Assembly: GCF_029207735.1 (NCBI RefSeq)
Contig: NZ_CP104395.1
Span: 602,692 to 666,691 of the forward strand
Reading direction: 5' to 3'
Length of the DNA stretch: 64,000 bases
Source: Candidatus Nanohalococcus occultus
Lineage (GTDB): Archaea; Nanohalarchaeota; Nanosalinia; Nanosalinales; Nanosalinaceae
Position 1 is the first letter of the stretch. Every line of letters starts with the position of its first letter. A program made the translations under genes and the position numbers. The notes under the pieces are model-generated. The model was not told the origin of the DNA. It saw only the letters and a list, made by a program, of their open reading frames with translations, and did no database searches. Positions 1 through 64,000 of the stretch are shown in pieces.

Positions 1-630
1 GTGTTCAAGCTCCTGTTCCATGAACTTTCTGAAACGTTTGCTTGGAACCTCCTGGCAAAGCTGATCGAGTTCGGCCGAGTACGCCTTATCCAGGCTGTTT
101 TCAACCTTTGAAAGCTCCTTAGAATCTATGAAGCCTTGGTAGTCTACGCGGGATTCCGGGAAGCTGATGTCCTCTACGATCTGCTCGTAGTCCTTTTCCA
201 TTAACTCGGATAGCTCCTCGAAGCTGTATCTGCTGATCGGGATGAACATGTCCTTCGAATCCCGGTTTGAGCTGCCTTTCTTCCATCTAAGCAGTCTTTT
301 CAGTGTCAGTATATCGAAACGTCTGAGATAGACTTCTATTATCCCGGAAAGCGGTTCCGGAGCCATCTCCGATAGCTCCCGCATCGTGTTCGATAGATTT
401 CTGTTCAAAGCCAGTTCAACTAACTGTACGCCGTCATAACGCGCTCCGAGCTGGTCGATTTCCTTCCGGTACTCTCCTTCCTCAAGTCTTTTCGCGATCT
501 GGTTCGGCTCCATCTTCAAGAGATCATCATAATCTCTCTCGTCTAAGAGCTTTGCTCGCTTCGCACTGATACGTGCGTACATGTAAGGATAGTCCTTCGG
601 AATCTTTCTTTTCAGCCCGGAGAAGTTCAT
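1..630 (-). CDS. atpC: A-type (V-type) ATP synthase subunit C, 3'-truncated by window edge
   Basis: Subunit C/d of the archaeal rotary ATPase, which links the membrane rotor ring to the central stalk. The frame is open for 210 codons from ATG 630 to the window edge with no stop, so the C-terminus is missing. The start MNFSG is followed by a YPYMYAR segment and a helical protein rich in Leu, Arg and Glu, as in the family. The ATG lies just after the subunit E stop (632-634), so the two are tightly coupled in the H-I-K-E-C operon. F, A, B and D are expected beyond the edge. Identity rests on position plus the N-terminal motif. Confidence 0.85.
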   Translation of the reverse strand, partial: MNFSGLKRKIPKDYPYMYARISAKRAKLLDERDYDDLLKMEPNQIAKRLEEGEYRKEIDQLGARYDGVQLVELALNRNLSNTMRELSEMAPEPLSGIIEVYLRRFDILTLKRLLRWKKGSSNRDSKDMFIPISRYSFEELSELMEKDYEQIVEDISFPESRVDYQGFIDSKELSKVENSLDKAYSAELDQLCQEVPSKRFRKFMEQELEH

Positions 631-631
631 C

Positions 632-1171
632 TTAGAAAAGCACCTCTGAAACTTCTTTACGGTGTTCGTCTTTCAGGCTCTGTACAATCCTGTCAAGACT
701 GTATTCCTGTTTCCGGTTGCCGTCTTCCGATACAACCACTAAACCGGTTTTGTGGAAATCTTCGGGTTCGAATCCTTCGGATTCAACTACGTCCTTGAAC
801 TCCTCGGATGCTTTGACCGTTCCTACTTCGAACTCGGCGCGTTCCAAGCAGTTTGCTACGAACTTCTGTCTTTCCTCACCGGAAAGCTCCTCTAGCTCGT
901 CACGGAACCGGTCGAATACTTGTTCGAGAGCATTCTGTTTTGCGTCAAGCTTCTTCTTTTTTGCTTCCATCCGTGCGTTTGACAGCTGCTGTTTTTCAAG
1001 CGATTCTTTCTCCTCTTCGATCTCTTCTTCTGCTTCCTGAAGAATTCTGTCTGCTTCGTTTTCAGCTTCCTCGATTATCTCATCTGCTTTTGACTGTGCG
1101 TCAGAGGTTATACTGTCGGCTTGCTGCTGTGCTTCCTGCAAGATGTCGTCTTTAACTTCTTTTAGTCCCAT
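632..1171 (-). CDS. atpE: A-type ATP synthase subunit E (peripheral stalk)
   Basis: Peripheral-stalk subunit E, which pairs with subunit H to hold the A3B3 head against rotor torque. The 179-residue length is close to the family norm (about 190). The first ~85 residues are a charged Ala/Glu/Lys/Gln coiled coil; the rest is a mixed alpha/beta domain that binds the catalytic head. ATG 1171 is the only sensible start. It follows subunit K by about 80 bases and directly precedes subunit C. The + strand frames here are antisense shadows of the coiled coil. Confidence 0.9.
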   Translation of the reverse strand: MGLKEVKDDILQEAQQQADSITSDAQSKADEIIEEAENEADRILQEAEEEIEEEKESLEKQQLSNARMEAKKKKLDAKQNALEQVFDRFRDELEELSGEERQKFVANCLERAEFEVGTVKASEEFKDVVESEGFEPEDFHKTGLVVVSEDGNRKQEYSLDRIVQSLKDEHRKEVSEVLF

Positions 1172-1250
1172 AATACTGTTTCCTTCGCGTTGAACGTGTT
1201 TTTTGAATAAAATCAGGTGGTTGGAAGGGAACTAATCCCCTTCCGGTTTT

Positions 1251-1469
1251 CTAGATGAATCCTGTGGCGATTAGCGCTACAACCAGACCGAAAATTACAA
1301 TTGTTTCCGGTAGAGCTGTCAGGATTAGAACTGAACCGAAAAGACTGTCGTCTTCGGCTAATGCTCCGATTCCTGCGGCTCCGATCTTGGCCTGTGCGTA
1401 AGCGGTTGCGATTGCAGTGATACCTACTGCTGCTGCCGCTCCGATTGCTGCCATTCCTTCTACTGCCAC
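1251..1469 (-). CDS. atpK: A-type ATP synthase subunit K (proteolipid c-ring)
   Basis: Membrane rotor proteolipid of 72 residues with two transmembrane helices. Helix 1 is Gly/Ala rich (about residues 7-30) and helix 2 spans about 46-71. The ion-carrying carboxylate is Glu55 in a Pro-Glu-Thr motif. The protein is the normal two-helix size, not a duplicated form. I cannot decide from sequence whether the ring carries H+ or Na+: Gln26 in helix 1 leaves Na+ possible, but the full ligand set is not obvious. It lies between subunits I and E. Confidence 0.93.
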   Translation of the reverse strand: MAVEGMAAIGAAAAVGITAIATAYAQAKIGAAGIGALAEDDSLFGSVLILTALPETIVIFGLVVALIATGFI

Positions 1470-1530
1470 TCAGAGATCACCCATGTGTGTTGATTTGTTT
1501 TTCAAGATTTTCACCAAAAATAATATCGGA

Positions 1531-3342
1531 TCACTCCGTTCCTCCGAACGGAGCGTATTTTCTGCCTCCTCCCTCGTAGAACTTCGTGAACATCTCGACA
1601 TAATGTAGTCGGATGCCTTGGAGGAAGCCTTCCATGATTTTCACGAACGTGTTGAACACGTGACCTACTACTAATACAACGGTTCCTAGTGCGAACCCTA
1701 CTGCGTTGCCCATTCCGAACAGCGGATCGGCCATTGCATTCACTACCGCTGCGAGTGATACTGCTGCGACCGATACTCCGAATATTCGGAAGTACGATAG
1801 GATGTTCGATAGCAGAGATGGGATCTCCACCATGCCTTCTACGCCTTCTCCGACGTAAAGCATCACCAGCGAGATAAGCAGTACTGGCGCTCCTACCTGC
1901 GCTCCGAACACGTACCAGGCGAAGGCGCCGATCTCAAGCAGGATCCATGAGATCTTCTCGAGGAACGCTTCTTTGAGGCCGTGTTTCATGAACTCGTTGT
2001 AGAATCCAACGAGGTATCCCAGGTTGACGTGGGCTAGTCCGATCACTACCGATAGCGTGAACACATCGCCTAGATGCTCTGCTCGGTGGAACAGGATCGG
2101 GATCTGCTCGAACAAGTGGATTCCTGTCGCGGACGCTAACTGGCTGTGATGGCCGAATATGACGTAACCGAAGGCATCACCGAATGCCAGCCCGAACGCC
2201 ACAGTTGCGATCGAGGCATACATCAGGGACTTGAATATCTCGGATGCCGCCGGGAACAGCCTGTATCCGCCGTAGAATACAGCCAGGGTTGTAAGTCCGT
2301 AGCCGGCATCTCCGATCATGAATCCGAACATTAACGGAAATGTAAGCATAAGCAGGAAAGATGGGTCGATTTCATTGTGTCTCGGAACCGAGACCAGATC
2401 TGTAAGCGATTCAAACGGTTTGACCGCGACATTGTTCTCGTGTTTTGTCGGCGGCTCCTCATCGGTTTGCTCTTCCTGAATATGGATCTTTCCGCCTGTT
2501 GCTCTGTGAAGCTCTTCACCTAGCTCGTTGAACTTATCATGCGGAATCCATCCTTCCGCGATAAACGTCGAATCCGTGGTAGCGAAGCTTAGAGGTGCTT
2601 CGGCTTTTTCCACGCGTTCGGTCAGAAAGCTTTCCGCATCTTCCAGCTTCGGCCTCCATTTTCGAGCGTACTCCCGGTACTCTTCCTGAAGACTGTCGAG
2701 GTCGGATTTGATTCCGTCCCTGCGGTTCTTCAGGGTTGTTAATACTTTTTCCAAGTCTCCTGTGTAATCGATCTGCGGAGGCTTTGTCTCAGTTGCTCCG
2801 ATCTCCCGGAGAACTTCTTGCATACCTCTGTCCTTTCTGTAAGCCAAAAGATTGAGGTCTTTGCCTTCAAATACTTCGTACAGATCATGGTCCGTGGCTT
2901 CTTCCAGCTCTTCTTTATCGAACTTGCCTACGAATGTTTCGAGCGTGTCAGAGCCTTCTAGGTCCTCGATCGAGATCTTGGCGCCTTTCAGCTTCTTTAG
3001 AAAGTCTAGCTGTGTTTTAACATCTCTTTTCTCATCCGCTAGCTCGGCCTGTTTTCTTTCGAACTCATCTACTTTTTCCTTTACAGTTTCTATGTCGTTT
3101 GCTAGCTGTGATAGCTGGAAAGATCCCGTTCCCTCCGCTTCCGGTAGCGTGGATAGAAGCGACCTGGTATCGACCAGCATCTGTGAGAACTCTTCTGCTT
3201 CGTCAAACGGATTTCCTGTGTCTAGCTCTCCATCGTAGGTCTGTATGTCGAAAAGCTTCAGCCTGTAAAGCGTGTCGATAGTTTTCTGTAGCTGGTCTTT
3301 GTGACCTGTAATGGAGATTTTACACATCTTGGCAGGTTTCAT
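1531..3342 (-). CDS. atpI: A-type ATP synthase subunit I (membrane stator, a subunit)
   Basis: Stator subunit I/a, with a cytosolic N-terminal arm and a membrane domain forming the ion half-channels. About the first 300 residues are soluble and coiled-coil rich; the C-terminal half has seven to eight hydrophobic segments. The essential channel arginine is probably the Arg in the LSYFRIFG segment near residue 530. A longer frame opens at 3372, but ATG 3342 is preferred: AGAGGT lies about 7 bases upstream and this start avoids overlap with the subunit H stop at 3353. The protein is then 603 residues, slightly short for the family. Confidence 0.92.
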   Translation of the reverse strand: MKPAKMCKISITGHKDQLQKTIDTLYRLKLFDIQTYDGELDTGNPFDEAEEFSQMLVDTRSLLSTLPEAEGTGSFQLSQLANDIETVKEKVDEFERKQAELADEKRDVKTQLDFLKKLKGAKISIEDLEGSDTLETFVGKFDKEELEEATDHDLYEVFEGKDLNLLAYRKDRGMQEVLREIGATETKPPQIDYTGDLEKVLTTLKNRRDGIKSDLDSLQEEYREYARKWRPKLEDAESFLTERVEKAEAPLSFATTDSTFIAEGWIPHDKFNELGEELHRATGGKIHIQEEQTDEEPPTKHENNVAVKPFESLTDLVSVPRHNEIDPSFLLMLTFPLMFGFMIGDAGYGLTTLAVFYGGYRLFPAASEIFKSLMYASIATVAFGLAFGDAFGYVIFGHHSQLASATGIHLFEQIPILFHRAEHLGDVFTLSVVIGLAHVNLGYLVGFYNEFMKHGLKEAFLEKISWILLEIGAFAWYVFGAQVGAPVLLISLVMLYVGEGVEGMVEIPSLLSNILSYFRIFGVSVAAVSLAAVVNAMADPLFGMGNAVGFALGTVVLVVGHVFNTFVKIMEGFLQGIRLHYVEMFTKFYEGGGRKYAPFGGTE

Positions 3343-3352
3343 CTTTCTACCT

Positions 3353-3670
3353 CTAAAGGAACCTTTCCTCAAACTGTTTTCTTAGAACGTCGATGGCTTC
3401 ATCCGTGTTGTTAGAAGCGCTTTCGGAGATGTCATCTGCGTCTCTGTCAGCTTCTTCGAGAATGTCTTCTCTCTGGGATTCAAGCTTTTCGCGGAATCGG
3501 TCGATCTTCTCTTTCTTTTTCTCTTCCGCTTTTCTCTTGGCTTCCTCTATTTTCTTCTCGGCTTCGTTCCGAGCGTCTTTTAGAGTCTGTTGTCTTTTTT
3601 GCTCTGCGTCTTCAACGATGGAGTCAGCTTCTTCTTCAGCATCCCTTACTTGTTCAACAACGTTTGCCAT
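3353..3670 (-). CDS. atpH: A-type ATP synthase subunit H (peripheral stalk coiled coil)
   Basis: First gene of the ATPase operon. The 105-residue protein is almost all charged coiled coil (Glu/Lys/Arg/Ala), matching subunit H, the partner of subunit E in the peripheral stalks. ATG 3670 lies about 35 bases from a minus-strand TATA box (3706-3711), giving a very short leader. The low-complexity make-up means the call depends mostly on position ahead of subunit I, the usual archaeal order. Confidence 0.85.
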   Translation of the reverse strand: MANVVEQVRDAEEEADSIVEDAEQKRQQTLKDARNEAEKKIEEAKRKAEEKKKEKIDRFREKLESQREDILEEADRDADDISESASNNTDEAIDVLRKQFEERFL

Positions 3671-3703
3671 GGTTAGTTAACATTTGAAGCATCGACCGCA
3701 GAA

Positions 3704-3748
3704 ACTTATAAAGGCTATCAGCCGGCCTGACACGGACCCGTTTAAAAG
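3704..3748. promoter_or_regulatory. Divergent TATA boxes for the ATPase operon and trm1
   Basis: On the minus strand TTTATAAG (around 3704-3713) lies about 35-40 bases upstream of atpH. On the plus strand TTTAAAAG (3741-3748) lies about 50 bases upstream of trm1. Both match the archaeal TATA consensus. Start sites were placed by the usual 25-base spacing, not by data. Confidence 0.6.
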
Positions 3749-3798
3749 GATTGTGGTAATCGACGGGTTGATAAGAGCTTGACTTCCTTTCAAAGATT

Positions 3799-4914
3799 AT
3801 GGAAGAGAGAGGCTACCAGGTATTCGCTCCGGAAGAAGACGAACCGGACAAACAGTCAGACGTTTTCTTCAACGACCATATGATTGAAAACCGGGACATA
3901 TCAGAGGCAGCGTTCAAGGTAGCTTCAAACATCATCCAGTCCGATGAAATACATACCTGCGATGCTCTATCCGCCTCAGGAATCCGTGGCTTCCGTTTCA
4001 ACGAGTTTTCCGATCACCTGGTGCTTAACGATGTGAATCCTAACGCGGTAGAAAGCATCGAAAAAGGCCTGGAGGCCAACGGCATCGAAGCCGAGGTCAC
4101 CAACAAGGACGCCAATATAATACTAACTGAAAACCGTAACCGGTTCCACCTGATAGACGTCGATCCGTTCGGACCTTTCACCACGTTCCTGGATTCGACG
4201 GCCCGAGCAGCAAACCACGATAGCTTCGTTGGACTGACCGCGACAGATAATGCGGTGCCAGCCGGCAGCTACAAGAAGACCTGTATGCGGAGGTACGGCT
4301 CAACTCCGTTGAAAGAATCTTTCATGCATGAAACCGCCTTGCGTATCTACATACATGAGGCGTTCCGGAACTTCGCGCGGTTCGATAAATGTTTCGAGCC
4401 GAAGCTAGCCTTCCAGCACCGACATTACTGCCGTGTGATCGGCCGTGTAACCGAATCAAAGAAACGGACGAACCAGCAGCTGGAAAACACAGGTTTCCTA
4501 TCTTTCTGCCCGGACTGCCGGTGGAGAGTGCTTGAAAAGGAGAAAAGAGATGAATGCGAACTATGTGGGCATGGAGTGGCAAATGCCGGACCGCTGTGGA
4601 TCGGAAAGTTCTCCGATCGAAGGTTTACCGAGAAAGTGCTTGAAGAGATGCCCGCCGAATGGGAGGACGGCCGGGAGATAGTAGAACGCGTTGATTCGGA
4701 GGCAGAGATCATAACCCCGTTCTATGATTTACACGAGCTGTGTTCGAACATGGGCGTTTCCTCGCCGAAGAGAGATCCGGTTATAGAGAAGATCCACGAG
4801 AAAGGGTATCCGATCTCCCGAACGCATTTTTCACCGACAGGCTTCCGGACCGATGCTCCGCTGGATGATATCAAGGAAGCGATAACAGAGGTAAGAAAGG
4901 AAAGAGCCGGCTGA
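3799..4914 (+). CDS. trm1: tRNA (guanine26-N2)-dimethyltransferase
   Basis: Dimethylates G26 at the hinge between the D and anticodon arms using S-adenosylmethionine. The 371-residue length is normal. An N-terminal Rossmann methyltransferase domain holds an ALSASGIR motif near residue 56 and the family signature DVDPFGP near 118. A C-terminal zinc-binding segment has CPDC near 236 and CELC near 252. The protein begins at ATG 3799 about 50 bases after a TATA box. A rhodanese gene ends tail to tail 3 bases away. Confidence 0.95.
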   Translation: MEERGYQVFAPEEDEPDKQSDVFFNDHMIENRDISEAAFKVASNIIQSDEIHTCDALSASGIRGFRFNEFSDHLVLNDVNPNAVESIEKGLEANGIEAEVTNKDANIILTENRNRFHLIDVDPFGPFTTFLDSTARAANHDSFVGLTATDNAVPAGSYKKTCMRRYGSTPLKESFMHETALRIYIHEAFRNFARFDKCFEPKLAFQHRHYCRVIGRVTESKKRTNQQLENTGFLSFCPDCRWRVLEKEKRDECELCGHGVANAGPLWIGKFSDRRFTEKVLEEMPAEWEDGREIVERVDSEAEIITPFYDLHELCSNMGVSSPKRDPVIEKIHEKGYPISRTHFSPTGFRTDAPLDDIKEAITEVRKERAG

Positions 4915-4917
4915 AAT

Positions 4918-5244
4918 CTATGGTTCGCTGGAGCTAACCTGGTTGCCAGCTTTTTTCCAGCCTTCCAGACCCGGTTCATAGTCTTTGACCTGGTTGAAAC
5001 CAAGTTTTTCAAGTTTTTCAGCTGCTTTAGGAGAAGCACTACACTCTCTGTCCTTACAGTAAACCACTAGCTCCTGATCTTTATCGAATCTTTCAAGAGC
5101 CGTTTTTCCTATCTTTTCCAGGGGGATATTGATAGCTCCAGGCAAGTGTGCCTCTCGGAAGTGATCTTTGGCTAAAACATCGATTATAACACATTTTCCT
5201 TCTATCCTGTTTTCAAGCTCCGTGGTTGTTATGGTATCAGTCAT
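4918..5244 (-). CDS. Rhodanese-domain protein, single domain
   Basis: A 108-residue single rhodanese domain. The likely active-site Cys lies in the VVYCKDRECSAS loop, with a second Cys four residues later. Such proteins carry a persulfide for sulfur transfer; the acceptor is not evident. A GTG frame opens at 5253, but ATG 5244 is preferred because GGAGTGA lies about 6 bases upstream, formed by the end of the DUF502 gene. The stop of that gene is at 5250, so the two are co-transcribed. Confidence 0.8.
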   Translation of the reverse strand: MTDTITTTELENRIEGKCVIIDVLAKDHFREAHLPGAINIPLEKIGKTALERFDKDQELVVYCKDRECSASPKAAEKLEKLGFNQVKDYEPGLEGWKKAGNQVSSSEP

Positions 5245-5249
5245 TGGAC

Positions 5250-5891
5250 TCACTCCATGTGTTTTTCCATTATCTCATCGGCCTCATCCTTGCTTATACC
5301 GGTTGTCATGGTTGTTTTGAACGCTTCCTTGATTGTTAGATCTATATCATAGATTTTACGTTCCGGGACCATTACGAGCATTCCTCCGGTCGGGTTCGGG
5401 CTGTTCGGCATGAAGATGTTTTTCAGGCTCTCACCGGTCTCCTTCGAGATTCTTTCAGGAGTTGATGCGGTCAGAAATCCTATTCTGTAGGTATCCTTGT
5501 CCGGGTACTCGACTAAGACTGCTTTCTTGTACTTCGAGTCGTTATCGACAACCGAGTCCGCAAAATGCTTTATACTGAAATAAATTGTTCTGAACAGCGG
5601 CACAATGTTTACAAGGCGGCCGAATCCGCCAAGAAACCGTTTCCCGTTGTCAGTGCGAGCGACAGATCCGATTAACGCAATGAAGATAGTTCCAATTGCT
5701 ATAACGATCAGTCTTGCGATAAAAACATTGTTATCAGTGTAACTCCCTAGTTCAGTGACATCAAGCACAGGATTCACGAGGAAGGAACTCCAGCCGAGGA
5801 AAGTGTTGATAACTAAGACAGTCAGGACTAAAGGCGCCAGAAGCACCAATCCGGCCATGAAGTTGTTTTTCAGTTTCTCCTTGAGACTCAC
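5250..5891 (-). CDS. DUF502 family membrane protein
   Basis: A 213-residue protein with two transmembrane helices near residues 12-33 and 55-76, followed by a soluble Gly/Pro-containing domain (pattern PNSPNPTGG near residue 165), as in the DUF502 family. The molecular function is unknown. GTG 5891 gives an N-terminus MSLKEKLKNNF typical of the family; ATG 5858 is possible but would remove the basic lead before helix 1. It precedes the rhodanese gene and is divergent from the gene at 5974. Confidence 0.8.
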   Translation of the reverse strand: MSLKEKLKNNFMAGLVLLAPLVLTVLVINTFLGWSSFLVNPVLDVTELGSYTDNNVFIARLIVIAIGTIFIALIGSVARTDNGKRFLGGFGRLVNIVPLFRTIYFSIKHFADSVVDNDSKYKKAVLVEYPDKDTYRIGFLTASTPERISKETGESLKNIFMPNSPNPTGGMLVMVPERKIYDIDLTIKEAFKTTMTTGISKDEADEIMEKHME

Positions 5892-5973
5892 GGAAAGCTA
5901 TTGGAGTCGACACCTGAAATACCTGTTTGTCGAAACCACAGTATCAAGTACCTCCCCCGCACAAGTATAGTAT

Positions 5974-6492
5974 ATGGGAATATTCAAAGCACTGTTGAAA
6001 GGTATCGCGAAGTTCGTAGGCGGAGTACTTGAGTGGATAGCAGGCGTTATCGGAGGTTTAATGGACAAGATGCTGATCGGCGTCCTGATCGTGCTTGCTC
6101 TGGCCGCCCTGGCTTTCGGAGCAGGAAGTTACGGACAACACCAGTTCCAATCAGCCTTTGCTCAAGTACCGCATGTAAACAATACGACATCAATTGATTC
6201 TATCTACGGAGATTTCGAGGAGTATGAGAACGAAACCGTCACTATCAGAGGTTTTGCCGGTGGAAACTACACGGATGCGCTTGTCGCCAGCGAGTCAAAC
6301 AGCTCGATCGGTTTGAACTGTTCAGGCATAAGAATTGTTAGAGGCAACGAGTACGCTGCGAGTGGAAATCTTTCGATGAACAGTTCGGCCGCTCCCGAGA
6401 TAACGTTGAGCTGTACGGAGAACCCTGTTTTCACAGGTAAAAGTAGACCTGAGGCCGGGTTTTTCAGGTACGTTTACCTTCCTTGGCTTTAA
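5974..6492 (+). CDS. Membrane-anchored protein with a small extracytoplasmic beta domain
   Basis: Not confidently recognised. A short amphipathic N-terminus is followed by one strong transmembrane helix (about residues 34-55). Then comes an outside domain of about 110 residues rich in Asn/Ser with several N-x-S/T sites. The domain has a pattern (YENETVTIRGF) reminiscent of small OB-fold beta barrels; this is only a resemblance. ATG 5974 sits directly on a TATA-like run (GTATAGTATATG), so either translation starts later or the promoter lies further upstream. Confidence 0.6.
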   Translation: MGIFKALLKGIAKFVGGVLEWIAGVIGGLMDKMLIGVLIVLALAALAFGAGSYGQHQFQSAFAQVPHVNNTTSIDSIYGDFEEYENETVTIRGFAGGNYTDALVASESNSSIGLNCSGIRIVRGNEYAASGNLSMNSSAAPEITLSCTENPVFTGKSRPEAGFFRYVYLPWL

Positions 6493-6515
6493 AGAAAAAA
6501 GGCGGGCAGGATCGA

Positions 6516-6725
6516 TTACTTCATCAATCCTGCTAGAATTGTCGAGGCAACTAGTATAGTCGCTGATAGGACTACGAAGTTACCGTCCGGCGTGTATCCT
6601 GCTAGGCCTGCTCCTGTGCTGACTACGAATACCGTCACGAAGAAAGCCAGGATTGCGAAGACCAGCATAACGAAGCCGGCTATCACGTTCTCAGCAAGAG
6701 ATCCTAACGCCTTAGCAATGTTCAA
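6516..6725 (-). CDS. Small two-helix membrane protein
   Basis: A 69-residue hydrophobic protein with two predicted helices (about residues 10-35 and 45-66). ATG 6725 is preceded by GGAGGTGA (6731-6738), an excellent ribosome-binding site, which argues for a real gene. No family recognised. It lies tail to tail with the anchored protein at 5974-6492. Confidence 0.65.
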   Translation of the reverse strand: MNIAKALGSLAENVIAGFVMLVFAILAFFVTVFVVSTGAGLAGYTPDGNFVVLSATILVASTILAGLMK

Positions 6726-6857
6726 ATCAGTTCACCTCCTAAAATCTTTAGTCAGCTAATATAATAACTTTAACGCCACTAGTTTGTCTAGATTGTTCTA
6801 AATCCAAATGAAACCTTTGAGAACACTTAGATCAGGATTTCAAGATCTTAAAACATT

Positions 6858-7415
6858 TCAATCGTTTCTAAATTCCCAAAGATACAGCGAAGCAATAGAT
6901 CTCTTCGGTCTCCATTCCTCGGCTTTTTCCCTCATTTCTTTCCGGGACTCGATGCCGTAAACTCCAGCCATAGCTCTTCTTATCCCAAGGTCTTCGACGG
7001 GAAAAACATCTTCACGGCCTAAAGCAAACATCAGAAACATCTTTGCCGTCCAGTCCCCGATACCGCGTATCTCCGTCATCTCCTCGATAACCTCCTCATC
7101 AGACATTTCCCCGAATCTCTCGGCAGTGAGATCGTCCTCGATGAAATGCTCTGCTGCGGACTTCATGTAATCACTCTTCTGGCTCGATAAGCCGACATCG
7201 CTCATCCGATCTTCATCGGCTTCAAGAATGCTTTCCGGAGTTAACTCGAAACGGTCGAAAAACCGTTCCTGTATAGCAGCTCCAGCCTCAGTCGAGATCT
7301 GCTGGTTGATGATCGAGACCAGGATTCGTTTGAAAGGACACTCACTCTTTTCCAGCGTTTTCTCGCCGTGTTCCTCGTAAAGCTCTTTGATCTCAGAGTC
7401 CATCCAGTCGGTCAT
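6858..7415 (-). CDS. HhH-GPD DNA glycosylase, AlkA-like (3-methyladenine DNA glycosylase II)
   Basis: Base-excision glycosylase of 185 residues. An early NQQIS segment (near residue 37) marks AlkA-type enzymes. The helix-hairpin-helix IRGIGDWTA (near 114) is followed by the catalytic Asp in PVEDLGIRRA (near 140). No iron-sulfur cysteines are present, unlike endonuclease III at 30.0 kb. It lacks the N-terminal TBP-like domain of E. coli AlkA and is near the size of minimal archaeal forms. Exact substrate cannot be told from sequence. Confidence 0.88.
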   Translation of the reverse strand: MTDWMDSEIKELYEEHGEKTLEKSECPFKRILVSIINQQISTEAGAAIQERFFDRFELTPESILEADEDRMSDVGLSSQKSDYMKSAAEHFIEDDLTAERFGEMSDEEVIEEMTEIRGIGDWTAKMFLMFALGREDVFPVEDLGIRRAMAGVYGIESRKEMREKAEEWRPKRSIASLYLWEFRND

Positions 7416-7452
7416 AGTAGACGTTATAGTTCTGAAATCTTATTTTTCCGAC

Positions 7453-8187
7453 CTACACTGCGGCCTTAAGATACGGTATCAGATACATTATCAAGACGCC
7501 CAGTGAGAAGACCGTCAGATGTTCTATCCAGGCCTCATCGTGTTTGAACTGCGGTAAGAGATCGCTGCCGGCGATGTACACGAAGTTTCCTACGACCAGC
7601 GGCAAGAGCAGCGGAACGGACTCTCTGGAGAAACTTGATACGCCTACGACCAGTCCGGCGCCGACAAACATGAAGATGCTTATTGCCAGTTGCGCTCCTA
7701 GAGCCTTCAAACGGGAGAAACCGCCGTTTACCATGACTCCGAAGTCCCCAAGCTCCTTTGGGACCTTGTGAGCTATAATAGCTACCGTGGCCGCTATTCC
7801 CGCAGACGTAGATGCCAGAAAACTGGTTGCAATCAGAACACCGTCTAAAACGTTGTGGAATGAGTCTCCGACCGCAAGAACATACGGCAAAGCATCTTCG
7901 TGAGACTCTCCATGATGACAGTGCCAGTGAACCAGTCTCTCAAGTACGAAGGAACCTCCCATCCCGGCAAGGATCAAAAGACCTGTTATTCTGCCGTAAG
8001 AAAACTTATTTGACAGCCTGAAAATCAGGTGGATGAAGACCCCGCCGAAGATCGAGCCGGCTGAAAGAGAGATCATGTAAGGCATCATCTTCTCGAAGTT
8101 TTCCTTTGAAGTATAGAGGAACGAGGCTCCGAGCGCGGAGAAAAGAGAGGTAACGATCAGACTTAGTAGTATTGTTTGCTGGACCAT
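7453..8187 (-). CDS. ZIP family divalent metal transporter
   Basis: A 244-residue membrane protein with about seven to eight helices. The ZIP metal-binding helices are visible as HNVLDG (near residue 111) and HKVPKELG (near 139). A His/Glu-containing loop (HWHCHHGESHED, near 88) is typical of the family's variable metal-gathering loop. ZIP proteins move Zn2+ or other divalent ions into the cytoplasm. The gene is divergent from a NikR-like regulator 51 bases away and shares one TATA element with it, which suggests metal control of import. Confidence 0.9.
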   Translation of the reverse strand: MVQQTILLSLIVTSLFSALGASFLYTSKENFEKMMPYMISLSAGSIFGGVFIHLIFRLSNKFSYGRITGLLILAGMGGSFVLERLVHWHCHHGESHEDALPYVLAVGDSFHNVLDGVLIATSFLASTSAGIAATVAIIAHKVPKELGDFGVMVNGGFSRLKALGAQLAISIFMFVGAGLVVGVSSFSRESVPLLLPLVVGNFVYIAGSDLLPQFKHDEAWIEHLTVFSLGVLIMYLIPYLKAAV

Positions 8188-8201
8188 GACCGGAAAGAAG
8201 A

Positions 8202-8229
8202 TTATTAACTATTTATAGAATGTTATTAA
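8202..8229. promoter_or_regulatory. Shared bidirectional promoter with paired TTATTAA repeats
   Basis: Between the ZIP and NikR-like starts, CTATTTATAG (8209-8218) reads as a good TATA box on the minus strand (CTATAAATAG) and an acceptable one on the plus strand. It lies about 25 bases from both start codons, so both mRNAs would be leaderless. Copies of TTATTAA at 8202-8208 and 8223-8229 flank it, 21 bases apart (two helical turns). That layout fits a dimeric or tetrameric repressor covering the core promoter. Confidence 0.5.
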
Positions 8230-8238
8230 TTCTGGTTT

Positions 8239-8625
8239 ATGGGAATAATAAGTCTCTCACTGGACGAGACCTCGGAAGAAAAGATAGATGAACTACAAAG
8301 AATGGGAAGCTTCAACGGCCGAAGCGAGCTAATCCGGACCGCCGTAGCCAACCTACACCGGGACATGAAACTACGGGAAAAACTCGAAGGAAAGCTTAAC
8401 GCAGTCATCGTCGTAAAACACCCGCACAGCAAAGAACACGATGTAGCCCACACCTTCCACGAATACGATGAAATCCTGAACACTCAGTTACACAGCAAAC
8501 TCGATGAAGGAAAATGCCTGGAAGTTCTACATACAGAAGGCTCCGCTAATAGGATTATGGAGTTATTCAACGAGTTAGAAGGCAGTAAGCATACCGAGCA
8601 CGTTGAGATACTGCCTCAGAATTGA
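8239..8625 (+). CDS. NikR-like ribbon-helix-helix metal regulator
   Basis: A 128-residue protein: N-terminal ribbon-helix-helix DNA-binding domain (strand GIISLSLDE, helices to about residue 45), then an ACT-like metal domain. Aligned to E. coli NikR, ligands His76, His87 and Cys95 match His74, His85 and Cys93 here, but His89 is replaced by Lys87. The high-affinity square-planar nickel site is therefore incomplete, and the metal sensed may not be nickel. Its divergent partner is a ZIP transporter rather than a Nik ABC system, so zinc, iron or manganese is possible. Confidence 0.8.
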   Translation: MGIISLSLDETSEEKIDELQRMGSFNGRSELIRTAVANLHRDMKLREKLEGKLNAVIVVKHPHSKEHDVAHTFHEYDEILNTQLHSKLDEGKCLEVLHTEGSANRIMELFNELEGSKHTEHVEILPQN

Positions 8626-8655
8626 TCGAGATAATAAACTATCTAGATCAACCAA

Positions 8656-9609
8656 TTAAGGCACAAGGCCTCTCCGTTTTGGTTTAATAGTGCTTCGTAG
8701 ACCTACCTTCATTAAAGTCTCAAGCTCTTTCAGATATTCCTGGTTTTTGTCGTATTCAATCAGGCTTATATCTCGCCTTTCCGCCAGAGGCTTGTACTCA
8801 TCCAGCTTCTCCTCTTCCAAGTCCTTTACCAACACTATACAATCAACCCCAAGAATCTCAGACTTATCATTCGGCCCTCTAATTACGTCTTCCTTACTTA
8901 GATCAGCATCCTCATGACTGGCATCTTTAACAGCAACCAAAATCTGGTCCTTAGGGCTAAGATTGACCAAGATGTCGTACTCAAAGCTCTCTTGTCTGTT
9001 TTCTTCCTCACCAAATCGTAAGTGGATATTAGTGTCGAGACAAGACGTAAGATTCGTTTTTATTTCTTCGTAGACTTCTTCTTCGAAATCATTCTTGGCT
9101 TCTTCGCGCTCAATCAACTCAGCATCAAAACTCTCAGTGATTTTCTGAGCTAGCTCATCTTGCCTTTCTAGCCCCTGAATATTCAAACCGAAGTCCTTCA
9201 CGAACTGTTTTACTTCTTCCAATTTTTCCTCAAAGCTTGAAACCACGTCTTCAATCTCATCTTCGGACTCTGAGAGTATATAAAGAAATCCAGGACTGTT
9301 TCCCGGTATAATGATCATATTTGAATTACTAATCAGTACCGTTGAGGTTCTAATGGGTATGGCATTTGGCTTAACATCTTCAACAATACCAGACGCAATC
9401 TCGGGCAATTCCTGAAAAACCTCGTCAACAGCCTCTAACCACTCATCAGCGATTTTCTCTTGGTCTATTATTTCAAAGCCCTCTCCCACCAGTTTATCTA
9501 AAACATAATTGTATGTATCAGGCCAATTGGATTGAATTTCGCTGGAGCCAATATCTAGACCCTTCGCATCTCCCTCGACGCTAATCCTTACTGGCTCTAT
9601 CCTCTCCAC
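8656..9609 (-). CDS. Conserved-looking acidic protein of unknown function, in operon with tfb
   Basis: Not recognised. About 317 residues, strongly acidic and mixed alpha/beta. The C-terminal third has a strand pattern EYDILVN then QILVAVKD that loosely recalls a PD-(D/E)XK fold, but the Glu/Asp before the Lys is Val, so nuclease activity is not supported. GTG 9609 is chosen over GTG 9618 because AGGTGG lies 5 bases upstream and overlaps the end of tfb. The gene directly follows tfb and is likely co-transcribed. Its codons look more AT-rich than its neighbours, judged by eye. Confidence 0.55.
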   Translation of the reverse strand: MERIEPVRISVEGDAKGLDIGSSEIQSNWPDTYNYVLDKLVGEGFEIIDQEKIADEWLEAVDEVFQELPEIASGIVEDVKPNAIPIRTSTVLISNSNMIIIPGNSPGFLYILSESEDEIEDVVSSFEEKLEEVKQFVKDFGLNIQGLERQDELAQKITESFDAELIEREEAKNDFEEEVYEEIKTNLTSCLDTNIHLRFGEEENRQESFEYDILVNLSPKDQILVAVKDASHEDADLSKEDVIRGPNDKSEILGVDCIVLVKDLEEEKLDEYKPLAERRDISLIEYDKNQEYLKELETLMKVGLRSTIKPKRRGLVP

Positions 9610-9618
9610 TAAAACCAC

Positions 9619-10737
9619 CTAATTAGATTTCTCTTCTAGCTCTTCTTCGAGGCCAAGCTTTTCAGCGAGTTCTTTGTAACGGTTTCTGATCGTTACTTCT
9701 GTCACACCGACTACGTCGGCGACTTCTCTCTGTGTTCGTTTTTCGCCTTCGATTACTGCGGCGATGTAGAGTGCTGCTGCGGCGAGTCCTGTCGGCCCTT
9801 TACCGGATAGAAGGTCTCGTTCACGTGCTTCCTTGAGAATCTGTCGTGCGCGTGCCTGGACTTCTCCGCTTAACTGGAGTTTCCCTGCGAATCTTGGCAC
9901 GTAGTCCTGTGGTTTGGCCGGTAGGATTCTTAGTCCAAGTTCTCTTGCCACGTATCTGTATGCTCGTCCGATCTCTCGTTTCTCGATTCCGGATGCATCG
10001 GAAATTTCATCCAGTGTTCTTGGTGTTCCCTGTTTACGGGCTACAATGTATAGTAGTGCTGAGATGATTGATTCCATTGAGCGTCCGCGGACTAGTCCCT
10101 GGTCGACTGCTTTCTCGTATAGTCGGGCGACTTCCTCGTGAACTGATTCCGGTAGGTTGAGGTTGGAAATCATCGAGTTGAGTTCGCTTAGTGCGAATCC
10201 AAGGTTCCGGTCCTTTGACTTTGTCAGTCTCTTGTGCCATTTTCTCAAACGGTAGTACTGTGCGCGTTTGTTTCCACTGACTTTGTAGAGTTCTCCACTT
10301 CCTTTTCCGATCTCGGTGGAGACTCCCATGTCGTGTTTAGTATATGTTAGTGGCTGTCCTGCTCGTGCTTTTTTCTCACGTTCTTCTTTGTTGAAGGCTC
10401 TCCATTCTGCGGATTCGTCGATTCTGTTTTCATCAATTACAAGCCCACAGTCTACACAGATTAGCTGTCCTTCGGCGCTGTCTTCCTCGAAACGCTGTGC
10501 GCCACACTCTGGACAGGTTAAAACTGTGTCTCCTTCTTCTGCTTCTTCCTGCTTGATCTCGTAGCCTTCTCCGTCTGTAACAGACTCTGGTGCTTCCTGA
10601 GCTTCGCCTTCCTGACTCTCTGGAGTCTCTGATTCGTTATTATCTTCTTCATCCTCTTGCCAGCTGTCCGGCACTTGGTAGCTGTCGAATTCTCGTCTTG
10701 GAACGTTCTGGTCTGATACAGTATCTTTGTCTGACAT
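9619..10737 (-). CDS. tfb: Transcription initiation factor B (TFB)
   Basis: Archaeal TFIIB homologue that binds TBP-DNA and recruits RNA polymerase. The zinc ribbon (CPEC, then CVDC near residue 94) is followed by the B-reader region (DESAEWRAF) and two cyclin-like repeats of about 90 residues. The frame extends to 10827, but ATG 10737 is the likely start: a minus-strand TATA (TTTATAAAAG, about 10779-10788) lies about 45 bases away. The 372 residues include an unusual acidic, Ser/Glu-rich N-terminal extension of about 70 residues before the ribbon. Confidence 0.95.
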   Translation of the reverse strand: MSDKDTVSDQNVPRREFDSYQVPDSWQEDEEDNNESETPESQEGEAQEAPESVTDGEGYEIKQEEAEEGDTVLTCPECGAQRFEEDSAEGQLICVDCGLVIDENRIDESAEWRAFNKEEREKKARAGQPLTYTKHDMGVSTEIGKGSGELYKVSGNKRAQYYRLRKWHKRLTKSKDRNLGFALSELNSMISNLNLPESVHEEVARLYEKAVDQGLVRGRSMESIISALLYIVARKQGTPRTLDEISDASGIEKREIGRAYRYVARELGLRILPAKPQDYVPRFAGKLQLSGEVQARARQILKEARERDLLSGKGPTGLAAAALYIAAVIEGEKRTQREVADVVGVTEVTIRNRYKELAEKLGLEEELEEKSN

Positions 10738-10872
10738 AGAAAGTTTTACCTCTGAGTTACACCTTTGAAACAATGGAGAACTTTTATAAACCTTTTCCCT
10801 CGTGAGTTTACAGGGAAGTGACAACATAGCCTAGGCAGAAGTTATAAAGGACGTTAGGTGGAATTTAGAAAC

Positions 10873-11904
10873 ATGAGCGGGGGAGGACTTAGATTCAAGA
10901 GAGAGACTCTGGGAGTCGCCATGCTTCTGTGTCTCGGAAGCCTCTACATACTTTACCCGTTCCTTGATGCGGTTGTACTCGCTATCGCAACATCATACAT
11001 TCTGCGGTTCGCACACAACCGGATGAACAACAAGATCGACAACAACTTCCTATCCTCCCTAATAATAATAACAGCAGTTCTGGGAATAATATCGGCCGGT
11101 CTTTACACATTCATTAACAACTTCACAATGCTTCTAAGCGCTTTAAACTCTCTTACAGGTTCATTCGAACAACTGGTCGTCAATTTCATCGAGCTGATCG
11201 ATCTTCCAGCACGTTTCCGGCAGAACACGGAAAGCTTGATCAACACTCTTTCAGTTTACCTGAACGCACGGCTTAGAAATATTTTCGAAGGCGTACCAGG
11301 CCTCTTAATACACCTAGGTATCTATGCGGTAACATCCATCTACCTGTACAAGGACGGAGGGAAGATCGAAGACAAGATGATGGAGATCATCGAGAACCTC
11401 CCGGAAGAAGAGCGGAAGATCTCAACCTCACTTGTCGAGTCCATAAACTATATTTTCAAGGGCGTGTTCGTAACACAGTTCCTCGTAGCCACAATACTGG
11501 GAATTATAGCAGGACTCGGATTCTACGCAATTTCAATGATATCAGCCTCCCCAATCCCACTAATCCCGATCTGGGCCGGGCTGATAGCAATCACAGCATT
11601 GCTTCCACTTATCGCAAACTTCATGGTCTACGGACCGCTCGGCGGATACTACCTGCTTACAGGAGACCCGGTGAAAGGAAGTCTAATCCTGTTTTTCGGA
11701 TTCGCAATCCTTCAGATAATGCCAGAAGTCTTCCTAAGACCTTACATCGGCTCCAAGCACATGAACGAACACCCACTGATCATATTCATGGGATTCCTCG
11801 CAGGACCGCTTACACTCGGACTCAAAGGAGTAGTGCTAGGACCTCTGATCCTTATCCTGACAAAGGAGTTTGTCAGAGATTATGCTACACTAGTCTCGAA
11901 GTAG
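10873..11904 (+). CDS. AI-2E family (PerM-type) membrane protein
   Basis: About 343 residues with seven to eight transmembrane segments in the AI-2E/PerM arrangement: a paired N-terminal hairpin (LYILYPFLDAVVLAIATSYILR), a central soluble loop, and C-terminal helices with the LRPYIGSKHMNEHPLIIF region. Characterised members export small molecules or act as ion antiporters; the substrate here is unknown. ATG 10873 is preferred over GTG 10858 because the protein then begins MSGGGLRF and GGTGG lies 12 bases upstream. A TATA (GTTATAAAGG, 10841-10850) precedes it. Its 3' end overlaps nob1 by 20 bases, tail to tail. Confidence 0.85.
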   Translation: MSGGGLRFKRETLGVAMLLCLGSLYILYPFLDAVVLAIATSYILRFAHNRMNNKIDNNFLSSLIIITAVLGIISAGLYTFINNFTMLLSALNSLTGSFEQLVVNFIELIDLPARFRQNTESLINTLSVYLNARLRNIFEGVPGLLIHLGIYAVTSIYLYKDGGKIEDKMMEIIENLPEEERKISTSLVESINYIFKGVFVTQFLVATILGIIAGLGFYAISMISASPIPLIPIWAGLIAITALLPLIANFMVYGPLGGYYLLTGDPVKGSLILFFGFAILQIMPEVFLRPYIGSKHMNEHPLIIFMGFLAGPLTLGLKGVVLGPLILILTKEFVRDYATLVSK

Positions 11905-12322
11905 ATTTCTGCCCGCAACGATCACAGCGACCAGCAACCTTTCTACCGCAGTTAGGACAGTATTCCTCCCAGCGTTTTTTCTCATCGATCCCATCAGTCA
12001 TGTAAGCCTCGAACTCAACTTCTAGATGAAGCGCCAGGTTCTGTAAAGCTTTATCATCAGTTACAATCGCCTGTTTTACATCTAAAGCAAGTGCCAGAAG
12101 TTTTTCATCAATCTTGGAGGTCGGAGAGTTTAACTCCTCGGATTTTTCCCGAACCTTCTCGATACTTTCCTCCGAGGGATTCATGACAGATACGTCGGCA
12201 AAATCAAATTTTCTGCGAGCTGAATCTGATTCCAGTTCATCCATTACCTCTGGAACTGTTAGAGCGCTGTCGAAAGGCGTTCTCTTCCCTCTGATGAATA
12301 CATTTGCGTCGGCTACGGGCAT
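11885..12322 (-). CDS. nob1: Endoribonuclease Nob1 (PIN domain plus zinc ribbon)
   Basis: Cuts the 3' end of 16S rRNA precursor during small-subunit maturation. The PIN domain has ADANVFI at the N-terminus, Glu in VPEVMDEL near residue 25, and Asp in IVTDDKAL near 92. A C-terminal zinc ribbon has CPNC and CDRC. The 145-residue length is typical for archaeal Nob1. A minus-strand TATA (GATAAAAC as read on +, 12345-12352) lies about 25 bases from ATG 12322, so the mRNA is probably leaderless. Confidence 0.92.
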   Translation of the reverse strand: MPVADANVFIRGKRTPFDSALTVPEVMDELESDSARRKFDFADVSVMNPSEESIEKVREKSEELNSPTSKIDEKLLALALDVKQAIVTDDKALQNLALHLEVEFEAYMTDGIDEKKRWEEYCPNCGRKVAGRCDRCGQKSTSRLV

Positions 12323-12376
12323 AATATCATGTGAGGCTGTAAACGTGATAAAACGGTCGGAGGACAGGCTGGTTAT

Positions 12377-12399
12377 TAAAGATTACATGGCAATCTTTA
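12377..12399. promoter_or_regulatory. 8-bp inverted repeat just upstream of the histone gene
   Basis: TAAAGATT (12377-12384) and AATCTTTA (12392-12399) form a perfect inverted repeat with a 7-base spacer, ending 10 bases before the histone ATG. It lies at or just after the TATA-like TTATTAAA (12373-12380). It may be an operator or, if transcribed, a hairpin in the leader. Confidence 0.45.
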
Positions 12400-12408
12400 G
12401 ATATTACT

Positions 12409-12606
12409 ATGAGTCTTCCAAACGCACCAGTCGAAAGAATAATCAGAAAAGCAGGAGCAGAAAGAGTATCAGAGAGCGCAGTAGAAGAGCTAAAGCAGGC
12501 TCTAGAAGAAGCTGCCGAAGAGATCTCCCAAGAAGCATCCAAAATGGCAGATCACGCAGGCAGGAACACTGTCACACGTGAAGACATCGAAATCTCAACC
12601 CAGTAG
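12409..12606 (+). CDS. Archaeal histone
   Basis: A 65-residue single histone fold: helix 1 after LPNAPVERIIRKAG, long central helix (VEELKQALEEAAEEI), and the final TVTREDIE strand-helix typical of HMfB-like proteins that wrap DNA. It lacks N- or C-terminal tails. Many surface positions are Glu, fitting a halophile. It is the first gene of a two-gene unit with aIF5A, which begins within 10 bases of its stop. Confidence 0.95.
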   Translation: MSLPNAPVERIIRKAGAERVSESAVEELKQALEEAAEEISQEASKMADHAGRNTVTREDIEISTQ

Positions 12607-12615
12607 GTGTATCAC

Positions 12616-12999
12616 GTGGCACATCAAACACAGGCCTCCGGCCTATCCAGCGGAAACTACGTAATGATCGACGGCGAGCCATGTGAAGTTCGCTCGGTCT
12701 CAATGTCCAGCCCAGGAAAGCACGGAAGCGCAAAGGCAAAGATCAAGGCACGCGGAATCTTCGACCAGAAGGACCGACACCTAACAAAGCCTGGCGACTC
12801 CATGATGATGCAGCCTGACGTCGACAAGAAGGAAGGACAGATCGTATCCCGTGAAGGAACGATCGCACAGGTAATGGACATGGATACATACGAAACGGAA
12901 GAGATGGAGCTTCCAGAAGATCTGAGCGCCGGTGAAGGCGACCAGATCAAGTACTGGGTAATCGACGACCGAGTACTAGTCAAAGGCCTGAAAAACTAA
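12616..12999 (+). CDS. Translation initiation/elongation factor 5A (aIF5A)
   Basis: Helps the ribosome at poorly reactive codons and carries the hypusine modification in archaea. The modified lysine lies in the PGKHGSAKA loop near residue 37. An N-terminal SH3-like barrel is followed by a C-terminal OB domain. GTG 12616 is favoured because AGGTG at 12605-12609 sits 6 bases upstream; GTG 12607, immediately after the histone stop, is the alternative. The protein is 127 residues. Confidence 0.93.
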   Translation: MAHQTQASGLSSGNYVMIDGEPCEVRSVSMSSPGKHGSAKAKIKARGIFDQKDRHLTKPGDSMMMQPDVDKKEGQIVSREGTIAQVMDMDTYETEEMELPEDLSAGEGDQIKYWVIDDRVLVKGLKN

Positions 13000-13087
13000 G
13001 GCCCTCTCCACATTTCCCATTTTTTCGTTTAACTTCGAACTTTGAATTCTTCCAAAGCTTTAATCGCTAACCTACGAACTCTTCTAC

Positions 13088-14434
13088 ATGAACTGGAAAC
13101 GTCTCAGAACCAAGGTCCTCGAACAGTATGGACCGACAGATGAAGAAATCAGCGAGCTGCGCAAACATTACGAGAAGGTATCGGATATAATTGAATCGAA
13201 GTACGGGCTTGAAACCCATTTTGCCGGCTCAGCTTCCCGAGAGACGTGTATGACAGGAGACAACGACATCGATGTCTTTGTTCTATTCCCATCCAAGACC
13301 TCGGAAGAGGAGTTAAAGGAAAAAGGCCTAGAGATAGGTAAAAAGGTTTTTGAGGAGTTAAACGGCGAACACCATATCGAGTACGCCGAACATCCTTACA
13401 CCAAGGGCGAGATCAACGGGTTAGAGGTCGAGATCGTTCCATGTTTCGATGTTGAAGCAACCGATATTCGTTCGAGCGTGGACCGGACACCGCATCACTC
13501 ACGTTGGGTTCAAAATAATCTGGATGAAAAACAGCGGGAAGACGTTGTGATACTGAAAGCGTTTTTGACCTGTGCGGGGCTTTACGGCTCTTCATTGAAG
13601 GTTGAAGGTTTTTCCGGTTACTCCTGTGAGATTCTTATCGCGGAGTTCGGCAGCTTCCAGGAGCTGATGGAAGAGGCCAAAGACTGGAACGGCGATACAG
13701 TGATCGATCCGGAAAACCACCACGAGAAGCTACCGGAGTCCCTGGAAAACAAGTTCTCAGGCGATAGCTTGAAGATTATTGATCCGGTTGACCCGGAGAG
13801 AAACGTTACCTCTGTTCTTTCCACGGAAAACTACGCGAAGTTTATCTACAGCTGCTGGCGGATGAGCGAGGAGCCAGGAATGGACTTTTTCACGGTTGAA
13901 GAGACCGATGTCACCGAGTTCGAGATCAGCCAGGAACTGGAAAAACACGGAGACTTCCTGGTAATGGAGTTCGATACGGTAGATGAGGTTGAAGACATTG
14001 TCTACCCTCAAATGCGGAAGAGTATGAGAGCTTTGAACGCGGAGTTCCGAAGACATGATTTCCGAGTCTACAATTCAGGGTTTTTCGTAGGAGAAGACAG
14101 GATCAAGATATTTTTCGAGGTTGAGATGGACCTGCCGGAGATCAAATACGTTGAAGGCCCGAAGGTGTACCATAACTTCAAGCATATGAGCCAGTTCCAA
14201 TCGAAGTATGAAAACACGTTTATCAAAGGCGAGAGAATCTATGCGAAGACTGAAAGAGAGTTTTCCGATGCCAAGCGACTGTTGAAAGCGAAGATGGAAA
14301 AAGCCCGGAAGCTGGGCGTACCGGAAAGGATCGCAGATGAGTTAAACGAGTTTAGATTCACCGAGCCAACCGATGGGTCGGACGAATGGTTGAAATACCT
14401 GGCGGAGAAGCTCTACATTACAGGAGATCAATAA
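13088..14434 (+). CDS. cca: CCA-adding tRNA nucleotidyltransferase, archaeal class I
   Basis: Adds or repairs the 3' CCA end of tRNAs; none of the five tRNA genes in this window encodes CCA. The GSASRETCMTGDNDIDVFV segment (near residue 47) holds the polymerase-beta type catalytic Asp pair; the third carboxylate is in the VEIVPCFD segment. The 448-residue length and the C-terminal tail domain match archaeal class I enzymes. Adenylate kinase follows after 1 base, so the two form an operon. Confidence 0.95.
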   Translation: MNWKRLRTKVLEQYGPTDEEISELRKHYEKVSDIIESKYGLETHFAGSASRETCMTGDNDIDVFVLFPSKTSEEELKEKGLEIGKKVFEELNGEHHIEYAEHPYTKGEINGLEVEIVPCFDVEATDIRSSVDRTPHHSRWVQNNLDEKQREDVVILKAFLTCAGLYGSSLKVEGFSGYSCEILIAEFGSFQELMEEAKDWNGDTVIDPENHHEKLPESLENKFSGDSLKIIDPVDPERNVTSVLSTENYAKFIYSCWRMSEEPGMDFFTVEETDVTEFEISQELEKHGDFLVMEFDTVDEVEDIVYPQMRKSMRALNAEFRRHDFRVYNSGFFVGEDRIKIFFEVEMDLPEIKYVEGPKVYHNFKHMSQFQSKYENTFIKGERIYAKTEREFSDAKRLLKAKMEKARKLGVPERIADELNEFRFTEPTDGSDEWLKYLAEKLYITGDQ

Positions 14435-14435
14435 A

Positions 14436-15005
14436 ATGGGAGAAGTAAACATCGTAACCGGACTATCAGGAGTAGGAAAAGGAACAGTGCTGGAAGAGGC
14501 AATGCTTCTAGCGGACAAAGACTACGAGCTGATCAACTACGGCGATAGGATGCTAGAGATCGCGAAAGAACGCGAGTTAGTTGAATCACGTGACGAGATG
14601 AAGAAAATCGGCACAGAGACCTACAGAGAGATCCAGAAAGAGGCAGCTGAATCAATCTTCGAGGACGCTGAGGAAAAAGACGTTATCGTCGATACTCACG
14701 CAGCGATTTACACGCCTCACGGATACATCCCGGGGCTTCCAAAGTGGAGCATCGAGAAACTTGAACCTTCAAAGATAATCATGATAGATGCGGACTCCGA
14801 GGCGATCTGGAACCGTGTTAAAGACGATGAAGGTAGAAGTAGAGAGCATGAATCCATAGAACACATAACAGAGTACAGACGGATCGCAAGAGAGATGGCT
14901 GCCAGCGGATGCGTTCTAACAGGAGCCTATCTAAAGGTCCTGGAAAACGCCGATGGGCAGGCAGAAAAGGCCGCAGAAGAGCTAGTCAAGACCCTGCGAG
15001 CCTAG
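14436..15005 (+). CDS. adkA: Adenylate kinase, archaeal AdkA type
   Basis: Interconverts ATP plus AMP and two ADP. The P-loop is GLSGVGKGT at residues 9-17; DTHAAIYTPHGYIPGLP is the archaeal AdkA nucleotide-lid signature. The 189 residues match the archaeal trimeric AdkA family and it lacks the zinc lid of bacterial enzymes. ATG 14436 follows the CCA gene stop by 1 base. Its end overlaps the opposing membrane-protein gene by 24 bases. Confidence 0.93.
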   Translation: MGEVNIVTGLSGVGKGTVLEEAMLLADKDYELINYGDRMLEIAKERELVESRDEMKKIGTETYREIQKEAAESIFEDAEEKDVIVDTHAAIYTPHGYIPGLPKWSIEKLEPSKIIMIDADSEAIWNRVKDDEGRSREHESIEHITEYRRIAREMAASGCVLTGAYLKVLENADGQAEKAAEELVKTLRA

Positions 15006-15743
15006 ATAATACTCCGGGCCAAGTGTAAACACATAGGTGTTTACCAGCCCGGAAACCATTCTACTTACTATAAATCCTACGTAACCAAGCGTCTCCAGCC
15101 GTCCTGTAAAGTAAAAGGCAGGTGCGAGCAAGACAAGGGAGAAAACCATCATCATGCCTACATCCCGCGAGTTCTCCGACGAGAAGCTAGATGAGTCTCT
15201 GAGAGCTTTTTTCCACGAATCTTTCTCGAAGAGAGACACGGGCAGGAAATACAGATAGAATCCAGAAGCCATTACGAGTATAAAAGATATTAACAAGCCT
15301 GCTGCCAGAAAGACGATTCGCTGAGTCATGTAATAAGCGACAAAGCCGAGTACTGCTATCATATAGACTGTGATCATGAAAACCACCAGGCCGATCACAG
15401 AAACCAGTATATCAGATACTTTACCGGCTGTAGCGTACGCTCCTTGCTTCAGTAGAGCCAGATCGCTGTAGCGTTCTCTCATCTCAACCATGGACGATAC
15501 CATGACCGATGCGGACAGTCCGACAAAAAGCAAGATAACTGTAGATACCAGAATCACTGGTAAAACCATTAGAGAAGTTTCCGGTGTCTTGACTGCGTCA
15601 AACACCGCTACAAACCAGAGTGCGCCGAGAAATGTCGATACCAGTTTAGGGAAAAACAGTACAGGATTGTGTTTTAATGCGTTCAGACTGCCGGCTAAAA
15701 CCGAGCTTAGACCGCTGTCTTTCGAAACCTTAATATTATTCAC
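14982..15743 (-). CDS. Polytopic membrane protein, unknown function
   Basis: A 253-residue protein with about six transmembrane segments and few polar residues. Its layout (LNALKHNPVLFFPKL near the N-terminus, then helix pairs) resembles archaeal proteins annotated as membrane domains related to glycerophosphoryl diester phosphodiesterase membrane regions, but no catalytic domain is present. GTG 15743 is used; a minus-strand TATA-like TTTTATCC (about 15770) lies about 25 bases upstream, which fits a leaderless start. Confidence 0.6.
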   Translation of the reverse strand: MNNIKVSKDSGLSSVLAGSLNALKHNPVLFFPKLVSTFLGALWFVAVFDAVKTPETSLMVLPVILVSTVILLFVGLSASVMVSSMVEMRERYSDLALLKQGAYATAGKVSDILVSVIGLVVFMITVYMIAVLGFVAYYMTQRIVFLAAGLLISFILVMASGFYLYFLPVSLFEKDSWKKALRDSSSFSSENSRDVGMMMVFSLVLLAPAFYFTGRLETLGYVGFIVSRMVSGLVNTYVFTLGPEYYLGSQGLD

Positions 15744-15933
15744 CTTACTGTTGAGGTATAGAAGCCCAAGGATAAAAGAGGAGCGTTCGAGGCAGGTTCA
15801 GTTCAGAGGCAATCATTTCCCCGAGATAATTCTATCCGAAAGCAAGTATAGCGAGTCATTTGTGCGTCTAAGTTGCTGTACGACAAGCAAAATGGTCGAA
15901 AGGTTAATAAGGCGGCATACACATTGTTTTACT

Positions 15934-16215
15934 ATGGCGAGCATGTGGGACATCGGAAAAAGTTCCAAGGAGAAGCTCGCGGATTCCTGGGAAGACGAAG
16001 GAGTTCTAGAGGAGAAGGTAGAAAAGCACAGAGACAAGTTCGAGGATGAATTCAAGAACAACATGAACAAGGAAGTTCCAACACATCCTTACAAGATCTA
16101 CCGTAATATCGTAGAGAACAAAGAGCTAGACGACGAAGAAAGAATCGCTCTTGAACAGATGAAAGACGAGTTCTCTGAAGAATGGCAGAGACTCAAGCAG
16201 ACACACTCCAACTAG
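15934..16215 (+). CDS. Small charged alpha-helical protein, unknown function
   Basis: Not recognised. A longer frame begins at 15490, but it runs through the opposing promoter and gene. ATG 15934 gives a clean 93-residue acidic protein (MASMWDIGKSS), all helical, with alternating Glu/Lys and a Pro-Tyr-Lys-Ile-Tyr centre. A hairpin and T-rich run follow its stop (16226-16281), supporting a single-gene transcript. Confidence 0.6.
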   Translation: MASMWDIGKSSKEKLADSWEDEGVLEEKVEKHRDKFEDEFKNNMNKEVPTHPYKIYRNIVENKELDDEERIALEQMKDEFSEEWQRLKQTHSN

Positions 16216-16225
16216 TCTTTACACC

Positions 16226-16281
16226 CAAGCGGATCGGCGAGTCAAACCCCGGGGAGGGGAGACCCGCTGTATTTTTCTTTT
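16226..16281 (+). terminator. Hairpin followed by T-rich run
   Basis: AGCGG (16226-16230) pairs with CCGCT (16262-16266) around a CCCCGGGG palindrome (16245-16252). T-rich sequence follows at 16268-16281. Likely terminator or processed 3' end of the small gene at 15934. Confidence 0.45.
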
Positions 16282-16312
16282 TCTACATCAAAAACATTAT
16301 CCGACCACAGGC

Positions 16313-17887
16313 TCACTCCAGCTCTTTAACCATGTAAGCACCTTCAAGTTCGTAGCCAAGCTTCCTGTAGTACTCTCTGGTTCCTACCGCTGAAATAACC
16401 GCGACCCTATCTCTTCCCAGATCACGTGCTTTCTCCTCGGCCTTTTCCATCAACTGCTTGCCGTATCCTTTGTGCTGAGTGTCCTTTCCTTCGGTTCCGA
16501 TATCGGTAGAGCTTCCAAGCACCTTCAGCTGGCGGACAATCAAGGTATCATCGTCGATCTCATCACGGAACGACTGGGTTGGCGCTCTCGCCCTCAAAAA
16601 CCCTAGGATAATATCCTGATCGACGTCCTCAAAGGAGTAAAAGTACTCGTGACCGCCGCTTGCCGCATAATCTCTTTCCAGTAGCTCGACGTCTTTCGGT
16701 TCGAGACCTAGCTTGTGTTTTACATGTCCGACCTCCCGACAGCGAATACATCTACACCGGATGCCTTCCTCGGCAAGCTCCTGTAAAGCCATCTGACGCA
16801 TGTTTGTCAGCGCCGGTCCCGCATCGACTTCAGTTGAAGGAATATCACGCATAACTCGTTTGACGCGGACATGTGGCGGTAAAACGTCTTTCTGTATCTT
16901 TTTCAAACGCTCTTTGGCTTCCTCGCTTGTGATCGGATCGAACTCTCCGTTTTCATACCGGCGGTAAAGCTCTGTTCCCTGGATAACCTCGCATGGATAG
17001 ATCTTGACTTCATCCGGCTGGAACTGTTCTTTGTTGAAAGCCTGGCGGAACTTCTCGATATCGTCCTCGAAGTCCTCTCCCGGCAAACCAAGCATCAGGT
17101 GATAACAAACCTTGAAACCTGCGTTTTTCAACTTTCTAGTGGCTTCTATGACTTTATCCATTCCATGACCGCGGTTGGTGCGCTCGTGTGTCTCCTCGAA
17201 GACGGTCTGAACTCCCATCTCTACACGGGTTCCTCCCATCTCGAGTATACGGTCGATGTGTTCGGTCTCACAGATGTCCGGTCTGGTCTCGAAGGTTACA
17301 CCGACGTTCCGGACCTTCGCAGTCTCGTTCTGTTTGATAGCTTCCTCCAGTGTATCGCTTTCTGTTCCGTCCCCATAGGTGTTGAATCCGTCGAATGCTC
17401 GTTTGACGAACTCTTTCTGATAGTCCGGGTCCTGGAACGGGAAGGTTCCTCCCATTACAATTAACTTGGATTTATCGATGCTGTGACCGTTTTTCTCGTA
17501 CTGACCAAGCCTGTCGCTGACCTGATCGAAGGGGTCGTACTTGTTTCTGATCGCTCTACGTGTCGCTGGCTCCTTGCCGGTGTAGCTCTGTGGAGCGCCC
17601 TCTCCTTTAGGGCAGTAAACACATCCTCCGCCACAGGGCGCTGGACGTGCCATGATCGCAATGTTGGCGATTCCGGAGATCGAACGGGTTGGCTTGGTCT
17701 TGAGAAGCTCCTTTGCCTGTTCCTCTTCGTCGTCTAGAAACTCCCTGATGTCCGAGTTCTTCGGCATTCCCTGGAAGCTCATCTCACGGCAAAGCTCTTT
17801 TTTCCGTTTTTCTATACCGTCCTTTGATTCGATTTCTCCGGATTCAATCTCTTCAATTATCTTACGTGAAAGTTTTTCGAGTGACAC
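16313..17887 (-). CDS. elp3: Elp3: tRNA U34 carboxymethyl-forming radical SAM acetyltransferase
   Basis: Combines an N-terminal radical-SAM domain with a C-terminal GNAT acetyltransferase to build the cm5U-type modification at tRNA wobble uridine. The cluster cysteines lie in PCGGGCVYCPKG; SYTGKEPATRRA follows, as in all Elp3. The GNAT acetyl-CoA loop is HKGYGKQLM near the C-terminus. The frame opens at 17950; GTG 17887 is preferred since homologues begin near SLEKLSRKI and this leaves 51 bases for promoters shared with sppA. The protein is then 524 residues. Cys spacing is CX3CX2C, tighter than the usual Elp3 spacing. Confidence 0.93.
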   Translation of the reverse strand: MSLEKLSRKIIEEIESGEIESKDGIEKRKKELCREMSFQGMPKNSDIREFLDDEEEQAKELLKTKPTRSISGIANIAIMARPAPCGGGCVYCPKGEGAPQSYTGKEPATRRAIRNKYDPFDQVSDRLGQYEKNGHSIDKSKLIVMGGTFPFQDPDYQKEFVKRAFDGFNTYGDGTESDTLEEAIKQNETAKVRNVGVTFETRPDICETEHIDRILEMGGTRVEMGVQTVFEETHERTNRGHGMDKVIEATRKLKNAGFKVCYHLMLGLPGEDFEDDIEKFRQAFNKEQFQPDEVKIYPCEVIQGTELYRRYENGEFDPITSEEAKERLKKIQKDVLPPHVRVKRVMRDIPSTEVDAGPALTNMRQMALQELAEEGIRCRCIRCREVGHVKHKLGLEPKDVELLERDYAASGGHEYFYSFEDVDQDIILGFLRARAPTQSFRDEIDDDTLIVRQLKVLGSSTDIGTEGKDTQHKGYGKQLMEKAEEKARDLGRDRVAVISAVGTREYYRKLGYELEGAYMVKELE

Positions 17888-17938
17888 ATGTTCAAGACTA
17901 CTGGAAGAGTTAAAAAGAAGATCGAAACGTGTATCAAT

Positions 17939-18805
17939 ATGGATAAACAACTTCTAGCGGTAGCCGGAGCAGTACTCGCAGTAACCGCCATAGTAGTTTT
18001 AGGCACCACATCGGCGGAAAACATCGATTTTAACCCTCAGAAAGGCGAGGCAGTGATTGTGCCTCTTTCCGGGACGATAAGCCCGGAAGCCTCCAGCGGT
18101 CTCGGATCCGCTACCGGCATCACCCCGAAGTCGGTCAGAAACCTAAATGAAAGGGCTATGAGCGAGAATCCTGATGCTATAATATATGAGATAAACTCTG
18201 GCGGTGGCGCTGTAGTCGCATCGAAAGAAGTGAAACGGGAAATTGAATCAGTCAACACCACAACGGTCTGTCGTTTCCGGGATCTATCGGCTTCCGGAGG
18301 ATACCTGATCGCACTGGGATGTGATGAGGTTGTCGCGGACTCAGCCACTTTAACAGGAAGCATCGGTGTAAGAAGCAGCTACCTACAGTTCAGCGGCTTG
18401 CTTGAAAGGTACGGCGTAAAATACGTCAACATCTCCTCCGGCGAGTACAAGGAGATCGGATCGCCTTACTCGAACATCACGGAAGAGGAAAAAGACGTTC
18501 TAACCTCAAAAGTCGAGGCAATCAGAGAAGAGTTCCTCAACACCGTCGTGGAAAACCGTAACCTATCCGAACCTCAAATCGAGGAAGTCGGGACAGGTGA
18601 ACCGATCCTAGGCGAACGCGCGAAGAGACTGGGACTTGTAGACGAACTAGGTGGAAGAGCTACCGCAGTACAAGTAGCTGAGAATCTGACGGAAAAGCAG
18701 CTTTCCACAGAAGTACTTGAGACAGGCCCAAGCTTCTCGCTTGGATCACTGTTTTTCGGATCACTTGGAATGGAAAACCAGGCGCCGCTGAGAGCAGAGT
18801 ACTAG
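17939..18805 (+). CDS. sppA: Signal peptide peptidase SppA-like serine protease
   Basis: Membrane-bound S49 peptidase that degrades leftover signal peptides. One N-terminal transmembrane helix (residues 4-25) is followed by the ClpP-like domain. The nucleophile Ser is in LSASGGYLIA and the general-base Lys in GEYKEIGSPY, the Ser-Lys dyad of SppA. At about 288 residues it is the short archaeal form. ATG 17939 (MDKQLLAV) is preferred to 17888 because it starts directly before the helix and does not run into elp3. The hydrolase gene follows after 1 base. Confidence 0.92.
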   Translation: MDKQLLAVAGAVLAVTAIVVLGTTSAENIDFNPQKGEAVIVPLSGTISPEASSGLGSATGITPKSVRNLNERAMSENPDAIIYEINSGGGAVVASKEVKREIESVNTTTVCRFRDLSASGGYLIALGCDEVVADSATLTGSIGVRSSYLQFSGLLERYGVKYVNISSGEYKEIGSPYSNITEEEKDVLTSKVEAIREEFLNTVVENRNLSEPQIEEVGTGEPILGERAKRLGLVDELGGRATAVQVAENLTEKQLSTEVLETGPSFSLGSLFFGSLGMENQAPLRAEY

Positions 18806-18806
18806 C

Positions 18807-19538
18807 ATGGAGACCGTTAGGTTCGAAAACGGATACGGGCTGACGCTAGCCGGAGACTACTGGAAGGCCAAGTCCCGTAAAGGCATAGTTATGGCCCACG
18901 GTTTCTCACAAGATAGAAAGTACAGAGGCCGGTTTGAAACCCTGGCTGAAAAGTTCAACGAGGCCGGTTTCAACGTCTTAACCTTCGATTTTTCAGGCTG
19001 CGGAGAAAGCGAGAGGACAGCGATAACTGCCGAAAAACAGGTTCAGGATCTCGAAGCAGCTATAGAATATATGAAAAGCAGAGGAGCGGAGAACATAGGT
19101 TTGTTCGGCCACAGTCTCGGCGGCTACATCGCACTTAGAAACCACAACGAAGTTGATGCCTTGGTTCTAACAGCTCCGGTAACTTACGGCATCGATCTCC
19201 CACCTAACAGGATCTGGGAGCTTTCAATCAACTTGTTTGGAAAGCTACCTAGCTGGAGCTACCTGAAGAGAAGCAAAAAGCTGATGTGGATCGGCGCAGA
19301 CATAGTGAAGGAAATGAGAGCTGTGAACCAGAAAAAACTGCTTTCAGAAATCAAATGCTCTGTTCTAATCATCCAGGGCGATGAAGACCCTGTTATATCA
19401 ATGGAAAAGTCCAAGGACGCTGTAAATATCCTGGAATCCGCAGATCTGGAAGTTGTTGAAGGACTAAACCATGATTACGGCGAACACATCGATGTAATTG
19501 GTAGTTCCGCGGTAAGTTTCTTCGAGGAAAAACTGTAA
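18807..19538 (+). CDS. Alpha/beta hydrolase (acyl esterase / lysophospholipase-like)
   Basis: A 243-residue alpha/beta hydrolase. The nucleophile elbow is GHSLGGY (Ser near residue 98), the acid is Asp in QGDEDPVIS near 193, and the histidine is in GLNHDYGEH near 221. An oxyanion HGFSQDRK segment lies near residue 31. The substrate is unknown. The gene is coupled to sppA by a 1-base gap. A strong hairpin terminator follows its stop. Confidence 0.85.
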   Translation: METVRFENGYGLTLAGDYWKAKSRKGIVMAHGFSQDRKYRGRFETLAEKFNEAGFNVLTFDFSGCGESERTAITAEKQVQDLEAAIEYMKSRGAENIGLFGHSLGGYIALRNHNEVDALVLTAPVTYGIDLPPNRIWELSINLFGKLPSWSYLKRSKKLMWIGADIVKEMRAVNQKKLLSEIKCSVLIIQGDEDPVISMEKSKDAVNILESADLEVVEGLNHDYGEHIDVIGSSAVSFFEEKL

Positions 19539-19554
19539 AGACACGTGATATGTT

Positions 19555-19576
19555 GCGGCCCGCTATCGGGGGCCGC
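19555..19576. terminator. GC-rich hairpin between convergent genes
   Basis: GCGGCCC (19555-19561) pairs perfectly with GGGCCGC (19570-19576) around an 8-base loop. It sits between the converging hydrolase and TrmB-like genes, so it may serve both. T-rich sequence is weak on the plus side. Confidence 0.55.
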
Positions 19577-19593
19577 CTGGTAAAATAACTAAC

Positions 19594-20439
19594 TTACTTT
19601 TCCGGCCTTTCCGGCTTGTTGTTTTCTGGATCTTCTGAGTGATGCCAGAGCATGTCGAATACAGGCTCCATGGTCTCCTTGCTCATGTGGTCGCTACGTG
19701 TCCAGAACGCAGTGTCCTGTGTGGAGTGTACTTCATCGTGTGTCATCGACATTGTCATATCGTCGTCGACGATTGCGAAACGTCCGTTCGGAATCTTGAA
19801 CTCGCCAGTCTCCTGTAGATGTCTTACTTCCGCGAACTCCTTTGCGTTGCTGAAAGAAGACCTGTTTGAATCAGTTACCGGCGCTAGGATCTGTACGTTA
19901 ACTCCATCGGCTTTCGCTTCTTTTAGAAGATCTGCGTGGTTCTCAACTAAGTCGTTGAGTCCTTCTTCTGTAGTTGCGATCTTGATGGCGGATTCAGCTT
20001 TTTGGAACATTGTTCCCATGTGCTGGTTGATCTGGTGGCTTCCCTTGAGAGAACCGGACATTTCCGAAGGCTCTACAAGTTCTACGCCTTGATCGTACAG
20101 CTCTTCAAGCTCCTGAACTGCTTCGGATGACTTGAATCCTTCAAGCTTGTTGAGCTTGTCCTGAAGCTCCTGCTTGTGCTGTTTCTTTATGTTCTCAATC
20201 GCTTCGTTAGGCGGTATTGAGACGTATTCCATAGGTTTAGATGACTTTATTACAACAAATCCTTTCTCAGCTAGAGACTCTAAGACGTCGTATGCGCGGG
20301 AACGCGGAACATTTGTCATCTCTGACAGTTCGCCGGCTGTGGAAACTCCACGACCGAGTAGAGCCGCGTAAATCTTTCGCTCATACATGTTCAAGCCGAT
20401 ATCTTCCAGCTTGTCCAAAGTCTCTTGACTTGCAACCAT
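19594..20439 (-). CDS. TrmB-family transcriptional regulator
   Basis: A 281-residue regulator. The N-terminal winged helix (residues 15-80) contains the TrmB pattern YERKIYAALL and STAGELSEMTNVPRSRAYDVL. The C-terminal half resembles the PLD-like sensor region of TrmB proteins that respond to sugars in other archaea. ATG 20439 is chosen because GGTGA lies 8 bases upstream (20448-20452); the GTG at 20451 overlaps that site. A TATA (TTTATAACT on the minus strand, about 20478-20486) lies just upstream. No sugar transporter is adjacent, so the target is unknown. Confidence 0.85.
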   Translation of the reverse strand: MVASQETLDKLEDIGLNMYERKIYAALLGRGVSTAGELSEMTNVPRSRAYDVLESLAEKGFVVIKSSKPMEYVSIPPNEAIENIKKQHKQELQDKLNKLEGFKSSEAVQELEELYDQGVELVEPSEMSGSLKGSHQINQHMGTMFQKAESAIKIATTEEGLNDLVENHADLLKEAKADGVNVQILAPVTDSNRSSFSNAKEFAEVRHLQETGEFKIPNGRFAIVDDDMTMSMTHDEVHSTQDTAFWTRSDHMSKETMEPVFDMLWHHSEDPENNKPERPEK

Positions 20440-20560
20440 TTTTTTACTCACCTTCTGTTAAACCCTTCATTAATGGCAGTTATAAACCTTTATCCGGTTT
20501 CACGCCCGATTTAACAGCCGAGTTACCATCATGAAGTAAACATACATTTGCTAAGAAGAT

Positions 20561-21202
20561 TTATATAAGGTCGGACAACCTTTCCTTCAGCTTCCAGTAG
20601 AATCTTTTAGTCTTCTTAGAGGCTATCTCTGTGTTTTCATGGAGACCTTCCCATTCGAGTCCGTCAAAGACGCTTCCTACCTGGTTGTCGTACTTTTCGT
20701 AAAAAACAACTTCATTCATTCCGAAACGATGGTCCGGTTCAACCTCCGAACGCGGATAACAAAGCCCGATTATACCCATCGGCTCTACGTTTTCCGGGAT
20801 GCCGAAACCGGTTTTCACAGCCATCTGATCGAAGCCCGTTACCCAGCAGCTGCTTAAGCCTTCTTCCTTTGCGACCATTCTCATTCCCTGGACTGCTGAA
20901 GCTGCCTCAGCGTTACAGGCATCGTGGAACTCATCGCCGATTCTCCTGCGCATCCGCGCAGTATCTGCCAGTACGATCACCGCCACAGGCGCCTCTTCTA
21001 ACCGTGGGTCGCCTGATGCTTCCGCTAACTTGGCCCGTGATTCCTCTTCCTCTATTACAATAAACTCCAGTGACTGGACGTTTCCAGGCGAAGGAGCGTG
21101 TCTGCCGGCCTCTAGTATTTTTCCTACCTTCTTTCTTTCGACCGGTTTGTCATCGGCTGAACGGAACGAGCCTAGATTTCTAACTGCGTCAAATACGTTC
21201 AC
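20561..21202 (-). CDS. Nitroreductase-family FMN oxidoreductase
   Basis: About 213 residues of the nitroreductase fold, using FMN and NAD(P)H. Visible family features are the Arg/Ser-rich FRSADDKPV near the start, APSPGNVQSLEF, and the GLSSCWVTGF region near residue 125. The frame opens at 21238, but GTG 21202 gives the usual VNVFDAV start. TTTAAAC (21225-21231) lies about 25 bases upstream, fitting a leaderless mRNA. The ligase gene is divergent and may use the same TATA-like palindrome. Confidence 0.85.
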   Translation of the reverse strand: MNVFDAVRNLGSFRSADDKPVERKKVGKILEAGRHAPSPGNVQSLEFIVIEEEESRAKLAEASGDPRLEEAPVAVIVLADTARMRRRIGDEFHDACNAEAASAVQGMRMVAKEEGLSSCWVTGFDQMAVKTGFGIPENVEPMGIIGLCYPRSEVEPDHRFGMNEVVFYEKYDNQVGSVFDGLEWEGLHENTEIASKKTKRFYWKLKERLSDLI

Positions 21203-21253
21203 AGCTGTTACTTGGAGTTCAGCGTTTAAACCTTTCAACCCGAAACAAAGGAT

Positions 21254-22927
21254 ATGGAGTACTCTAAACTCGTCGAACTATACGAACAGCTGGATTCAAC
21301 CCAGTCAACTCTCGAGATGACATCTATCTTAGCGGAATTTTTCAGGGAAAACGACGAGCTGCTTGAAGACATCGTACTGCTTGCGATGGGACGGCCGTTC
21401 CCTTACTGGAAAAACATGGATATAGGCATCTCCTCGAAGACAATGCTGGAAATAATAGAGGAAGCAACCGGCAGAAGCAAATCCGAGATAGAAGAAGTCT
21501 GGAGAGACGAAGGCGACCTCGGATACGCCGCAGAGGAGATGGTCCGAACCAAAACACAGAGAAAGCTCGGCTCAAAAGATCTAACGGTTGAACGAGTGGT
21601 CGATACTCTTGAAAAGGTCGCTAAAATGGGTTCAGGAGGTGGAGAAACCGGCAAGGTCTCGATGGATAAGAAAAAGAGCGAGGTCTCGGCCTTGATCAGC
21701 GATGCCGATCCGGTTGAAGCCAAGTGGATCGCAAGAACGTTTATAGAAAATCTCCGGCTCGGAGTTGGGGAAGGAACCATAAGAGATGCTTTAAGCGAAG
21801 CATTTTTCGAAGGCGAATACAAGGAAAGTATCCAGCGAGCCTACGATCTTACAAACGATTTCCAGGAGGTGGCAAGGGCCTGCCGGGAAGGCATAGAAAA
21901 GGTCGAGTCTCTTGAGATCGAGGTCTTCCGACCGATAAAGTCAATGCTTGCGAAAAAAGTTGAATCAATCGAAGAAGGCTTCGAGGAGGTTGGAAAACCC
22001 GCCGCTATCGATTACAAGTACGATGGGGTGCGCGCACAGATACATATCAAAGACGGCGAGGTAAAGATATTCACCCGTAGACTGGAAGATATCACCGAAC
22101 AGTTCCCGGACGCCGTGGAAGCAATAAAGAACCATGTAAACGCAGAGAACGCTATAATTGACTCGGAAATAGTTGCCTACGATCCGGAAGACGGATCGAG
22201 CATTCCTTTCCAGCAGCTTTCCAGACGGGTCAAACGAAAGTACGATATACAGAAGCTGAAACGGGAGATACCTGTTGAAGTCCGGCCGTTCGATCTTATC
22301 TACCTGGAAGGTTCGATGATCGATACACCTTACTCTCAGCGGTATGAATCGCTGGAAAACATAGTTTCAGAGAGAAAACAGGAGCTGCGGATGGTAGATC
22401 ACGATGTAACGGACGATCCGGAAAGAGTTCACGAGCTGGATCAGGCAGCCTTGAGCGAAGGTCAGGAAGGTATAATGATGAAATCCGTTGATGCAGTCTA
22501 CAAGCCAGGTAACCGGGTTGGCTACATGGTGAAGCTGAAACCTGTGATGGAGACCCTTGATCTGGCGGTGATCGGCGCCAAATGGGGAGAAGGACGACGA
22601 AGCGGCTGGCTTTCCCGTCTTAAACTTGGATGCTGGAGTGAGGAAAAACAGGAGTACGTGATGATCGGACGTATGGCTACCGGTTTAACCGACGAAGAGC
22701 TGGGGGAAATCACCGAGCGGCTGAAACCATTGGTCATCGAGGAAGACGGCCGGGATGTAACCGTTAAACCCGATGTTATCGTGGAAGCAGAGTACGAGGA
22801 GATCCAGAAATCACCTAACTACAGCTCAGGTTACGCGCTGCGTTTCCCACGGCTGAAATCGTTCAGAGACGATAAGGAAGATGCGGACTCACTTGAAAAA
22901 GTACAGAACCTGTACGATGGACAGTAA
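21254..22927 (+). CDS. lig: ATP-dependent DNA ligase
   Basis: Replicative and repair ligase of 557 residues. The adenylated lysine is in DYKYDGVRAQ (Lys near residue 252). Motifs III (DSEIVAYD), IV (EGIMMKS) and V (MVKLKP) follow in order. The N-terminal ~230 residues form the archaeal DNA-binding domain and the C-terminus an OB fold. Size and order match archaeal LigI-type enzymes. ATG 21254 lies 25 bases downstream of the shared TTTAAA element. Confidence 0.95.
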   Translation: MEYSKLVELYEQLDSTQSTLEMTSILAEFFRENDELLEDIVLLAMGRPFPYWKNMDIGISSKTMLEIIEEATGRSKSEIEEVWRDEGDLGYAAEEMVRTKTQRKLGSKDLTVERVVDTLEKVAKMGSGGGETGKVSMDKKKSEVSALISDADPVEAKWIARTFIENLRLGVGEGTIRDALSEAFFEGEYKESIQRAYDLTNDFQEVARACREGIEKVESLEIEVFRPIKSMLAKKVESIEEGFEEVGKPAAIDYKYDGVRAQIHIKDGEVKIFTRRLEDITEQFPDAVEAIKNHVNAENAIIDSEIVAYDPEDGSSIPFQQLSRRVKRKYDIQKLKREIPVEVRPFDLIYLEGSMIDTPYSQRYESLENIVSERKQELRMVDHDVTDDPERVHELDQAALSEGQEGIMMKSVDAVYKPGNRVGYMVKLKPVMETLDLAVIGAKWGEGRRSGWLSRLKLGCWSEEKQEYVMIGRMATGLTDEELGEITERLKPLVIEEDGRDVTVKPDVIVEAEYEEIQKSPNYSSGYALRFPRLKSFRDDKEDADSLEKVQNLYDGQ

Positions 22928-22993
22928 AATACTAGAGACGGCTTAAAAGTAAAAGTATTGGTTTAAAGAAATTCTTGAATGGAAAGAGAGCCT

Positions 22994-23413
22994 TTAATCG
23001 ACTCTTCTTTCCAGGAACTCTCGGACGGTCTTTCTGTCCTTTCCTCTTTTTTCTGCTTCGAGGATTGCTCTGTAGTCAGGGTCTGCCATCTCTCTGACGG
23101 CGTCTTTGACTTCCTGTACAGTTCCGGACAGTACGTCGTCGTAGTTCATTTTTTGTGTCGTATCCTGCTCAACCGCGTTCTGGGGTTCGAACTCTCTCTG
23201 AAGTCCCTGTGACTTCTGTTCCTTGCTTTTTTCAGTTCGCTGCATCTTCCATTCATCTGACTCCAGCCAGATGATGAAAGCACCCAGTAGCACGAGTACA
23301 GGACCGATCGCTGCCTTCGCGAGCGTAAGTAGCTCGTTGAAGAAAGTGACTGTGGAGAAGACTCCTACAACCACCATCAGCGCTCCAAATAGAATCTTAA
23401 GTGCTGCGTTCAT
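22994..23413 (-). CDS. Small membrane protein with cytosolic charged tail
   Basis: Not recognised. About 139 residues: two hydrophobic segments (residues 5-27 and 35-55), then a highly charged Lys/Glu/Gln tail of about 80 residues. ATG 23413 is preferred to the frame start at 23437 because GAGGTG lies 8 bases upstream. It is divergent from ribosomal protein L15e. Confidence 0.55.
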   Translation of the reverse strand: MNAALKILFGALMVVVGVFSTVTFFNELLTLAKAAIGPVLVLLGAFIIWLESDEWKMQRTEKSKEQKSQGLQREFEPQNAVEQDTTQKMNYDDVLSGTVQEVKDAVREMADPDYRAILEAEKRGKDRKTVREFLERRVD

Positions 23414-23531
23414 TGTACCACACCTCGATACTAACACATGCCTGTTTTATATGTATCGGGAGAATCTGCCGGAACCGGACAAGCAGAGTTTATAACCTTT
23501 TCGTGGGGTTTTGTTGTTAGGTAATTCAAAA

Positions 23532-24107
23532 ATGTCATACTACAAGTACGCCCGCGAAAGCTACAACCAGCCGAAAGAGCAGCTGGACGAGCTATGGCAG
23601 AAGAGGCTCGTAGAATGGAGACAGCAAAACGCACTAGAGAAAGCAGAGAACCCAACCAGAGTTCCAAAGGCTCGAAGCCTCGGATACAAAGCTAAGAGAG
23701 GATTCAACGTTATCCGCTCACGTGTATCGAAAGGTAACTCTAAGAGAGAACGCCCGGCAGGAGGTCGAAGACCGAAGCGGTACGGACAGAGCCGTTTCCA
23801 TCCGAAGAAGTCAAAGAGACTGATCGCAGAGCAGCGAGCATCGAAAAAATACGAGAACCTAGAAGTTCTGGACTCTTACTGGGTAGCTGAAGACGGAAAC
23901 TACAAATGGTTTGAAGTCATCATGGTAGATCCTGACGAGCCGACAATCGAAGCAGATGATGATATTAACTGGATCTGTGACGAGAAAGACCGTGTCGGAC
24001 GTGGAAAGACACCGGCAGGTCGGAAGAACCGTGGACTCCGGAACAAAGGCAAAGGCGCAGAGAAGGTAAGACCTTCTCAGAACGCAAACAGCCACAAGGG
24101 CAAGTAA
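23532..24107 (+). CDS. rpl15e: Ribosomal protein L15e
   Basis: Large-subunit protein shared by archaea and eukaryotes. The 191 residues are basic with the family start MSYYKYARESY, RVPKARSLGYKAKRG near residue 40, and a C-terminal RGKTPAGRKNRGLRNKGKG segment. The TTG frame start at 23511 is rejected for ATG 23532. A TATA-like TTTATAACC (23489-23497) lies about 40 bases upstream. Its acidic patch in the middle (residues 130-160) is larger than in mesophile homologues, consistent with salt adaptation. Confidence 0.95.
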   Translation: MSYYKYARESYNQPKEQLDELWQKRLVEWRQQNALEKAENPTRVPKARSLGYKAKRGFNVIRSRVSKGNSKRERPAGGRRPKRYGQSRFHPKKSKRLIAEQRASKKYENLEVLDSYWVAEDGNYKWFEVIMVDPDEPTIEADDDINWICDEKDRVGRGKTPAGRKNRGLRNKGKGAEKVRPSQNANSHKGK

Positions 24108-24126
24108 AACGCCCTTCTATTTTTAC

Positions 24127-24387
24127 TTATCTAATTTCTCTCGGATCCAAGACATCTCCGGGACTAAATCTCACCCATTCTCTCGCAGGATTGTCCTCAT
24201 TTGATATGACAGCCGCACCGTCTTCAGTTATGCCGCCCGAGTAAGACCTCTCTCCCTGACGCAGATAACCTACAAACTCACTCGTCCTCTTATCGTAGGT
24301 ACCTGCTCTAAATTCATCTGAAGGCCCATCGTCGAAATCCAATACGACCTCTTCGTAACCGTCATTCTGCATACTATCTTGTGCCAT
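24127..24387 (-). CDS. Small acidic protein, unknown function
   Basis: Not recognised. An 86-residue acidic protein with several Gly/Asp turns and a predicted all-beta body (residues 10-70). ATG 24387 is divergent from tbp. The gene lies tail to tail with L15e, 19 bases apart. Real coding is supported by the Asp/Glu-rich, Ala/Gly composition shared with neighbours, but this is weak. Confidence 0.5.
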   Translation of the reverse strand: MAQDSMQNDGYEEVVLDFDDGPSDEFRAGTYDKRTSEFVGYLRQGERSYSGGITEDGAAVISNEDNPAREWVRFSPGDVLDPREIR

Positions 24388-24441
24388 ACCAGTAATGTAG
24401 CTACAGCAGAGTTAATAATTTTCCTACGGCATAATCAGGTC

Positions 24442-24505
24442 ATATATAAAGCCCACTTTTAAAAGGTTTCGCCGATTATGGACTATTATAAAGGGCCTTT
24501 ATATA
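24442..24505 (+). promoter_or_regulatory. Cluster of TATA-like elements and 17-bp palindrome upstream of tbp
   Basis: Four TATA-like elements lie within 64 bases: ATATATAAA (24442-24450), TTTTAAAA (24457-24464), TATTATAAA (24484-24492) and TTTATATA (24498-24505). The last two are parts of a perfect palindrome, TATAAAGGGCCTTTATA (24487-24503). The last TATA is the best candidate for the tbp promoter, with a leader of about 30 bases. Confidence 0.6.
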
Positions 24506-24560
24506 CACGCGAGTTTTTCCAACGTTGACGGAAGGCCATAACCCCATAGGTGAAATCAAA

Positions 24561-25124
24561 ATGAGCAAGTCCAAACTTGAAGACGAAAACATCAAGATCG
24601 AGAACGTAGTTGCCTCCACAACCCTTGACAGACGCATGCCTCTAGACAGGATCGCGATCTACCTCGAAAACACAGAGTACGAACCAGAGCAGTTCCCAGG
24701 ACTAGTATACAGACTGGAAGAGCCAAAAGCAGCCGCATTAATCTTCGGCAGCGGAAAAGTTGTCTGTACAGGAACCACAAGCCCTGATCAGGCAAAGGAA
24801 GCAGTTGATAAGATCATCGACGAGCTTAGAGAAGCAGACATCGAGATCGGATCCAAACCTGAGATCACAGTTCAGAACATGGTCGCATCAAGCGAAGTAG
24901 GAGCGACACTCAACCTGAACAGAATCGCTTTCGAACTCGTCGGTACAGAGTACGAACCAGAACAGTTCCCAGGACTGGTATACAGACTGGATGAACCAAG
25001 CGTTGTATTCTTGCTTTTCTCCTCAGGCCGTATCGTATGTACGGGAGGAAAGACCTACGACGACGTACTGGAAGGCATCAACAAGTTGAAAGAGAACCTC
25101 CGAGAGATCGGAGCTCTCGAGTAA
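24561..25124 (+). CDS. tbp: TATA-box binding protein (TBP)
   Basis: Saddle-shaped promoter-binding factor of 187 residues with two ~90-residue direct repeats. Each repeat contains the EYEPEQFPGLVYR segment and the strand ending KVVCTG or RIVCTG. ATG 24561 follows AGGTGA at 24548-24553; the frame start at 24525 is upstream of that site and rejected. Unlike many TBPs no long acidic tail is present. It sits between an unknown small gene and pterin dehydratase. Confidence 0.97.
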   Translation: MSKSKLEDENIKIENVVASTTLDRRMPLDRIAIYLENTEYEPEQFPGLVYRLEEPKAAALIFGSGKVVCTGTTSPDQAKEAVDKIIDELREADIEIGSKPEITVQNMVASSEVGATLNLNRIAFELVGTEYEPEQFPGLVYRLDEPSVVFLLFSSGRIVCTGGKTYDDVLEGINKLKENLREIGALE

Positions 25125-25187
25125 ATCATTTCCTTTTCTCTTAATTTTAACTCAAAACAGTTAGCTGAAAAATAAAAGACGGAGAAA

Positions 25188-25490
25188 TTAGCTCCAGTCC
25201 ATCTCTCCTAAGTTTTCCTCGACTTCTTTTGCGAACGCAAAGTCCTTTTCGGTTAATCCTTCGGCTTCATGGGTTGTTACATCGATTATAACGGATCCGT
25301 ACTCTACGGTTACCTTTGGATGGTGGAACTGTTTTTCCGCGACTGAGAAAACTGTGTTCGCGAAGAAAACCGCTTCCTTGTAGCTGTTGAACTCGATTTC
25401 AGTGGCTAGCTTGTCTCCTACCTGACCCCAGATTTCAAGTTCCTGAAGTTTCCGGTCTACCTCATCTTCCGCTAGTGGTTCTTCTGACAT
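25188..25490 (-). CDS. Pterin-4a-carbinolamine dehydratase (PCD/DCoH family)
   Basis: About 100 residues with the family motif FHHPKVTVEY, then VTTHEAEGLTEKD, matching the His-His-Pro...His...Asp active-site pattern. The classical role is to recycle 4a-hydroxy-tetrahydropterin, but no aromatic amino-acid hydroxylase is visible nearby, so the role here is open. ATG 25490 (MSEEPLAED) is used in preference to the 25511 frame start. It is divergent from mcm. Confidence 0.9.
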   Translation of the reverse strand: MSEEPLAEDEVDRKLQELEIWGQVGDKLATEIEFNSYKEAVFFANTVFSVAEKQFHHPKVTVEYGSVIIDVTTHEAEGLTEKDFAFAKEVEENLGEMDWS

Positions 25491-25544
25491 AATGATACAA
25501 GAATACATCACTGTTTTTTAGAGTTGCCAGTTAAGGTACAGTTG

Positions 25545-27539
25545 ATGGATTTCGGGGAAGCGGTAACAGAGTTCGAAGAGTTTTTCTCAGAGGAGATGTA
25601 TGAAGATATCTCCAGAGCCGTCCAGAAAGGCGATGACTCGATTGTAATCGATTTCATGGAGATGGATATGATCAACTTCGAGCTATCCGATTACCTACAG
25701 AAAAACCCGGAGGACGGGATAAATGCGGCCGAAGAAGCACTCATGGGAGTCGATATCGTCTCGAACGACGACATGACCGTACGGTTCGCAAACATGCCCG
25801 AAGAAGACTTCGTACTACTGAAGAATCTCCGAAGCAAGCACATCGGAAAGTTCATACCGATCGAGGGAATGATTAAGAGAGCTTCCCAGGTTAAACCGGA
25901 AGTTGTATCCGCTATATTCGAATGCGAACAGTGTGGGGCGCGTTACGAAAAAGAACAGGACTCTTCAAAACTGAAATCGCCTTACAAATGTGAAGACTGT
26001 GGTTCCCGAAAGTTCGAGACCGAGGAAAAGGTCATGACCGACACACAGGTCATCACCTTAGAGGAGAACCCGGAAAACCGGGAAGGCAGCGAACAGCCAA
26101 CCAGTCTATCTGTAAGACTTGAAGGCGATCTGGTTGACCCCGAGTTCCAGCAGAAAGTAGTTCCTGGTAACGTAGCACACATCACAGGAGTTCTGCGGGA
26201 AAAACCACTGAAGAAGAACTCGAAAAAGTACGATATCTACATGGATGCGAACTACTTGGAGCCAACCCAACAGGAGTTCGAGAAACTGGAGATGACCGAG
26301 GAGGAAGAACAGGAGATTAGAGACCTCGCAAAGGACCCGGAAATATTTGAGAAGATCGCTGAATCGATCGCACCATCGATCTACGGACACGGAGAGATCA
26401 AGAAAGCTATCGCACTCCAGCTGTTCGGCGGAGTGAAAAAGGGCCGCGAAGACGGCGTGAAATCAAGAGGAGACATCCACATACTACTGATCGGAGAGCC
26501 GGGAACCGGTAAGTCCCAGTTACTGAAGTTCACAGGAGAGCTAAGCCCTAAAGGACGTTACGTCGTCGGTAAGTCATCGACAGGAGCAGGTCTTACAGCT
26601 TCTGTTGTAAAGGAAGAAAGTACAGGCGAGTTCAGCCTTGAGGCAGGAGCAGTTGTCCTTGCTAACAAGGGTATGGCTGCGATCGATGAGATCGATAAGA
26701 TGGGAGAGGAAGACCGTTCGAGCCTACACGAGGCGATGGAACAGCAAGAAATTTCCGTATCGAAGGCAAACATTCAGGCAACGCTTAACGCTGAGACCGC
26801 GATCCTAGCTGCAGGAAACCCGAAGCTAGGAAGGTTTGACCCTTACGAACCAATCCCTCAGCAGATCAACATCGGCGACACACTCTTGTCTCGTTTCGAT
26901 TTCATCTTCCCGGTCAAAGACGAACCGGACGAGGAAAAGGATCAGAAACTATCCGAACAGGTTCTGATGAACCACATCGAGCCAGAGGAAACCACCGGAG
27001 AGATATCCCAGGAAATGCTGCGTAAGTACGTGGCTTACGCTCAGAAAAACTGCCGTCCGGACCTGACAAAGGATGCGGCGAATAAGATACAGGAGTTCTA
27101 CGTCAACATGCGTTCCAGTGGCAGCCAGGAGGACGGAGACTCAATTCCAATTACCGCCAGACAGCTGGAGGCTTTGGTCCGCGTAGCCGAGGCATCAGCC
27201 CGTGCGGAACTATCTGATGAAGTTAAAACAGAAGACGCTCAACGCGCAATCGACATACTGACCTACTCACTGAAACAGGTCGGAGTCGATCCGGAGACAG
27301 GTGATTACGACATCGATATGATCGAATCCGGTGTATCCGGAAGCCAGCGTAACCGCAGACAGACCCTCAAGCAGATCATCAAAGCCAAGAGCGACGGCGG
27401 GCCAGCTGACCGACAGGAAGTTATAGAGGAAGCCGTAGAAAAAGACATCCCAGAGGACAAAGTCGAGGAGATGATCGAGAAAATGATGAACGAGGGAGAG
27501 GTATTCGAACCTCAACGCGGAAAGATACAGAAACTGTAG
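25545..27539 (+). CDS. mcm: Replicative DNA helicase MCM
   Basis: Hexameric helicase of the archaeal fork, 664 residues. An N-terminal domain holds a zinc finger (CEQC...CEDC, about residues 127-150) and OB fold. The AAA+ core has Walker A GEPGTGKSQ near 322, Walker B AIDEID near 380 and an arginine finger in LLSRFDF. The C-terminus is a winged helix ending EVFEPQRGKIQKL. ATG 25545 gives MDFGEAVTEFEEFF; TTG 25524 is the alternative. The final ~45 residues closely resemble the C-terminus of the OB protein at 28059. No intein is present. Confidence 0.96.
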   Translation: MDFGEAVTEFEEFFSEEMYEDISRAVQKGDDSIVIDFMEMDMINFELSDYLQKNPEDGINAAEEALMGVDIVSNDDMTVRFANMPEEDFVLLKNLRSKHIGKFIPIEGMIKRASQVKPEVVSAIFECEQCGARYEKEQDSSKLKSPYKCEDCGSRKFETEEKVMTDTQVITLEENPENREGSEQPTSLSVRLEGDLVDPEFQQKVVPGNVAHITGVLREKPLKKNSKKYDIYMDANYLEPTQQEFEKLEMTEEEEQEIRDLAKDPEIFEKIAESIAPSIYGHGEIKKAIALQLFGGVKKGREDGVKSRGDIHILLIGEPGTGKSQLLKFTGELSPKGRYVVGKSSTGAGLTASVVKEESTGEFSLEAGAVVLANKGMAAIDEIDKMGEEDRSSLHEAMEQQEISVSKANIQATLNAETAILAAGNPKLGRFDPYEPIPQQINIGDTLLSRFDFIFPVKDEPDEEKDQKLSEQVLMNHIEPEETTGEISQEMLRKYVAYAQKNCRPDLTKDAANKIQEFYVNMRSSGSQEDGDSIPITARQLEALVRVAEASARAELSDEVKTEDAQRAIDILTYSLKQVGVDPETGDYDIDMIESGVSGSQRNRRQTLKQIIKAKSDGGPADRQEVIEEAVEKDIPEDKVEEMIEKMMNEGEVFEPQRGKIQKL

Positions 27540-27540
27540 T

Positions 27541-27942
27541 TTAGCTTATATGCGCGAAGCTCTTTAGGTAACGTCTTCCATGCTCCCTGTATTCCTGTAC
27601 CTCTTTTCTCATTGATTCTATGGCGCTGGTTGAATCACCGTTGAAACGGTAGCTTGAAGCTCTGACAGCTCTGCTTTCCTTTTCGGACTCTTTTCTCGCT
27701 ACAGCATACTCTTTTTCCAGTTGGTCGAGTTTCTCAGCCCAGTGATCTACATGTTCCTGTGAGACACGGGTCGAGGTTATACCCAGTCTTTCAAACATCG
27801 ATGTTTCATTTGCGAGATAGTCGGCCGATACATAGGAAATAGCGTACTCTCGTTTTTTCCTTTCCAGACGACTGAACGTGTCAGCTAGCTCGGTTTCAGT
27901 CATTCTTTCATAGACCTTCTCCCGACAGTATTGTTGTGACAT
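27541..27942 (-). CDS. Coiled-coil protein, unknown function
   Basis: Not recognised. About 133 residues, largely helical, rich in Arg/Glu/Ser with a coiled-coil centre (residues 60-100). It lies tail to tail with mcm, their stops only 1 base apart. ATG 27942 is chosen over GTG 27951. Confidence 0.55.
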   Translation of the reverse strand: MSQQYCREKVYERMTETELADTFSRLERKKREYAISYVSADYLANETSMFERLGITSTRVSQEHVDHWAEKLDQLEKEYAVARKESEKESRAVRASSYRFNGDSTSAIESMRKEVQEYREHGRRYLKSFAHIS

Positions 27943-28058
27943 ACCGAACACTTCTCGAGTTGCTTTTGAACTCAGCTTTCTTATGGGTTGTGCCGGAACG
28001 CAACCTTAGAGCCTCGGCAAACAAACATCTAATTAATACTTGCCCGTTATCCTAGATT

Positions 28059-28802
28059 ATGCCACAGCAGGAGAGACAGACCGCAAAGCTGACAACCGCG
28101 GAAGAACTTCACTCCGGAAGATACTTCGAAAAGGAAGGATTCACACCGAACTACCTTTTAACACCGAACGGACGGAAGATTTCACGCACAAGACTTGTTG
28201 GAACGGTTGTTGACAGCTTCATAAACGACGATGAAACCTACGCATCAATTACTATCGACGATGGAACAGATACTGTACAGCTCAAGTTCTTCAACGAGCT
28301 AGATCAGATGCGGGAGTTCGAAATCGGAGACATAATCGAGGCAATCGGAAAAGTCCGAGAGTACCAGGGTCAGATCTACCTGAACGCAGAGATACTTGAA
28401 AACTGCTCGGTGGAAAAAGAGCTTCTACACCAGCTACGCCACCGGAAACAGGCAGAAGAATGGAAGTCAATCCATGAAACCGTAAAACAGATGAAAGAAG
28501 CCGGCAAAGACCAAGACGAGATCGAAAAAGAGATGGCCGGCAAGCTCAAAGAAGATGAAGTAGATGCCCTACTCCAGTCGTTCGGAGAGGACTTCGGAAA
28601 CATTGACACGGAAGCCAAGGACAACCTTGAACAGGACGTCATCGAAGCCGTCGAAGAGATCGATGAAGGAGACGGAGCAGACTACAGCGAAATCGCTGAA
28701 GAAGTCGATGCTGACGAAGACCAGCTTGAAGATACGATCAACTCCCTGCTGAGCGAAGGAACTTTCTACGAACCGCAGCCAGGGAAGATCAAAAAGCTGT
28801 GA
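28059..28802 (+). CDS. RPA-like single-stranded DNA-binding protein (OB fold plus C-terminal winged helix)
   Basis: A 247-residue protein. Residues ~45-125 form an OB fold (TRLVGTVVDSF, DDGTDTVQLKFF, GKVREYQGQIYL) like the RPA32/Rpa2 small subunit. A long charged helical linker follows, then a ~45-residue winged-helix-like end (EGTFYEPQPGKIKKL). RPA32 in eukaryotes has the same OB-wH order. It lies 500 bases after mcm and shares that protein's tail. It is followed after 4 bases by an unknown gene. Confidence 0.85.
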   Translation: MPQQERQTAKLTTAEELHSGRYFEKEGFTPNYLLTPNGRKISRTRLVGTVVDSFINDDETYASITIDDGTDTVQLKFFNELDQMREFEIGDIIEAIGKVREYQGQIYLNAEILENCSVEKELLHQLRHRKQAEEWKSIHETVKQMKEAGKDQDEIEKEMAGKLKEDEVDALLQSFGEDFGNIDTEAKDNLEQDVIEAVEEIDEGDGADYSEIAEEVDADEDQLEDTINSLLSEGTFYEPQPGKIKKL

Positions 28803-28806
28803 TATA

Positions 28807-29139
28807 ATGGCGTATCGAGCCACTCAAAGATTTGAGGACCCTAACGAAGCGCTGAACACTCTTGAAAAGCTTGAAGGCCACAGTTCATACACCGTCCACG
28901 GAAAATATCTTCCGATAGAAGAAAGCGTGTTGAACTCAGAACACAACTTAGAGAAAGCAGTCGAACAGGCATACACACAGGCAGACCAGCTGAAGGTCAC
29001 GATTAACTATGACGTCGGGAGTGTAAAGATATCGGGTTCACTAGGCATTCTGCCTGTAAGCTCTATGAAAGGAGATTTCGAACCGGGCAGCTGGCAGGAC
29101 TTCAAGAGTTTCCTGGAAGAAAACGGCGACTGGAAGTAA
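28807..29139 (+). CDS. Unknown protein co-transcribed with the RPA-like gene
   Basis: Not recognised. A 110-residue protein with predicted mixed alpha/beta fold (a strand pair ITINYDVGSVKISGSL in the middle). Its ATG 28807 lies 4 bases after the RPA-like stop, so they are one operon; a role as RPA partner is only a context guess. Confidence 0.6.
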   Translation: MAYRATQRFEDPNEALNTLEKLEGHSSYTVHGKYLPIEESVLNSEHNLEKAVEQAYTQADQLKVTINYDVGSVKISGSLGILPVSSMKGDFEPGSWQDFKSFLEENGDWK

Positions 29140-29177
29140 ACATCCAAGTTAAGAAACTCACGTCCCGTTAACAATGT

Positions 29178-29576
29178 ATGAAAGACTACGATGAACTACT
29201 GGACAAAGGTATGGAAGAGGTTCCTGACGAGGTAGGTAACTCCGGACGTTTCGAGGTACCAGAGGTAAAGACCCGTAAAGACGGTTCGAAAACTATTTTA
29301 GAGAACTTCCAGGACTTTGTGAAAAAGTTCAACCGAGATGAAAAACACTTATCGAAGTTCATCCAGAACGAGCTAGGTACAGCCGGACATATCAAAAACG
29401 GCGAATTAGTTCTTAACGGAGAGTTCCGACGTGGAAACATCCAGGGCCGGATCGAAAACTACACCAATGAGTACCTTTACTGTCCAGAGTGTGAATCTCC
29501 TGACACCGAGATGGTAAAGGAGAAAGGAGTTCAGCTTCTGAAATGTCAGGCGTGCGGAGCGAGGAATCCTCTCTAG
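29178..29576 (+). CDS. Translation initiation factor 2 subunit beta (aIF2-beta)
   Basis: Part of the trimeric factor that brings Met-tRNAi to the ribosome. The 132 residues show the core ENFQDFVKKFNRDEKHLSKF...ELGTAG and the C-terminal zinc ribbon (CPEC near 99, CQAC near 121). The length is typical for archaea. ATG 29178 is used; an out-of-frame ATG lies 4 bases before it. Confidence 0.95.
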   Translation: MKDYDELLDKGMEEVPDEVGNSGRFEVPEVKTRKDGSKTILENFQDFVKKFNRDEKHLSKFIQNELGTAGHIKNGELVLNGEFRRGNIQGRIENYTNEYLYCPECESPDTEMVKEKGVQLLKCQACGARNPL

Positions 29577-29728
29577 ACCGCTCAGAGAATTCTGTTGAGT
29601 ACATACCAATAAGTGCTGAAGAGCTGTAGAGTCAACCTGTTTAAAAGAGTCACTGATACATCGGTTTTTAGATGCAGGGGCGACGGGTTAACCAGCCTTT
29701 TGCTCCAATTCACGTTTGTGATACTACA

Positions 29729-29953
29729 ATGACAGAAGAACAACCACAAGGTGGACAGATGAACGCTCAGCAAATGATGCAGATGATGCAGCAGAGACTG
29801 GGCAACATGGAGCTTACACTACACGCACTTCTAGCAGTACTTGACGACGAAGACGTCGTCGACGAAGACAGAATCAACGAGAAGGCACAGGAGATCGTTG
29901 AGGAAATGGAAGAGCAGCAGGCAGGAGCTCACGAAGGCCACGACCACGAGTAA
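29729..29953 (+). CDS. Small Met/Gln-rich acidic helical protein
   Basis: Not recognised. ATG 29729 gives 74 residues: a Met/Gln-rich start, a helical middle (NMELTLHALLAVLDD), an acidic helix and a final His-rich tail (HEGHDHE) that could bind metal. The frame continues to 29672, but that part reads unlike protein and overlaps the likely promoter (GTTTAAAAG, about 29639). Confidence 0.55.
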   Translation: MTEEQPQGGQMNAQQMMQMMQQRLGNMELTLHALLAVLDDEDVVDEDRINEKAQEIVEEMEEQQAGAHEGHDHE

Positions 29954-30026
29954 ACTCGTTTCTACTGGGCTTCACAACAAAAAGCGGGATGAAAAAACTC
30001 CCGAAACTTTTGATTTCTTATCCAGA

Positions 30027-30716
30027 TCAATTTTCTCTACAAACGCAGTTAACACAGTATTCTGCCAGAAAGCTTTCCTGACATGTTGGATTCCTAGCTG
30101 TACAGACTGCTCGGCCGTGTTTGATCAGGTTGATGTGGAACTCGTATATTCTATCATCCGGGACTTCCCGTTCCAGTATATCATGAGCCTTCTCAACCGG
30201 AGTGCCTTCAGGTATCAAACGAAGCCTCTGCGATAAGCGATGGACGTGTGTGTCCACAGGCATCACTGGCATTCCGAAAGCAAAGCAGAGTGTGACCGCG
30301 GCCGTCTTAGGTCCGACCCCGGGAAACTCCTGTAAGTACTGTTTGGCCTCTTCTTTTCCCATATCGGTTACATGATCGAGGGAAAACTCTCCGCGCTCTT
30401 CTTTTATCATCGATAGAAACGTCTGGATCCGCTCGGCTTTGGTAGGTCCGAGACCGGCGATCCGTACTGCATCAGTTACCTCCTCAACGTCCGCATCAAG
30501 TATCTCCTGGAAGGAATCGAACTTCTCATCCAGCCGGGCTTTTGCCTTGTCCCTGCTCTGATCGGTCGTGTTCTGGGACAGAATTGTTGTAATCAATGAA
30601 TCGACCGGATCATCCCTTCTGGCGCCTTCCGGCACACCGTAGTGTTCCTTCAGGAGATCCATTATCTCGTTTAACCTTTCTGTATATTCTTCGTCGTAGA
30701 AGTTTTCCTCGCTCAT
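30027..30716 (-). CDS. nth: Endonuclease III (base-excision DNA glycosylase/AP lyase)
   Basis: Removes oxidised pyrimidines. The 229 residues contain the helix-hairpin-helix FPGVGPKTAA with the catalytic Lys, and the catalytic Asp in MPVDTHVHR. The C-terminal iron-sulfur loop reads C-x6-C-x2-S-x5-C, so the third cluster Cys is Ser; two more Cys follow within five residues (CVNCVC). The Ser codon is AGC, one base from TGC. The cluster may be absent, three-iron, or use a shifted ligand. Confidence 0.92.
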   Translation of the reverse strand: MSEENFYDEEYTERLNEIMDLLKEHYGVPEGARRDDPVDSLITTILSQNTTDQSRDKAKARLDEKFDSFQEILDADVEEVTDAVRIAGLGPTKAERIQTFLSMIKEERGEFSLDHVTDMGKEEAKQYLQEFPGVGPKTAAVTLCFAFGMPVMPVDTHVHRLSQRLRLIPEGTPVEKAHDILEREVPDDRIYEFHINLIKHGRAVCTARNPTCQESFLAEYCVNCVCREN

Positions 30717-30741
30717 AACTGAGTTATCTCTGGAATGTTTT

Positions 30742-31614
30742 TCAACCTATCAGCCGGAAGCTATACAGCCCATCGACAAGCGAGAGGTTATCATCGAAGC
30801 CTCCCAGATACTTACCCGGAAGCTTTTTCGCCAGCGATCGTTCCCCCACAACGTAGGGATTTTCTGCCTTTAATTTTTCTTTGACGGCTTTCAGATGGTT
30901 TTCAATCTGCTCTTGTCTTTTCCGTTCGAAACGGCCCTGGGAGAATCCGCCCTGTGTGTGTTTACGATCGACACGGGTCTTTACTTCCTCGACTTCTTTG
31001 ATATCTCCGTTTTCCTCTTTTACTATACGTGTTTTACCGGCCGCTGCTATGACCCATGTCTTTTCCTCCTCGATGAACTCTCTGAGATTTTCCGTATCAA
31101 AACCGTCAGAACTATGCCATTCGGAGCTGAAAAACGGTCGGGACTCGATTAAAACACTGAAGAAAAGCTCGTCGGTGAAACCAATGAACGATTCAAGGCC
31201 TTCAAACCCTTCTATAGCATCTTTTGATGCGGAGTTTTTCAGATCTCTGTACCGATCAATCTCGGAAATCTCTCCCGGCGAGTAAACAGTTAGCAGATCG
31301 TTTTCAGAGGATTTAACGGACTCGAGTTTGTCCAGGCCGTTATTCACCTGTTTTACAGTTAGGAGCTGTTTTTCCCTTGTCTCCGTGAAGTCTTTTTCTT
31401 CGACGGAGGTTTTATTGGCTTGATCGAGTTTCTGTCTGAGTTTTTTGAGCTGTTTTTCAGCCTCCTGTTTTTCGGCTGAAAGCTCCGAGCGTCTCTCTTT
31501 TTCAGCCTCGAACCTTTTTTCGGCTCTCTGTTTCTGTTCTTCGAGTTCCTCTATCTTGTTTTCCAGCCGCTTGAGTTCGTTTTCAAGTTCGGAGTTGTCC
31601 CATGGAAGCTTCAT
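30742..31614 (-). CDS. Vms1/Ankzf1-type peptidyl-tRNA hydrolase (VLRF1 family)
   Basis: Ribosome-quality-control enzyme that frees stalled nascent chains from tRNA. The 290-residue protein has an N-terminal ~65-residue coiled coil and an eRF1-like middle domain. The catalytic Gln motif is in KHTQGGFSQGRFERKR, equivalent to the GSQ/GGQ loop of Vms1 and release factor 1. Archaeal forms lack the ankyrin repeats of yeast Vms1. It is divergent from the small OB gene at 31706. Confidence 0.85.
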   Translation of the reverse strand: MKLPWDNSELENELKRLENKIEELEEQKQRAEKRFEAEKERRSELSAEKQEAEKQLKKLRQKLDQANKTSVEEKDFTETREKQLLTVKQVNNGLDKLESVKSSENDLLTVYSPGEISEIDRYRDLKNSASKDAIEGFEGLESFIGFTDELFFSVLIESRPFFSSEWHSSDGFDTENLREFIEEEKTWVIAAAGKTRIVKEENGDIKEVEEVKTRVDRKHTQGGFSQGRFERKRQEQIENHLKAVKEKLKAENPYVVGERSLAKKLPGKYLGGFDDNLSLVDGLYSFRLIG

Positions 31615-31705
31615 AGTTGATTATTGGTCTCTCGGCGTGTTTAACAGCTTTGTTACGGGAAAGCTTTTAAGCTTGCCAGAGTTATTTGTCTGTAGTGGTT
31701 AATTG

Positions 31706-31999
31706 ATGACGGAACACACCGTAGAGAATCTGACCCCGGAAGACGACGAAGTCGAAATAACAGGAAAAATAAGCGAGCTGCCTAAGCCACGCGCAGTATC
31801 CACCAAGTACGGTCAGAAGAAAATAACTGTAGCAACGTTCGAGGATGAAACCGGATCCATCGGACTGACTCTCTGGGAAGAGGAAATCGATTCAATCAAT
31901 GAAGGATCAAACGTAAAGATCACAGGCGCATACGTACGTGAATGGGGTAACGACGTACAGTTGAACATCTCCCGTGATGGGAAAATAGAAGCTCAGTAA
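31706..31999 (+). CDS. Single OB-fold nucleic-acid binding protein
   Basis: A 97-residue OB fold (VEITGKISEL, KITVATFEDETGSIGLTLWEEE, VKITGAYVREWGNDVQLNIS), similar to one RPA or SSB OB domain. It probably binds single-stranded DNA or RNA and may be a companion of the larger RPA-like protein at 28.1 kb. ATG 31706 is chosen over TTG 31703. Confidence 0.8.
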   Translation: MTEHTVENLTPEDDEVEITGKISELPKPRAVSTKYGQKKITVATFEDETGSIGLTLWEEEIDSINEGSNVKITGAYVREWGNDVQLNISRDGKIEAQ

Positions 32000-32131
32000 G
32001 ACGGACGGAACTTCAGGCTCGGGAGAAAAGAGCTTTTACAGGAGACCGCCGGTCTTGGCAGGAACTCAGAAAGGTTTTGAAAAATTATATTCAAGAACAA
32101 GAAAGCACGTAAAGATGTTCTAACGAAGTCT

Positions 32132-32773
32132 TTGGCGACACTACTGTTTTTAGCAGCGTCATTTTACTTTTTCGAGCCTTACATAAACTTTTTGAGCAAT
32201 CCCCATAAGTTAAGAAGTTTTATCAGCAGCTTTCCCCTGCTATCTCCGCTAATTTTTATCGGAGTTCAGATAATACAGATCCTGATCGCACCCATTCCAG
32301 GACAGGTCACGGGCGTGGCAGGAGGATATCTTTTCGGAGCTTTCAAAGGAACTGTTTACAGCATGATAGGCGTGACAATAGGCAGCGCTATCGCATTCTG
32401 GCTTTCTAGGAAGTATGGACGGCCTTACGTAGAATCCAAGATAGACATAGACTTAATGGAAGAATTCGATGAGTTCATAGAAAAACACGGTAGGAAATCC
32501 GTTTTCCTGATATTTCTTATCCCTGGATTACCTGATGATGCGGTTTGCTTTGTCTCCGGGCTTACGAAGATACCGTTGCGACAGCTTGTTGTCCTAGCTT
32601 TGATCGCCCGAACACCAGCATTTCTCCTGGCAAGTATGGCCGGTAGCAGCCTGGCTGCGTCTGAAATGATGAAATTCGGAGTTTTCAGCTTAGTTTTGGT
32701 ACTTTCCTCAGTAATTGGATATCTAAAACTCGATGAGATACAGGAGTATCTTGACAAGACGCTTCCGGGTTGA
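32132..32773 (+). CDS. VTT-domain membrane protein (TVP38/DedA-like)
   Basis: A polytopic membrane protein with the VTT pattern: APIPGQVTGVAGGYLFG, then AFWLSRKYGR and a C-terminal FLIPGLPDDAVCFVSG. Members act as lipid scramblases or carriers. TTG 32132 is the first conventional start. The frame stays open back to 32081 and encodes a Lys-rich lead (KNKKARKDVLTKS) that looks like a genuine cytosolic N-terminus, so translation may begin further upstream at a rare codon. The DRG GTPase follows in the same direction. Confidence 0.8.
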   Translation: MATLLFLAASFYFFEPYINFLSNPHKLRSFISSFPLLSPLIFIGVQIIQILIAPIPGQVTGVAGGYLFGAFKGTVYSMIGVTIGSAIAFWLSRKYGRPYVESKIDIDLMEEFDEFIEKHGRKSVFLIFLIPGLPDDAVCFVSGLTKIPLRQLVVLALIARTPAFLLASMAGSSLAASEMMKFGVFSLVLVLSSVIGYLKLDEIQEYLDKTLPG

Positions 32774-32819
32774 AAGACAGAAGCCACCTATTAACAAAAT
32801 TACAGTCCAATTGGTTACC

Positions 32820-33905
32820 ATGGGAATTGAAGATAAGATACAGAGCGTAGAAGAGAAGCTTGAGAAGACTCCTATAAACAAGGCTACGGAAAAGGAACGC
32901 GCTCGTTTGAAGAGCCGGATCGCCGAGCTTAAAGAACAGAAACAGAAGAAGGCTAAAGGAACCGGAGACACCTCCGGATACGCTGTTGAAAAACACGGCG
33001 ATGTAACAGCCGCTCTGGTTGGATTCCCAAGTGTTGGAAAATCAACCTTGCTAAACGAGATCACTAACGCGGACAGCGATACAGGTGCCTACGAGTTCAC
33101 AACCCTAGACGTTAATCCAGGAATGATGGATCACAAAGGTGCGAAAATACAGGTACTGGACGTCCCAGGTCTGATCGGCGGGGCGGCTGACGGCCGTGGA
33201 GGCGGAAAACAGGTCTTAAGCGTAGTGCGTAACGCAGAAATAGTCTTAATCGTACTTGATCCGGAGGAGATGCGGGAAGATGAAATTAAACAGGAGGTTG
33301 ACAACGCAGGGATCCGGATCAACACCGACCTGCCGAACATGAAGATCGAGAAAAAGGACCGTGGCGGAATAAAGATATCGAAGACCGTCGACGGCGGCCT
33401 GGAAGAAGATACTATCAGAGACCTGATGAGACAGCACGGCTATGCGAACGCCGATGTGGTTATCAGAGAAGAGATGGATATCGACAGGTTTATCGACGGA
33501 CTGATGGACAACCGGAAGTACATCCCGGCTATAACCGCAGTCAACAAGATCGATACGGTTGAGGCCGAGCGACGTAAGGAGTTTGAAGAAAAGTATGACC
33601 TGGTTTTCTCGGCAGAGACCGGCGAGAACCTCGATAAACTAAAGGATTTGATGTTCGATCGACTTGAGCTAATCAGAGTCTACATGAAGGAAAAAGGCGA
33701 AGACGCCGACAAAGACGAACCCTTGATTCTGCGGAAGGGAGCGACCGTCGAAGAAGCGATGAACGAGCTGCCGGGAGAGATGAAACGCAGATTCAAGGAC
33801 GCAAGGGTCTCCGGGCCTTCAAGCAAGTTCCCTAACCAGCGAGTCGGAATGGAACACGAGCTAATGGATGAAGACGTTCTAGAGTTGAACTTGAAACATT
33901 TGTAG
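32820..33905 (+). CDS. DRG-family GTP-binding protein with TGS domain
   Basis: Developmentally regulated GTPase family, linked to translation. The 361 residues carry G1 GFPSVGKST near residue 66, G2 region FTTLDVNPG, G3 DVPGL, G4 NKID near 245 and a C-terminal TGS domain ending DVLELNLKHL. The N-terminal helical segment (EEKLEKTPINKATE) matches archaeal DRGs. The frame opens at 32733; ATG 32820 gives the canonical start MGIEDKI. Confidence 0.93.
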   Translation: MGIEDKIQSVEEKLEKTPINKATEKERARLKSRIAELKEQKQKKAKGTGDTSGYAVEKHGDVTAALVGFPSVGKSTLLNEITNADSDTGAYEFTTLDVNPGMMDHKGAKIQVLDVPGLIGGAADGRGGGKQVLSVVRNAEIVLIVLDPEEMREDEIKQEVDNAGIRINTDLPNMKIEKKDRGGIKISKTVDGGLEEDTIRDLMRQHGYANADVVIREEMDIDRFIDGLMDNRKYIPAITAVNKIDTVEAERRKEFEEKYDLVFSAETGENLDKLKDLMFDRLELIRVYMKEKGEDADKDEPLILRKGATVEEAMNELPGEMKRRFKDARVSGPSSKFPNQRVGMEHELMDEDVLELNLKHL

Positions 33906-34007
33906 AACTCTATCGAAGCCCGGAAAAACCTTCGTTAACAGTCTTGAACGTTTAAAACCGGTTAGAAACCGAAGTGTTTATAAGGTATAACTGCCGATCT
34001 TGGCTTG

Positions 34008-34124
34008 ATGGACGCAGAATTCGCCGACGAAGCCGGCAATCAGATCCCGGTCCAGTTCGGTAAGAAACGAGGATTCAATCCTCTGAACGCGTTAAGACAT
34101 GTTTACAGGCGGCTACGCCAGTAG
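34008..34124 (+). CDS. 38-residue small protein with its own TATA box
   Basis: Not recognised. An acidic N-terminus (MDAEFADEAG) is followed by a strongly basic C-terminus (KKRGFN..., ending RHVYRRLRQ). TTTATAAGG (33977-33985) lies 23-31 bases upstream of ATG 34008, the spacing of a leaderless archaeal promoter. T-rich sequence (34130-34155) follows the stop. These three signs support a real gene; no homologue is known to me. Confidence 0.55.
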   Translation: MDAEFADEAGNQIPVQFGKKRGFNPLNALRHVYRRLRQ

Positions 34125-34163
34125 CGCCCTCTTTTCTCTTTAATTTTTATTTTAGTCTAGAGG

Positions 34164-34949
34164 CTACTCAAGCTCTTTTAATAGGATCTCCGGGTAGCTT
34201 TGGTCCGCTACTCTGTACCTTTTAGCACCCCAAGGCTCTAAGACGCCTGCTTGATCTAACAATGAACAGTATCGGCCCTCCCATTGGTTTTCAGGACGGA
34301 AAGTCTCTCTGAACGAGTCTGAGAGAACTTCTTGTGCGTTCTCAAGTACTGATCTAAACGGTTCGGTATCGTACTTGCCTTGGTTCAACTCTTCGAGTCT
34401 CTTGAAAAGTAATGCTTCGTTTTCGCCAGCCTCTTCGATGACTGTTCCGGACCGTTCAACAGCAGGCTTTTCTATACTTGCTGAAGCCTCCTGAGAGTCC
34501 AGTAAGATCTCACGCGTATTTTGAAATACATCCTCATATATTTCTCTGGGAACTGATCTCTCGCTCCTGAAACGATATTCTTTACATGAACTCGGAGACT
34601 TTCCCGTGAGTTCAGCCAGTCTCTGGTTGCTGTAGGGACGGAAAAGATAGTCTCGGAAATCATCCTCAATGTCAAGGTACTGATTTCCTCCCCTAGAGTA
34701 ACTGTCAATGACGTATGAATCAGGGTCTTCAAATTCAAAATCAGGGACTGCCGCATCTATCAAATCAGAGGCCAAGTCAACGCTGATTCTTTCTCTTTCT
34801 CCTTCCATATGTTTGGATAGCAGCTTGGAGCTGTCACCTCCTTTTCCAAAAATGGCTACTCCGAGAGAGGTTTCTCCCGAACCATGAAGCGCTCTTTCAA
34901 ACAGTTCGTTTTTATCTTCCTGATCTAGGTCCCAAAAATATCTACGCAC
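34164..34949 (-). CDS. Unknown protein with possible HTH, behind a palindromic operator
   Basis: Not recognised. 261 residues, helical, Arg/Glu rich. A segment near residues 108-140 (NQRLAELTGKSPSSCKEYR) has the spacing of a helix-turn-helix. GTG 34949 lies about 27 bases from a minus-strand TATA (AATATAACTA, about 34972-34981), so the mRNA is leaderless. A perfect inverted repeat sits between them (34952-34966), suggesting self-repression. It lies tail to tail with the small gene at 34008. AT-richer than its neighbours by eye, so horizontal origin is possible. Confidence 0.55.
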   Translation of the reverse strand: MRRYFWDLDQEDKNELFERALHGSGETSLGVAIFGKGGDSSKLLSKHMEGERERISVDLASDLIDAAVPDFEFEDPDSYVIDSYSRGGNQYLDIEDDFRDYLFRPYSNQRLAELTGKSPSSCKEYRFRSERSVPREIYEDVFQNTREILLDSQEASASIEKPAVERSGTVIEEAGENEALLFKRLEELNQGKYDTEPFRSVLENAQEVLSDSFRETFRPENQWEGRYCSLLDQAGVLEPWGAKRYRVADQSYPEILLKELE

Positions 34950-34951
34950 AA

Positions 34952-34966
34952 CTACAATAGTTGTAG
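34952..34966. promoter_or_regulatory. Inverted repeat operator candidate
   Basis: CTACAA-TAG-TTGTAG, a perfect 6-bp inverted repeat with 3-base centre, starting 3 bases before GTG 34949 and lying between TATA and start. A protein bound here would block initiation. Confidence 0.5.
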
Positions 34967-35018
34967 GAAAATAGTTATATTTTTTTGTAACTGAATGATG
35001 AAAAGGAGAAATATGGAT

Positions 35019-35393
35019 TTATTCCAGGAGCTTGGCGTTTACTACGCCGTTCTGTCCTGGTCGGGATGTAATCTCTGCCTTTCCTTCGGCTGTCTGGATT
35101 ACCGTTCCCTTTGTCAGTAGCGAACGCCGGACGAAGTTAGGGTTCGCCGGGTTCTCCTCGACGGACTGAATCTTGAGGTTCTTGACCCCGTCTTCAGTTG
35201 CGAGGTTGACGTGTTCCGCGCGTTTTGTAACCTGTTTTGTGTTTCCGCCGCGGGTTCGTCTTTTTACTATTCTTTTCTCTCCCAGCTCTGGTGCTGAGAA
35301 CTCTGTACCTAGTTCATACTTTCTTGACTTCTTTAGTCGCCGGGTGCGTCCTCCCGTCTTCTTTCTTACCGATCTTCTGTGCCAAACTGCCAT
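35019..35393 (-). CDS. rps8e: Ribosomal protein S8e
   Basis: Small-subunit protein of 124 residues. The start MAVWHRRSVRKKTGGR and the RRTRGGNTKQVTKR segment are diagnostic. A minus-strand TATA-like TTATTTAAAT (about 35415-35424) lies about 25 bases upstream of ATG 35393, so the mRNA is leaderless. Divergent from the Lsm gene. Confidence 0.95.
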   Translation of the reverse strand: MAVWHRRSVRKKTGGRTRRLKKSRKYELGTEFSAPELGEKRIVKRRTRGGNTKQVTKRAEHVNLATEDGVKNLKIQSVEENPANPNFVRRSLLTKGTVIQTAEGKAEITSRPGQNGVVNAKLLE

Positions 35394-35510
35394 ATTGTTT
35401 GAAATCCCGGAGAAAATTTAAATAAGAAAGCTTGTGAAGCCGCTGCTCGAAAGAATCCGGGTAAGTTTAAATAACTTGTCCGGACATCGCTGTTTATAGG
35501 TGCAACTTTA

Positions 35511-35741
35511 ATGGGAGATAACGACGGAAAACGGCCTCTTGACGGTCTTGATTCAGCAAAAGGAGATAGAGTAATTGTAAAATTGAAGAACGGATCAACT
35601 GTTTCAGGAGAGCTAGAAGCATTCGATCGACATCTAAACATGTGGTTAGGAAACGCTTCAGTGACAGAAGATGAAGGACAGACAGACTACGGCAAGCTTC
35701 TAGTCAGAGGCGACAACGTCATCGTAGTAAGCCCGGAGTAG
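35511..35741 (+). CDS. Lsm/Sm-like archaeal RNA-binding protein
   Basis: A 76-residue Sm fold: Sm1 motif ([26 protein letters not shown]) and Sm2 motif ([14 protein letters not shown]). It forms heptameric rings that bind U-rich RNA. AGGTG lies about 10 bases before ATG 35511 and a TATA-like GTTTAAATAA (35464-35473) further upstream. It is followed after 7 bases by L37e, a linkage common in archaea. Confidence 0.95.
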
Positions 35742-35748
35742 ATATACT

Positions 35749-35910
35749 ATGGGACTAAACACAGGTAAACGGAACAAGAAACTACACGGCAAATGCCGCA
35801 GATGTGGAAGCAAGTCTTTCCACCTACGGAAGAAGGAATGTTCCTCGTGCGGATTCGGTAAGAGCGCGAAGAGACAGGACTTCGATAAGAAGAAAAAACG
35901 CAAGGCATAA
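35749..35910 (+). CDS. rpl37e: Ribosomal protein L37e
   Basis: A 53-residue basic zinc-ribbon protein of the large subunit. Zinc ligands are CRRC near residue 15 and CSSC near 30. The start [16 protein letters not shown] is diagnostic. It begins 7 bases after the Lsm stop and is followed 16 bases later by tRNA-Lys, so the three may be one transcript. Confidence 0.93.
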
Positions 35911-35926
35911 CGTCCTTGCGAACTCA

Positions 35927-36060
35927 GGGCCCATAGCTCAGTCTGGCAGAGCACCGGCCTTTTACGCCCCTCAAGTTCTCCACCGAGAACGAGGACAAAG
36001 AAGACGAAGCTCTTCGGCGAAGACAGCCGGGCGTCGCGGGTTCAAATCCCGTTGGGCCCA
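35927..36060 (+). tRNA. tRNA-Lys(UUU) with 60-base intron
   Basis: Acceptor GGGCCCA pairs with TGGGCCC (36053-36059), discriminator A. The D-arm GCTC/GAGC and T-arm with TTCAAAT are normal. Anticodon stem CCGGC (35954-35958) pairs with GCCGG (36026-36030). The anticodon TTT is at 35961-35963. The intron is 35965-36024, after position 37. A full bulge-helix-bulge is visible: CTTT (35959-35962) pairs with GAAG (36019-36022), bulges TA^C and AC^A, then GCC/GGC inside the intron. No encoded CCA. Confidence 0.95.
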
Positions 36061-36208
36061 CTTTTCCCACGTTTAACAGATCAAACAGATTTTTTGCCCT
36101 ACCAAAGTTACAGCGCACTCCCCGAGGATTCCAGAATTCTGATAAAAGAGAACAAACAGCTTAGTGTTACAGAAGAGTAATAAATCTTTTTCTCGTCTCT
36201 AATCTAGT

Positions 36209-36817
36209 ATGGTAAGGAAAAACCACGATTATGATTCCAGCTGGGCTGTTCTTACAGGTGGAAGTATGTCCGGGAAAACCTCTATTGCCAACACTTTCGC
36301 AACAGGAGGGTACAGCATAGCCCCGGAGATTGCCGAGAACTACGTCGATCATGCCACGTCCCACGGAATCGACAAAAAACAGGCACAGCAGTACGGCGGT
36401 CGGACAGGTCAGATAGCTCTTGGAGACATGGCGACAGAAGGAAGTTTTCCGGAGGACGAAGATTTAGTGCTTGACCGTTCCACGGGCGACGCACTGTTTT
36501 TCATGAAGAAGTTCCAGGACAAAGGCGAGGGAGACAGCATTCTGATGGATACAATGTATGATTATGCGCGAAACCAGTACGATACAGTTTTCCACGTCAG
36601 CCAGATAGAGGGTCAGATCGGGTTCGAAGACGACGGTACAAGAACGAAAAACAGAGAACTGGCCAGAGAGATACACCACGAACTAGGAGAGTTTTACTCA
36701 GAAGAGTTAGACTACGACGTGATCGAGGTCCCACCAGCTCCTATAGGCGAAAGAACACAGATAATAGCCGAGAGCAGCGGACTTGAGAAGCCAGAAACAG
36801 TTTCCCGCTTCTTTTAG
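36209..36817 (+). CDS. P-loop kinase/ATPase of the NadR-like AAA type
   Basis: A 202-residue nucleotide-binding protein. Walker A is TGGSMSGKTS (residues 16-25). LVLDRSTGDALFF near residue 88 resembles the Walker B/substrate motif of AAA_28 or NadR-type nucleoside kinases. A C-terminal EVPPAPIGERTQ segment recalls the lid/adenine-binding end of such kinases. The substrate is unknown. Its end overlaps the opposing voltage-sensor-like gene by 4 bases. Confidence 0.7.
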   Translation: MVRKNHDYDSSWAVLTGGSMSGKTSIANTFATGGYSIAPEIAENYVDHATSHGIDKKQAQQYGGRTGQIALGDMATEGSFPEDEDLVLDRSTGDALFFMKKFQDKGEGDSILMDTMYDYARNQYDTVFHVSQIEGQIGFEDDGTRTKNRELAREIHHELGEFYSEELDYDVIEVPPAPIGERTQIIAESSGLEKPETVSRFF

Positions 36818-37296
36818 AGACCGATACTTCGTTTAACTATTCGGAAAATCTTAGCTATCCTCGCCGAGACACCTGTCGCACGAGCAGCCGCACCCGTAGC
36901 AGCCTCCGGCATTAACTCGAACTCTATAAGTTCATCGAATACCGCAAACAGCTTTACCTCCTCAAGTATCGAGAAAGCAGGTACCACCATCAACAAATCA
37001 AGCCAGTGATTACGGAAAAACGGTTCACTGGAAACAGCCAGCCTGTACTCGACTACAAGACGCGCAACGAAGTAAACAATCACAAGATAGTTCGCATAAG
37101 TCACCCACGTAGCCATCTGCGGACTCACAGGCACGAAAAAGCTGAAAACTATAATGCCGCCTAAAAGCAAGAACATCAAAGGCAAAACATTGTCCAGAGA
37201 CTTTTTCATACGGGAAGCATGATCCTTCGTGAAAGAAGCATCAATCCTTGATTGAGTCTCCTCAACAGCATCCCGGTACTCATCAGTCAAACCCAT
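36814..37296 (-). CDS. Voltage-sensor-domain-like membrane protein without a pore
   Basis: About 160 residues with four helices resembling S1-S4 of voltage-gated channels. S1 is near residues 38-60, S2 near 66-90, S3 contains HWLDLLMVVPAF (compare the Asp-containing S3 of Kv channels), and S4 is ARIAKIFRIVKRS with basic residues every third position. The chain ends directly after S4, with no pore helices. It may be a proton-channel-like or sensory protein, or a truncated channel. ATG 37296 is chosen over GTG 37311. Confidence 0.65.
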   Translation of the reverse strand: MGLTDEYRDAVEETQSRIDASFTKDHASRMKKSLDNVLPLMFLLLGGIIVFSFFVPVSPQMATWVTYANYLVIVYFVARLVVEYRLAVSSEPFFRNHWLDLLMVVPAFSILEEVKLFAVFDELIEFELMPEAATGAAARATGVSARIAKIFRIVKRSIGL

Positions 37297-37391
37297 GATA
37301 CTAAATTCCACTCCCTTGTTTAAACAGTTTCAAGTTCACAGATTCGATGTATTAAAAATAGTTCCGTCCAATCAGTAAGATACACACCTTT

Positions 37392-37525
37392 GGACCGGTA
37401 GCTTAGCCAGGTTAGAGCGCCACGCTGATAACCGCATTTTCCGAAAGGAAAACTGCTCTGATCCGACTTTTCGGTCAGAAAAGTCAGATACGTGGAGATC
37501 CCCAGTTCAAATCTGGGCCGGTCCA
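37392..37525 (+). tRNA. tRNA-Ile(GAU) with 59-base intron
   Basis: Acceptor GGACCGG pairs with CCGGTCC (37518-37524), discriminator A. Anticodon stem CCACG (37420-37424) pairs with CGTGG (37491-37495), anticodon GAT at 37427-37429. The intron is 37431-37489, after position 37. CTGA (37425-37428) pairs with TCAG (37484-37487) between bulges TA^A and AT^A. T-arm CCCAG/CTGGG. The intron also contains GACTTTT/AAAAGTC, which would compete with the splice helix. Confidence 0.93.
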
Positions 37526-37554
37526 CTCTTTACTGAATTAAATGTTTTCAGCGG

Positions 37555-37845
37555 TCAGTATTTGTTTCTTTCTTCAAGTTCGATGTAGTACTGTTCGAGG
37601 TTGTCTTTTACTTCGTGGAGTATTTTCCGTCTGTCTTGTTGGCTCTGGGCATCTCTGTAGTTTTGTTCCATTAGTCGTCTTACATTTCCGGAAAGTTCTG
37701 CGGCTCTCGGGTCTTCGACGGACTGTAGATCGTGTTGCCGCCATTCTGAGACTACTTTTAACTCAGGCACTTCCTCTTGTTCCAGGTAGCTGACTACCGT
37801 GGTGTAAAACCGTTCTTCCCATTCTCTGTCAAAGCCTAGAGCCAT
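37555..37845 (-). CDS. Small helical protein, unknown function
   Basis: Not recognised. A 96-residue helical, Glu/Arg/Gln-rich protein with no membrane segment. ATG 37845. It sits alone between tRNA-Ile and a divergent secreted protein gene. Confidence 0.5.
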   Translation of the reverse strand: MALGFDREWEERFYTTVVSYLEQEEVPELKVVSEWRQHDLQSVEDPRAAELSGNVRRLMEQNYRDAQSQQDRRKILHEVKDNLEQYYIELEERNKY

Positions 37846-37997
37846 CCTCTCAAACGGTAGAACTCAAGCCTCTTATTTGTACTGTTTAACGCATACAAGG
37901 TTCTGGCACACCACTATAGATTTTTTACCGGTGATTTAGGAGCGTAACAAGTCATAACTGGTTTGGCGTCTAGAGTATTTTGTAGGTGGAGTTAGCG

Positions 37998-38273
37998 ATG
38001 AGAAAAAGTTTGATAGGCGGACTGGTATTTGTACTGGCTGTAGCACTTGTCCCCGTAGTTGGAGCGCAGAATGCTTCAGGCGAGGACGTGATGAACACAA
38101 GCATGATGAACCATGATATGATGGTCGAACATCAGCGACAGCACAGACAACAGCAGATGGAGATAGATGTTCTCTCCTACCGTATCGCCCAGCTGGAAGT
38201 CATGGTCCAGGAAATGAGAGAAGACAGAGTGGCGACTCGGAGTCAAGACAGCCCGGAGATCAGAGGACAGTAA
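37998..38273 (+). CDS. Small secreted Met/His/Gln-rich protein
   Basis: A 91-residue precursor. A clear signal peptide (MRKSLIGG, hydrophobic core, cleavage likely after VVGA) leaves a mature ~68-residue chain. The mature start is rich in Met and His (NTSMMNHDMMVEHQRQH), a composition seen in periplasmic Cu(I)/Ag(I)-binding peptides, followed by one coiled helix. ATG 37998 has GGTGGA about 8 bases upstream; GTG 37986 overlaps that site. Metal binding is inference. Confidence 0.65.
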   Translation: MRKSLIGGLVFVLAVALVPVVGAQNASGEDVMNTSMMNHDMMVEHQRQHRQQQMEIDVLSYRIAQLEVMVQEMREDRVATRSQDSPEIRGQ

Positions 38274-38414
38274 CCCGTGATCTGACTCCTACACCTAATT
38301 TTTCCCCGCTCCAACCACCAGAAATTTTAATAACTTTTTAGTAACAAACTTACCTTGGATGTTGGCAAAAACCACCGGGAAAAATAAACTGTATTCAAAG
38401 GCGCGGATTCGGTA

Positions 38415-38936
38415 ATGGCTTCAGCTGAGAACTCCTCGGAGTACGTAGACAAGCTCTCGAAATGGTACGGCGAAGACGTTGTTGCCGTAGAGGAAGATAT
38501 ACCAGGTATTTTCCAGCCTCTTGAAGATCCGCACGAAGTTTTAGGCGATATTGATCTGCTTATAGAAGAGGATCCAGGATCACTTAAGGCATACGAAGTC
38601 AAGGAGACCGGCTCGCTTAATCAGAGAACGGTTTTAGGGCATGCGAGAGATGCTAGAAAACAGTGTGATAAGATAGAATCCTATCTGGAAGATGTAACGA
38701 ACTATAGCGTGGACGCAGAGCCTATAGTAACTCCTAAAGGCCATTTGAAAGCAATCTACGAGATATGGGAGGGTTTACCGGAAGAGTTTGAGTTGGATCA
38801 GGCAAAGGATACTGTATCGGAGCCGGGCAGAATACCTTACCTTGAACGGGAAGTTATGGATAGAAAAGAAAAAGAGCTGTACGAGCTGGATTCTTCGCTT
38901 ACCGCTCTGTTTGAATCCAAGACTGTTCAGCTGTAA
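38415..38936 (+). CDS. Probable PD-(D/E)XK nuclease-fold protein
   Basis: A 173-residue protein. The core reads GDIDLLIEEDPGSLKAYEVKE (Asp55-region, then Glu-x-Lys), the D...ExK signature of restriction-like nucleases. Helices after it fit the fold. No methyltransferase is adjacent. Its 3' end overlaps the opposing glutaredoxin gene by 10 bases. Role in repair or RNA processing is possible. Confidence 0.6.
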   Translation: MASAENSSEYVDKLSKWYGEDVVAVEEDIPGIFQPLEDPHEVLGDIDLLIEEDPGSLKAYEVKETGSLNQRTVLGHARDARKQCDKIESYLEDVTNYSVDAEPIVTPKGHLKAIYEIWEGLPEEFELDQAKDTVSEPGRIPYLEREVMDRKEKELYELDSSLTALFESKTVQL

Positions 38937-39175
38937 TGTTCATCCAGGTACTCTACGATGTCGTCGCTTTCCGGCATAACTGTATCCTTGTTCGGATCAA
39001 CTAGTACAGGCACGTTTGTCTGTCCGGAGACCTCTTCGACCCTTGAACGGTCCTGTGGGTCGACGGCTCTTGCGATAAAGTCGATTCCTAGATCGGTCAT
39101 TTTCTGTCTTACCTTCGAGCAAAAAGGACATCCTTCGAACTGGTAAACCTCCAGCATCTGTTCAGGTTCTGTCAT
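38927..39175 (-). CDS. Glutaredoxin-like protein
   Basis: An 82-residue thioredoxin fold with the dithiol motif GCPFCSKV near residue 15. TNVPVLVDP holds the cis-Pro, and the last turn SDDIVEYLDEHY matches glutaredoxins. It reduces disulfides or is a thiol-transfer protein. The normal donor (glutathione) is unlikely in archaea. ATG 39175. Confidence 0.9.
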   Translation of the reverse strand: MTEPEQMLEVYQFEGCPFCSKVRQKMTDLGIDFIARAVDPQDRSRVEEVSGQTNVPVLVDPNKDTVMPESDDIVEYLDEHYS

Positions 39176-39199
39176 AGAGAAGTTAGTGCAGGCTTGTCT

Positions 39200-39634
39200 T
39201 TAACGCGTTATGGTTTCATGGAGTGCGTCTAGGATTTCTTTCTGGTTCTGATGTGTTAGAAGAGACTTGGCGTCTTCATAGTTAAAGAAATGGCCGCGTT
39301 CGTGTTCATCGTGAGGGTTCGCCGAGGTATCAGTTACCGCACCTTCACCTACTTTTACAATAAATGCCTTGTACTCTCTTTTGATTGTCTGTCCGTCATC
39401 GTCCTCGAAGCTCCATTCAAGCACTTGTTCTGTGCTTTCCAGCTCTTCGATGGCTTCGATTCCTGCTTCCTCCGATAGTTCAAGCCGGGCGGTATGTTCA
39501 TAGTCGTCTTTCTCCAGGTGGCCTTTCGGCAGCTCCCAGCCCTCCCAGTTTTTCTTCCTGTTTAAAACCAGGTAGCGCGGATTTCTACTGGGCTTCTTGT
39601 ATACTACAAGCACCACTCCCTTCTCCCTTTCCAT
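39200..39634 (-). CDS. NUDIX hydrolase, Ap4A-hydrolase-like
   Basis: A 144-residue NUDIX fold. ELPKGHLEKDD...LELSEEAGI is the NUDIX box; three Glu metal ligands are kept, but the loop is one residue short and the usual Arg before the first Glu is Leu. WELPKGH is typical of diadenosine tetraphosphatases. ATG 39634 is used; the TTG at 39640 opens the frame only 6 bases earlier. Confidence 0.8.
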   Translation of the reverse strand: MEREKGVVLVVYKKPSRNPRYLVLNRKKNWEGWELPKGHLEKDDYEHTARLELSEEAGIEAIEELESTEQVLEWSFEDDDGQTIKREYKAFIVKVGEGAVTDTSANPHDEHERGHFFNYEDAKSLLTHQNQKEILDALHETITR

Positions 39635-39735
39635 AATCAAAACCTACGAGGAAAACTCCTTTAAACTGTCGATCCGAGCAGAAACTCGGATACAGATTGG
39701 AAAGACAGATAAAACATTCCGGCAACGTCGTTACT

Positions 39736-40389
39736 ATGGCAGAACAAAACTATGATCTAGGGATTGTATACACCAACACATACTTCGGAGACCTCGGCAG
39801 TTTCAGACCAGCTCTCAGCAGAGAACTGGAGAGAAATACCAGATCCCAGATATACCTAGACGGCGAAAACAGCTCGCAGGACCGAAGAGATACTCAACAA
39901 CAGTTCTACGCCGAACTGCTGGACGGGAAAATAGATATCGAAGGCGACCGTATAAACTGGAGTGAAGGCTCCTGGACAGACCCACATGCTGCGGCAGTCA
40001 ATCAAACTCTTCTGGACTACACAGATAAGATAGACGGTATAGACACAGGTCCGATCTTCGACGAGCAGATACTGGAGGAAGGATACATACCTTTCAAAAT
40101 TGAAGGCGACGGCGCCCAGGGAATGGAAAATCTACCAGAGGAAAGGCTTTACGGCTTGAAACAGGCCGGTAGAATCGAACACATAGACGAAAATTATGCC
40201 GAACACATCAAGGAGACGATGAATCCCGACATGCCTTCACTGATAATCAGAGACTCTGCTACGGCAATTAAAAGCTTCGTGGAGGCAGCGGATAACTCCA
40301 TAGAGGTACGGGAAGTCAATGAGAAAGTCCTGCCAAGTAGTCTTGAGAGAAGTGTGGAACTAGCCGGTTCGAAGAACTGGTTCCGGTGA
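39736..40389 (+). CDS. Unknown soluble protein
   Basis: Not recognised. ATG 39736 gives 217 residues, acidic, predicted alpha/beta, with DLGIVYTNTYFGDLG at the start that resembles a first beta-alpha unit. There are no membrane segments or metal motifs. It lies upstream of the Era-like operon with its own 90-base gap, so probably a separate transcript. Confidence 0.6.
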   Translation: MAEQNYDLGIVYTNTYFGDLGSFRPALSRELERNTRSQIYLDGENSSQDRRDTQQQFYAELLDGKIDIEGDRINWSEGSWTDPHAAAVNQTLLDYTDKIDGIDTGPIFDEQILEEGYIPFKIEGDGAQGMENLPEERLYGLKQAGRIEHIDENYAEHIKETMNPDMPSLIIRDSATAIKSFVEAADNSIEVREVNEKVLPSSLERSVELAGSKNWFR

Positions 40390-40480
40390 AAACACCGAAA
40401 GCTTTTTCCACCGGTCAAAACCCTACAGGCAAATAGTTTTTATAGTTGCGGCACGTTTTTACCATTAGTCTGGTACAAAA

Positions 40481-41107
40481 ATGATTGGAAAGCTCAAGGA
40501 ACTGTTCAGCGACTTGTTTAACAGTTCGGAAAATGAGGACAAGAGCATCGGAATTTACGGCCCGCCGAACGCCGGTAAGTCAACTTTAGCTAATCAGATC
40601 TCGAAGGACTTGACAGGAGAGGAGATGAGTAACGTCTCCGAAGTACCTCACGAGACAAGAACCGTCGAGAAAAAAGAGAAGGCCTCGATCGAGGCTAATG
40701 GACGTGAACTGGAGATCAACCTGCTTGATATGCCTGGTATATCTACAAACGTCGATTTCAAAGACTTCTCTGAACACGGTATTGAGGAAGATGAAGCTAA
40801 AGGCCGCGCAAAGGAAGCCACGAAAGGCATTGTGGAAGCCATCAAGTATCTTGATGATGTGGACGCGTGCCTTGTAATCTTCGATGCTACAGAAGATCCT
40901 TACACACAGGTAAACGTCACAATAATCGGAAACCTCGAAGCTAAAGACATACCGATCCTCGTTGTCGCGAACAAGATCGATCTGGAGGAAGCAGAGCCGG
41001 AACGGGTCAGAGATGCGTTCCCACAGCACCCTGTGGTTGAAATCTCGGCTAAGGAAGGCCAGCACATCGACAAGCTTTATGAGGAAATAGTTGGAAGGTT
41101 AAGTTAG
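40481..41107 (+). CDS. Era-like GTPase (ArvA/OapA-associated type)
   Basis: A 208-residue Ras-like GTPase. G1 GPPNAGKST (residues 27-35), G3 DMPG, G4 NKID near 168 and G5 SAK. A TATA (TTTTTATAG, about 40437-40445) lies upstream. It heads a conserved archaeal cluster with ArvB (DUF2073) and ArvC zinc-ribbon proteins; in bacteria the Oap homologues bind OLE RNA. The archaeal role is not established. Confidence 0.88.
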   Translation: MIGKLKELFSDLFNSSENEDKSIGIYGPPNAGKSTLANQISKDLTGEEMSNVSEVPHETRTVEKKEKASIEANGRELEINLLDMPGISTNVDFKDFSEHGIEEDEAKGRAKEATKGIVEAIKYLDDVDACLVIFDATEDPYTQVNVTIIGNLEAKDIPILVVANKIDLEEAEPERVRDAFPQHPVVEISAKEGQHIDKLYEEIVGRLS

Positions 41108-41491
41108 ATGAGCGATGACGGTGTCACCATAGAGTTCCTTTCAAGAGAGAAGCTTTCCGAGAACGATTTTTCCGACAAGATTGAGACAGTTCTGGAAAAA
41201 GTGAGAAATGACGCTGTACTTGTGCTTGAAGAAGCATGGACGCCACAGGAAAAACGAGACCTTATTGAATCCTCAATGAAACAAGTCGATGAGGACTTTC
41301 CGGGAGTCGAGTTCATGGGCCTGAACGCAGAGCCTTCGAAGATTAACAGGGCGAAAAGAATGTTTTTCAGCAAGATATTCAACGAAGACCACCGACGCGG
41401 ACTGACCATTGTCGGGAACTCCCGCGTGATGGAGAAAATCAAAGAGGAAAGAGACTCAGTCTCATTCCTTGCGAAACTTGAGGAAGCATGA
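41108..41491 (+). CDS. ArvB/OapB family protein (DUF2073)
   Basis: A 127-residue protein that begins at the base after the GTPase stop. The pattern LVLEEAWTPQEKRDLIESSM and FMGLNAEPSK is typical of DUF2073. Relatives bind RNA internal loops with a KOW-like fold in bacteria. Function in archaea unknown. Operon with the GTPase and the zinc-ribbon gene. Confidence 0.8.
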   Translation: MSDDGVTIEFLSREKLSENDFSDKIETVLEKVRNDAVLVLEEAWTPQEKRDLIESSMKQVDEDFPGVEFMGLNAEPSKINRAKRMFFSKIFNEDHRRGLTIVGNSRVMEKIKEERDSVSFLAKLEEA

Positions 41492-41538
41492 TGAAAGGAA
41501 ATTCTCTGCTCTCAGAAAATAAAGGAGGCGGCCTCTAG

Positions 41539-41919
41539 ATGCCTCACCGATGTATGAACTGCGGGGAAACGTATGAAGACGGCTCTGATAAACTTATCCA
41601 GGGCTGTGACTGCGGTTCATCCCTTTTCGTCTACGAGCAAGGCGAATCGATGAGCGAGGACGAACAGGAACAAGTAACGGAGAAAGTAGAGGAAATGATG
41701 GCCGATGGCGTCGAGGAAACAGGAGACGTCAAGTTCGAGTTCGATCTGGACTCTATCCGGGTTGAAAACGAAGGCGTGTACAGTATAAACGTTTCACGGC
41801 TGTTAAAGGAGATACCTCTGGTTATAAGAAAGACCGAAGGCACTTATCATATACACCTTCCGAGTGCGTTCGATCCAAGCACTACGGACATCAGCCCATC
41901 GGAGCTAGATAAAGAATGA
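41539..41919 (+). CDS. ArvC/OapC family zinc-ribbon protein
   Basis: A 126-residue protein. An N-terminal zinc ribbon (CMNCGETY, then GCDCGSS) is followed by an acidic linker and a beta domain ending in GTYHIHLPS, as in the ArvC family. It follows DUF2073 by 47 bases in the same operon. The next gene overlaps its stop (ATGA). Confidence 0.8.
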   Translation: MPHRCMNCGETYEDGSDKLIQGCDCGSSLFVYEQGESMSEDEQEQVTEKVEEMMADGVEETGDVKFEFDLDSIRVENEGVYSINVSRLLKEIPLVIRKTEGTYHIHLPSAFDPSTTDISPSELDKE

Positions 41920-42188
41920 CACTAAACAAAGAGGAGATGAAAGACAGGTTCGGACTGAAACACCTTACCACAAACCAAGAGGTAGCAGTATCTTTTACCT
42001 TGTTCACAGTCGGATTCGTATACCTTGTATCAGTTACGTATCCTTTGATCCAACAGCACATCCTTCCTTCCATGGTAGGAATTGTCTCGATCACAGTCGG
42101 ATACCTGTTCCTTATGGAATCGGTCCGTGAACTGGAGGAAAAAGATCACTTCCTATCCCGGAAGCTAGAGGACTCCAGCGAAAACTAA
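41916..42188 (+). CDS. Small two-helix membrane protein
   Basis: A 90-residue protein with two helices (about residues 25-47 and 52-74) and a charged C-terminal tail. Its ATG overlaps the stop of ArvC by 4 bases, so it belongs to that operon and may anchor the complex to the membrane; that is inference. Family not recognised. Confidence 0.65.
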   Translation: MTLNKEEMKDRFGLKHLTTNQEVAVSFTLFTVGFVYLVSVTYPLIQQHILPSMVGIVSITVGYLFLMESVRELEEKDHFLSRKLEDSSEN

Positions 42189-42201
42189 TAAATTGTTTCC
42201 C

Positions 42202-42492
42202 ATGAGTAGTAGTTACATGACTAAGGAAGAGGTTGATCTTGACTTCACATTTTCAAACGGAGAGCTAGCTAACTTTCTGGAAAACTTCGCCAGCAAGATA
42301 AGAGAAGGCGATGTAGGATTAAGTTTCCAGGGCCGGGAAGAAGTCGAGATATCCCCAACAGAGGACAACAGAGTAGAACTAGAGTTTACCGAATCAGATA
42401 GACAGAAGAAACTGGAGCTGGAGATTACTTTAAGAGAAGAGATCGAGACAACGGAAGAAGGACGTCCGAAGATCTCAGTAGAAATAGTTTAA
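42202..42492 (+). CDS. Amphi-Trp domain-like small protein
   Basis: About 96 residues. The pattern FSNGELANFLENFASKIREG...LELEITLREE fits the amphi-Trp domain of unknown function found in many halophilic archaea, although the usual Trp residues are absent. ATG 42202 is used; ATG 42217 is possible. Downstream of the ArvABC cluster, likely same transcript. Confidence 0.65.
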   Translation: MSSSYMTKEEVDLDFTFSNGELANFLENFASKIREGDVGLSFQGREEVEISPTEDNRVELEFTESDRQKKLELEITLREEIETTEEGRPKISVEIV

Positions 42493-42509
42493 AACAGAGA
42501 GACTTCGGT

Positions 42510-42857
42510 TTAACTACCGAAGCTCTCCAGTATCTCTATCATCCTATCGTTCTGCTCTATAATCTTATCGAGCTTCTCTTCAAGCCCCGAAGTATCAGTC
42601 GAGACGGTCTGAGTTTCTTTTGACGAACCTTCCTGGCTTTTTGAGCCGTTGTCGGATCCAAGCTCTTCAATTCCAGAAGACGAAGAAGAACCCTTACTCA
42701 GTCCATCTTCAAGTATCTCTATCTCGGTATCGTCGCCTTCCTTCTCTTCGGCGGACTCCGATGTTTCCTCCGCAGCCTCTCTAAGCGTATCAAAGTTTGG
42801 TTTGCTTGAACCGTCGCTGTTTTTCACATTGTCTTTTACGTTATCATAGTAGCCCAT
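42510..42857 (-). CDS. Acidic Ser/Glu-rich protein with C-terminal coil
   Basis: Not recognised. 115 residues; the first ~85 are disordered (Ser, Glu, Asp) and the last ~25 form a coil (IIEQNDRMIEILESF). ATG 42857 has GGAGGTG at 42867-42873, 9 bases upstream, and overlaps the end of the gene before it. The coil resembles the one in that upstream protein, so the two are probably paralogues and partners. Confidence 0.6.
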   Translation of the reverse strand: MGYYDNVKDNVKNSDGSSKPNFDTLREAAEETSESAEEKEGDDTEIEILEDGLSKGSSSSSGIEELGSDNGSKSQEGSSKETQTVSTDTSGLEEKLDKIIEQNDRMIEILESFGS

Positions 42858-43131
42858 CTGCTGCGGCACCTCCTAGCTCCTGAGCATTCGAGTTCGAATC
42901 ATCGTCTCCGTTTATCTCTTCAAGAAGCTCTATTATTCGCTCGTTCTGCCTGTGAACGTCTTCGATTGTAATACCAGAGCTTTCGTCGGTTGACCCACCT
43001 AGCAGCTTGCTCTTTGCTTCCTGTTCGAGTTTAGATCTGTTACTGCTCGCTTCTTTTTCCTCCGCTTTCTCCTGGGAGGTAGATATCCGGACCTCTCCTT
43101 CTCTATCATCATTACTTTTCTCGAAAAACAT
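42844..43131 (-). CDS. Acidic coil protein, paralogue of the next gene
   Basis: Not recognised. 95 residues: a charged, partly disordered N-terminus and a coil (VHRQNERIIELLEEI) matching the coil of the downstream protein. Overlap of 14 bases with that gene shows translational coupling. Divergent from the gene at 43186. Confidence 0.6.
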   Translation of the reverse strand: MFFEKSNDDREGEVRISTSQEKAEEKEASSNRSKLEQEAKSKLLGGSTDESSGITIEDVHRQNERIIELLEEINGDDDSNSNAQELGGAAADGLL

Positions 43132-43185
43132 CCTGTATGGAATTCCTCGAGCCTGAATAAAAGGTTTCTTGACAATCTAGCGCAT

Positions 43186-43668
43186 ATGAAAGTACAAGTA
43201 TTTCCGACAGAAAACCCCGAGCAACTTGTAGAAAACCTTGAGAAACGAGCGGAAACCGCTGAACTCAAGGACGGGAAAATAGAGGTAGAGACCGAAAGCT
43301 ACAGGTTTCTCGAAAAGGTTCCTGGCATCGAAAAGTTCGAGGCAGAAGGCGAAGAACACATGGGACTGGGCGGAAAGCCAGTCGAGACACAGGTTTATGC
43401 GAAGATCGAATCCAAGGAAGATGCCGTAGAATGCCTACTGGCGACCGTGGAAGGATACGATCTAAGGATTCTGAACACCGGCCGTGACTGGGATCTGCGG
43501 AAGCTGAAAAAATTCAACCCGGACATTAAACATCTGAAATTTGATGAACCAAGGGAAGAATTCGGTATCGAGAAAGCGCTGTTTGAGGCCGAGGATCTGG
43601 ATGAGATCAGTGTTGAGATGCCTGAAAAAGAAGAGGTACTTAAGATCTACCGGGAACTGTTGACCTGA
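43186..43668 (+). CDS. Unknown protein
   Basis: Not recognised. 160 residues, acidic alpha/beta, with a strand-helix pattern VQVFPTENPEQLVENLEK at the start and a LRKLKKFNPDIKHLKF basic stretch near residue 105. No catalytic motif seen. Followed by a zinc-ribbon gene 44 bases later. Confidence 0.6.
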   Translation: MKVQVFPTENPEQLVENLEKRAETAELKDGKIEVETESYRFLEKVPGIEKFEAEGEEHMGLGGKPVETQVYAKIESKEDAVECLLATVEGYDLRILNTGRDWDLRKLKKFNPDIKHLKFDEPREEFGIEKALFEAEDLDEISVEMPEKEEVLKIYRELLT

Positions 43669-43712
43669 AACAACTTAAACAGTAAGGTTTCAAACAAAGG
43701 TGTAGAGGAATA

Positions 43713-44003
43713 ATGAAGGACATAGACTTTGAGCGAACAGAATACGTAACCAACCGCGAGTTAGAAAATGATGAAGGAGAAGAAACCGGGAAGCTACAGA
43801 TGTTCTCATATGATAACGAAGTCTTCCACTACAAACTAACGTGTCCTTACTGCCAGCACACTTTCGAAGGAGAAGAAGAGCTAGGCAGCCGTCCATGGTG
43901 GATCGAATGCCCTGAATGTACACGCTCAACAAACGTATACCGAATCAAGGACAAGAAAAAACGGGAGATCAAGGACAGGGCGCCGGACCCATCCGACGTC
44001 TAG
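43713..44003 (+). CDS. Small zinc-ribbon protein
   Basis: A 96-residue protein with CPYC near residue 46 and CPEC near 67, a likely zinc ribbon. GAGGAA lies 4 bases before ATG 43713. Function unknown. Its end overlaps the LysRS-like gene by 4 bases, tail to tail. Confidence 0.65.
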   Translation: MKDIDFERTEYVTNRELENDEGEETGKLQMFSYDNEVFHYKLTCPYCQHTFEGEEELGSRPWWIECPECTRSTNVYRIKDKKKREIKDRAPDPSDV

Positions 44004-44968
44004 ATCTCATTTTCAACCACGTTTTTCCTTTCCTCATTCAACCAGTCCTGAACCTTTGAAGCAACCTTTACTCCGAACCCCTCCAAGTCAAGTTCTGATA
44101 CTGTTTTTCCCGTATTCTTCGACTTCGACAATGGCTTGCCATTACTATCCGATATCATAGGCGCTAGGAAGTAAGCCGGTGTCTGGCCGCATGCGAGTTC
44201 TGTGGTTTTTGCGACCTTGGTGATCTTCGAGGTTTTCTGCTCTTTTTCCGCAGACCGGTAGTCGCCGCCGAAAACATGGACCGCAGTGTCCTCACCAGGA
44301 TCCCGGATTGGGTCAACTAGGTAGTACACTCCAATTTGGCCAGTCAAAGGCTCGGATATAAACCCGTTCATACACTCGCGGTTTCTACACGGCGCCACAA
44401 GCTCGTCAGCACCCGGCGAGTAACTTGCTCCCTTCGCGTGGGCGTAACCGCATACGTTACACGAAGAACTAATAGGTGAGATATATCTCCGTCTGAACCC
44501 TCCTCCGTAGAATCCATCGAACTCATCGATATTTTTCAAAACAGTTCTCAAAGCATCCGTATAATCTTCATCTCCATGAAGATCCGATAAGTACCTGGTG
44601 TTGATCTCTATACCGAAATGCTTTTCCAGTGTCTCGAGGTACGGCTCGATCTCCTCCATCCTGTGTTCGGCTATATTCGCGTGTTCTCCGCACGGACAGT
44701 CTCTCCTGTAGAAAAGTTTCATTACACGGTTGTTTTCCGGGAAATGATGTTCATGGATATGTGCGCTCCAGTCAGTATCACAGCAAGTCACCGTTAAGTC
44801 AAGCAAGAGTCTGTCGGCGATAGCAGCCGCATACCCGATTGTCAGAAGATTTCCAACGTGTAACTCTCCGCTCGGCCGGAAGCCTACCTCAACTTTGCTT
44901 CCTTCAGGGTTCAAATCAGCTAGTTCACTGAAATCAGATGTTACATCGAATCTTTCCGGAGGCTTCAT
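44000..44968 (-). CDS. Short class-I aminoacyl-tRNA synthetase-like protein (LysRS-I relative)
   Basis: A 322-residue class-I catalytic domain. HIGH-type motif is PSGELHVGN near residue 34; KMSKS-type motif is PLSKSKNTG near 285. The segment CPCGEHANIAEH...FGIEIN and a zinc-like pair (CNVCG, CRNREC) match the order seen in class-I LysRS. True LysRS-I is over 500 residues with a C-terminal anticodon-binding part; this ends soon after KMSKS. It may be a stand-alone paralogue that charges or modifies something else. Confidence 0.7.
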   Translation of the reverse strand: MKPPERFDVTSDFSELADLNPEGSKVEVGFRPSGELHVGNLLTIGYAAAIADRLLLDLTVTCCDTDWSAHIHEHHFPENNRVMKLFYRRDCPCGEHANIAEHRMEEIEPYLETLEKHFGIEINTRYLSDLHGDEDYTDALRTVLKNIDEFDGFYGGGFRRRYISPISSSCNVCGYAHAKGASYSPGADELVAPCRNRECMNGFISEPLTGQIGVYYLVDPIRDPGEDTAVHVFGGDYRSAEKEQKTSKITKVAKTTELACGQTPAYFLAPMISDSNGKPLSKSKNTGKTVSELDLEGFGVKVASKVQDWLNEERKNVVENEI

Positions 44969-44991
44969 ACATTCGAGTTGCTGGTTGAAGA

Positions 44992-45249
44992 CTAAAGATA
45001 GTTGCTGAAAACCTTCTCGAAGGCTTCGACCATTCCAGGATACTGGGCCTTGATCTCCCTGAGAATCGCCTCAGTATTCGCCTCGGTCCTATGGATTCCA
45101 AGACCTTCGATATCCTCCGATTCCAACCTTTCCAGTGTTTCATACAGATCGGATTCGTAAGATGCTTCGACAAAGTGCCTGGCGCAAAGCCATTCGTCGT
45201 TGGTTCCTGAGACTGCTCTGCCCACGCATTTGCCGCATACCTTCGCCAT
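44992..45249 (-). CDS. Small protein with Cys/His zinc motif
   Basis: Not recognised. ATG 45249 gives 85 residues. The N-terminus MAKVCGKCVGRAV...CARH has CxxC...CxxH, a probable zinc site; the rest is helical. It lies 23 bases upstream of the LysRS-like gene in the same direction, so probably one operon. The frame extends to 45333, but that part lacks a start signal. Confidence 0.55.
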   Translation of the reverse strand: MAKVCGKCVGRAVSGTNDEWLCARHFVEASYESDLYETLERLESEDIEGLGIHRTEANTEAILREIKAQYPGMVEAFEKVFSNYL

Positions 45250-45341
45250 AAACCAGTTTAAACTAAAAGAAGTTACAAGCTCTTCGGTCCCAGACCAGCT
45301 CCAGCTATTTAACCGTTCAGGGTGAAAACCCACATACAGAC

Positions 45342-45542
45342 GCCTCCGTGGCTCAGTCTGGCTAGAGCGGTCCCCTTGTACGCGTGGTTACGCTCGAGCA
45401 GGACGCAATAAACCGCTTCCAGCGGCTTTAAGATGCGTTCTGGATTCGAGCGGAGCGAGAATGGAACGGTACGTGAACTTGAGATCGTATCGATCCGATC
45501 TAAGATAGGGACAGATCAAGGGTTCAAATCCCTTCGGGGGCT
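45342..45542 (+). tRNA. tRNA-Thr(UGU) with 126-base intron
   Basis: Acceptor GCCTCCG pairs with CGGGGGC (45535-45541), discriminator T. Anticodon stem GTCCC (45370-45374) pairs with GGGAC (45508-45512), anticodon TGT at 45377-45379. The intron is 45381-45506. CTTG (45375-45378) pairs with TAAG (45501-45504), bulges TA^C and AT^A. The intron is long for a tRNA and folds strongly: CGCTCGA/TCGAGCG, CAGGACGCA/TGCGTTCTG and CCGCT/AGCGG nest in one long hairpin. Confidence 0.92.
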
Positions 45543-45578
45543 CTTTATTACTTTCGGTTCGTATCCCTCGAACAAATT

Positions 45579-46481
45579 CTAATGTTCTATACGGTGTTTA
45601 CAGATTTCTTCTCCAGTATCTTCCATCTCTATTGTGATGTGGTCGGCTCCGTTTTCGGACAGTATTTTCCTGATTTCTGCTCTTGTCTGGTTTACCTCTT
45701 CCAGTTCTGTTAGGTTGTGGCAGACGTGGAGTGAAGCTACTGTTATCTGGCTACATAGGTTCCAGATCCTTAACTCTCTTACTCCCTCTACTTCGTCTAA
45801 TTCAAGTATTTCCTCCTTGATTTTACTGGAGTTGAGCGGGTTTTTCTGTAGGAGTATTCCTGTGCTTCCCTTCAGGACTTTTCCAGCACTCCAGACTATC
45901 ACTCCTGATATAAGTACTGCGGTTATCGGATCTGCTGCTTGGAACCCTGTGAAGTAGATTATGAGGGTTGAGATTATGACTGCGATTGAGCCGCCTGCGT
46001 CTCCGAGCAGGTGGTAGAATGCTCCTTTTTCGTTGAGGCTCATTTCTCCGCCTTGTAGGTAGTAGACCGATCCGATGTTCACGAGGAGTCCTCCAAAGCC
46101 TATGGCAAATGTAGGTACGGGGTCTATCTGGATTGGTTGAAGGAATCTCTGGTAGCTTTCCCAGATTATGTATCCTGCCATAGGTATGAGAAGCGCGCCG
46201 TTGAAGAAAGCAGTAAGTGTTTCCAGTCTGTGAAGTCCGAAGCTCCATTCTTTTCCCCCATCCCTGTTTTCTGCGAGGTAGGCGGAGCCGAACGCTGTGA
46301 TGTATGCGAGGGAGTCGAACAGCATATGGAAGGCATCGCTGATCAGGGCGATTGAGCCGAATACTACTCCTCCGATAAGTTCTACTATGAATCCGATTAG
46401 GTTGATTGCTGATACCACTCCGAGCTTCTTTGTACTTGTTTTCTCGTTGTGGCTGTGGTTATTCTCGGGAATGTGCGACAC
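45579..46481 (-). CDS. Cation diffusion facilitator (CDF) zinc/divalent metal exporter
   Basis: A six-helix CDF transporter of 300 residues. Metal-site HxxxD motifs are HMLFD (near 52) in helix 2 and HLLGD in helix 5. The C-terminal ~85 residues form the ferredoxin-like cytosolic domain. The N-terminus contains HSH. Start is GTG 46481 or TTG 46490, both overlapping the ArsR gene, so the two are translationally linked. Export of Zn2+ is likely, given its SmtB-type regulator. Confidence 0.9.
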   Translation of the reverse strand: MSHIPENNHSHNEKTSTKKLGVVSAINLIGFIVELIGGVVFGSIALISDAFHMLFDSLAYITAFGSAYLAENRDGGKEWSFGLHRLETLTAFFNGALLIPMAGYIIWESYQRFLQPIQIDPVPTFAIGFGGLLVNIGSVYYLQGGEMSLNEKGAFYHLLGDAGGSIAVIISTLIIYFTGFQAADPITAVLISGVIVWSAGKVLKGSTGILLQKNPLNSSKIKEEILELDEVEGVRELRIWNLCSQITVASLHVCHNLTELEEVNQTRAEIRKILSENGADHITIEMEDTGEEICKHRIEH

Positions 46482-46740
46482 CTGCTTCAATTATTTCTTC
46501 GATGTGTTTGTCGTTCATATTGTAGTATCGATGCTTGCCGTCTTTCCGCTTTTCAACTATCCTTCTGTCCTTTAGTTTTCTCAAGTGATGTGATATGTTG
46601 GAGTTAGTCATATCCAGTTCTTCAGTCAGTTCGTGGACACATTTTTCTCCTTCAGAAAGCGACAACAATATTTTCAGCCTATTCTCACTGGATAATGCCT
46701 GAAATATCTCTGCGGTTTCAGATAAATCTTCTCGATACAC
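46459..46740 (-). CDS. ArsR/SmtB-type metal-sensing repressor
   Basis: A 93-residue winged helix. The alpha5 site reads D-x-H-x10-H-x2-E, identical in pattern to the zinc site of SmtB. CVHEL lies at the alpha3N side. GTG 46740 is chosen over the TTG at 46761, because TATA (about 46764-46772) lies 25 bases upstream and the operator is then outside the gene. It regulates itself and the CDF gene. Confidence 0.88.
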   Translation of the reverse strand: MYREDLSETAEIFQALSSENRLKILLSLSEGEKCVHELTEELDMTNSNISHHLRKLKDRRIVEKRKDGKHRYYNMNDKHIEEIIEAGVAHSRE

Positions 46741-46745
46741 AACGC

Positions 46746-46772
46746 TTGAATAGTTGTTCAAATATTTAAATA
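46746..46772 (-). promoter_or_regulatory. ArsR/SmtB operator and promoter
   Basis: TTGAATAGTTGTTCAA (46746-46761) is an inverted repeat (TTGAA/TTCAA) like SmtB/CzrA operators. It lies between TATA (46764-46772) and GTG 46740, where repressor binding would block transcription. Confidence 0.6.
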
Positions 46773-46873
46773 ATGGTAATCTTTCTTCTCTTTATTCTTT
46801 CTTCTTTAGCAGAACAAAAAGTCTTTTCTAAGTCCGGAACTCAGAATCTAATATCTGTTCGCAGCCGGAGGTT

Positions 46874-48031
46874 TCACTCTAGTTTTTCCGGTAGCTCTCT
46901 TATTATGTCGTTCCATTTCTCTATGTGCTGTCCTTTCAGATCGGTGTTCCGCTCGTAGTCTTGTTGGAGGTTTTCCGTGTATTTCTCTACGAACTTCGAG
47001 GGCTGATCTGCCAGACGTAAGTAGTACTTGAGAGTTGGAAGCACACCGTCTACGATGATCTCGCAGTCTTCCTCGCTGCTCATTTTATGGATGAATTCAT
47101 CGATTTTCTGTTTTTGGCTTCCTAGTTGCTTGTCTGCCGTGGTTAAAAAGTAGTATCTGTCTACGTTGCTGTTTCTAATCTTGTTTTCAGCATTTACGAG
47201 TCTGTAGTACGTTGTTGTCTTTTCATGTTTGATCTCCACTGCTTCGAAGTAGTCTTGTTCATCCAGTACTTCGATATCTCCTATTGTAGACGACTGTGTG
47301 TCGGGCGTGGTATGAGAGCCGAGTTCGAGAAGCTCTTTTCCATCATATCTGCGGACGTCTTCTTTTACAACCTGATAGACTGTGTAGATAGCTATTACCG
47401 GGATACGAGAGCGACCTCCTTTACTGTAATCTGCTTCAATATGTCTTTTGACAGAGTCGTGTATCAGACTGATGGTGAGCCTTTCTTCGGCCTCAATCTC
47501 AGCCAGATCAGCTTGTTTTACAGAGCTTTTTCTCTCGAGTAAAAGCAGGTGCGCAGTTAAAGCATTTTCCGGGTTGACCGATCCTTTCTCCAGTTCCGCC
47601 ATGGCTTGGAGAAAAGCGTTTTTCACTTCTTTGTTCCTTATCTCCCCAGGATAATCCATGTTGTAAGGCTCTGGCTGCTCTAAAGATCGTGTTAGCCACC
47701 CTGCCTCACCCATAGCAAACCGGGGAAAGTTATCCTTCATGAACGGAGTAACGTTGTTGAAGTCAAGAGTCCTTCCAGAATATCCGTCATCCATCTTTTT
47801 CTGGTGTTTTCTAACATCCTGATCGGGGTCAAGACATTTTTTAAGGACACTTGTCAATAAAACCGTGTTTACAGCTTTCTGCGTGTCTGCGTTCTCAACA
47901 ACTATCTTCAGATTCTCGAAATACTTTGAAGAAATATTTTCAAGAAATTCTTGGCCCTCATCTTGCCTATACTGCTGAGTTGCTTGCTGGTGAAAGCTCT
48001 CAAGTCTCTTCCTTGGATTAGTCTCCGACAT
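46874..48031 (-). CDS. Type II restriction endonuclease, PD-(D/E)XK
   Basis: A 385-residue protein coupled to the methyltransferase (14-base overlap). The nuclease signature is GDIEVLDE...FEAVEIKHE (Asp, then Glu-x-Lys) near residues 245-267. The SGRTLDF...GWLTRSLEQP segment near 85-125 recalls the SacI-type family; this is from memory, uncertain. ATG 48031 (MSETNPRKR). The recognition site is unknown. Confidence 0.72.
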   Translation of the reverse strand: MSETNPRKRLESFHQQATQQYRQDEGQEFLENISSKYFENLKIVVENADTQKAVNTVLLTSVLKKCLDPDQDVRKHQKKMDDGYSGRTLDFNNVTPFMKDNFPRFAMGEAGWLTRSLEQPEPYNMDYPGEIRNKEVKNAFLQAMAELEKGSVNPENALTAHLLLLERKSSVKQADLAEIEAEERLTISLIHDSVKRHIEADYSKGGRSRIPVIAIYTVYQVVKEDVRRYDGKELLELGSHTTPDTQSSTIGDIEVLDEQDYFEAVEIKHEKTTTYYRLVNAENKIRNSNVDRYYFLTTADKQLGSQKQKIDEFIHKMSSEEDCEIIVDGVLPTLKYYLRLADQPSKFVEKYTENLQQDYERNTDLKGQHIEKWNDIIRELPEKLE

Positions 48032-49049
48032 AATCAGAAATCTTTGTTTCAGCATTTATTGAGTTAACTCTCTGTCTTGCCTTCTCACAGTACTCCGGGT
48101 TCAGATCATAGCCCAGATAATCCCGGTTCAACTTTTTTGCCGCCACAGCCGTAGTTCCCGAACCCATGAACGGATCAAGTACGAGATCTCCCTTATCAGT
48201 CAACAGCCTCAGAAGATGCCGGATTATGTACTCTGGATAGATAGCAGGGTGGTCACTCCAGTCAATCGACTCGACGGAAGACTCTATTACATCAGTCTTC
48301 ATCTTGTTTCCTTTCAAATCTATAATGGTGAAACCTTTATCCCTGATTTTTTGCATTCTGCCGCCTTCCTGACCGCCGTAAGGCAGTGCGTGGACTCCTC
48401 GTATCTTCATTCTGAAACCAGTGATATCTCCATTATGGACTCGGTCTATCGCATCCTGTAACTCCTTTTCAGCCTGCTGTTTTTCCTCTTGTGAGAGATC
48501 GGACTCTTCTATCAGCTCGAAGTATTTTTTCCCGTACCGATCAGTTCTTTTCTTACCTTTTATCTTGGTCTGTGCGATATCTAGATGTTTCTGATACTCC
48601 CGGATATCGTGCTTGTAATCTTTTGAAAGAGCGAAGTGGAAGAACGGTTCCGTGCTTCTTGTAAGCGTTCTATCCGACTGCCTTGGAGTAGGATTGGTTT
48701 TATGCCACGTAATATCGTTTACAAGCTTCACTGGCTCATTATCAATCATTCGAGTGGCAAAACGGGAAGGTATTAGCATCCGCCCATTGTCAACCCTTTT
48801 ATCTCCCATGTTAAACACCATACTTCCGCTTTCCTTGGTGACTCGGACACACTCCTTGAAAACCTCATGAATCTTATCTATATAGTCGTCAACATCCTCC
48901 TCTCTGCCTATCTGTCCCTCCATATCATAGTCTCGCTGATTAAAGTACGGAGGAGAAGTAATCACAAGATCGACAGAATCATCAGGAAGTTTTTTCATTT
49001 CCTCAACGCAGTCGCCGGCGATTATCTGGTTTCGCGGTGCTCCAGGCAT
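48018..49049 (-). CDS. Type II DNA methyltransferase, beta class (N4-cytosine or N6-adenine)
   Basis: A 343-residue SAM-dependent methyltransferase with motif IV (TSPPYFNQRDY, near residue 29) before motif I (LDPFMGSGTT, near 300), the beta-class order. SPPY favours N4-cytosine. The target recognition domain lies between (residues 120-260). ATG 49049 gives MPGAPRNQIIAGDC; the frame start at 49109 lacks support. Protects host DNA from the downstream nuclease. Confidence 0.9.
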   Translation of the reverse strand: MPGAPRNQIIAGDCVEEMKKLPDDSVDLVITSPPYFNQRDYDMEGQIGREEDVDDYIDKIHEVFKECVRVTKESGSMVFNMGDKRVDNGRMLIPSRFATRMIDNEPVKLVNDITWHKTNPTPRQSDRTLTRSTEPFFHFALSKDYKHDIREYQKHLDIAQTKIKGKKRTDRYGKKYFELIEESDLSQEEKQQAEKELQDAIDRVHNGDITGFRMKIRGVHALPYGGQEGGRMQKIRDKGFTIIDLKGNKMKTDVIESSVESIDWSDHPAIYPEYIIRHLLRLLTDKGDLVLDPFMGSGTTAVAAKKLNRDYLGYDLNPEYCEKARQRVNSINAETKISDYVGD

Positions 49050-49115
49050 ACTAATCCCTAACGATCTATCTTTATTAAAATCGTATCCAGCCGTGAGTTT
49101 AAAAACCACAGGTTT

Positions 49116-49634
49116 CTACGGCCGAATCAGTACGTAAAGACCGGCAAACGCCATAACTGTTCCTATGCCTACAAGCAACAGCGGTCCGTTCGACCGTTTT
49201 TTCTTCAGGAATCCTTCTCCCGGCTGCTCAGGATCTATGTATACTCTTATTACCTCTGAACCTTCTGGATACTTTTCCAGTAACCTCTCCGCGGAGGATC
49301 TGGAGTTAAACTCTTTTTGTGTGTCTCCAGGCGGATACATGTTGTCGCTGACATATGAGCTGCCACTGTAGAGGTATTCAAACCGTATCACAGGAGTGTA
49401 ATCAGAACCGCTTCGACGCCCACCGGAGTCTTCTACTATCTCGGTGCTGACCACAGTTCCTGTTGTGTTAACGGCGTTTTCTATGGCCTCTCCCTGTGCG
49501 CGGTAGTTGAGATAACCCCATCCTGAGAGTGCGAGACCCGCTATAATGAGGACTAGACCGACCGCCAGCTTCTGCCTCCCGCTCAAATCGTTGAAGCCGC
49601 TTTCTCTTCCAAGAGATATTCTCAGCGGCACCAC
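49116..49634 (-). CDS. DUF3592-domain membrane protein
   Basis: A 172-residue protein with a transmembrane helix at about 25-45 and one near the end (155-171), flanking an extracellular beta domain (TGTVVSTEIVED, then VIRVYIDPEQPGEG), the DUF3592 layout. Function unknown. GTG 49634 or 49631. Confidence 0.75.
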   Translation of the reverse strand: MVPLRISLGRESGFNDLSGRQKLAVGLVLIIAGLALSGWGYLNYRAQGEAIENAVNTTGTVVSTEIVEDSGGRRSGSDYTPVIRFEYLYSGSSYVSDNMYPPGDTQKEFNSRSSAERLLEKYPEGSEVIRVYIDPEQPGEGFLKKKRSNGPLLLVGIGTVMAFAGLYVLIRP

Positions 49635-49659
49635 CTCGATCGAAGAGGCCGGCGAAACG

Positions 49660-51084
49660 TTACAGCGAGTCCTGGAGTTTCCTGTAACATTGTTCTTTGA
49701 CCTGTCTGAGCTGTTCTGTGTCTAGATCAGTGATTTTAGCGTCTTTCTGGAAGAGATTAGTGCCTGCTATATCGAGTACAAGGCTGGAAAGATTCCATCG
49801 TCTCTGGAAAACCGTCTGTGTTTCTATCAAGTTCTGGATTCTGTAGTAAGGCACGATCATGGTTTCTCGCTTCCAGAAACCGTTCATTGTTACGATTTTA
49901 TCCTCGCCGACCTGGTAGCCCTTGTTCTTCCATTTTAGATGCGCGGCTGTGATGCTTAAAACAGTCAGAGCCGTGAAAACTGCTCCGGCAATCAGATAAC
50001 TACCTGTGAAATACGCATACGTCAGCGTGCCTGCGGTAACCGCCGCATTCAGGATCATGTACCTGCCGAAGTATCTTCTGCGAGCTTTTCCAGGTATACT
50101 GACAGTATTTATCTCTCCGAAAGGCTCAATTTTATTGGCTAGTCTTATGGCCCGGTTGCGTTTAGTTAAAGGTATTGCTGACTCCGGTCCGCCCTCCATG
50201 GAGTTCTGCGCCGAGTATCCTGCGGTCTCAATTTTCAGCGTTGAGTAGCCGAACAGCCGTTTCAGCGGATTTTCTTCAACTGTCAGTTTCTGTATCTTTT
50301 CAAGCGGTATCGAACCCTCTGAACGGTTCAGAAAGCCGCGTTCGTACTCAAGTGAATCATCAGATCTCCAGAGCTTGAAACCATAGTACTTTAACAGCAC
50401 GCTGGTAAAACTGGCCGCCCAGACACCTGCTAATCCCAGAACTAGGATAATAGATAATCCAAGTAAGACGCTGAGACCTGACTGCTCGACAGCTGTAAGC
50501 ACCAGACCTCCGCCGACCCCTAGAAGACCCATTAGGCCGAATATTAGACCGGGCTTGACCGAGGTAACCCCGAGTACGCCCAGTTCCCTGTCACTTATCT
50601 CGTAGATCAGCTCTCTGTCCTCATCAGCTTCCTCAGTGTCTTCCACACCTTTTTTCAGATTTCTTATCTTTCTCTGGAACTGTCTGGCTTGTTCGTCTCC
50701 GATGAATTTGAGCGATGCCTCTGTATGGCCGCCTCCAGCAGTCTCAAGGCTTACCTTCGCGATACCGAGAACTCTCTGTACAACATTCTTTTTGATATCA
50801 ACGTTCTGAATTCTGCTGAGAGGTATTTCCCTACTCTTCTTCTGGAAAACCCCGTGCCGAATATTGATGTTTTCCTCCCGAATATAGAAACTGTAGTTTC
50901 TCCACACCAAGTACTCCCATACAAGCGTTACCGTAGTCAAAACCGCCAGCACCGCGGCCACGATCGCTGCGGCTGAAAAATTCAAACTTGTTATACTGGC
51001 TCCGCCGGTGAAAACGAGGAATACTGCTATAGTGCCTACATCCTGTAGGGCATTGTATACAATGGATTTTCTATCCAGCTTCAT
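49660..51084 (-). CDS. Membrane protein with bacterial-type PH domains (YdbT-like)
   Basis: A 474-residue membrane protein with several helices and three bPH2 domains (each with the RIQNVDIKKNVVQRVLG, KIQKLTVEENPLKRLFG, RIQNLIETQTVFQRRWN pattern). Paired with a shorter PH protein upstream (4-base overlap), as in YdbS/YdbT pairs. Probable membrane homeostasis role; not defined. Confidence 0.8.
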   Translation of the reverse strand: MKLDRKSIVYNALQDVGTIAVFLVFTGGASITSLNFSAAAIVAAVLAVLTTVTLVWEYLVWRNYSFYIREENINIRHGVFQKKSREIPLSRIQNVDIKKNVVQRVLGIAKVSLETAGGGHTEASLKFIGDEQARQFQRKIRNLKKGVEDTEEADEDRELIYEISDRELGVLGVTSVKPGLIFGLMGLLGVGGGLVLTAVEQSGLSVLLGLSIILVLGLAGVWAASFTSVLLKYYGFKLWRSDDSLEYERGFLNRSEGSIPLEKIQKLTVEENPLKRLFGYSTLKIETAGYSAQNSMEGGPESAIPLTKRNRAIRLANKIEPFGEINTVSIPGKARRRYFGRYMILNAAVTAGTLTYAYFTGSYLIAGAVFTALTVLSITAAHLKWKNKGYQVGEDKIVTMNGFWKRETMIVPYYRIQNLIETQTVFQRRWNLSSLVLDIAGTNLFQKDAKITDLDTEQLRQVKEQCYRKLQDSL

Positions 51085-51563
51085 ACAGCATCTCGGTCTT
51101 CGGATTCGATCGCTACGTCTCTAAGCTTTTCCTGTAATCTCTCTGCGTCTTCTGGCAGTAAACCCGGCACTCTTACATCTGCGCCTCTCGTACCGGCAGT
51201 ATAGACCACTACCTTGGAAAGACCTGCGATTCGATCGATAACTCCGCGTTGAGCGTCAACGTGCTGTATACGGACGAAAGGAACCATCGAACTCACTTTC
51301 TTGAAGACTCCGTGTTCGAGGTAAAGGTGATCTTCACGCACCTGGTAGTTCCAGGCATCATACCGTTTTTTCATGTAAATACCTCCCAGGAGACCAATGG
51401 CTATAATCACTGCTGGCGGCCATAGGACCCAGGTAGAGATCTGATTGTAGGCGGCGTACGGTATCAAAATCAATGTGGCTCCGACTAACAGGACGAAAAG
51501 CGCTACTTCCAGCCTCCAAACCGTTAGAAGTCTTTTCTCCGGTTTATTCATTTTCTCGCTCAT
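51081..51563 (-). CDS. Membrane protein with one bacterial-type PH domain (YdbS-like)
   Basis: 160 residues: two helices and one PH domain (MVPFVRIQHVDAQRGVIDRIAG). ATG 51563 (MSEKMNKPEK) is preferred to 51626; translationally coupled to the larger PH gene. Confidence 0.8.
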   Translation of the reverse strand: MSEKMNKPEKRLLTVWRLEVALFVLLVGATLILIPYAAYNQISTWVLWPPAVIIAIGLLGGIYMKKRYDAWNYQVREDHLYLEHGVFKKVSSMVPFVRIQHVDAQRGVIDRIAGLSKVVVYTAGTRGADVRVPGLLPEDAERLQEKLRDVAIESEDRDAV

Positions 51564-51684
51564 AAAAACAAGTTTCAACCGTGTTTTCTTTAAATTAATC
51601 CCCCAAAACCATGTCCTAGACCACACAGTTTTCTGACGTTCAAAATAAAAGAGAAAGTTACAGAGCAGGCGAAGGAAATGGCGT

Positions 51685-51888
51685 TTAAGCCATATCCATT
51701 ATCGAGTAGAACGTAATTCCGGCGCCCGCAAGCAGCAAAATCACTCCTTGTATGTCCGCGGGTACCAAAGCCGGCACGTTGAAACCAAGCTCGACTTGTG
51801 GCGCAAACGTTCCTTCATTCGTGATAAGTGTCAAAGCACCCAGTAGCTCCAGTACGGCACCTACAGGGAACAAAAGCGTCTTGTTCAT
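51685..51888 (-). CDS. Small two-helix membrane protein
   Basis: 67 residues, two helices (residues 4-22 and 42-64). ATG 51888. No family recognised. Confidence 0.5.
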   Translation of the reverse strand: MNKTLLFPVGAVLELLGALTLITNEGTFAPQVELGFNVPALVPADIQGVILLLAGAGITFYSIMDMA

Positions 51889-52046
51889 ACGTAAAACAAA
51901 TCCAAAACACCTTATAAGATTATCCTTTACCCATAGGGTTCGTTACAACTATTTTGTGCCTAGTTAAGTCCGCCCGGATCTGACGCGGTTTTCTACCGGC
52001 CGAGCAGATACAAATTATTAAGCCGTAAGGCAGAACTGTTTAGTTG

Positions 52047-53399
52047 ATGGCGATGAGTTCTCAAGAGACGATGTTAAGTGATTTGAGCGGTTTCGAGTTT
52101 GAAGAGCTTATGATGGATGTTTTCCGAAATCTGGGGTATGAAAACATCAGAAATCCTGGTAAGACGGGTGATGAAGGCCGAGATATTATAATGGAAAAGA
52201 CTGTTGACGGAGTCAGGAAAACCTTCATCGTGGAGTGTAAGAACCTTTCTTCCCACGTTGGACGGCCTGTAGTCCAGAAGCTTCATTCAGCTGTAGCTAC
52301 CTTCGATACGGAAAATCAGAAGGTCGGAATGATTGTGACAACGAACAGGTTCTCTGCGGCCGCAAAGGAGTATGCGGAAAAATCAGATGTACGTCTCTGG
52401 GATGGGAAAAAGATCAGAGAGATCGCAGAGGATATCGGCCTTGATCTTTACAACGGCGAGATCGAAATCGTCTGTAACCGGACGCTGCCCGTACCGGAGA
52501 AACGGAGTATAGTGGAAGAAAAGATAAAAGACGAGTTCTCCGAGTTGAAAAACTTTGAGAAACAAGTTATTGATGACATTGAAGTCGAACTGGAGCTTGT
52601 TCCTGCTGTAAAAATGAGATCTCAGATAGATTCGGTTTACGAGACCACTGTCGGCGTTGTAAACAGGATTCAGAGAGAAGACACCTTGATCTGGAGGGCA
52701 GATACAGAAGGCAGTGTAGAGGAGAGAAAAGACTCTGAACTGGAGAGGCTCATACATGATTCAGGGGTCGGCAGCCGGCTTGGTGCCTACGATCTGGAAG
52801 CCGAGTTCGATGATATTAAGAGAAGGCATTTTGAGAAAACCGAGACCGGTTTCAAACAGGATCTCGTAGAGTACGAAATAAAGGAGAATACAGAGCAGGT
52901 CAGCTATACCGGCGGCAACAATGTAACATACAACAAGACCCATAAACCGAAGGAAAAAGACGTGACCGTCACGGAGATCAAACCTGTCTACGTTCCGAAG
53001 ATAAAGACCTCAACCCGGATAAAAGAACATTCTCACCGGCACAGCTACTTTACAGACAACAATCTGGAGATCAAGAAGAAAGATGAGATCCATGTTGACA
53101 CTCATACCGGCAGGAAACCATTGTTATTCACACCAACCCTCTGTAGATACTGTGGAACTATTAACAACCGTTTGAACATCAAAGAAGAGAGGTTAAATCA
53201 CAGTCCGATCTGTAAACACTGTTCGGAAACTGAACGTTTCATGCTGAGGCAAAAACATTTCGCCAGTCAGGAGAACCTAGAGAACTTCCGGGAAAACTAC
53301 AAAGAACTGCCATTCTACCGTAAAGTCTTGGAAAACAAGCTGGGACTGGCTGCTCTGGGTCTGGCTGTTTTGCTCTTGCCTGTGATAGCAACGGTTTGA
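52047..53399 (+). CDS. Membrane-anchored Mrr-type restriction endonuclease-like protein
   Basis: About 450 residues. The N-terminal Mrr catalytic domain has GDEGRDI and FIVECKN (Asp...Glu-x-Lys) near residues 41 and 62 and the QKLHSAVATF helix. A central charged region of ~200 residues follows, then a zinc ribbon (CRYC...CKHC, about 367-392) and a single C-terminal transmembrane helix (about 430-448). The nuclease would face the cytoplasm on the membrane. ATG 52047 is used; TTG 52044 and ATG 52053 are alternatives. No methyltransferase is next to it. Confidence 0.8.
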   Translation: MAMSSQETMLSDLSGFEFEELMMDVFRNLGYENIRNPGKTGDEGRDIIMEKTVDGVRKTFIVECKNLSSHVGRPVVQKLHSAVATFDTENQKVGMIVTTNRFSAAAKEYAEKSDVRLWDGKKIREIAEDIGLDLYNGEIEIVCNRTLPVPEKRSIVEEKIKDEFSELKNFEKQVIDDIEVELELVPAVKMRSQIDSVYETTVGVVNRIQREDTLIWRADTEGSVEERKDSELERLIHDSGVGSRLGAYDLEAEFDDIKRRHFEKTETGFKQDLVEYEIKENTEQVSYTGGNNVTYNKTHKPKEKDVTVTEIKPVYVPKIKTSTRIKEHSHRHSYFTDNNLEIKKKDEIHVDTHTGRKPLLFTPTLCRYCGTINNRLNIKEERLNHSPICKHCSETERFMLRQKHFASQENLENFRENYKELPFYRKVLENKLGLAALGLAVLLLPVIATV

Positions 53400-53472
53400 C
53401 CGGCTGCCGGTTGATCGGTATTTAACAGTTCGCCCGTAGATTGTGTTTATAGGTCGCCTAAGCCTTTGTGAG

Positions 53473-53562
53473 AGGTCTAGGAGAGACCTGCTCAAGAACA
53501 TCTCTTCGGAGAACCGTTCTAAGAGCCTTGGGATTTTGCTAATCCTGGCTCCTAATGAGTTT
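53473..53562 (+). ncRNA. Candidate structured RNA
   Basis: A gene-free 180-base gap between converging genes holds several hairpins: AGGTCT/AGACCT (53473-53478 with 53484-53489), GCTC...AGAAC...TCTC-TTCG-GAGA...GTTCT...GAGC (about 53490-53526) with a stable UUCG loop, and GGATT/AATCC (53530-53545), the latter nested in GAGCC/GGCTC. TTTATAGG (53446-53453) lies about 25 bases before the first hairpin and a T-run (53560-53569) follows. GAGC can pair in two ways, so two alternative folds are possible. Confidence 0.45.
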
Positions 53563-53578
53563 AATTTTTCCCAATTTA

Positions 53579-54931
53579 CTAGATCTGGTTGAAAGCTCTT
53601 TGAACCACTTCGTTCAACGCCGGATGGATATGGATCGTATCCTTGATTCCTTCGACACCTAGATCGTTACGTTCTGCGACCAAGACCTCATGTATTAGCT
53701 GGGAGGCATCAGGTCCGATGATGTGAAAGCCAAGTATGTCTCCCTCCTGACTGGCAAGCAGTTTAACAAAGCCGTCTTTTTCCTTCAAAGCATGGCCCAT
53801 TCCCGTGTTCTTGTACTCGTAACTGGCTTTGATGTAATCAACATTTTCTTCCTCAAGTTTCTGTTCGGTCTTTCCCACACCTGCGATCTGCGGTGAGGAG
53901 AATACGGCGTGAGGCATTGACCGGTAGTCTGCTATCTCTTTTTTCCCGAAGGCGTTTTTGATCGCGATCTCGGCCTCGTAGTTCGCAGAGTGTTTGAACA
54001 TCCAGTTGTCGGCAATATCTCCGATGGCATAGACTCCGTCCTTGTTAGTCTCCATCCTTTCGTCGACCTCAACGAATCCGCGCTCGGAGGTCTTGATTCC
54101 AGCCGCCTTAACGTTTAACTCATCTGTGTTCGGAACCCTGCCGGCTGCGAGCAAGATTTTTTCTCCTGCGAACGAGTGTTTGTTGCCACCCCCGTCCTCT
54201 GCTACAACCTTTATTCCATCCTCCAGCTCCTCTACCTTGGAGGCATACATACCGAGATTTACGTTGAACCGTCTTTCCGCGATCTCTGTGAACTTCTCTG
54301 AGATTTCTCGGTCTTCTCGTTTGAGTAGGGAGTCTCCACTTTCAATTATTGTTACTTCGACACCCATGGCCTCGAAAAAGTGAGCTAGCTCACAGGAGAT
54401 ATAGCCGCCGCCGATCATAACTATCGATTCCGGTTTTTCATCCAGCTGAAGAGCTTCCTTACTCGTTAAATAGTCTATACTCGTTATTCCTTCGATCGGC
54501 GGTATCAGCGGCCTTGAGCCAGCTGCGAGAAATATTTTATCGGCCGTTATACGTTCGTCGCCGACCTTCAGTACTTTTTCATCGACGAACCGAGCTTTTT
54601 CCTTGTACAGAGTGTGGTTTTCCGATTTCTCTACTGCTTTTTCGATTCCTTCAGCGTCACTTGATACCGAGTTATTTACTTCCTGTACTATGTTCTCGAA
54701 GTCGATTTCTTCTACCTGTGCGTTAATATGGAATTTTTCGGAATCTCTAATGGTTTCTACTATGTCGGCGCGGTGGATAAGCATTTTTGAAGGTATACAT
54801 CCGCGGTTCAGGCATGTTCCCCCGAGCGGACCTGGCTCCACTAATGCTACGTTTTTACCGTGTGATGCGAAAACTGAGGCAATATCCAGTCCGCTTCCTG
54901 CTCCGACTACGATGGCATCGAACTCCTTCAT
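53579..54931 (-). CDS. Dihydrolipoamide dehydrogenase-family FAD disulfide oxidoreductase
   Basis: A 450-residue flavoprotein. FAD-binding GAGSGLDIA at the N-terminus, redox pair GGTCLNRGCIPS (near residue 40), NAD-binding GGGYISCELA and the C-terminal HIHPALNE with catalytic His. It may reduce lipoamide or another low-molecular-weight disulfide; no 2-oxoacid dehydrogenase is nearby. ATG 54931 is used; the frame start at 55069 is unsupported. Confidence 0.88.
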   Translation of the reverse strand: MKEFDAIVVGAGSGLDIASVFASHGKNVALVEPGPLGGTCLNRGCIPSKMLIHRADIVETIRDSEKFHINAQVEEIDFENIVQEVNNSVSSDAEGIEKAVEKSENHTLYKEKARFVDEKVLKVGDERITADKIFLAAGSRPLIPPIEGITSIDYLTSKEALQLDEKPESIVMIGGGYISCELAHFFEAMGVEVTIIESGDSLLKREDREISEKFTEIAERRFNVNLGMYASKVEELEDGIKVVAEDGGGNKHSFAGEKILLAAGRVPNTDELNVKAAGIKTSERGFVEVDERMETNKDGVYAIGDIADNWMFKHSANYEAEIAIKNAFGKKEIADYRSMPHAVFSSPQIAGVGKTEQKLEEENVDYIKASYEYKNTGMGHALKEKDGFVKLLASQEGDILGFHIIGPDASQLIHEVLVAERNDLGVEGIKDTIHIHPALNEVVQRAFNQI

Positions 54932-55065
54932 ACAGTTATGTTTTATCGGGCCGGGATAAAAACTCACGGTCGCCGAACAGTTTCCGGCCCGGGCGGATAG
55001 ATGAAAAATATGTGAGAGGCCGCTGCGACCTCTCAAGGGTTTAACCGGTTCTAGAGGGAAGGGTT

Positions 55066-55215
55066 TCACTGAGGGTTTCTCGAGCCGTCGATGATCTCTT
55101 CTTCATCGAGATCCCGGTGGAAATGTTCACGAGCGTACCGCTGGACTTTCTCGACTAGCTCGAATTCATCCAGTGCTTCCACCACATGGCCGTTTGGGAA
55201 GGTGAATTTTGGCAT
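55066..55215 (-). CDS. 49-residue DUF1059-like small protein
   Basis: Starts MPKFTFPNGHVVEALDEFELV and ends with an acidic helix. The DEFELVEKVQRYAREHFHRDL segment resembles DUF1059, but that family's N-terminal Cys pair is missing. GAGGTG lies 9 bases before ATG 55215. Similarity is by eye only. Confidence 0.5.
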   Translation of the reverse strand: MPKFTFPNGHVVEALDEFELVEKVQRYAREHFHRDLDEEEIIDGSRNPQ

Positions 55216-55370
55216 CTTCGAGGACACCTCAAGTCAAAACATAGGCTCTTATTTTAAAACGAATTATTTTAGACAATTATAGATTATAGAGAGTACATGG
55301 AAAAGCCTATCAAGTCTGAAAAAGCATCAAAACGTTTTTCCAGGCTTTTAATCATAAAAACCGGTTTTTC

Positions 55371-57293
55371 TTAACCCAGTTCCTTCTTTTTCTCAAGGTA
55401 GCTCATCGCGGTCTCTATGAACGTTGAATGACTCCATGTCAGGGGTGCTACCGACTTGCCTTCTCCTGTGAACGGATCTACCTGTTCCGGCAGTATCCCG
55501 GTCTCCAGTGCATTATCGTGCGCCCAGTGCATGTGTTCTTTCGCGCTCTCAAGCTCTTCAAAGCTTTCTGCGTTCATTATCCTGTGCTGTGCGAGCCACA
55601 GTGTACAGATCACCCATGGATTGCCCGGAACTTTCTCGAAATCACTGGTCACACTGTGATAACGGTCTCCTTTGTAACGTGCTATTCCTCCGATCTCTGT
55701 ATCCGGCGAGAGATCGTGTTCGATGGCGTTGACCGTGTTTTCAAAGTACTGATCGTCTTCTTCAACTAGGCCGAATTTTTCAAGGAAGATCAGTGGAGCA
55801 GAGACTTCATCGATCAGCTCTCCGTCCTCTAAGCCTCTTCCATACCTCATGGATTTCTCTGAACGGAGTTTTTCCAGTCCTTCGTGTTTTATAGTTTCAG
55901 CTCGGGTCCTGTATTTTTCTCCGTTCTCATCGACTTGGTCGGCGATGTCTGCTGCGGCTTCCAGCCCTGCGTATACAGATGCGACTGTGAAACTTGATAT
56001 GTAGTGTTTTTCCTCCCAGAGATCGTGGCTTGGCTTCGGTAAACCTAGTTCCTGGTCGAAGTAGTCATGAATGAAGTCTGCGGCCGGTTTCACGAGCGAA
56101 GACCATTTTTCCTCCAGTATTTGCTGGTTATCCGAGTACTCTGCGAACTTTTTCAGAGACCAGATCACTAGAGCGGTCTCGTCTTCCTGTATAGGCAGCC
56201 GCGGATCTCCGTTCTCATCGACCCAGGGATGCCATGAGCTTCCAAGTGATTTATCCGGGTTGTATTTGTGAAGGAAGTATCCTTCTTCCTCAATTACCGC
56301 CTCTAGAAAGTCGAAGAACGGTTCGACCAGTCCGTCGAAACCAGCCTGCGCCATCGTCTCCGCTACAAGTGCGCCGTCCCGAGGCCAGACATACCCGTAC
56401 TTATCCCGGTTGTAATCCAGGTTCGTAGAGTCGTTGGCCGCGGTTATCGCACCGTTATGGTTTATCTGGCTTCTGACAACTAGTATTGAGCGTTTAAGCT
56501 GCTCTTCTATATGCTTATCAAGCCCTCCGGCATCAAAATCAAGTTCTTCGATATATCCCCGCCAGCACATCTCCGTCTGCTCGAAAAAGTCCTGTACACG
56601 TTTATCGACCTCTCTGTTCAGCTCACGTACCTCATCGAAATTCCTACCTGTGTTTATCCAGTAGTAGAACTTACGGGAACCTTCAGCAGGTATCTGGAGT
56701 TTTACAGATAACGCAGAATCGACCTCTCCCTGTGCGATCGGGTTGCTGTTGAGTTCTCCGGACTCTATGGCTTCTTTGACCCCGTCACTGTATATTCCGT
56801 ACTGATCGAAGTCACCGCATTCCCCGCCTTCTTTCTTGACATCGATCATGAAATACCGGTTTTTCTCATAATGAACTATACCGTTTTCCTCAGGTCTGAA
56901 AAGCGCGGTATCCTCCATTGAGTTACCGTAAACATTGAATTTTTGCTGGAAAAATATTTCGACAGTTCTTTCAGCGTCTCTAGTGTTTTTCACCTCTATT
57001 TCACGGAGGAACACGTTTTTATCGCAGTCCACACATGAGTTAAACAGGATTTCCAGGTCTTCTGTGCTGTTACTGGCCTCGGACTCTGTTACTATTGTCT
57101 GATCCTTGTAACGTGGTTCGGTCTCCCAGTCCTCAATCCATGAAAAACCATCGGCCTGTATACCTATACGGCTTTTTTCTCCAAGCACGTGGTCTTCCTG
57201 ACCTGCGTACGGATAGTAAAAATCCCTAACTCTGAGAGAGTCATCTAGATTGACCAGCAGCGAGCCGTTCCCTAATGCGAGATGCCGAACCAT
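55371..57293 (-). CDS. Glycoside hydrolase family 15 (glucoamylase-type)
   Basis: A 640-residue GH15 enzyme: N-terminal beta-supersandwich (residues 1-260) then an (alpha/alpha)6 barrel. General acid Glu is in the IQEDETALVIW segment, and the base Glu in LPEQVDPFTGEG. YVWPRDGALVAE is diagnostic. No signal peptide, so cytosolic: it splits glucose from starch- or glycogen-like chains or oligosaccharides. ATG 57293 is preferred to GTG 57299. HxlR regulator precedes it 58 bases upstream. Nanohaloarchaea are known for such enzymes (from memory). Confidence 0.93.
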   Translation of the reverse strand: MVRHLALGNGSLLVNLDDSLRVRDFYYPYAGQEDHVLGEKSRIGIQADGFSWIEDWETEPRYKDQTIVTESEASNSTEDLEILFNSCVDCDKNVFLREIEVKNTRDAERTVEIFFQQKFNVYGNSMEDTALFRPEENGIVHYEKNRYFMIDVKKEGGECGDFDQYGIYSDGVKEAIESGELNSNPIAQGEVDSALSVKLQIPAEGSRKFYYWINTGRNFDEVRELNREVDKRVQDFFEQTEMCWRGYIEELDFDAGGLDKHIEEQLKRSILVVRSQINHNGAITAANDSTNLDYNRDKYGYVWPRDGALVAETMAQAGFDGLVEPFFDFLEAVIEEEGYFLHKYNPDKSLGSSWHPWVDENGDPRLPIQEDETALVIWSLKKFAEYSDNQQILEEKWSSLVKPAADFIHDYFDQELGLPKPSHDLWEEKHYISSFTVASVYAGLEAAADIADQVDENGEKYRTRAETIKHEGLEKLRSEKSMRYGRGLEDGELIDEVSAPLIFLEKFGLVEEDDQYFENTVNAIEHDLSPDTEIGGIARYKGDRYHSVTSDFEKVPGNPWVICTLWLAQHRIMNAESFEELESAKEHMHWAHDNALETGILPEQVDPFTGEGKSVAPLTWSHSTFIETAMSYLEKKKELG

Positions 57294-57351
57294 AACCACG
57301 TTTTTATCTCGGAGATTTAACTATATGAGGCCACTTAGCCCTGTAAAAATT

Positions 57352-57693
57352 TCAGCCCTGTTTTTCGGTAAAGTTCTGTTCTCCCCACTCCCGCATAGCA
57401 TCCAGCACTTTCTCCATACTCCGTCCTTCCTCAGTCAGAGAGTACTCAACCTTTTTCGGGGACTCGGAGAGGACTTCTCTGTTTACAAGCCGGTTTTCCT
57501 GTAAATCCTTCAGAGACCGGGACAGCACCTTTGCCGTAACCCCGGGAATCGAGCGTTTTAACTCGTTGAAACCTTTTTCCTCTTTCAGAAGCCGGTGGAG
57601 AATAACAGGATGATACTTTTTCCCTAAGAGGTTAGCTGTCGCAGTAACAGGGCAGAAATCCTCGCCTGTACACCAGTCCGGAAGATCACTCAT
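57352..57693 (-). CDS. HxlR-family transcriptional regulator
   Basis: A 113-residue winged helix with the HxlR pattern CPVTATANLLGKKYHPVIL, FNELKRSIPGVTAKVLSRSLKDL and VEYSLTEEG. The cysteine near residue 14 is the redox-sensing one in some members. Gene order suggests control of the glucoamylase gene, but that is not proven. Confidence 0.88.
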   Translation of the reverse strand: MSDLPDWCTGEDFCPVTATANLLGKKYHPVILHRLLKEEKGFNELKRSIPGVTAKVLSRSLKDLQENRLVNREVLSESPKKVEYSLTEEGRSMEKVLDAMREWGEQNFTEKQG

Positions 57694-57739
57694 AACAATC
57701 GATAGATCGGAAAACTGATTTATTCCCTTAGTACGTTCT

Positions 57740-58792
57740 TCACAGACCTATTCTGCCTGCCAGTTTTTTCTTCCTCAGGTTCAGCAGGTATACCTTCATG
57801 ACAGCGTCTTTGAGCTTTCTGAAAACACTGCTTTGTAGAGCAGCCTCCTTATACATCATAAGACCGGAATCTCCGAGACTTACAAGCAAAGGAAACTCAG
57901 AGCCGTCATACTCAACCATATCCTTACGAGGCACATCAATATTTTTCGCAACAACCTCTGCCTGATCTATAGCGTTGTGAGCGGTATCTATAACCTCTAG
58001 ATCCGCACAGTCGCCGAGAGCGAAAACCTGCGGATACTTCCGCCATCTAAGATACTTATCAACCGGTACACCATCCCGATCAACATTCAGAGAGTCTTGG
58101 ACGGTTTTAGAAGCCTGTACACCTGCCGACCAGATACAGGCATCATGTTCAATCGATTTACCGTTCTCAAGTACAACCTTGGTTTCTTCAACGCGTTTTA
58201 CAGCGCTTCCGCCCTTGAAGTTGATACCTTCGCTGTTCATATAATCAATTATCTTATGAGACGATTCTTCATTACCTGTAGACATTGGACGCGTAGCAGA
58301 ATCAACCACCGAAACCTCTTTACCCATTTCACTGATCTCGCCAGCGACTTCGACGCCTACATAGCCAGCACCTACCACAGTGACTTTTTCAGCATCCTCA
58401 ACTTTCTTCACGGATTTTTTAGCAGACGTAAGGCTGTAAAAACCGTCGGCGGAGGAAACATCCATGCCATAGGTCGCCGGATCAGATCCAAGCGCTACAA
58501 CAAGGTAAGTATAATCATGGGTTCCCGCATTGGTATGGACTTTCTGTTCGGCAGGATCAATGTCCTCAACGGCCTCCCTAGAAAACTTAACGCCCGTGTC
58601 CTCGAACAGCTTGTTCAGATTAACTCTTAACTCATCCTCAGTATGTCTTTCACGGTACAGATCCACGAGACCCGGCTTGAACTCATGAGAGCCATTAATA
58701 TCAAGCAGCTCTACATCATGCTCAGAGCCTATAAGATTCATACAAACGTTTACTCCCGCAAAACCCGCTCCTAAAACCAAAACCTTCGCCAT
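57740..58792 (-). CDS. NAD(P)/FAD-dependent oxidoreductase, NDH-2-like
   Basis: A 350-residue two-dinucleotide-binding protein: GAGFAGVN at the N-terminus and GAGYVGVEVA near residue 142. ALGDCAD near 255 is the FAD-contact Asp. Type II NADH dehydrogenases look like this but are usually longer with a C-terminal membrane helix; here a short basic end (LRKKKLAGRIGL) remains. Electron acceptor unknown. Confidence 0.8.
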   Translation of the reverse strand: MAKVLVLGAGFAGVNVCMNLIGSEHDVELLDINGSHEFKPGLVDLYRERHTEDELRVNLNKLFEDTGVKFSREAVEDIDPAEQKVHTNAGTHDYTYLVVALGSDPATYGMDVSSADGFYSLTSAKKSVKKVEDAEKVTVVGAGYVGVEVAGEISEMGKEVSVVDSATRPMSTGNEESSHKIIDYMNSEGINFKGGSAVKRVEETKVVLENGKSIEHDACIWSAGVQASKTVQDSLNVDRDGVPVDKYLRWRKYPQVFALGDCADLEVIDTAHNAIDQAEVVAKNIDVPRKDMVEYDGSEFPLLVSLGDSGLMMYKEAALQSSVFRKLKDAVMKVYLLNLRKKKLAGRIGL

Positions 58793-58903
58793 ATAAACTA
58801 ATGTACTCAGCCAGGCTTAAAAACAACTCAGCCCAGAGTAACGCCCTAGTTTAAAACTTTTCGCCAACTTCTGTTTAGATACAAGCCTGCTAATGTTTGA
58901 GGC

Positions 58904-58949
58904 ACGGTTCTCTAGAACCGTAACATGTTGATCAAACTGACAGCAGTTT
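58904..58949 (+). other. Two hairpins immediately upstream of tRNA-Pro
   Basis: ACGGTTC/GAACCGT (58904-58910 with 58915-58921, 4-base loop) and AAACTG/CAGTTT (58934-58939 with 58944-58949, 4-base loop) precede the tRNA; the second ends exactly at the tRNA's first base. A TATA-like GTTTAAAACT (58850-58859) would place them in the tRNA leader. Confidence 0.5.
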
Positions 58950-59022
58950 GGCGGGATGGTGTAGTGGACTATCATTGGCCGTTTGGGACGGCCAGACCCC
59001 GGTTCAAATCCGGGTCCTGCCA
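58950..59022 (+). tRNA. tRNA-Pro(UGG)
   Basis: No intron. Acceptor GGCGGGA pairs with TCCTGCC (59015-59021), one G-T pair, discriminator A. Anticodon stem GGCCG/CGGCC with loop TTTGGGA, anticodon TGG. T-loop TTCAAAT. CCA not encoded. A minus-strand frame across it is an artefact. Confidence 0.95.
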
Positions 59023-59405
59023 AATAGATTTACTCTCACATCATGTAATTGTTTAACAGCTTTTCTCGAAATCGGAGTTGTAGAAGACTATGTCAGCCTC
59101 GAAGGATGATCAGGAGTATAGAATGATACACATTACCCTGTAAAAGGCCCTAGGGGAAAAGTGTGGACTCGCCCTGTAGAGGAATTCAAGAATCATTTTA
59201 TAAGGACAGAGACAATTGAGAATGTCGAATCCGGCTTATTAACATGATTGTTCTAGCTTTTTTGAAGCTCGCTATAAATCTGAGCAATTGAATCCTCAGT
59301 GCCTTTAATTGGGAACTGTGCTGGATTTTTCCAACCGTAGTTCTGTTCGATGGTTTTAGAACAGCTTAGAGCTGTTTAATAAGCCGAGTCAGGACATCTT
59401 TGTTT
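59023..59405. other. 383-base stretch without an intact gene; two short reading-frame remnants
   Basis: Between tRNA-Pro and the next gene no start-to-stop gene of useful length is seen. Two open stretches read as protein: 59122-59244 on + (41 codons, HYPVKGPRGKVWTRP) and 59256-59375 on - (about 40 codons, NYGWKNPAQFPIKG, ending in a stop). Neither has a start codon with a promoter. They look like decayed gene pieces in opposite orientation, next to a tRNA. Confidence 0.45.
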
Positions 59406-59720
59406 ATGATGAAAAGAACATTCTTGGCTATTTTGCTTGTTTTGTCGATGAGTTTCTCGGCTACAGCAATTTACGACCCTAACAACACCCACACATCTGA
59501 TACGGACGGCCCGAAAATGCTGAAAGCCACTTCGTTACCTTCTAACTCCACACCGGCTGACAGTGAGAACGGAACCCAGGTAACTGAAAATGAGTCAGAG
59601 ACCTCCGTTCAGCGGCCAGAACAGACACGCCCAGAACCGGAAGTTATGGTACAGCCCAAAAGACCGGTAAACCAAGGATTCATACCCAGAATCCTGAACA
59701 CAATCAGAGGGCTTTTCTAA
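59406..59720 (+). CDS. Small secreted Ser/Thr/Glu/Pro-rich protein
   Basis: 104 residues. Signal peptide MMKRTFLAILLVLSMSFSATA, then a disordered, hydrophilic chain with Asn-x-Ser/Thr glycosylation sites and a basic C-terminus ending GFIPRILNTIRGLF. Probably an exported or surface peptide; function unknown. ATG 59406 or 59409. Confidence 0.6.
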   Translation: MMKRTFLAILLVLSMSFSATAIYDPNNTHTSDTDGPKMLKATSLPSNSTPADSENGTQVTENESETSVQRPEQTRPEPEVMVQPKRPVNQGFIPRILNTIRGLF

Positions 59721-59747
59721 GCCCTTCAACTTTTTCTTTTTTCAACG

Positions 59748-60011
59748 CTATTCTGTAACAACGAGCCTCATTCTCTGCTCAGTTTTGTAACCTGCTTCAC
59801 GTACGAGTTCTCTGGCAGCCTCCCTGTTTCCATCTAGGAGCTTGGCTATTTCATCAGACGACTCATTTTGATCCTCATGGAAAGTCAGCTCTTCTCCTCT
59901 GTAGTTCATCGAGTGTGTTTGTTCATCGCCTTTTCCGTACATTGTGTTTCCGTTTACGCTTCCGACTTGGCGGACAAAATCCGTTCTAACGTAGTTTAGT
60001 CCTCTTGACAT
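59748..60011 (-). CDS. Small acidic protein, unknown function
   Basis: Not recognised. 87 residues with a C-terminal helix (SDEIAKLLDGNREAARELVREAG). ATG 60011. It lies tail to tail with the secreted protein at 59406. Confidence 0.5.
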   Translation of the reverse strand: MSRGLNYVRTDFVRQVGSVNGNTMYGKGDEQTHSMNYRGEELTFHEDQNESSDEIAKLLDGNREAARELVREAGYKTEQRMRLVVTE

Positions 60012-60209
60012 GTTAGACTAGCCACCTCCAACTTATTTATGGACCGACTCCTCGAGCTATTTTCGACGCAATAACAAAACATATAAGACGTTTTAAGGCC
60101 TGTTAGCGGCTCGAAGAAGATAGTATACATTTGTAACTGCGTTTAAAGCCGTAACTGTGTATATACCGGACGGAAGCCAGTCTTAACTATATTGAGGTCG
60201 GAAGCAGAA

Positions 60210-60824
60210 ATGAGCGATAGAGAGTTCGATGAAATACTGGAAGAAAGAGGTAGCTCCGAGAGCAGGGAGATCGATCGTATGCTGGAGGATGGCGGCGGTT
60301 ACGGGGAATCGGGAGAAACCCAGCATCCGGATTACAGCGATGCCATGGATGCTATGGAACAGCACATGGAGATGCTTTTCGAGCATCGGCGGAAGATCGA
60401 TCAGCACAACAGGATGATTGACCGGGTTTTCGGAGAGTACGAGCATCTGGTACCTAACTTCAGAGCAGAGTACCTCGGGCTTATGGACACGCTTATCGAT
60501 CACATCGAGGATCGAAGAGCTGAGAAAAAAGATGAGGCTACTGCGGATGCGGTAAAAGGCCTTGGTTTCGTGGGCGCAGGAGGATTATCCGCTCTGGCCT
60601 ACAGCAGTCCCGGGGAGTCGCTCGTAGATTTTTACACTTCGTCTCCGGATCTCTACAGTCAGCCGGAGATAGCTGCTGCCGCAATCGGGCTTCCGGCAGT
60701 CGGACTTTACATGTTTAAGAGATCGTTCGATAAATTCGGCCAGCAGTCCGAGTACCTCAGAGAAAAGGAAAGATACCAGAGAGCGAGAAGACAGTTCGAA
60801 GAACGTGGAGACGGGCAGAACTAA
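60210..60824 (+). CDS. Acidic membrane-associated protein, unknown function
   Basis: Not recognised. ATG 60210 gives 204 residues, with GAGGT 11 bases upstream. An acidic helical first half (EQHMEMLFEHRRKIDQHNRM) is followed by two hydrophobic segments (about 120-140 and 156-174) and a charged tail. Its coding end is 40 bases upstream of the HD gene. Confidence 0.6.
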   Translation: MSDREFDEILEERGSSESREIDRMLEDGGGYGESGETQHPDYSDAMDAMEQHMEMLFEHRRKIDQHNRMIDRVFGEYEHLVPNFRAEYLGLMDTLIDHIEDRRAEKKDEATADAVKGLGFVGAGGLSALAYSSPGESLVDFYTSSPDLYSQPEIAAAAIGLPAVGLYMFKRSFDKFGQQSEYLREKERYQRARRQFEERGDGQN

Positions 60825-60863
60825 GGGATTTAAAGCTGAGAAAACCAGTTTTCCCTAAGCTGA

Positions 60864-62036
60864 ATGAAACACGTAAAGGATGCGTTACATGGATATATCG
60901 AGTTGAACGATCAGGAGCAGAGAGTCGTGGATTCTCCGCAAGTACAGCGGTTAAGACGTATACGCCAGCTTGGACTGTCCTCGCTGGTTTATCCTTCCGC
61001 AACACATACACGTTTCCAGCATTCTCTCGGAGTTACGCATCTTGCCGGACGTTTCGCCGAATCACTTGACCTGGACGATCAGAGACGTCAAGAGCTGAGG
61101 ATTGCCGCACTTTTACATGACTCTGGTCACGGCCCGTTCTCCCATGCCAGCGAGCTTGTGATGGAAAAAGAAGGCTACAGCCATGAAGATTTTTCCTGTA
61201 AAATAGTAGATCAGCTTGAGGACTGTTTCGAAGTAGATGCTGGCCGGGTAAAACGGATAATTAAAGGAGAACTTGAGATAGGTCAGGCGGTGGCAGGAGA
61301 GATCGATGCCGACCGCATGGATTACCTGATGAGAGATGCTCATTCCAGCGGGCTTGAACACGGACATATCGATGCCTCAACAATCATTCGGCTTGCCGAG
61401 ATCGATTCCAGACGGTTAGTGTTTGACTCCAAGGCGATCGATGCACTGGAAGGTTTGTTCACCTCCCGGTTCCATATGATCAAGACACTTTACACCCATC
61501 ACGCAGTGAACATCGCGGAGAAAATGCTTCAGAGAGCGCTGGAAGACTACGTTTCAGACGTCGAAAAACAGATGCGGATGGACGACTACGAGATGCACAA
61601 CGCCTTGATGAACTCCAGCGGCGAGTCGAAGGAGATCTACTCTAAAGTGAAGGAGCGAAAACTGTACAAAAGATGCCTCGACTGGGACCGTGACAAACTC
61701 ACCAAAGAACAGCTGAAAACTCTTGAAAAACAGATCAAGGACGAGAAGAAGATCGAGGAGGAAATAGCTGAGACTGCGGGTGTCGAAAGCTCGAAAGTTA
61801 TAGTTGACGCTCCTTCAACGCCACGGATCAAGGAGATCAACGTCAAGGTCAAGAAAAACGGCTTTGTAAAGGATTTAACGGAGCTTTCACCGGTCCCTGA
61901 GGCGTTATCGAAAGCAGAGTGGAGAACCGTGAAGATGGAGGTCTACTGTGAGGAAGGGATCGAGGACGACGTTAGCGAAGCCGCTGAAGAAGTGCTGGAA
62001 AAGCACACCAACGCCATCAACGAGTACCTGGACTGA
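60864..62036 (+). CDS. HD-domain phosphohydrolase (YdhJ/SAMHD1-like)
   Basis: A 390-residue HD protein. THTRFQHSLGV holds the first His, LLHDSGHGPFSH holds the HD pair near residue 90, and EIDADRMDYLMRDA the last Asp. This pattern is shared with dNTP triphosphohydrolases of the SAMHD1 type. The C-terminal ~130 residues are charged and coiled. Whether it cleaves dNTPs is not shown. Confidence 0.85.
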   Translation: MKHVKDALHGYIELNDQEQRVVDSPQVQRLRRIRQLGLSSLVYPSATHTRFQHSLGVTHLAGRFAESLDLDDQRRQELRIAALLHDSGHGPFSHASELVMEKEGYSHEDFSCKIVDQLEDCFEVDAGRVKRIIKGELEIGQAVAGEIDADRMDYLMRDAHSSGLEHGHIDASTIIRLAEIDSRRLVFDSKAIDALEGLFTSRFHMIKTLYTHHAVNIAEKMLQRALEDYVSDVEKQMRMDDYEMHNALMNSSGESKEIYSKVKERKLYKRCLDWDRDKLTKEQLKTLEKQIKDEKKIEEEIAETAGVESSKVIVDAPSTPRIKEINVKVKKNGFVKDLTELSPVPEALSKAEWRTVKMEVYCEEGIEDDVSEAAEEVLEKHTNAINEYLD

Positions 62037-62096
62037 CCGGAAAACACCAGAAAGCAGTTTACTTGAAAAAGGTTCCGTACTCTTCTTTGGATACGC

Positions 62097-62109
62097 ACCC
62101 GCCTTAGCT
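62097..62109 (+). repeat. 13-base copy of the tRNA-Tyr 5' end
   Basis: ACCCGCCTTAGCT occurs here and again at 62161-62173 across the start of tRNA-Tyr, 64 bases apart in direct orientation. It may mark a duplication or an old integration boundary. Confidence 0.6.
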
Positions 62110-62161
62110 TATCGAAACCTTACGAGGATTTCTCGATGAGCAAAACCGGGAAAACACGTTA

Positions 62162-62235
62162 CCCGCCTTAGCTCAGCCTGGCAGAGCGGTCGACTGTAGA
62201 TCGACTTGTCCCCCGTTCAAATCGGGGAGGCGGGA
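62162..62235 (+). tRNA. tRNA-Tyr(GUA)
   Basis: No intron. Acceptor CCCGCCT pairs with AGGCGGG (62228-62234), discriminator A; C1-G72 is the archaeal tRNA-Tyr identity pair. Anticodon stem GTCGA/TCGAC, loop CTGTAGA, anticodon GTA. CCA not encoded. Confidence 0.95.
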
Positions 62236-62258
62236 TTTCCCAAATTTCGACTGGAACA

Positions 62259-62441
62259 CTAGCTTCTCTTCATGTACTGATCGAGTAAAAAGTAGATTAT
62301 TATCATTCCGAACGCGCCGTAGACGGCCGGAATACTGTATAAGCTCTCAAGGACGGTTGGAACTATGAAAAGCGCCGCGATCATTAAAGGTATCGCGATC
62401 AACGTCAAGACCTGTTTCCTGTCCAAATCCTGTAGTTTCAT
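62259..62441 (-). CDS. Small two-helix membrane protein coupled to signal peptidase
   Basis: 60 residues with two helices (about residues 10-30 and 37-55). Its ATG 62441 overlaps the signal peptidase stop by 4 bases, so it is translationally coupled. Function unknown. Confidence 0.6.
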   Translation of the reverse strand: MKLQDLDRKQVLTLIAIPLMIAALFIVPTVLESLYSIPAVYGAFGMIIIYFLLDQYMKRS

Positions 62442-63166
62442 GCTCTCTCCGTACAGCTAGGATAGGAATCTACCACGAAAGGCTGGTCGCCGTTGAAACC
62501 AACCAGATCCATCACTAAGAGTTTCAAACCGCCTATACGCGGTATTACAAACAGAGATGTGCCATGAACTTGCTCAGGAGTTACATTGGTCTCGAAAGAA
62601 AGCTGCTGGTTGTTGTTATCGCCTTTAGTCTCGAGATAGTCTTGATTTTTCTCTATTACTCTGTGAACGATCGGTATAGAAACGCCGTCTACACTTTCGA
62701 CGGTTAGACTTGCTCCACCGATCTGGTATGTCCTGTCCTGCTCAATCCTGTATTTATCGCCGTTGAAACGAATTATAGCTGTCTCCGGGCTTCCGCCGCC
62801 ATCGGTATTTTCAACATTAAGCAGCGATAGCTCTCCGGCCGAGGTCTCAACCGGCTCTGGTTGACCGTAGTTAGTTACTCTATGGCTCTGGCCGTTTACC
62901 GAGATCTCTGCTTGCTTTGTGCTGTATACAAGTACGTCTCCTTCCTTTATGTCTTCAAAGTTCTGTCCTTGAACTACAAGTATGTCTCCTACGTGAAGCT
63001 GTGGATACATTGAACATGAAACAACTGATACCACGGGCTTATCGGTGTTGAGTACAGCTCCCGTGGTTTGAAGTATTCCAAAGGCAAGTACGAGCGATAT
63101 AACGATAAAGTAAAGTTCTTCTACAGCCCTGTTATCGAAGAAAGCCTCTATTTTTTCCATCTTCAT
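62438..63166 (-). CDS. Signal peptidase I, archaeal/ER type, with a long insertion
   Basis: About 242 residues. Ser nucleophile in SCSMYPQLHVGD, catalytic His in IPIVHRVIEK and Asp in TKGDNN. N-terminal membrane helix at about 15-40. Between the Ser and His blocks there are ~115 residues instead of the usual ~40, including a second Ser-His-Arg-Val motif (GQSHRVTN) at the normal distance. ATG 63166 is used: TTTAAAC lies about 22 bases upstream, fitting a leaderless mRNA. Frame extends to 63226. Confidence 0.85.
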   Translation of the reverse strand: MKMEKIEAFFDNRAVEELYFIVISLVLAFGILQTTGAVLNTDKPVVSVVSCSMYPQLHVGDILVVQGQNFEDIKEGDVLVYSTKQAEISVNGQSHRVTNYGQPEPVETSAGELSLLNVENTDGGGSPETAIIRFNGDKYRIEQDRTYQIGGASLTVESVDGVSIPIVHRVIEKNQDYLETKGDNNNQQLSFETNVTPEQVHGTSLFVIPRIGGLKLLVMDLVGFNGDQPFVVDSYPSCTERA

Positions 63167-63287
63167 GTAAACTTCTGCCTTCGCTGTGTTTAAACCGGTT
63201 CGGTTGGGAAGCTCTGAACTTTTCAAGAGGTTAAAATCTCTGTTTGAAAGAAATACAGGTCTATAAGCCAGTTTTCAGAGTGTAAAC

Positions 63288-63530
63288 TTATAGCTGGCCT
63301 TCCAGCTCGTCCATCCACTCTTTGGCCTTCTCGATTCCCTTCTGTAGGTCTTCTTCAGGCGTATCTGATTCTACGATCAGTGTGGATTCGTCTCCAAGCG
63401 GGTGTCCTTTGTCGTATGCTGCTTCGACACCTACTTCCCATAGTGCTTTTCTGACTAGGTTTGCTACTGTGTGATGCTGTGCTACGTCCAGTGCCAGCCT
63501 TCCGTCCTTCTCAAATGATTCAAGCTCCAT
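63288..63530 (-). CDS. rpoL: RNA polymerase subunit L (RpoL)
   Basis: 80 residues. The QHHTVANLVRKALW segment and the closing acidic helix match archaeal Rpb11/RpoL, which pairs with RpoD in the assembly platform. Its ATG overlaps the methyltransferase stop (TAATG). Confidence 0.9.
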   Translation of the reverse strand: MELESFEKDGRLALDVAQHHTVANLVRKALWEVGVEAAYDKGHPLGDESTLIVESDTPEEDLQKGIEKAKEWMDELEGQL

Positions 63531-64000
63531 TATTGTTTCCTCACGTGAACGGCCTCTACCTCGATGATGTGTCTTTCCTCCGTGTGGAACGCTAACGTGG
63601 GAGGAAGCGATATCTCGTAAGTTTCAGCCTCTTTCAACTCATGTAGGTCTGAAAATTCTTTTAAGCGTTCTTTCAGCTTCGGGTTCAAAACCGCATAGAT
63701 AACATCCCCTATCTCCAGTGCTTTACGCACGAACTCCTCTCCAAGCTCGGTGTGAACCGAGAAAGGAGGATTCATGAAAACAGTATCGAACTCACGATTC
63801 AAGTCCCGTATATCCTGTTCTATGACTTCTATTTCAACGCCCGCAGTCTTTATGTTTTCTCGCAGCGTTTCCAAAGCTTTAGGGTCTTTTTCTACCGCGG
63901 TTACCTCCGCTCCAAGCAATGCCGCTGCTATCGCAAAGCTTCCTGTGCCGGTTCCAAGGTCAACTACCTTTTTACCCTCCAAGTCGCCTTGCATGTAGGC
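63530..64000 (-). CDS. METTL5-type RNA/nucleic-acid methyltransferase, 5'-truncated by window edge
   Basis: Rossmann methyltransferase with DLGTGTGSFAIAA (motif I) and NPPF (motif IV, target adenine N6 or similar). An internal ATG lies at 63994, but motif I then starts only ~12 residues in; archaeal METTL5-like proteins have ~40 residues more, so the gene likely begins beyond 64000. Probable rRNA m6A methyltransferase. Coupled to rpoL. Confidence 0.85.
   Translation of the reverse strand, partial: AYMQGDLEGKKVVDLGTGTGSFAIAAALLGAEVTAVEKDPKALETLRENIKTAGVEIEVIEQDIRDLNREFDTVFMNPPFSVHTELGEEFVRKALEIGDVIYAVLNPKLKERLKEFSDLHELKEAETYEISLPPTLAFHTEERHIIEVEAVHVRKQ

Follow-up and report, generated by a model that had tools for sequence, protein, structure and literature searches.

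A stand-alone relative of class I lysyl-tRNA synthetase with a replaced active-site signature in small archaeal genomes

Shortened or duplicated aminoacyl-tRNA synthetases have repeatedly proved to be enzymes of new chemistry, as in GluQRS, EpmA, HisZ and MshC. EpmA (PoxA) has the class II fold, which is unrelated to class I, and BshC acts in the bacillithiol pathway. GluQRS (YadB; glutamyl-queuosine tRNA-Asp synthetase) is a short class I core without an anticodon-binding domain. EpmA, a paralogue of class II LysRS, resembles the protein described here in logic only, as a LysRS-type enzyme with a new acceptor, so far as the accessible part of PMC9437257 describes it. The reference list of that paper includes MshC as a relative of CysRS, and its accessible part traces none of the synthetase-like proteins that it names to class I LysRS. 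Class I LysRS (LysRS-I) itself requires tRNA for amino acid activation, according to the accessible part of PMC7373986. The shortened synthetase is a kind already known; a further example could be more than a variant if its reaction proves new.

We analysed a window of 64,000 nucleotides from the genome of Candidatus Nanohalococcus occultus (one contig, 948,351 bases). An earlier note on this DNA had described one of its genes (Table 1) as encoding a LysRS-I-like catalytic domain of 322 residues with HIGH- and KMSKS-type motifs, and this description holds. PF01921 (class I LysRS) is the sole Pfam family that matches the protein above cut-off (E 1.9e-7, 30.8 bits, cut-off 27, residues 23–292). 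The NCBIfam model of LysRS-I, TIGR00467, gives 18.5 bits, far under its cut-off of 147.55, and the NCBIfam model of GluQRS gives 15.1 bits against a cut-off of 250. Weak matches to a GluQRS model occur in eight of 13 members of the family described below. Five orthologues terminate at the same place, and the convergent neighbour overlaps the stop codon by a few bases; a C-terminus concealed by a frameshift, which the earlier note had raised as an objection, is therefore excluded. A frameshifted or decayed LysRS is likewise ruled out by the conserved length, the overlapping convergent neighbour and a dN/dS of 0.15. This ratio comes from L002/L003, the sole pair with unsaturated dS (the other 14 of the 15 pairs are saturated), so the gene is under purifying selection as seen in one pair.

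Table 1. Coordinates of the short gene, its motifs and its convergent neighbour (positions in the window)
Feature	Position	Strand	Basis or remark
Stand-alone class I LysRS-related catalytic domain, 322 aa	44000..44968	(-)	ATG start; translation, Pfam, orthologues, fold model
HIGH-type motif HVGN, residues 37-40	44849..44860	(-)	H37 and G39 in 14/14 short proteins
Zinc ribbon C170-x2-C173 ... C194-x4-C199	44372..44461	(-)	Four Cys in 14/14 short proteins
Family signature R222-D223...D227...H231-V-F-G-G-D-Y237, replacing the LysRS-I signature	44258..44305	(-)	R222, D223, D227, H231, G234, G235, D236 and Y237 each in 14/14
KMSKS-type motif LSKS, residues 280-283	44120..44131	(-)	K282 and S283 in 14/14 short proteins
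Convergent neighbour, small zinc-ribbon protein	43713..44003	(+)	Overlaps the stop of the short gene by a few bases

Full-length orthologues with 57–63% identity are present in five other genomes, all of the same taxonomic family, out of 60 relatives searched. An alignment search finds the short protein in 6/28 genomes of the source phylum and in five of the 12 most complete. A scan of genome contigs with the six-row alignment of these proteins recovered three nanohaloarchaeal loci where a single-protein query had given none. The six nanohaloarchaeal members have 315–326 residues. Eight further members (L073–L075, L083–L086 and L088; 324–435 residues) occur in two other archaeal groups. When the six-row alignment was compared with 394 archaeal relatives, an out-of-sample comparison, three distant short proteins scored 108–125 bits and the best full-length LysRS-I 37.5. 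An alignment of 13 of the 14 members (L088 was left out) matched nine of the 394 relatives at 378–436 bits, and the remaining matches listed reached at most 62.4. In the phylum of G299, 12/371 genomes match at 1e-12; frame length and reading of the sequences assign six of these to the short family (G299, G443, G409, G520, G578 and G467), the other six being LysRS-I with frames of 504–555 residues. Two of 34 genomes match in the phylum of G329. All members but one have 315–359 residues. The exception, L088 (G467, 435 residues), carries its additional length inside the core and is the most divergent member, lacking D64-x-D66 and having T in place of the R/K before PSG. Judged by eye, L083 and L074 are less acidic than the 322-residue protein and may fold at low salt. 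Carrier genomes are about 0.6–1.7 Mb in size.

The short proteins form a family of their own. In a tree with 31 LysRS-I sequences the 14 lie on the opposite side of a branch with support of 100/100. A second tree with E. coli GluRS, GluQRS, TyrRS and CysRS, three nanohaloarchaeal CysRS and 14 of the 31 LysRS-I rows again recovers the short family (98/96) and LysRS-I (100/100), with CysRS and GluRS/GluQRS separate too. Placement inside another synthetase family, which the earlier note had named as a possible outcome of such a phylogeny, was not seen. GluQRS pairs with GluRS at 100/100, apart from the short family, although each is represented by one sequence on a long branch, and the deep branching order is unsure owing to long branches. 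Four of 30 LysRS-I loci (L022, L030, L033 and L034) failed the motif/ORF filter and are absent from the joint alignment and the tree; L144 is also absent from the tree of 14 and 31 sequences. With a LysRS-I profile the 322-residue protein scores 24 bits, no better than CysRS at 27–31 bits, the scores in this comparison being in-sample for each family's own rows. Profile–profile comparison of the short family with LysRS-I gives a probability of 99.6%. We consider it a fair placing that the short proteins are nearest to LysRS-I. No model specific to the short family is found in Pfam, NCBIfam or PHROGs, and a full-text literature search met no description of it.

The earlier note offered two readings of the shortened protein, a new role or the only LysRS of a reduced genome. 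The second is rejected. The source genome encodes a full-length LysRS-I in a 534-residue frame (E 1.8e-120), whereas class II LysRS was not found there (best model match 132 bits, cut-off 427.6). LysRS-I is likewise present in all five other nanohaloarchaeal carriers, with LysRS-II in addition in G009, and the eight distant carriers have LysRS-I in five cases and LysRS-II in three. A canonical LysRS thus accompanies the short protein in all 14 carriers, class I in 11 and class II only in three; in G329 the LysRS-I is seen in part (377-residue frame, model positions 1–351 of 515) and is perhaps cut by the contig. Five nanohaloarchaea (G002, G003, G007, G009 and G017) appear to hold both class I and class II LysRS at full length, and others have only one. 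The short protein could still be a second, minimal synthetase, one that recognises the acceptor stem alone and aminoacylates tRNA-Lys or some other tRNA. It has a full catalytic core with HIGH and KMSKS motifs and a zinc ribbon, and LysRS-I is its nearest relative. We regard this as improbable, however, given the canonical LysRS in every carrier, an occurrence too patchy for a decoding enzyme (6/28, and 6/371 in another phylum) and the absence of the LysRS-I signature from all the short proteins.

This last point is illustrated by a joint alignment of the 14 short and 28 full-length LysRS-I sequences. Both families share the HIGH and KMSKS positions, the zinc cysteines and R222. By contrast, W221, W225, W229, E237, K241, H243 and Y271, present in 28/28 LysRS-I, are found in none of the short proteins at the aligned positions. 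Where LysRS-I carries W..W..RW..E..GK[DE]H, every short protein has RD..D.H..GGDY, in which D223, D227, H231, G235 and Y237 are invariants of the family's own. The residue before PSG, usually T or S in LysRS-I, is R or K in 13 of the 14. Direct reading shows that the LysRS-I signature is kept in 36 of 37 full-length loci, including the four excluded by the filter. The exception, L144 (G409), is a LysRS-I of full length whose active-site string diverges, with GKEY instead of GK[DE]H; departure from the signature need not, therefore, by itself change the substrate. Some of the signature residues are reported, from work on LysRS1, to contact lysine. The ATP-binding motifs are kept. N40 is found in ten short proteins, while H37, G39, K282 and S283 are in all 14. 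An altered active-site region might also be expected of a non-catalytic regulator derived from a synthetase, such as a sensor of adenylate, amino acid or tRNA, but the HIGH histidine and the KMSKS lysine and serine would be needless in a dead enzyme, and we consider such a role very improbable.

A fold model built from 13 sequences (pLDDT 83.6, pTM 0.87), which superseded an earlier model from six (pLDDT 72.9), has LysRS-I 1irx as its best PDB match (Z 19.6, 276 residues aligned; Foldseek E 4.3e-12). The model aligns to residues 4–318 of the 507 in the 1irx chain; the part of LysRS-I after about residue 318, which includes the anticodon-binding domain, is thus absent, as the earlier note had said. 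The second match is BshC (4wbd; Z 16.9, rmsd 3.8, 270 residues aligned), followed by GluRS (Z 12.9) and GluQRS (4a91, Z 12.3). The rank of BshC suggests a ligase resembling BshC, MshC or EpmA, which would transfer an adenylated acid to a protein or to a metabolite bearing an amine or thiol group, and the short protein has no tRNA-recognition domain beyond the core. However, identity to BshC is just 8%, the aligned range spans residues 23–539 of a longer protein, and no linked biosynthetic gene is seen in the neighbourhoods listed. We take the BshC match as a lead to a small-molecule acceptor and no more, and think a small-molecule or protein ligase unlikely, though the most serious of the alternatives. 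An EpmA-like role, with the short protein as stand-in for deoxyhypusine synthase (DHS), was rejected. DHS is present in 13 of the 14 carriers and was missed only in G141, a draft that is 92% complete. Unlike EpmA, the short protein has the class I fold and motifs.

We suggest instead that the short protein is a distinct stand-alone ligase related to LysRS-I, a proposal whose chances we judge to be about even. ATP would be bound by the HxG[NT] and [LM][SG]KS loops. Since these motifs are intact, the reaction probably begins with adenylation of a carboxylate, that of an amino acid or a similar acid; since every member has another signature around the pocket than LysRS-I, this acid is probably not L-lysine. 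The activated acid would then pass to an acceptor selected by no anticodon-binding domain. Because class I LysRS depends on tRNA to activate its amino acid, activation could have been lost together with tRNA recognition. GluQRS is an example of a tRNA-modifying enzyme that consists of a bare class I core. By this analogy, and given the retained zinc ribbon, we slightly favour RNA as the acceptor, with a small molecule or protein nearly as likely. Intact ATP motifs and a replaced substrate signature in a conserved family of small genomes point to a reaction not yet described. We tentatively propose an undescribed family of ligases derived from class I LysRS, seen to date in small archaeal genomes alone, whose substrate pocket has been rebuilt and whose chemistry is its own. 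It might then, and we put this forward with similar reserve, be a class I parallel to EpmA or GluQRS, for example one that modifies RNA or a metabolite with an amino acid in a new way. A new role of some kind, the other reading of the earlier note, is likely. Ca. Nanohalococcus occultus SVXNc, a carrier, is grown in laboratory co-culture, which gives direct access to its RNA and metabolites.

A mobile or viral gene was rejected as an explanation, as no relative was detected in the viral contigs (33 stretches fit a pattern, none related), plasmids and phages searched; three family proteins had no match in PHROGs, and PADLOC gave no convincing match.

On one side the gene adjoins a convergent block that all six nanohaloarchaea share (zinc ribbon, OapC, OapB, GTPase, NUDIX), and the upstream flank varies. 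In the window the conserved side corresponds to a block at 39200–44003 encoding a NUDIX protein, an Era-like GTPase, OapB, OapC, an Amphi-Trp domain and several small proteins that match no family. The small zinc-ribbon gene adjoins or lies near the short gene in all six carriers, with one other gene between them in G015, G001 and G006. It is also present in the non-carrier G002, and we do not count it as a component of the system. In G002 a NikR-like and a ParB-like gene (both named by eye) occupy the place of the short gene within the same block, and no remnant of the short gene is found at this locus (best tblastn E 0.037), an arrangement as compatible with gain as with loss. In the non-carrier G003, the 220 kb examined did not include the locus. 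Two distant carriers have RpsB-, enolase-, RpoK-, Nop10- and aIF2-alpha-like neighbours and a third an IF-2-like gene nearby, all named by eye. Together with the retained zinc ribbon, the translation genes near the short gene in these three carriers are weak hints of an RNA acceptor; among the carrier neighbourhoods listed, no functional neighbour and no partner gene is conserved.

A tRNA-Thr(UGU) gene lies within about 1.1 kb upstream of the short gene in four of the six nanohaloarchaeal carriers, which probably reflects synteny only. The window holds three intron-containing tRNA genes on the (+) strand, Lys(ttt) at 35927–36061, Ile(gat) at 37392–37526 and Thr(tgt) at 45342–45543; ARAGORN with default settings missed all three and Rfam found two. 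Upstream of the short gene, at 45579–46761 (-), a cation-efflux (CDF) transporter, with no match in the other five carrier neighbourhoods, stands beside an ArsR-type regulator. Further on, an N6/N4 DNA methylase gene at 48018–49109 (-) adjoins a gene at 46874–48055 (-) with a weak match to SacI endonuclease just under cut-off, and 46874–49109 (-) is probably a type II restriction–modification pair.
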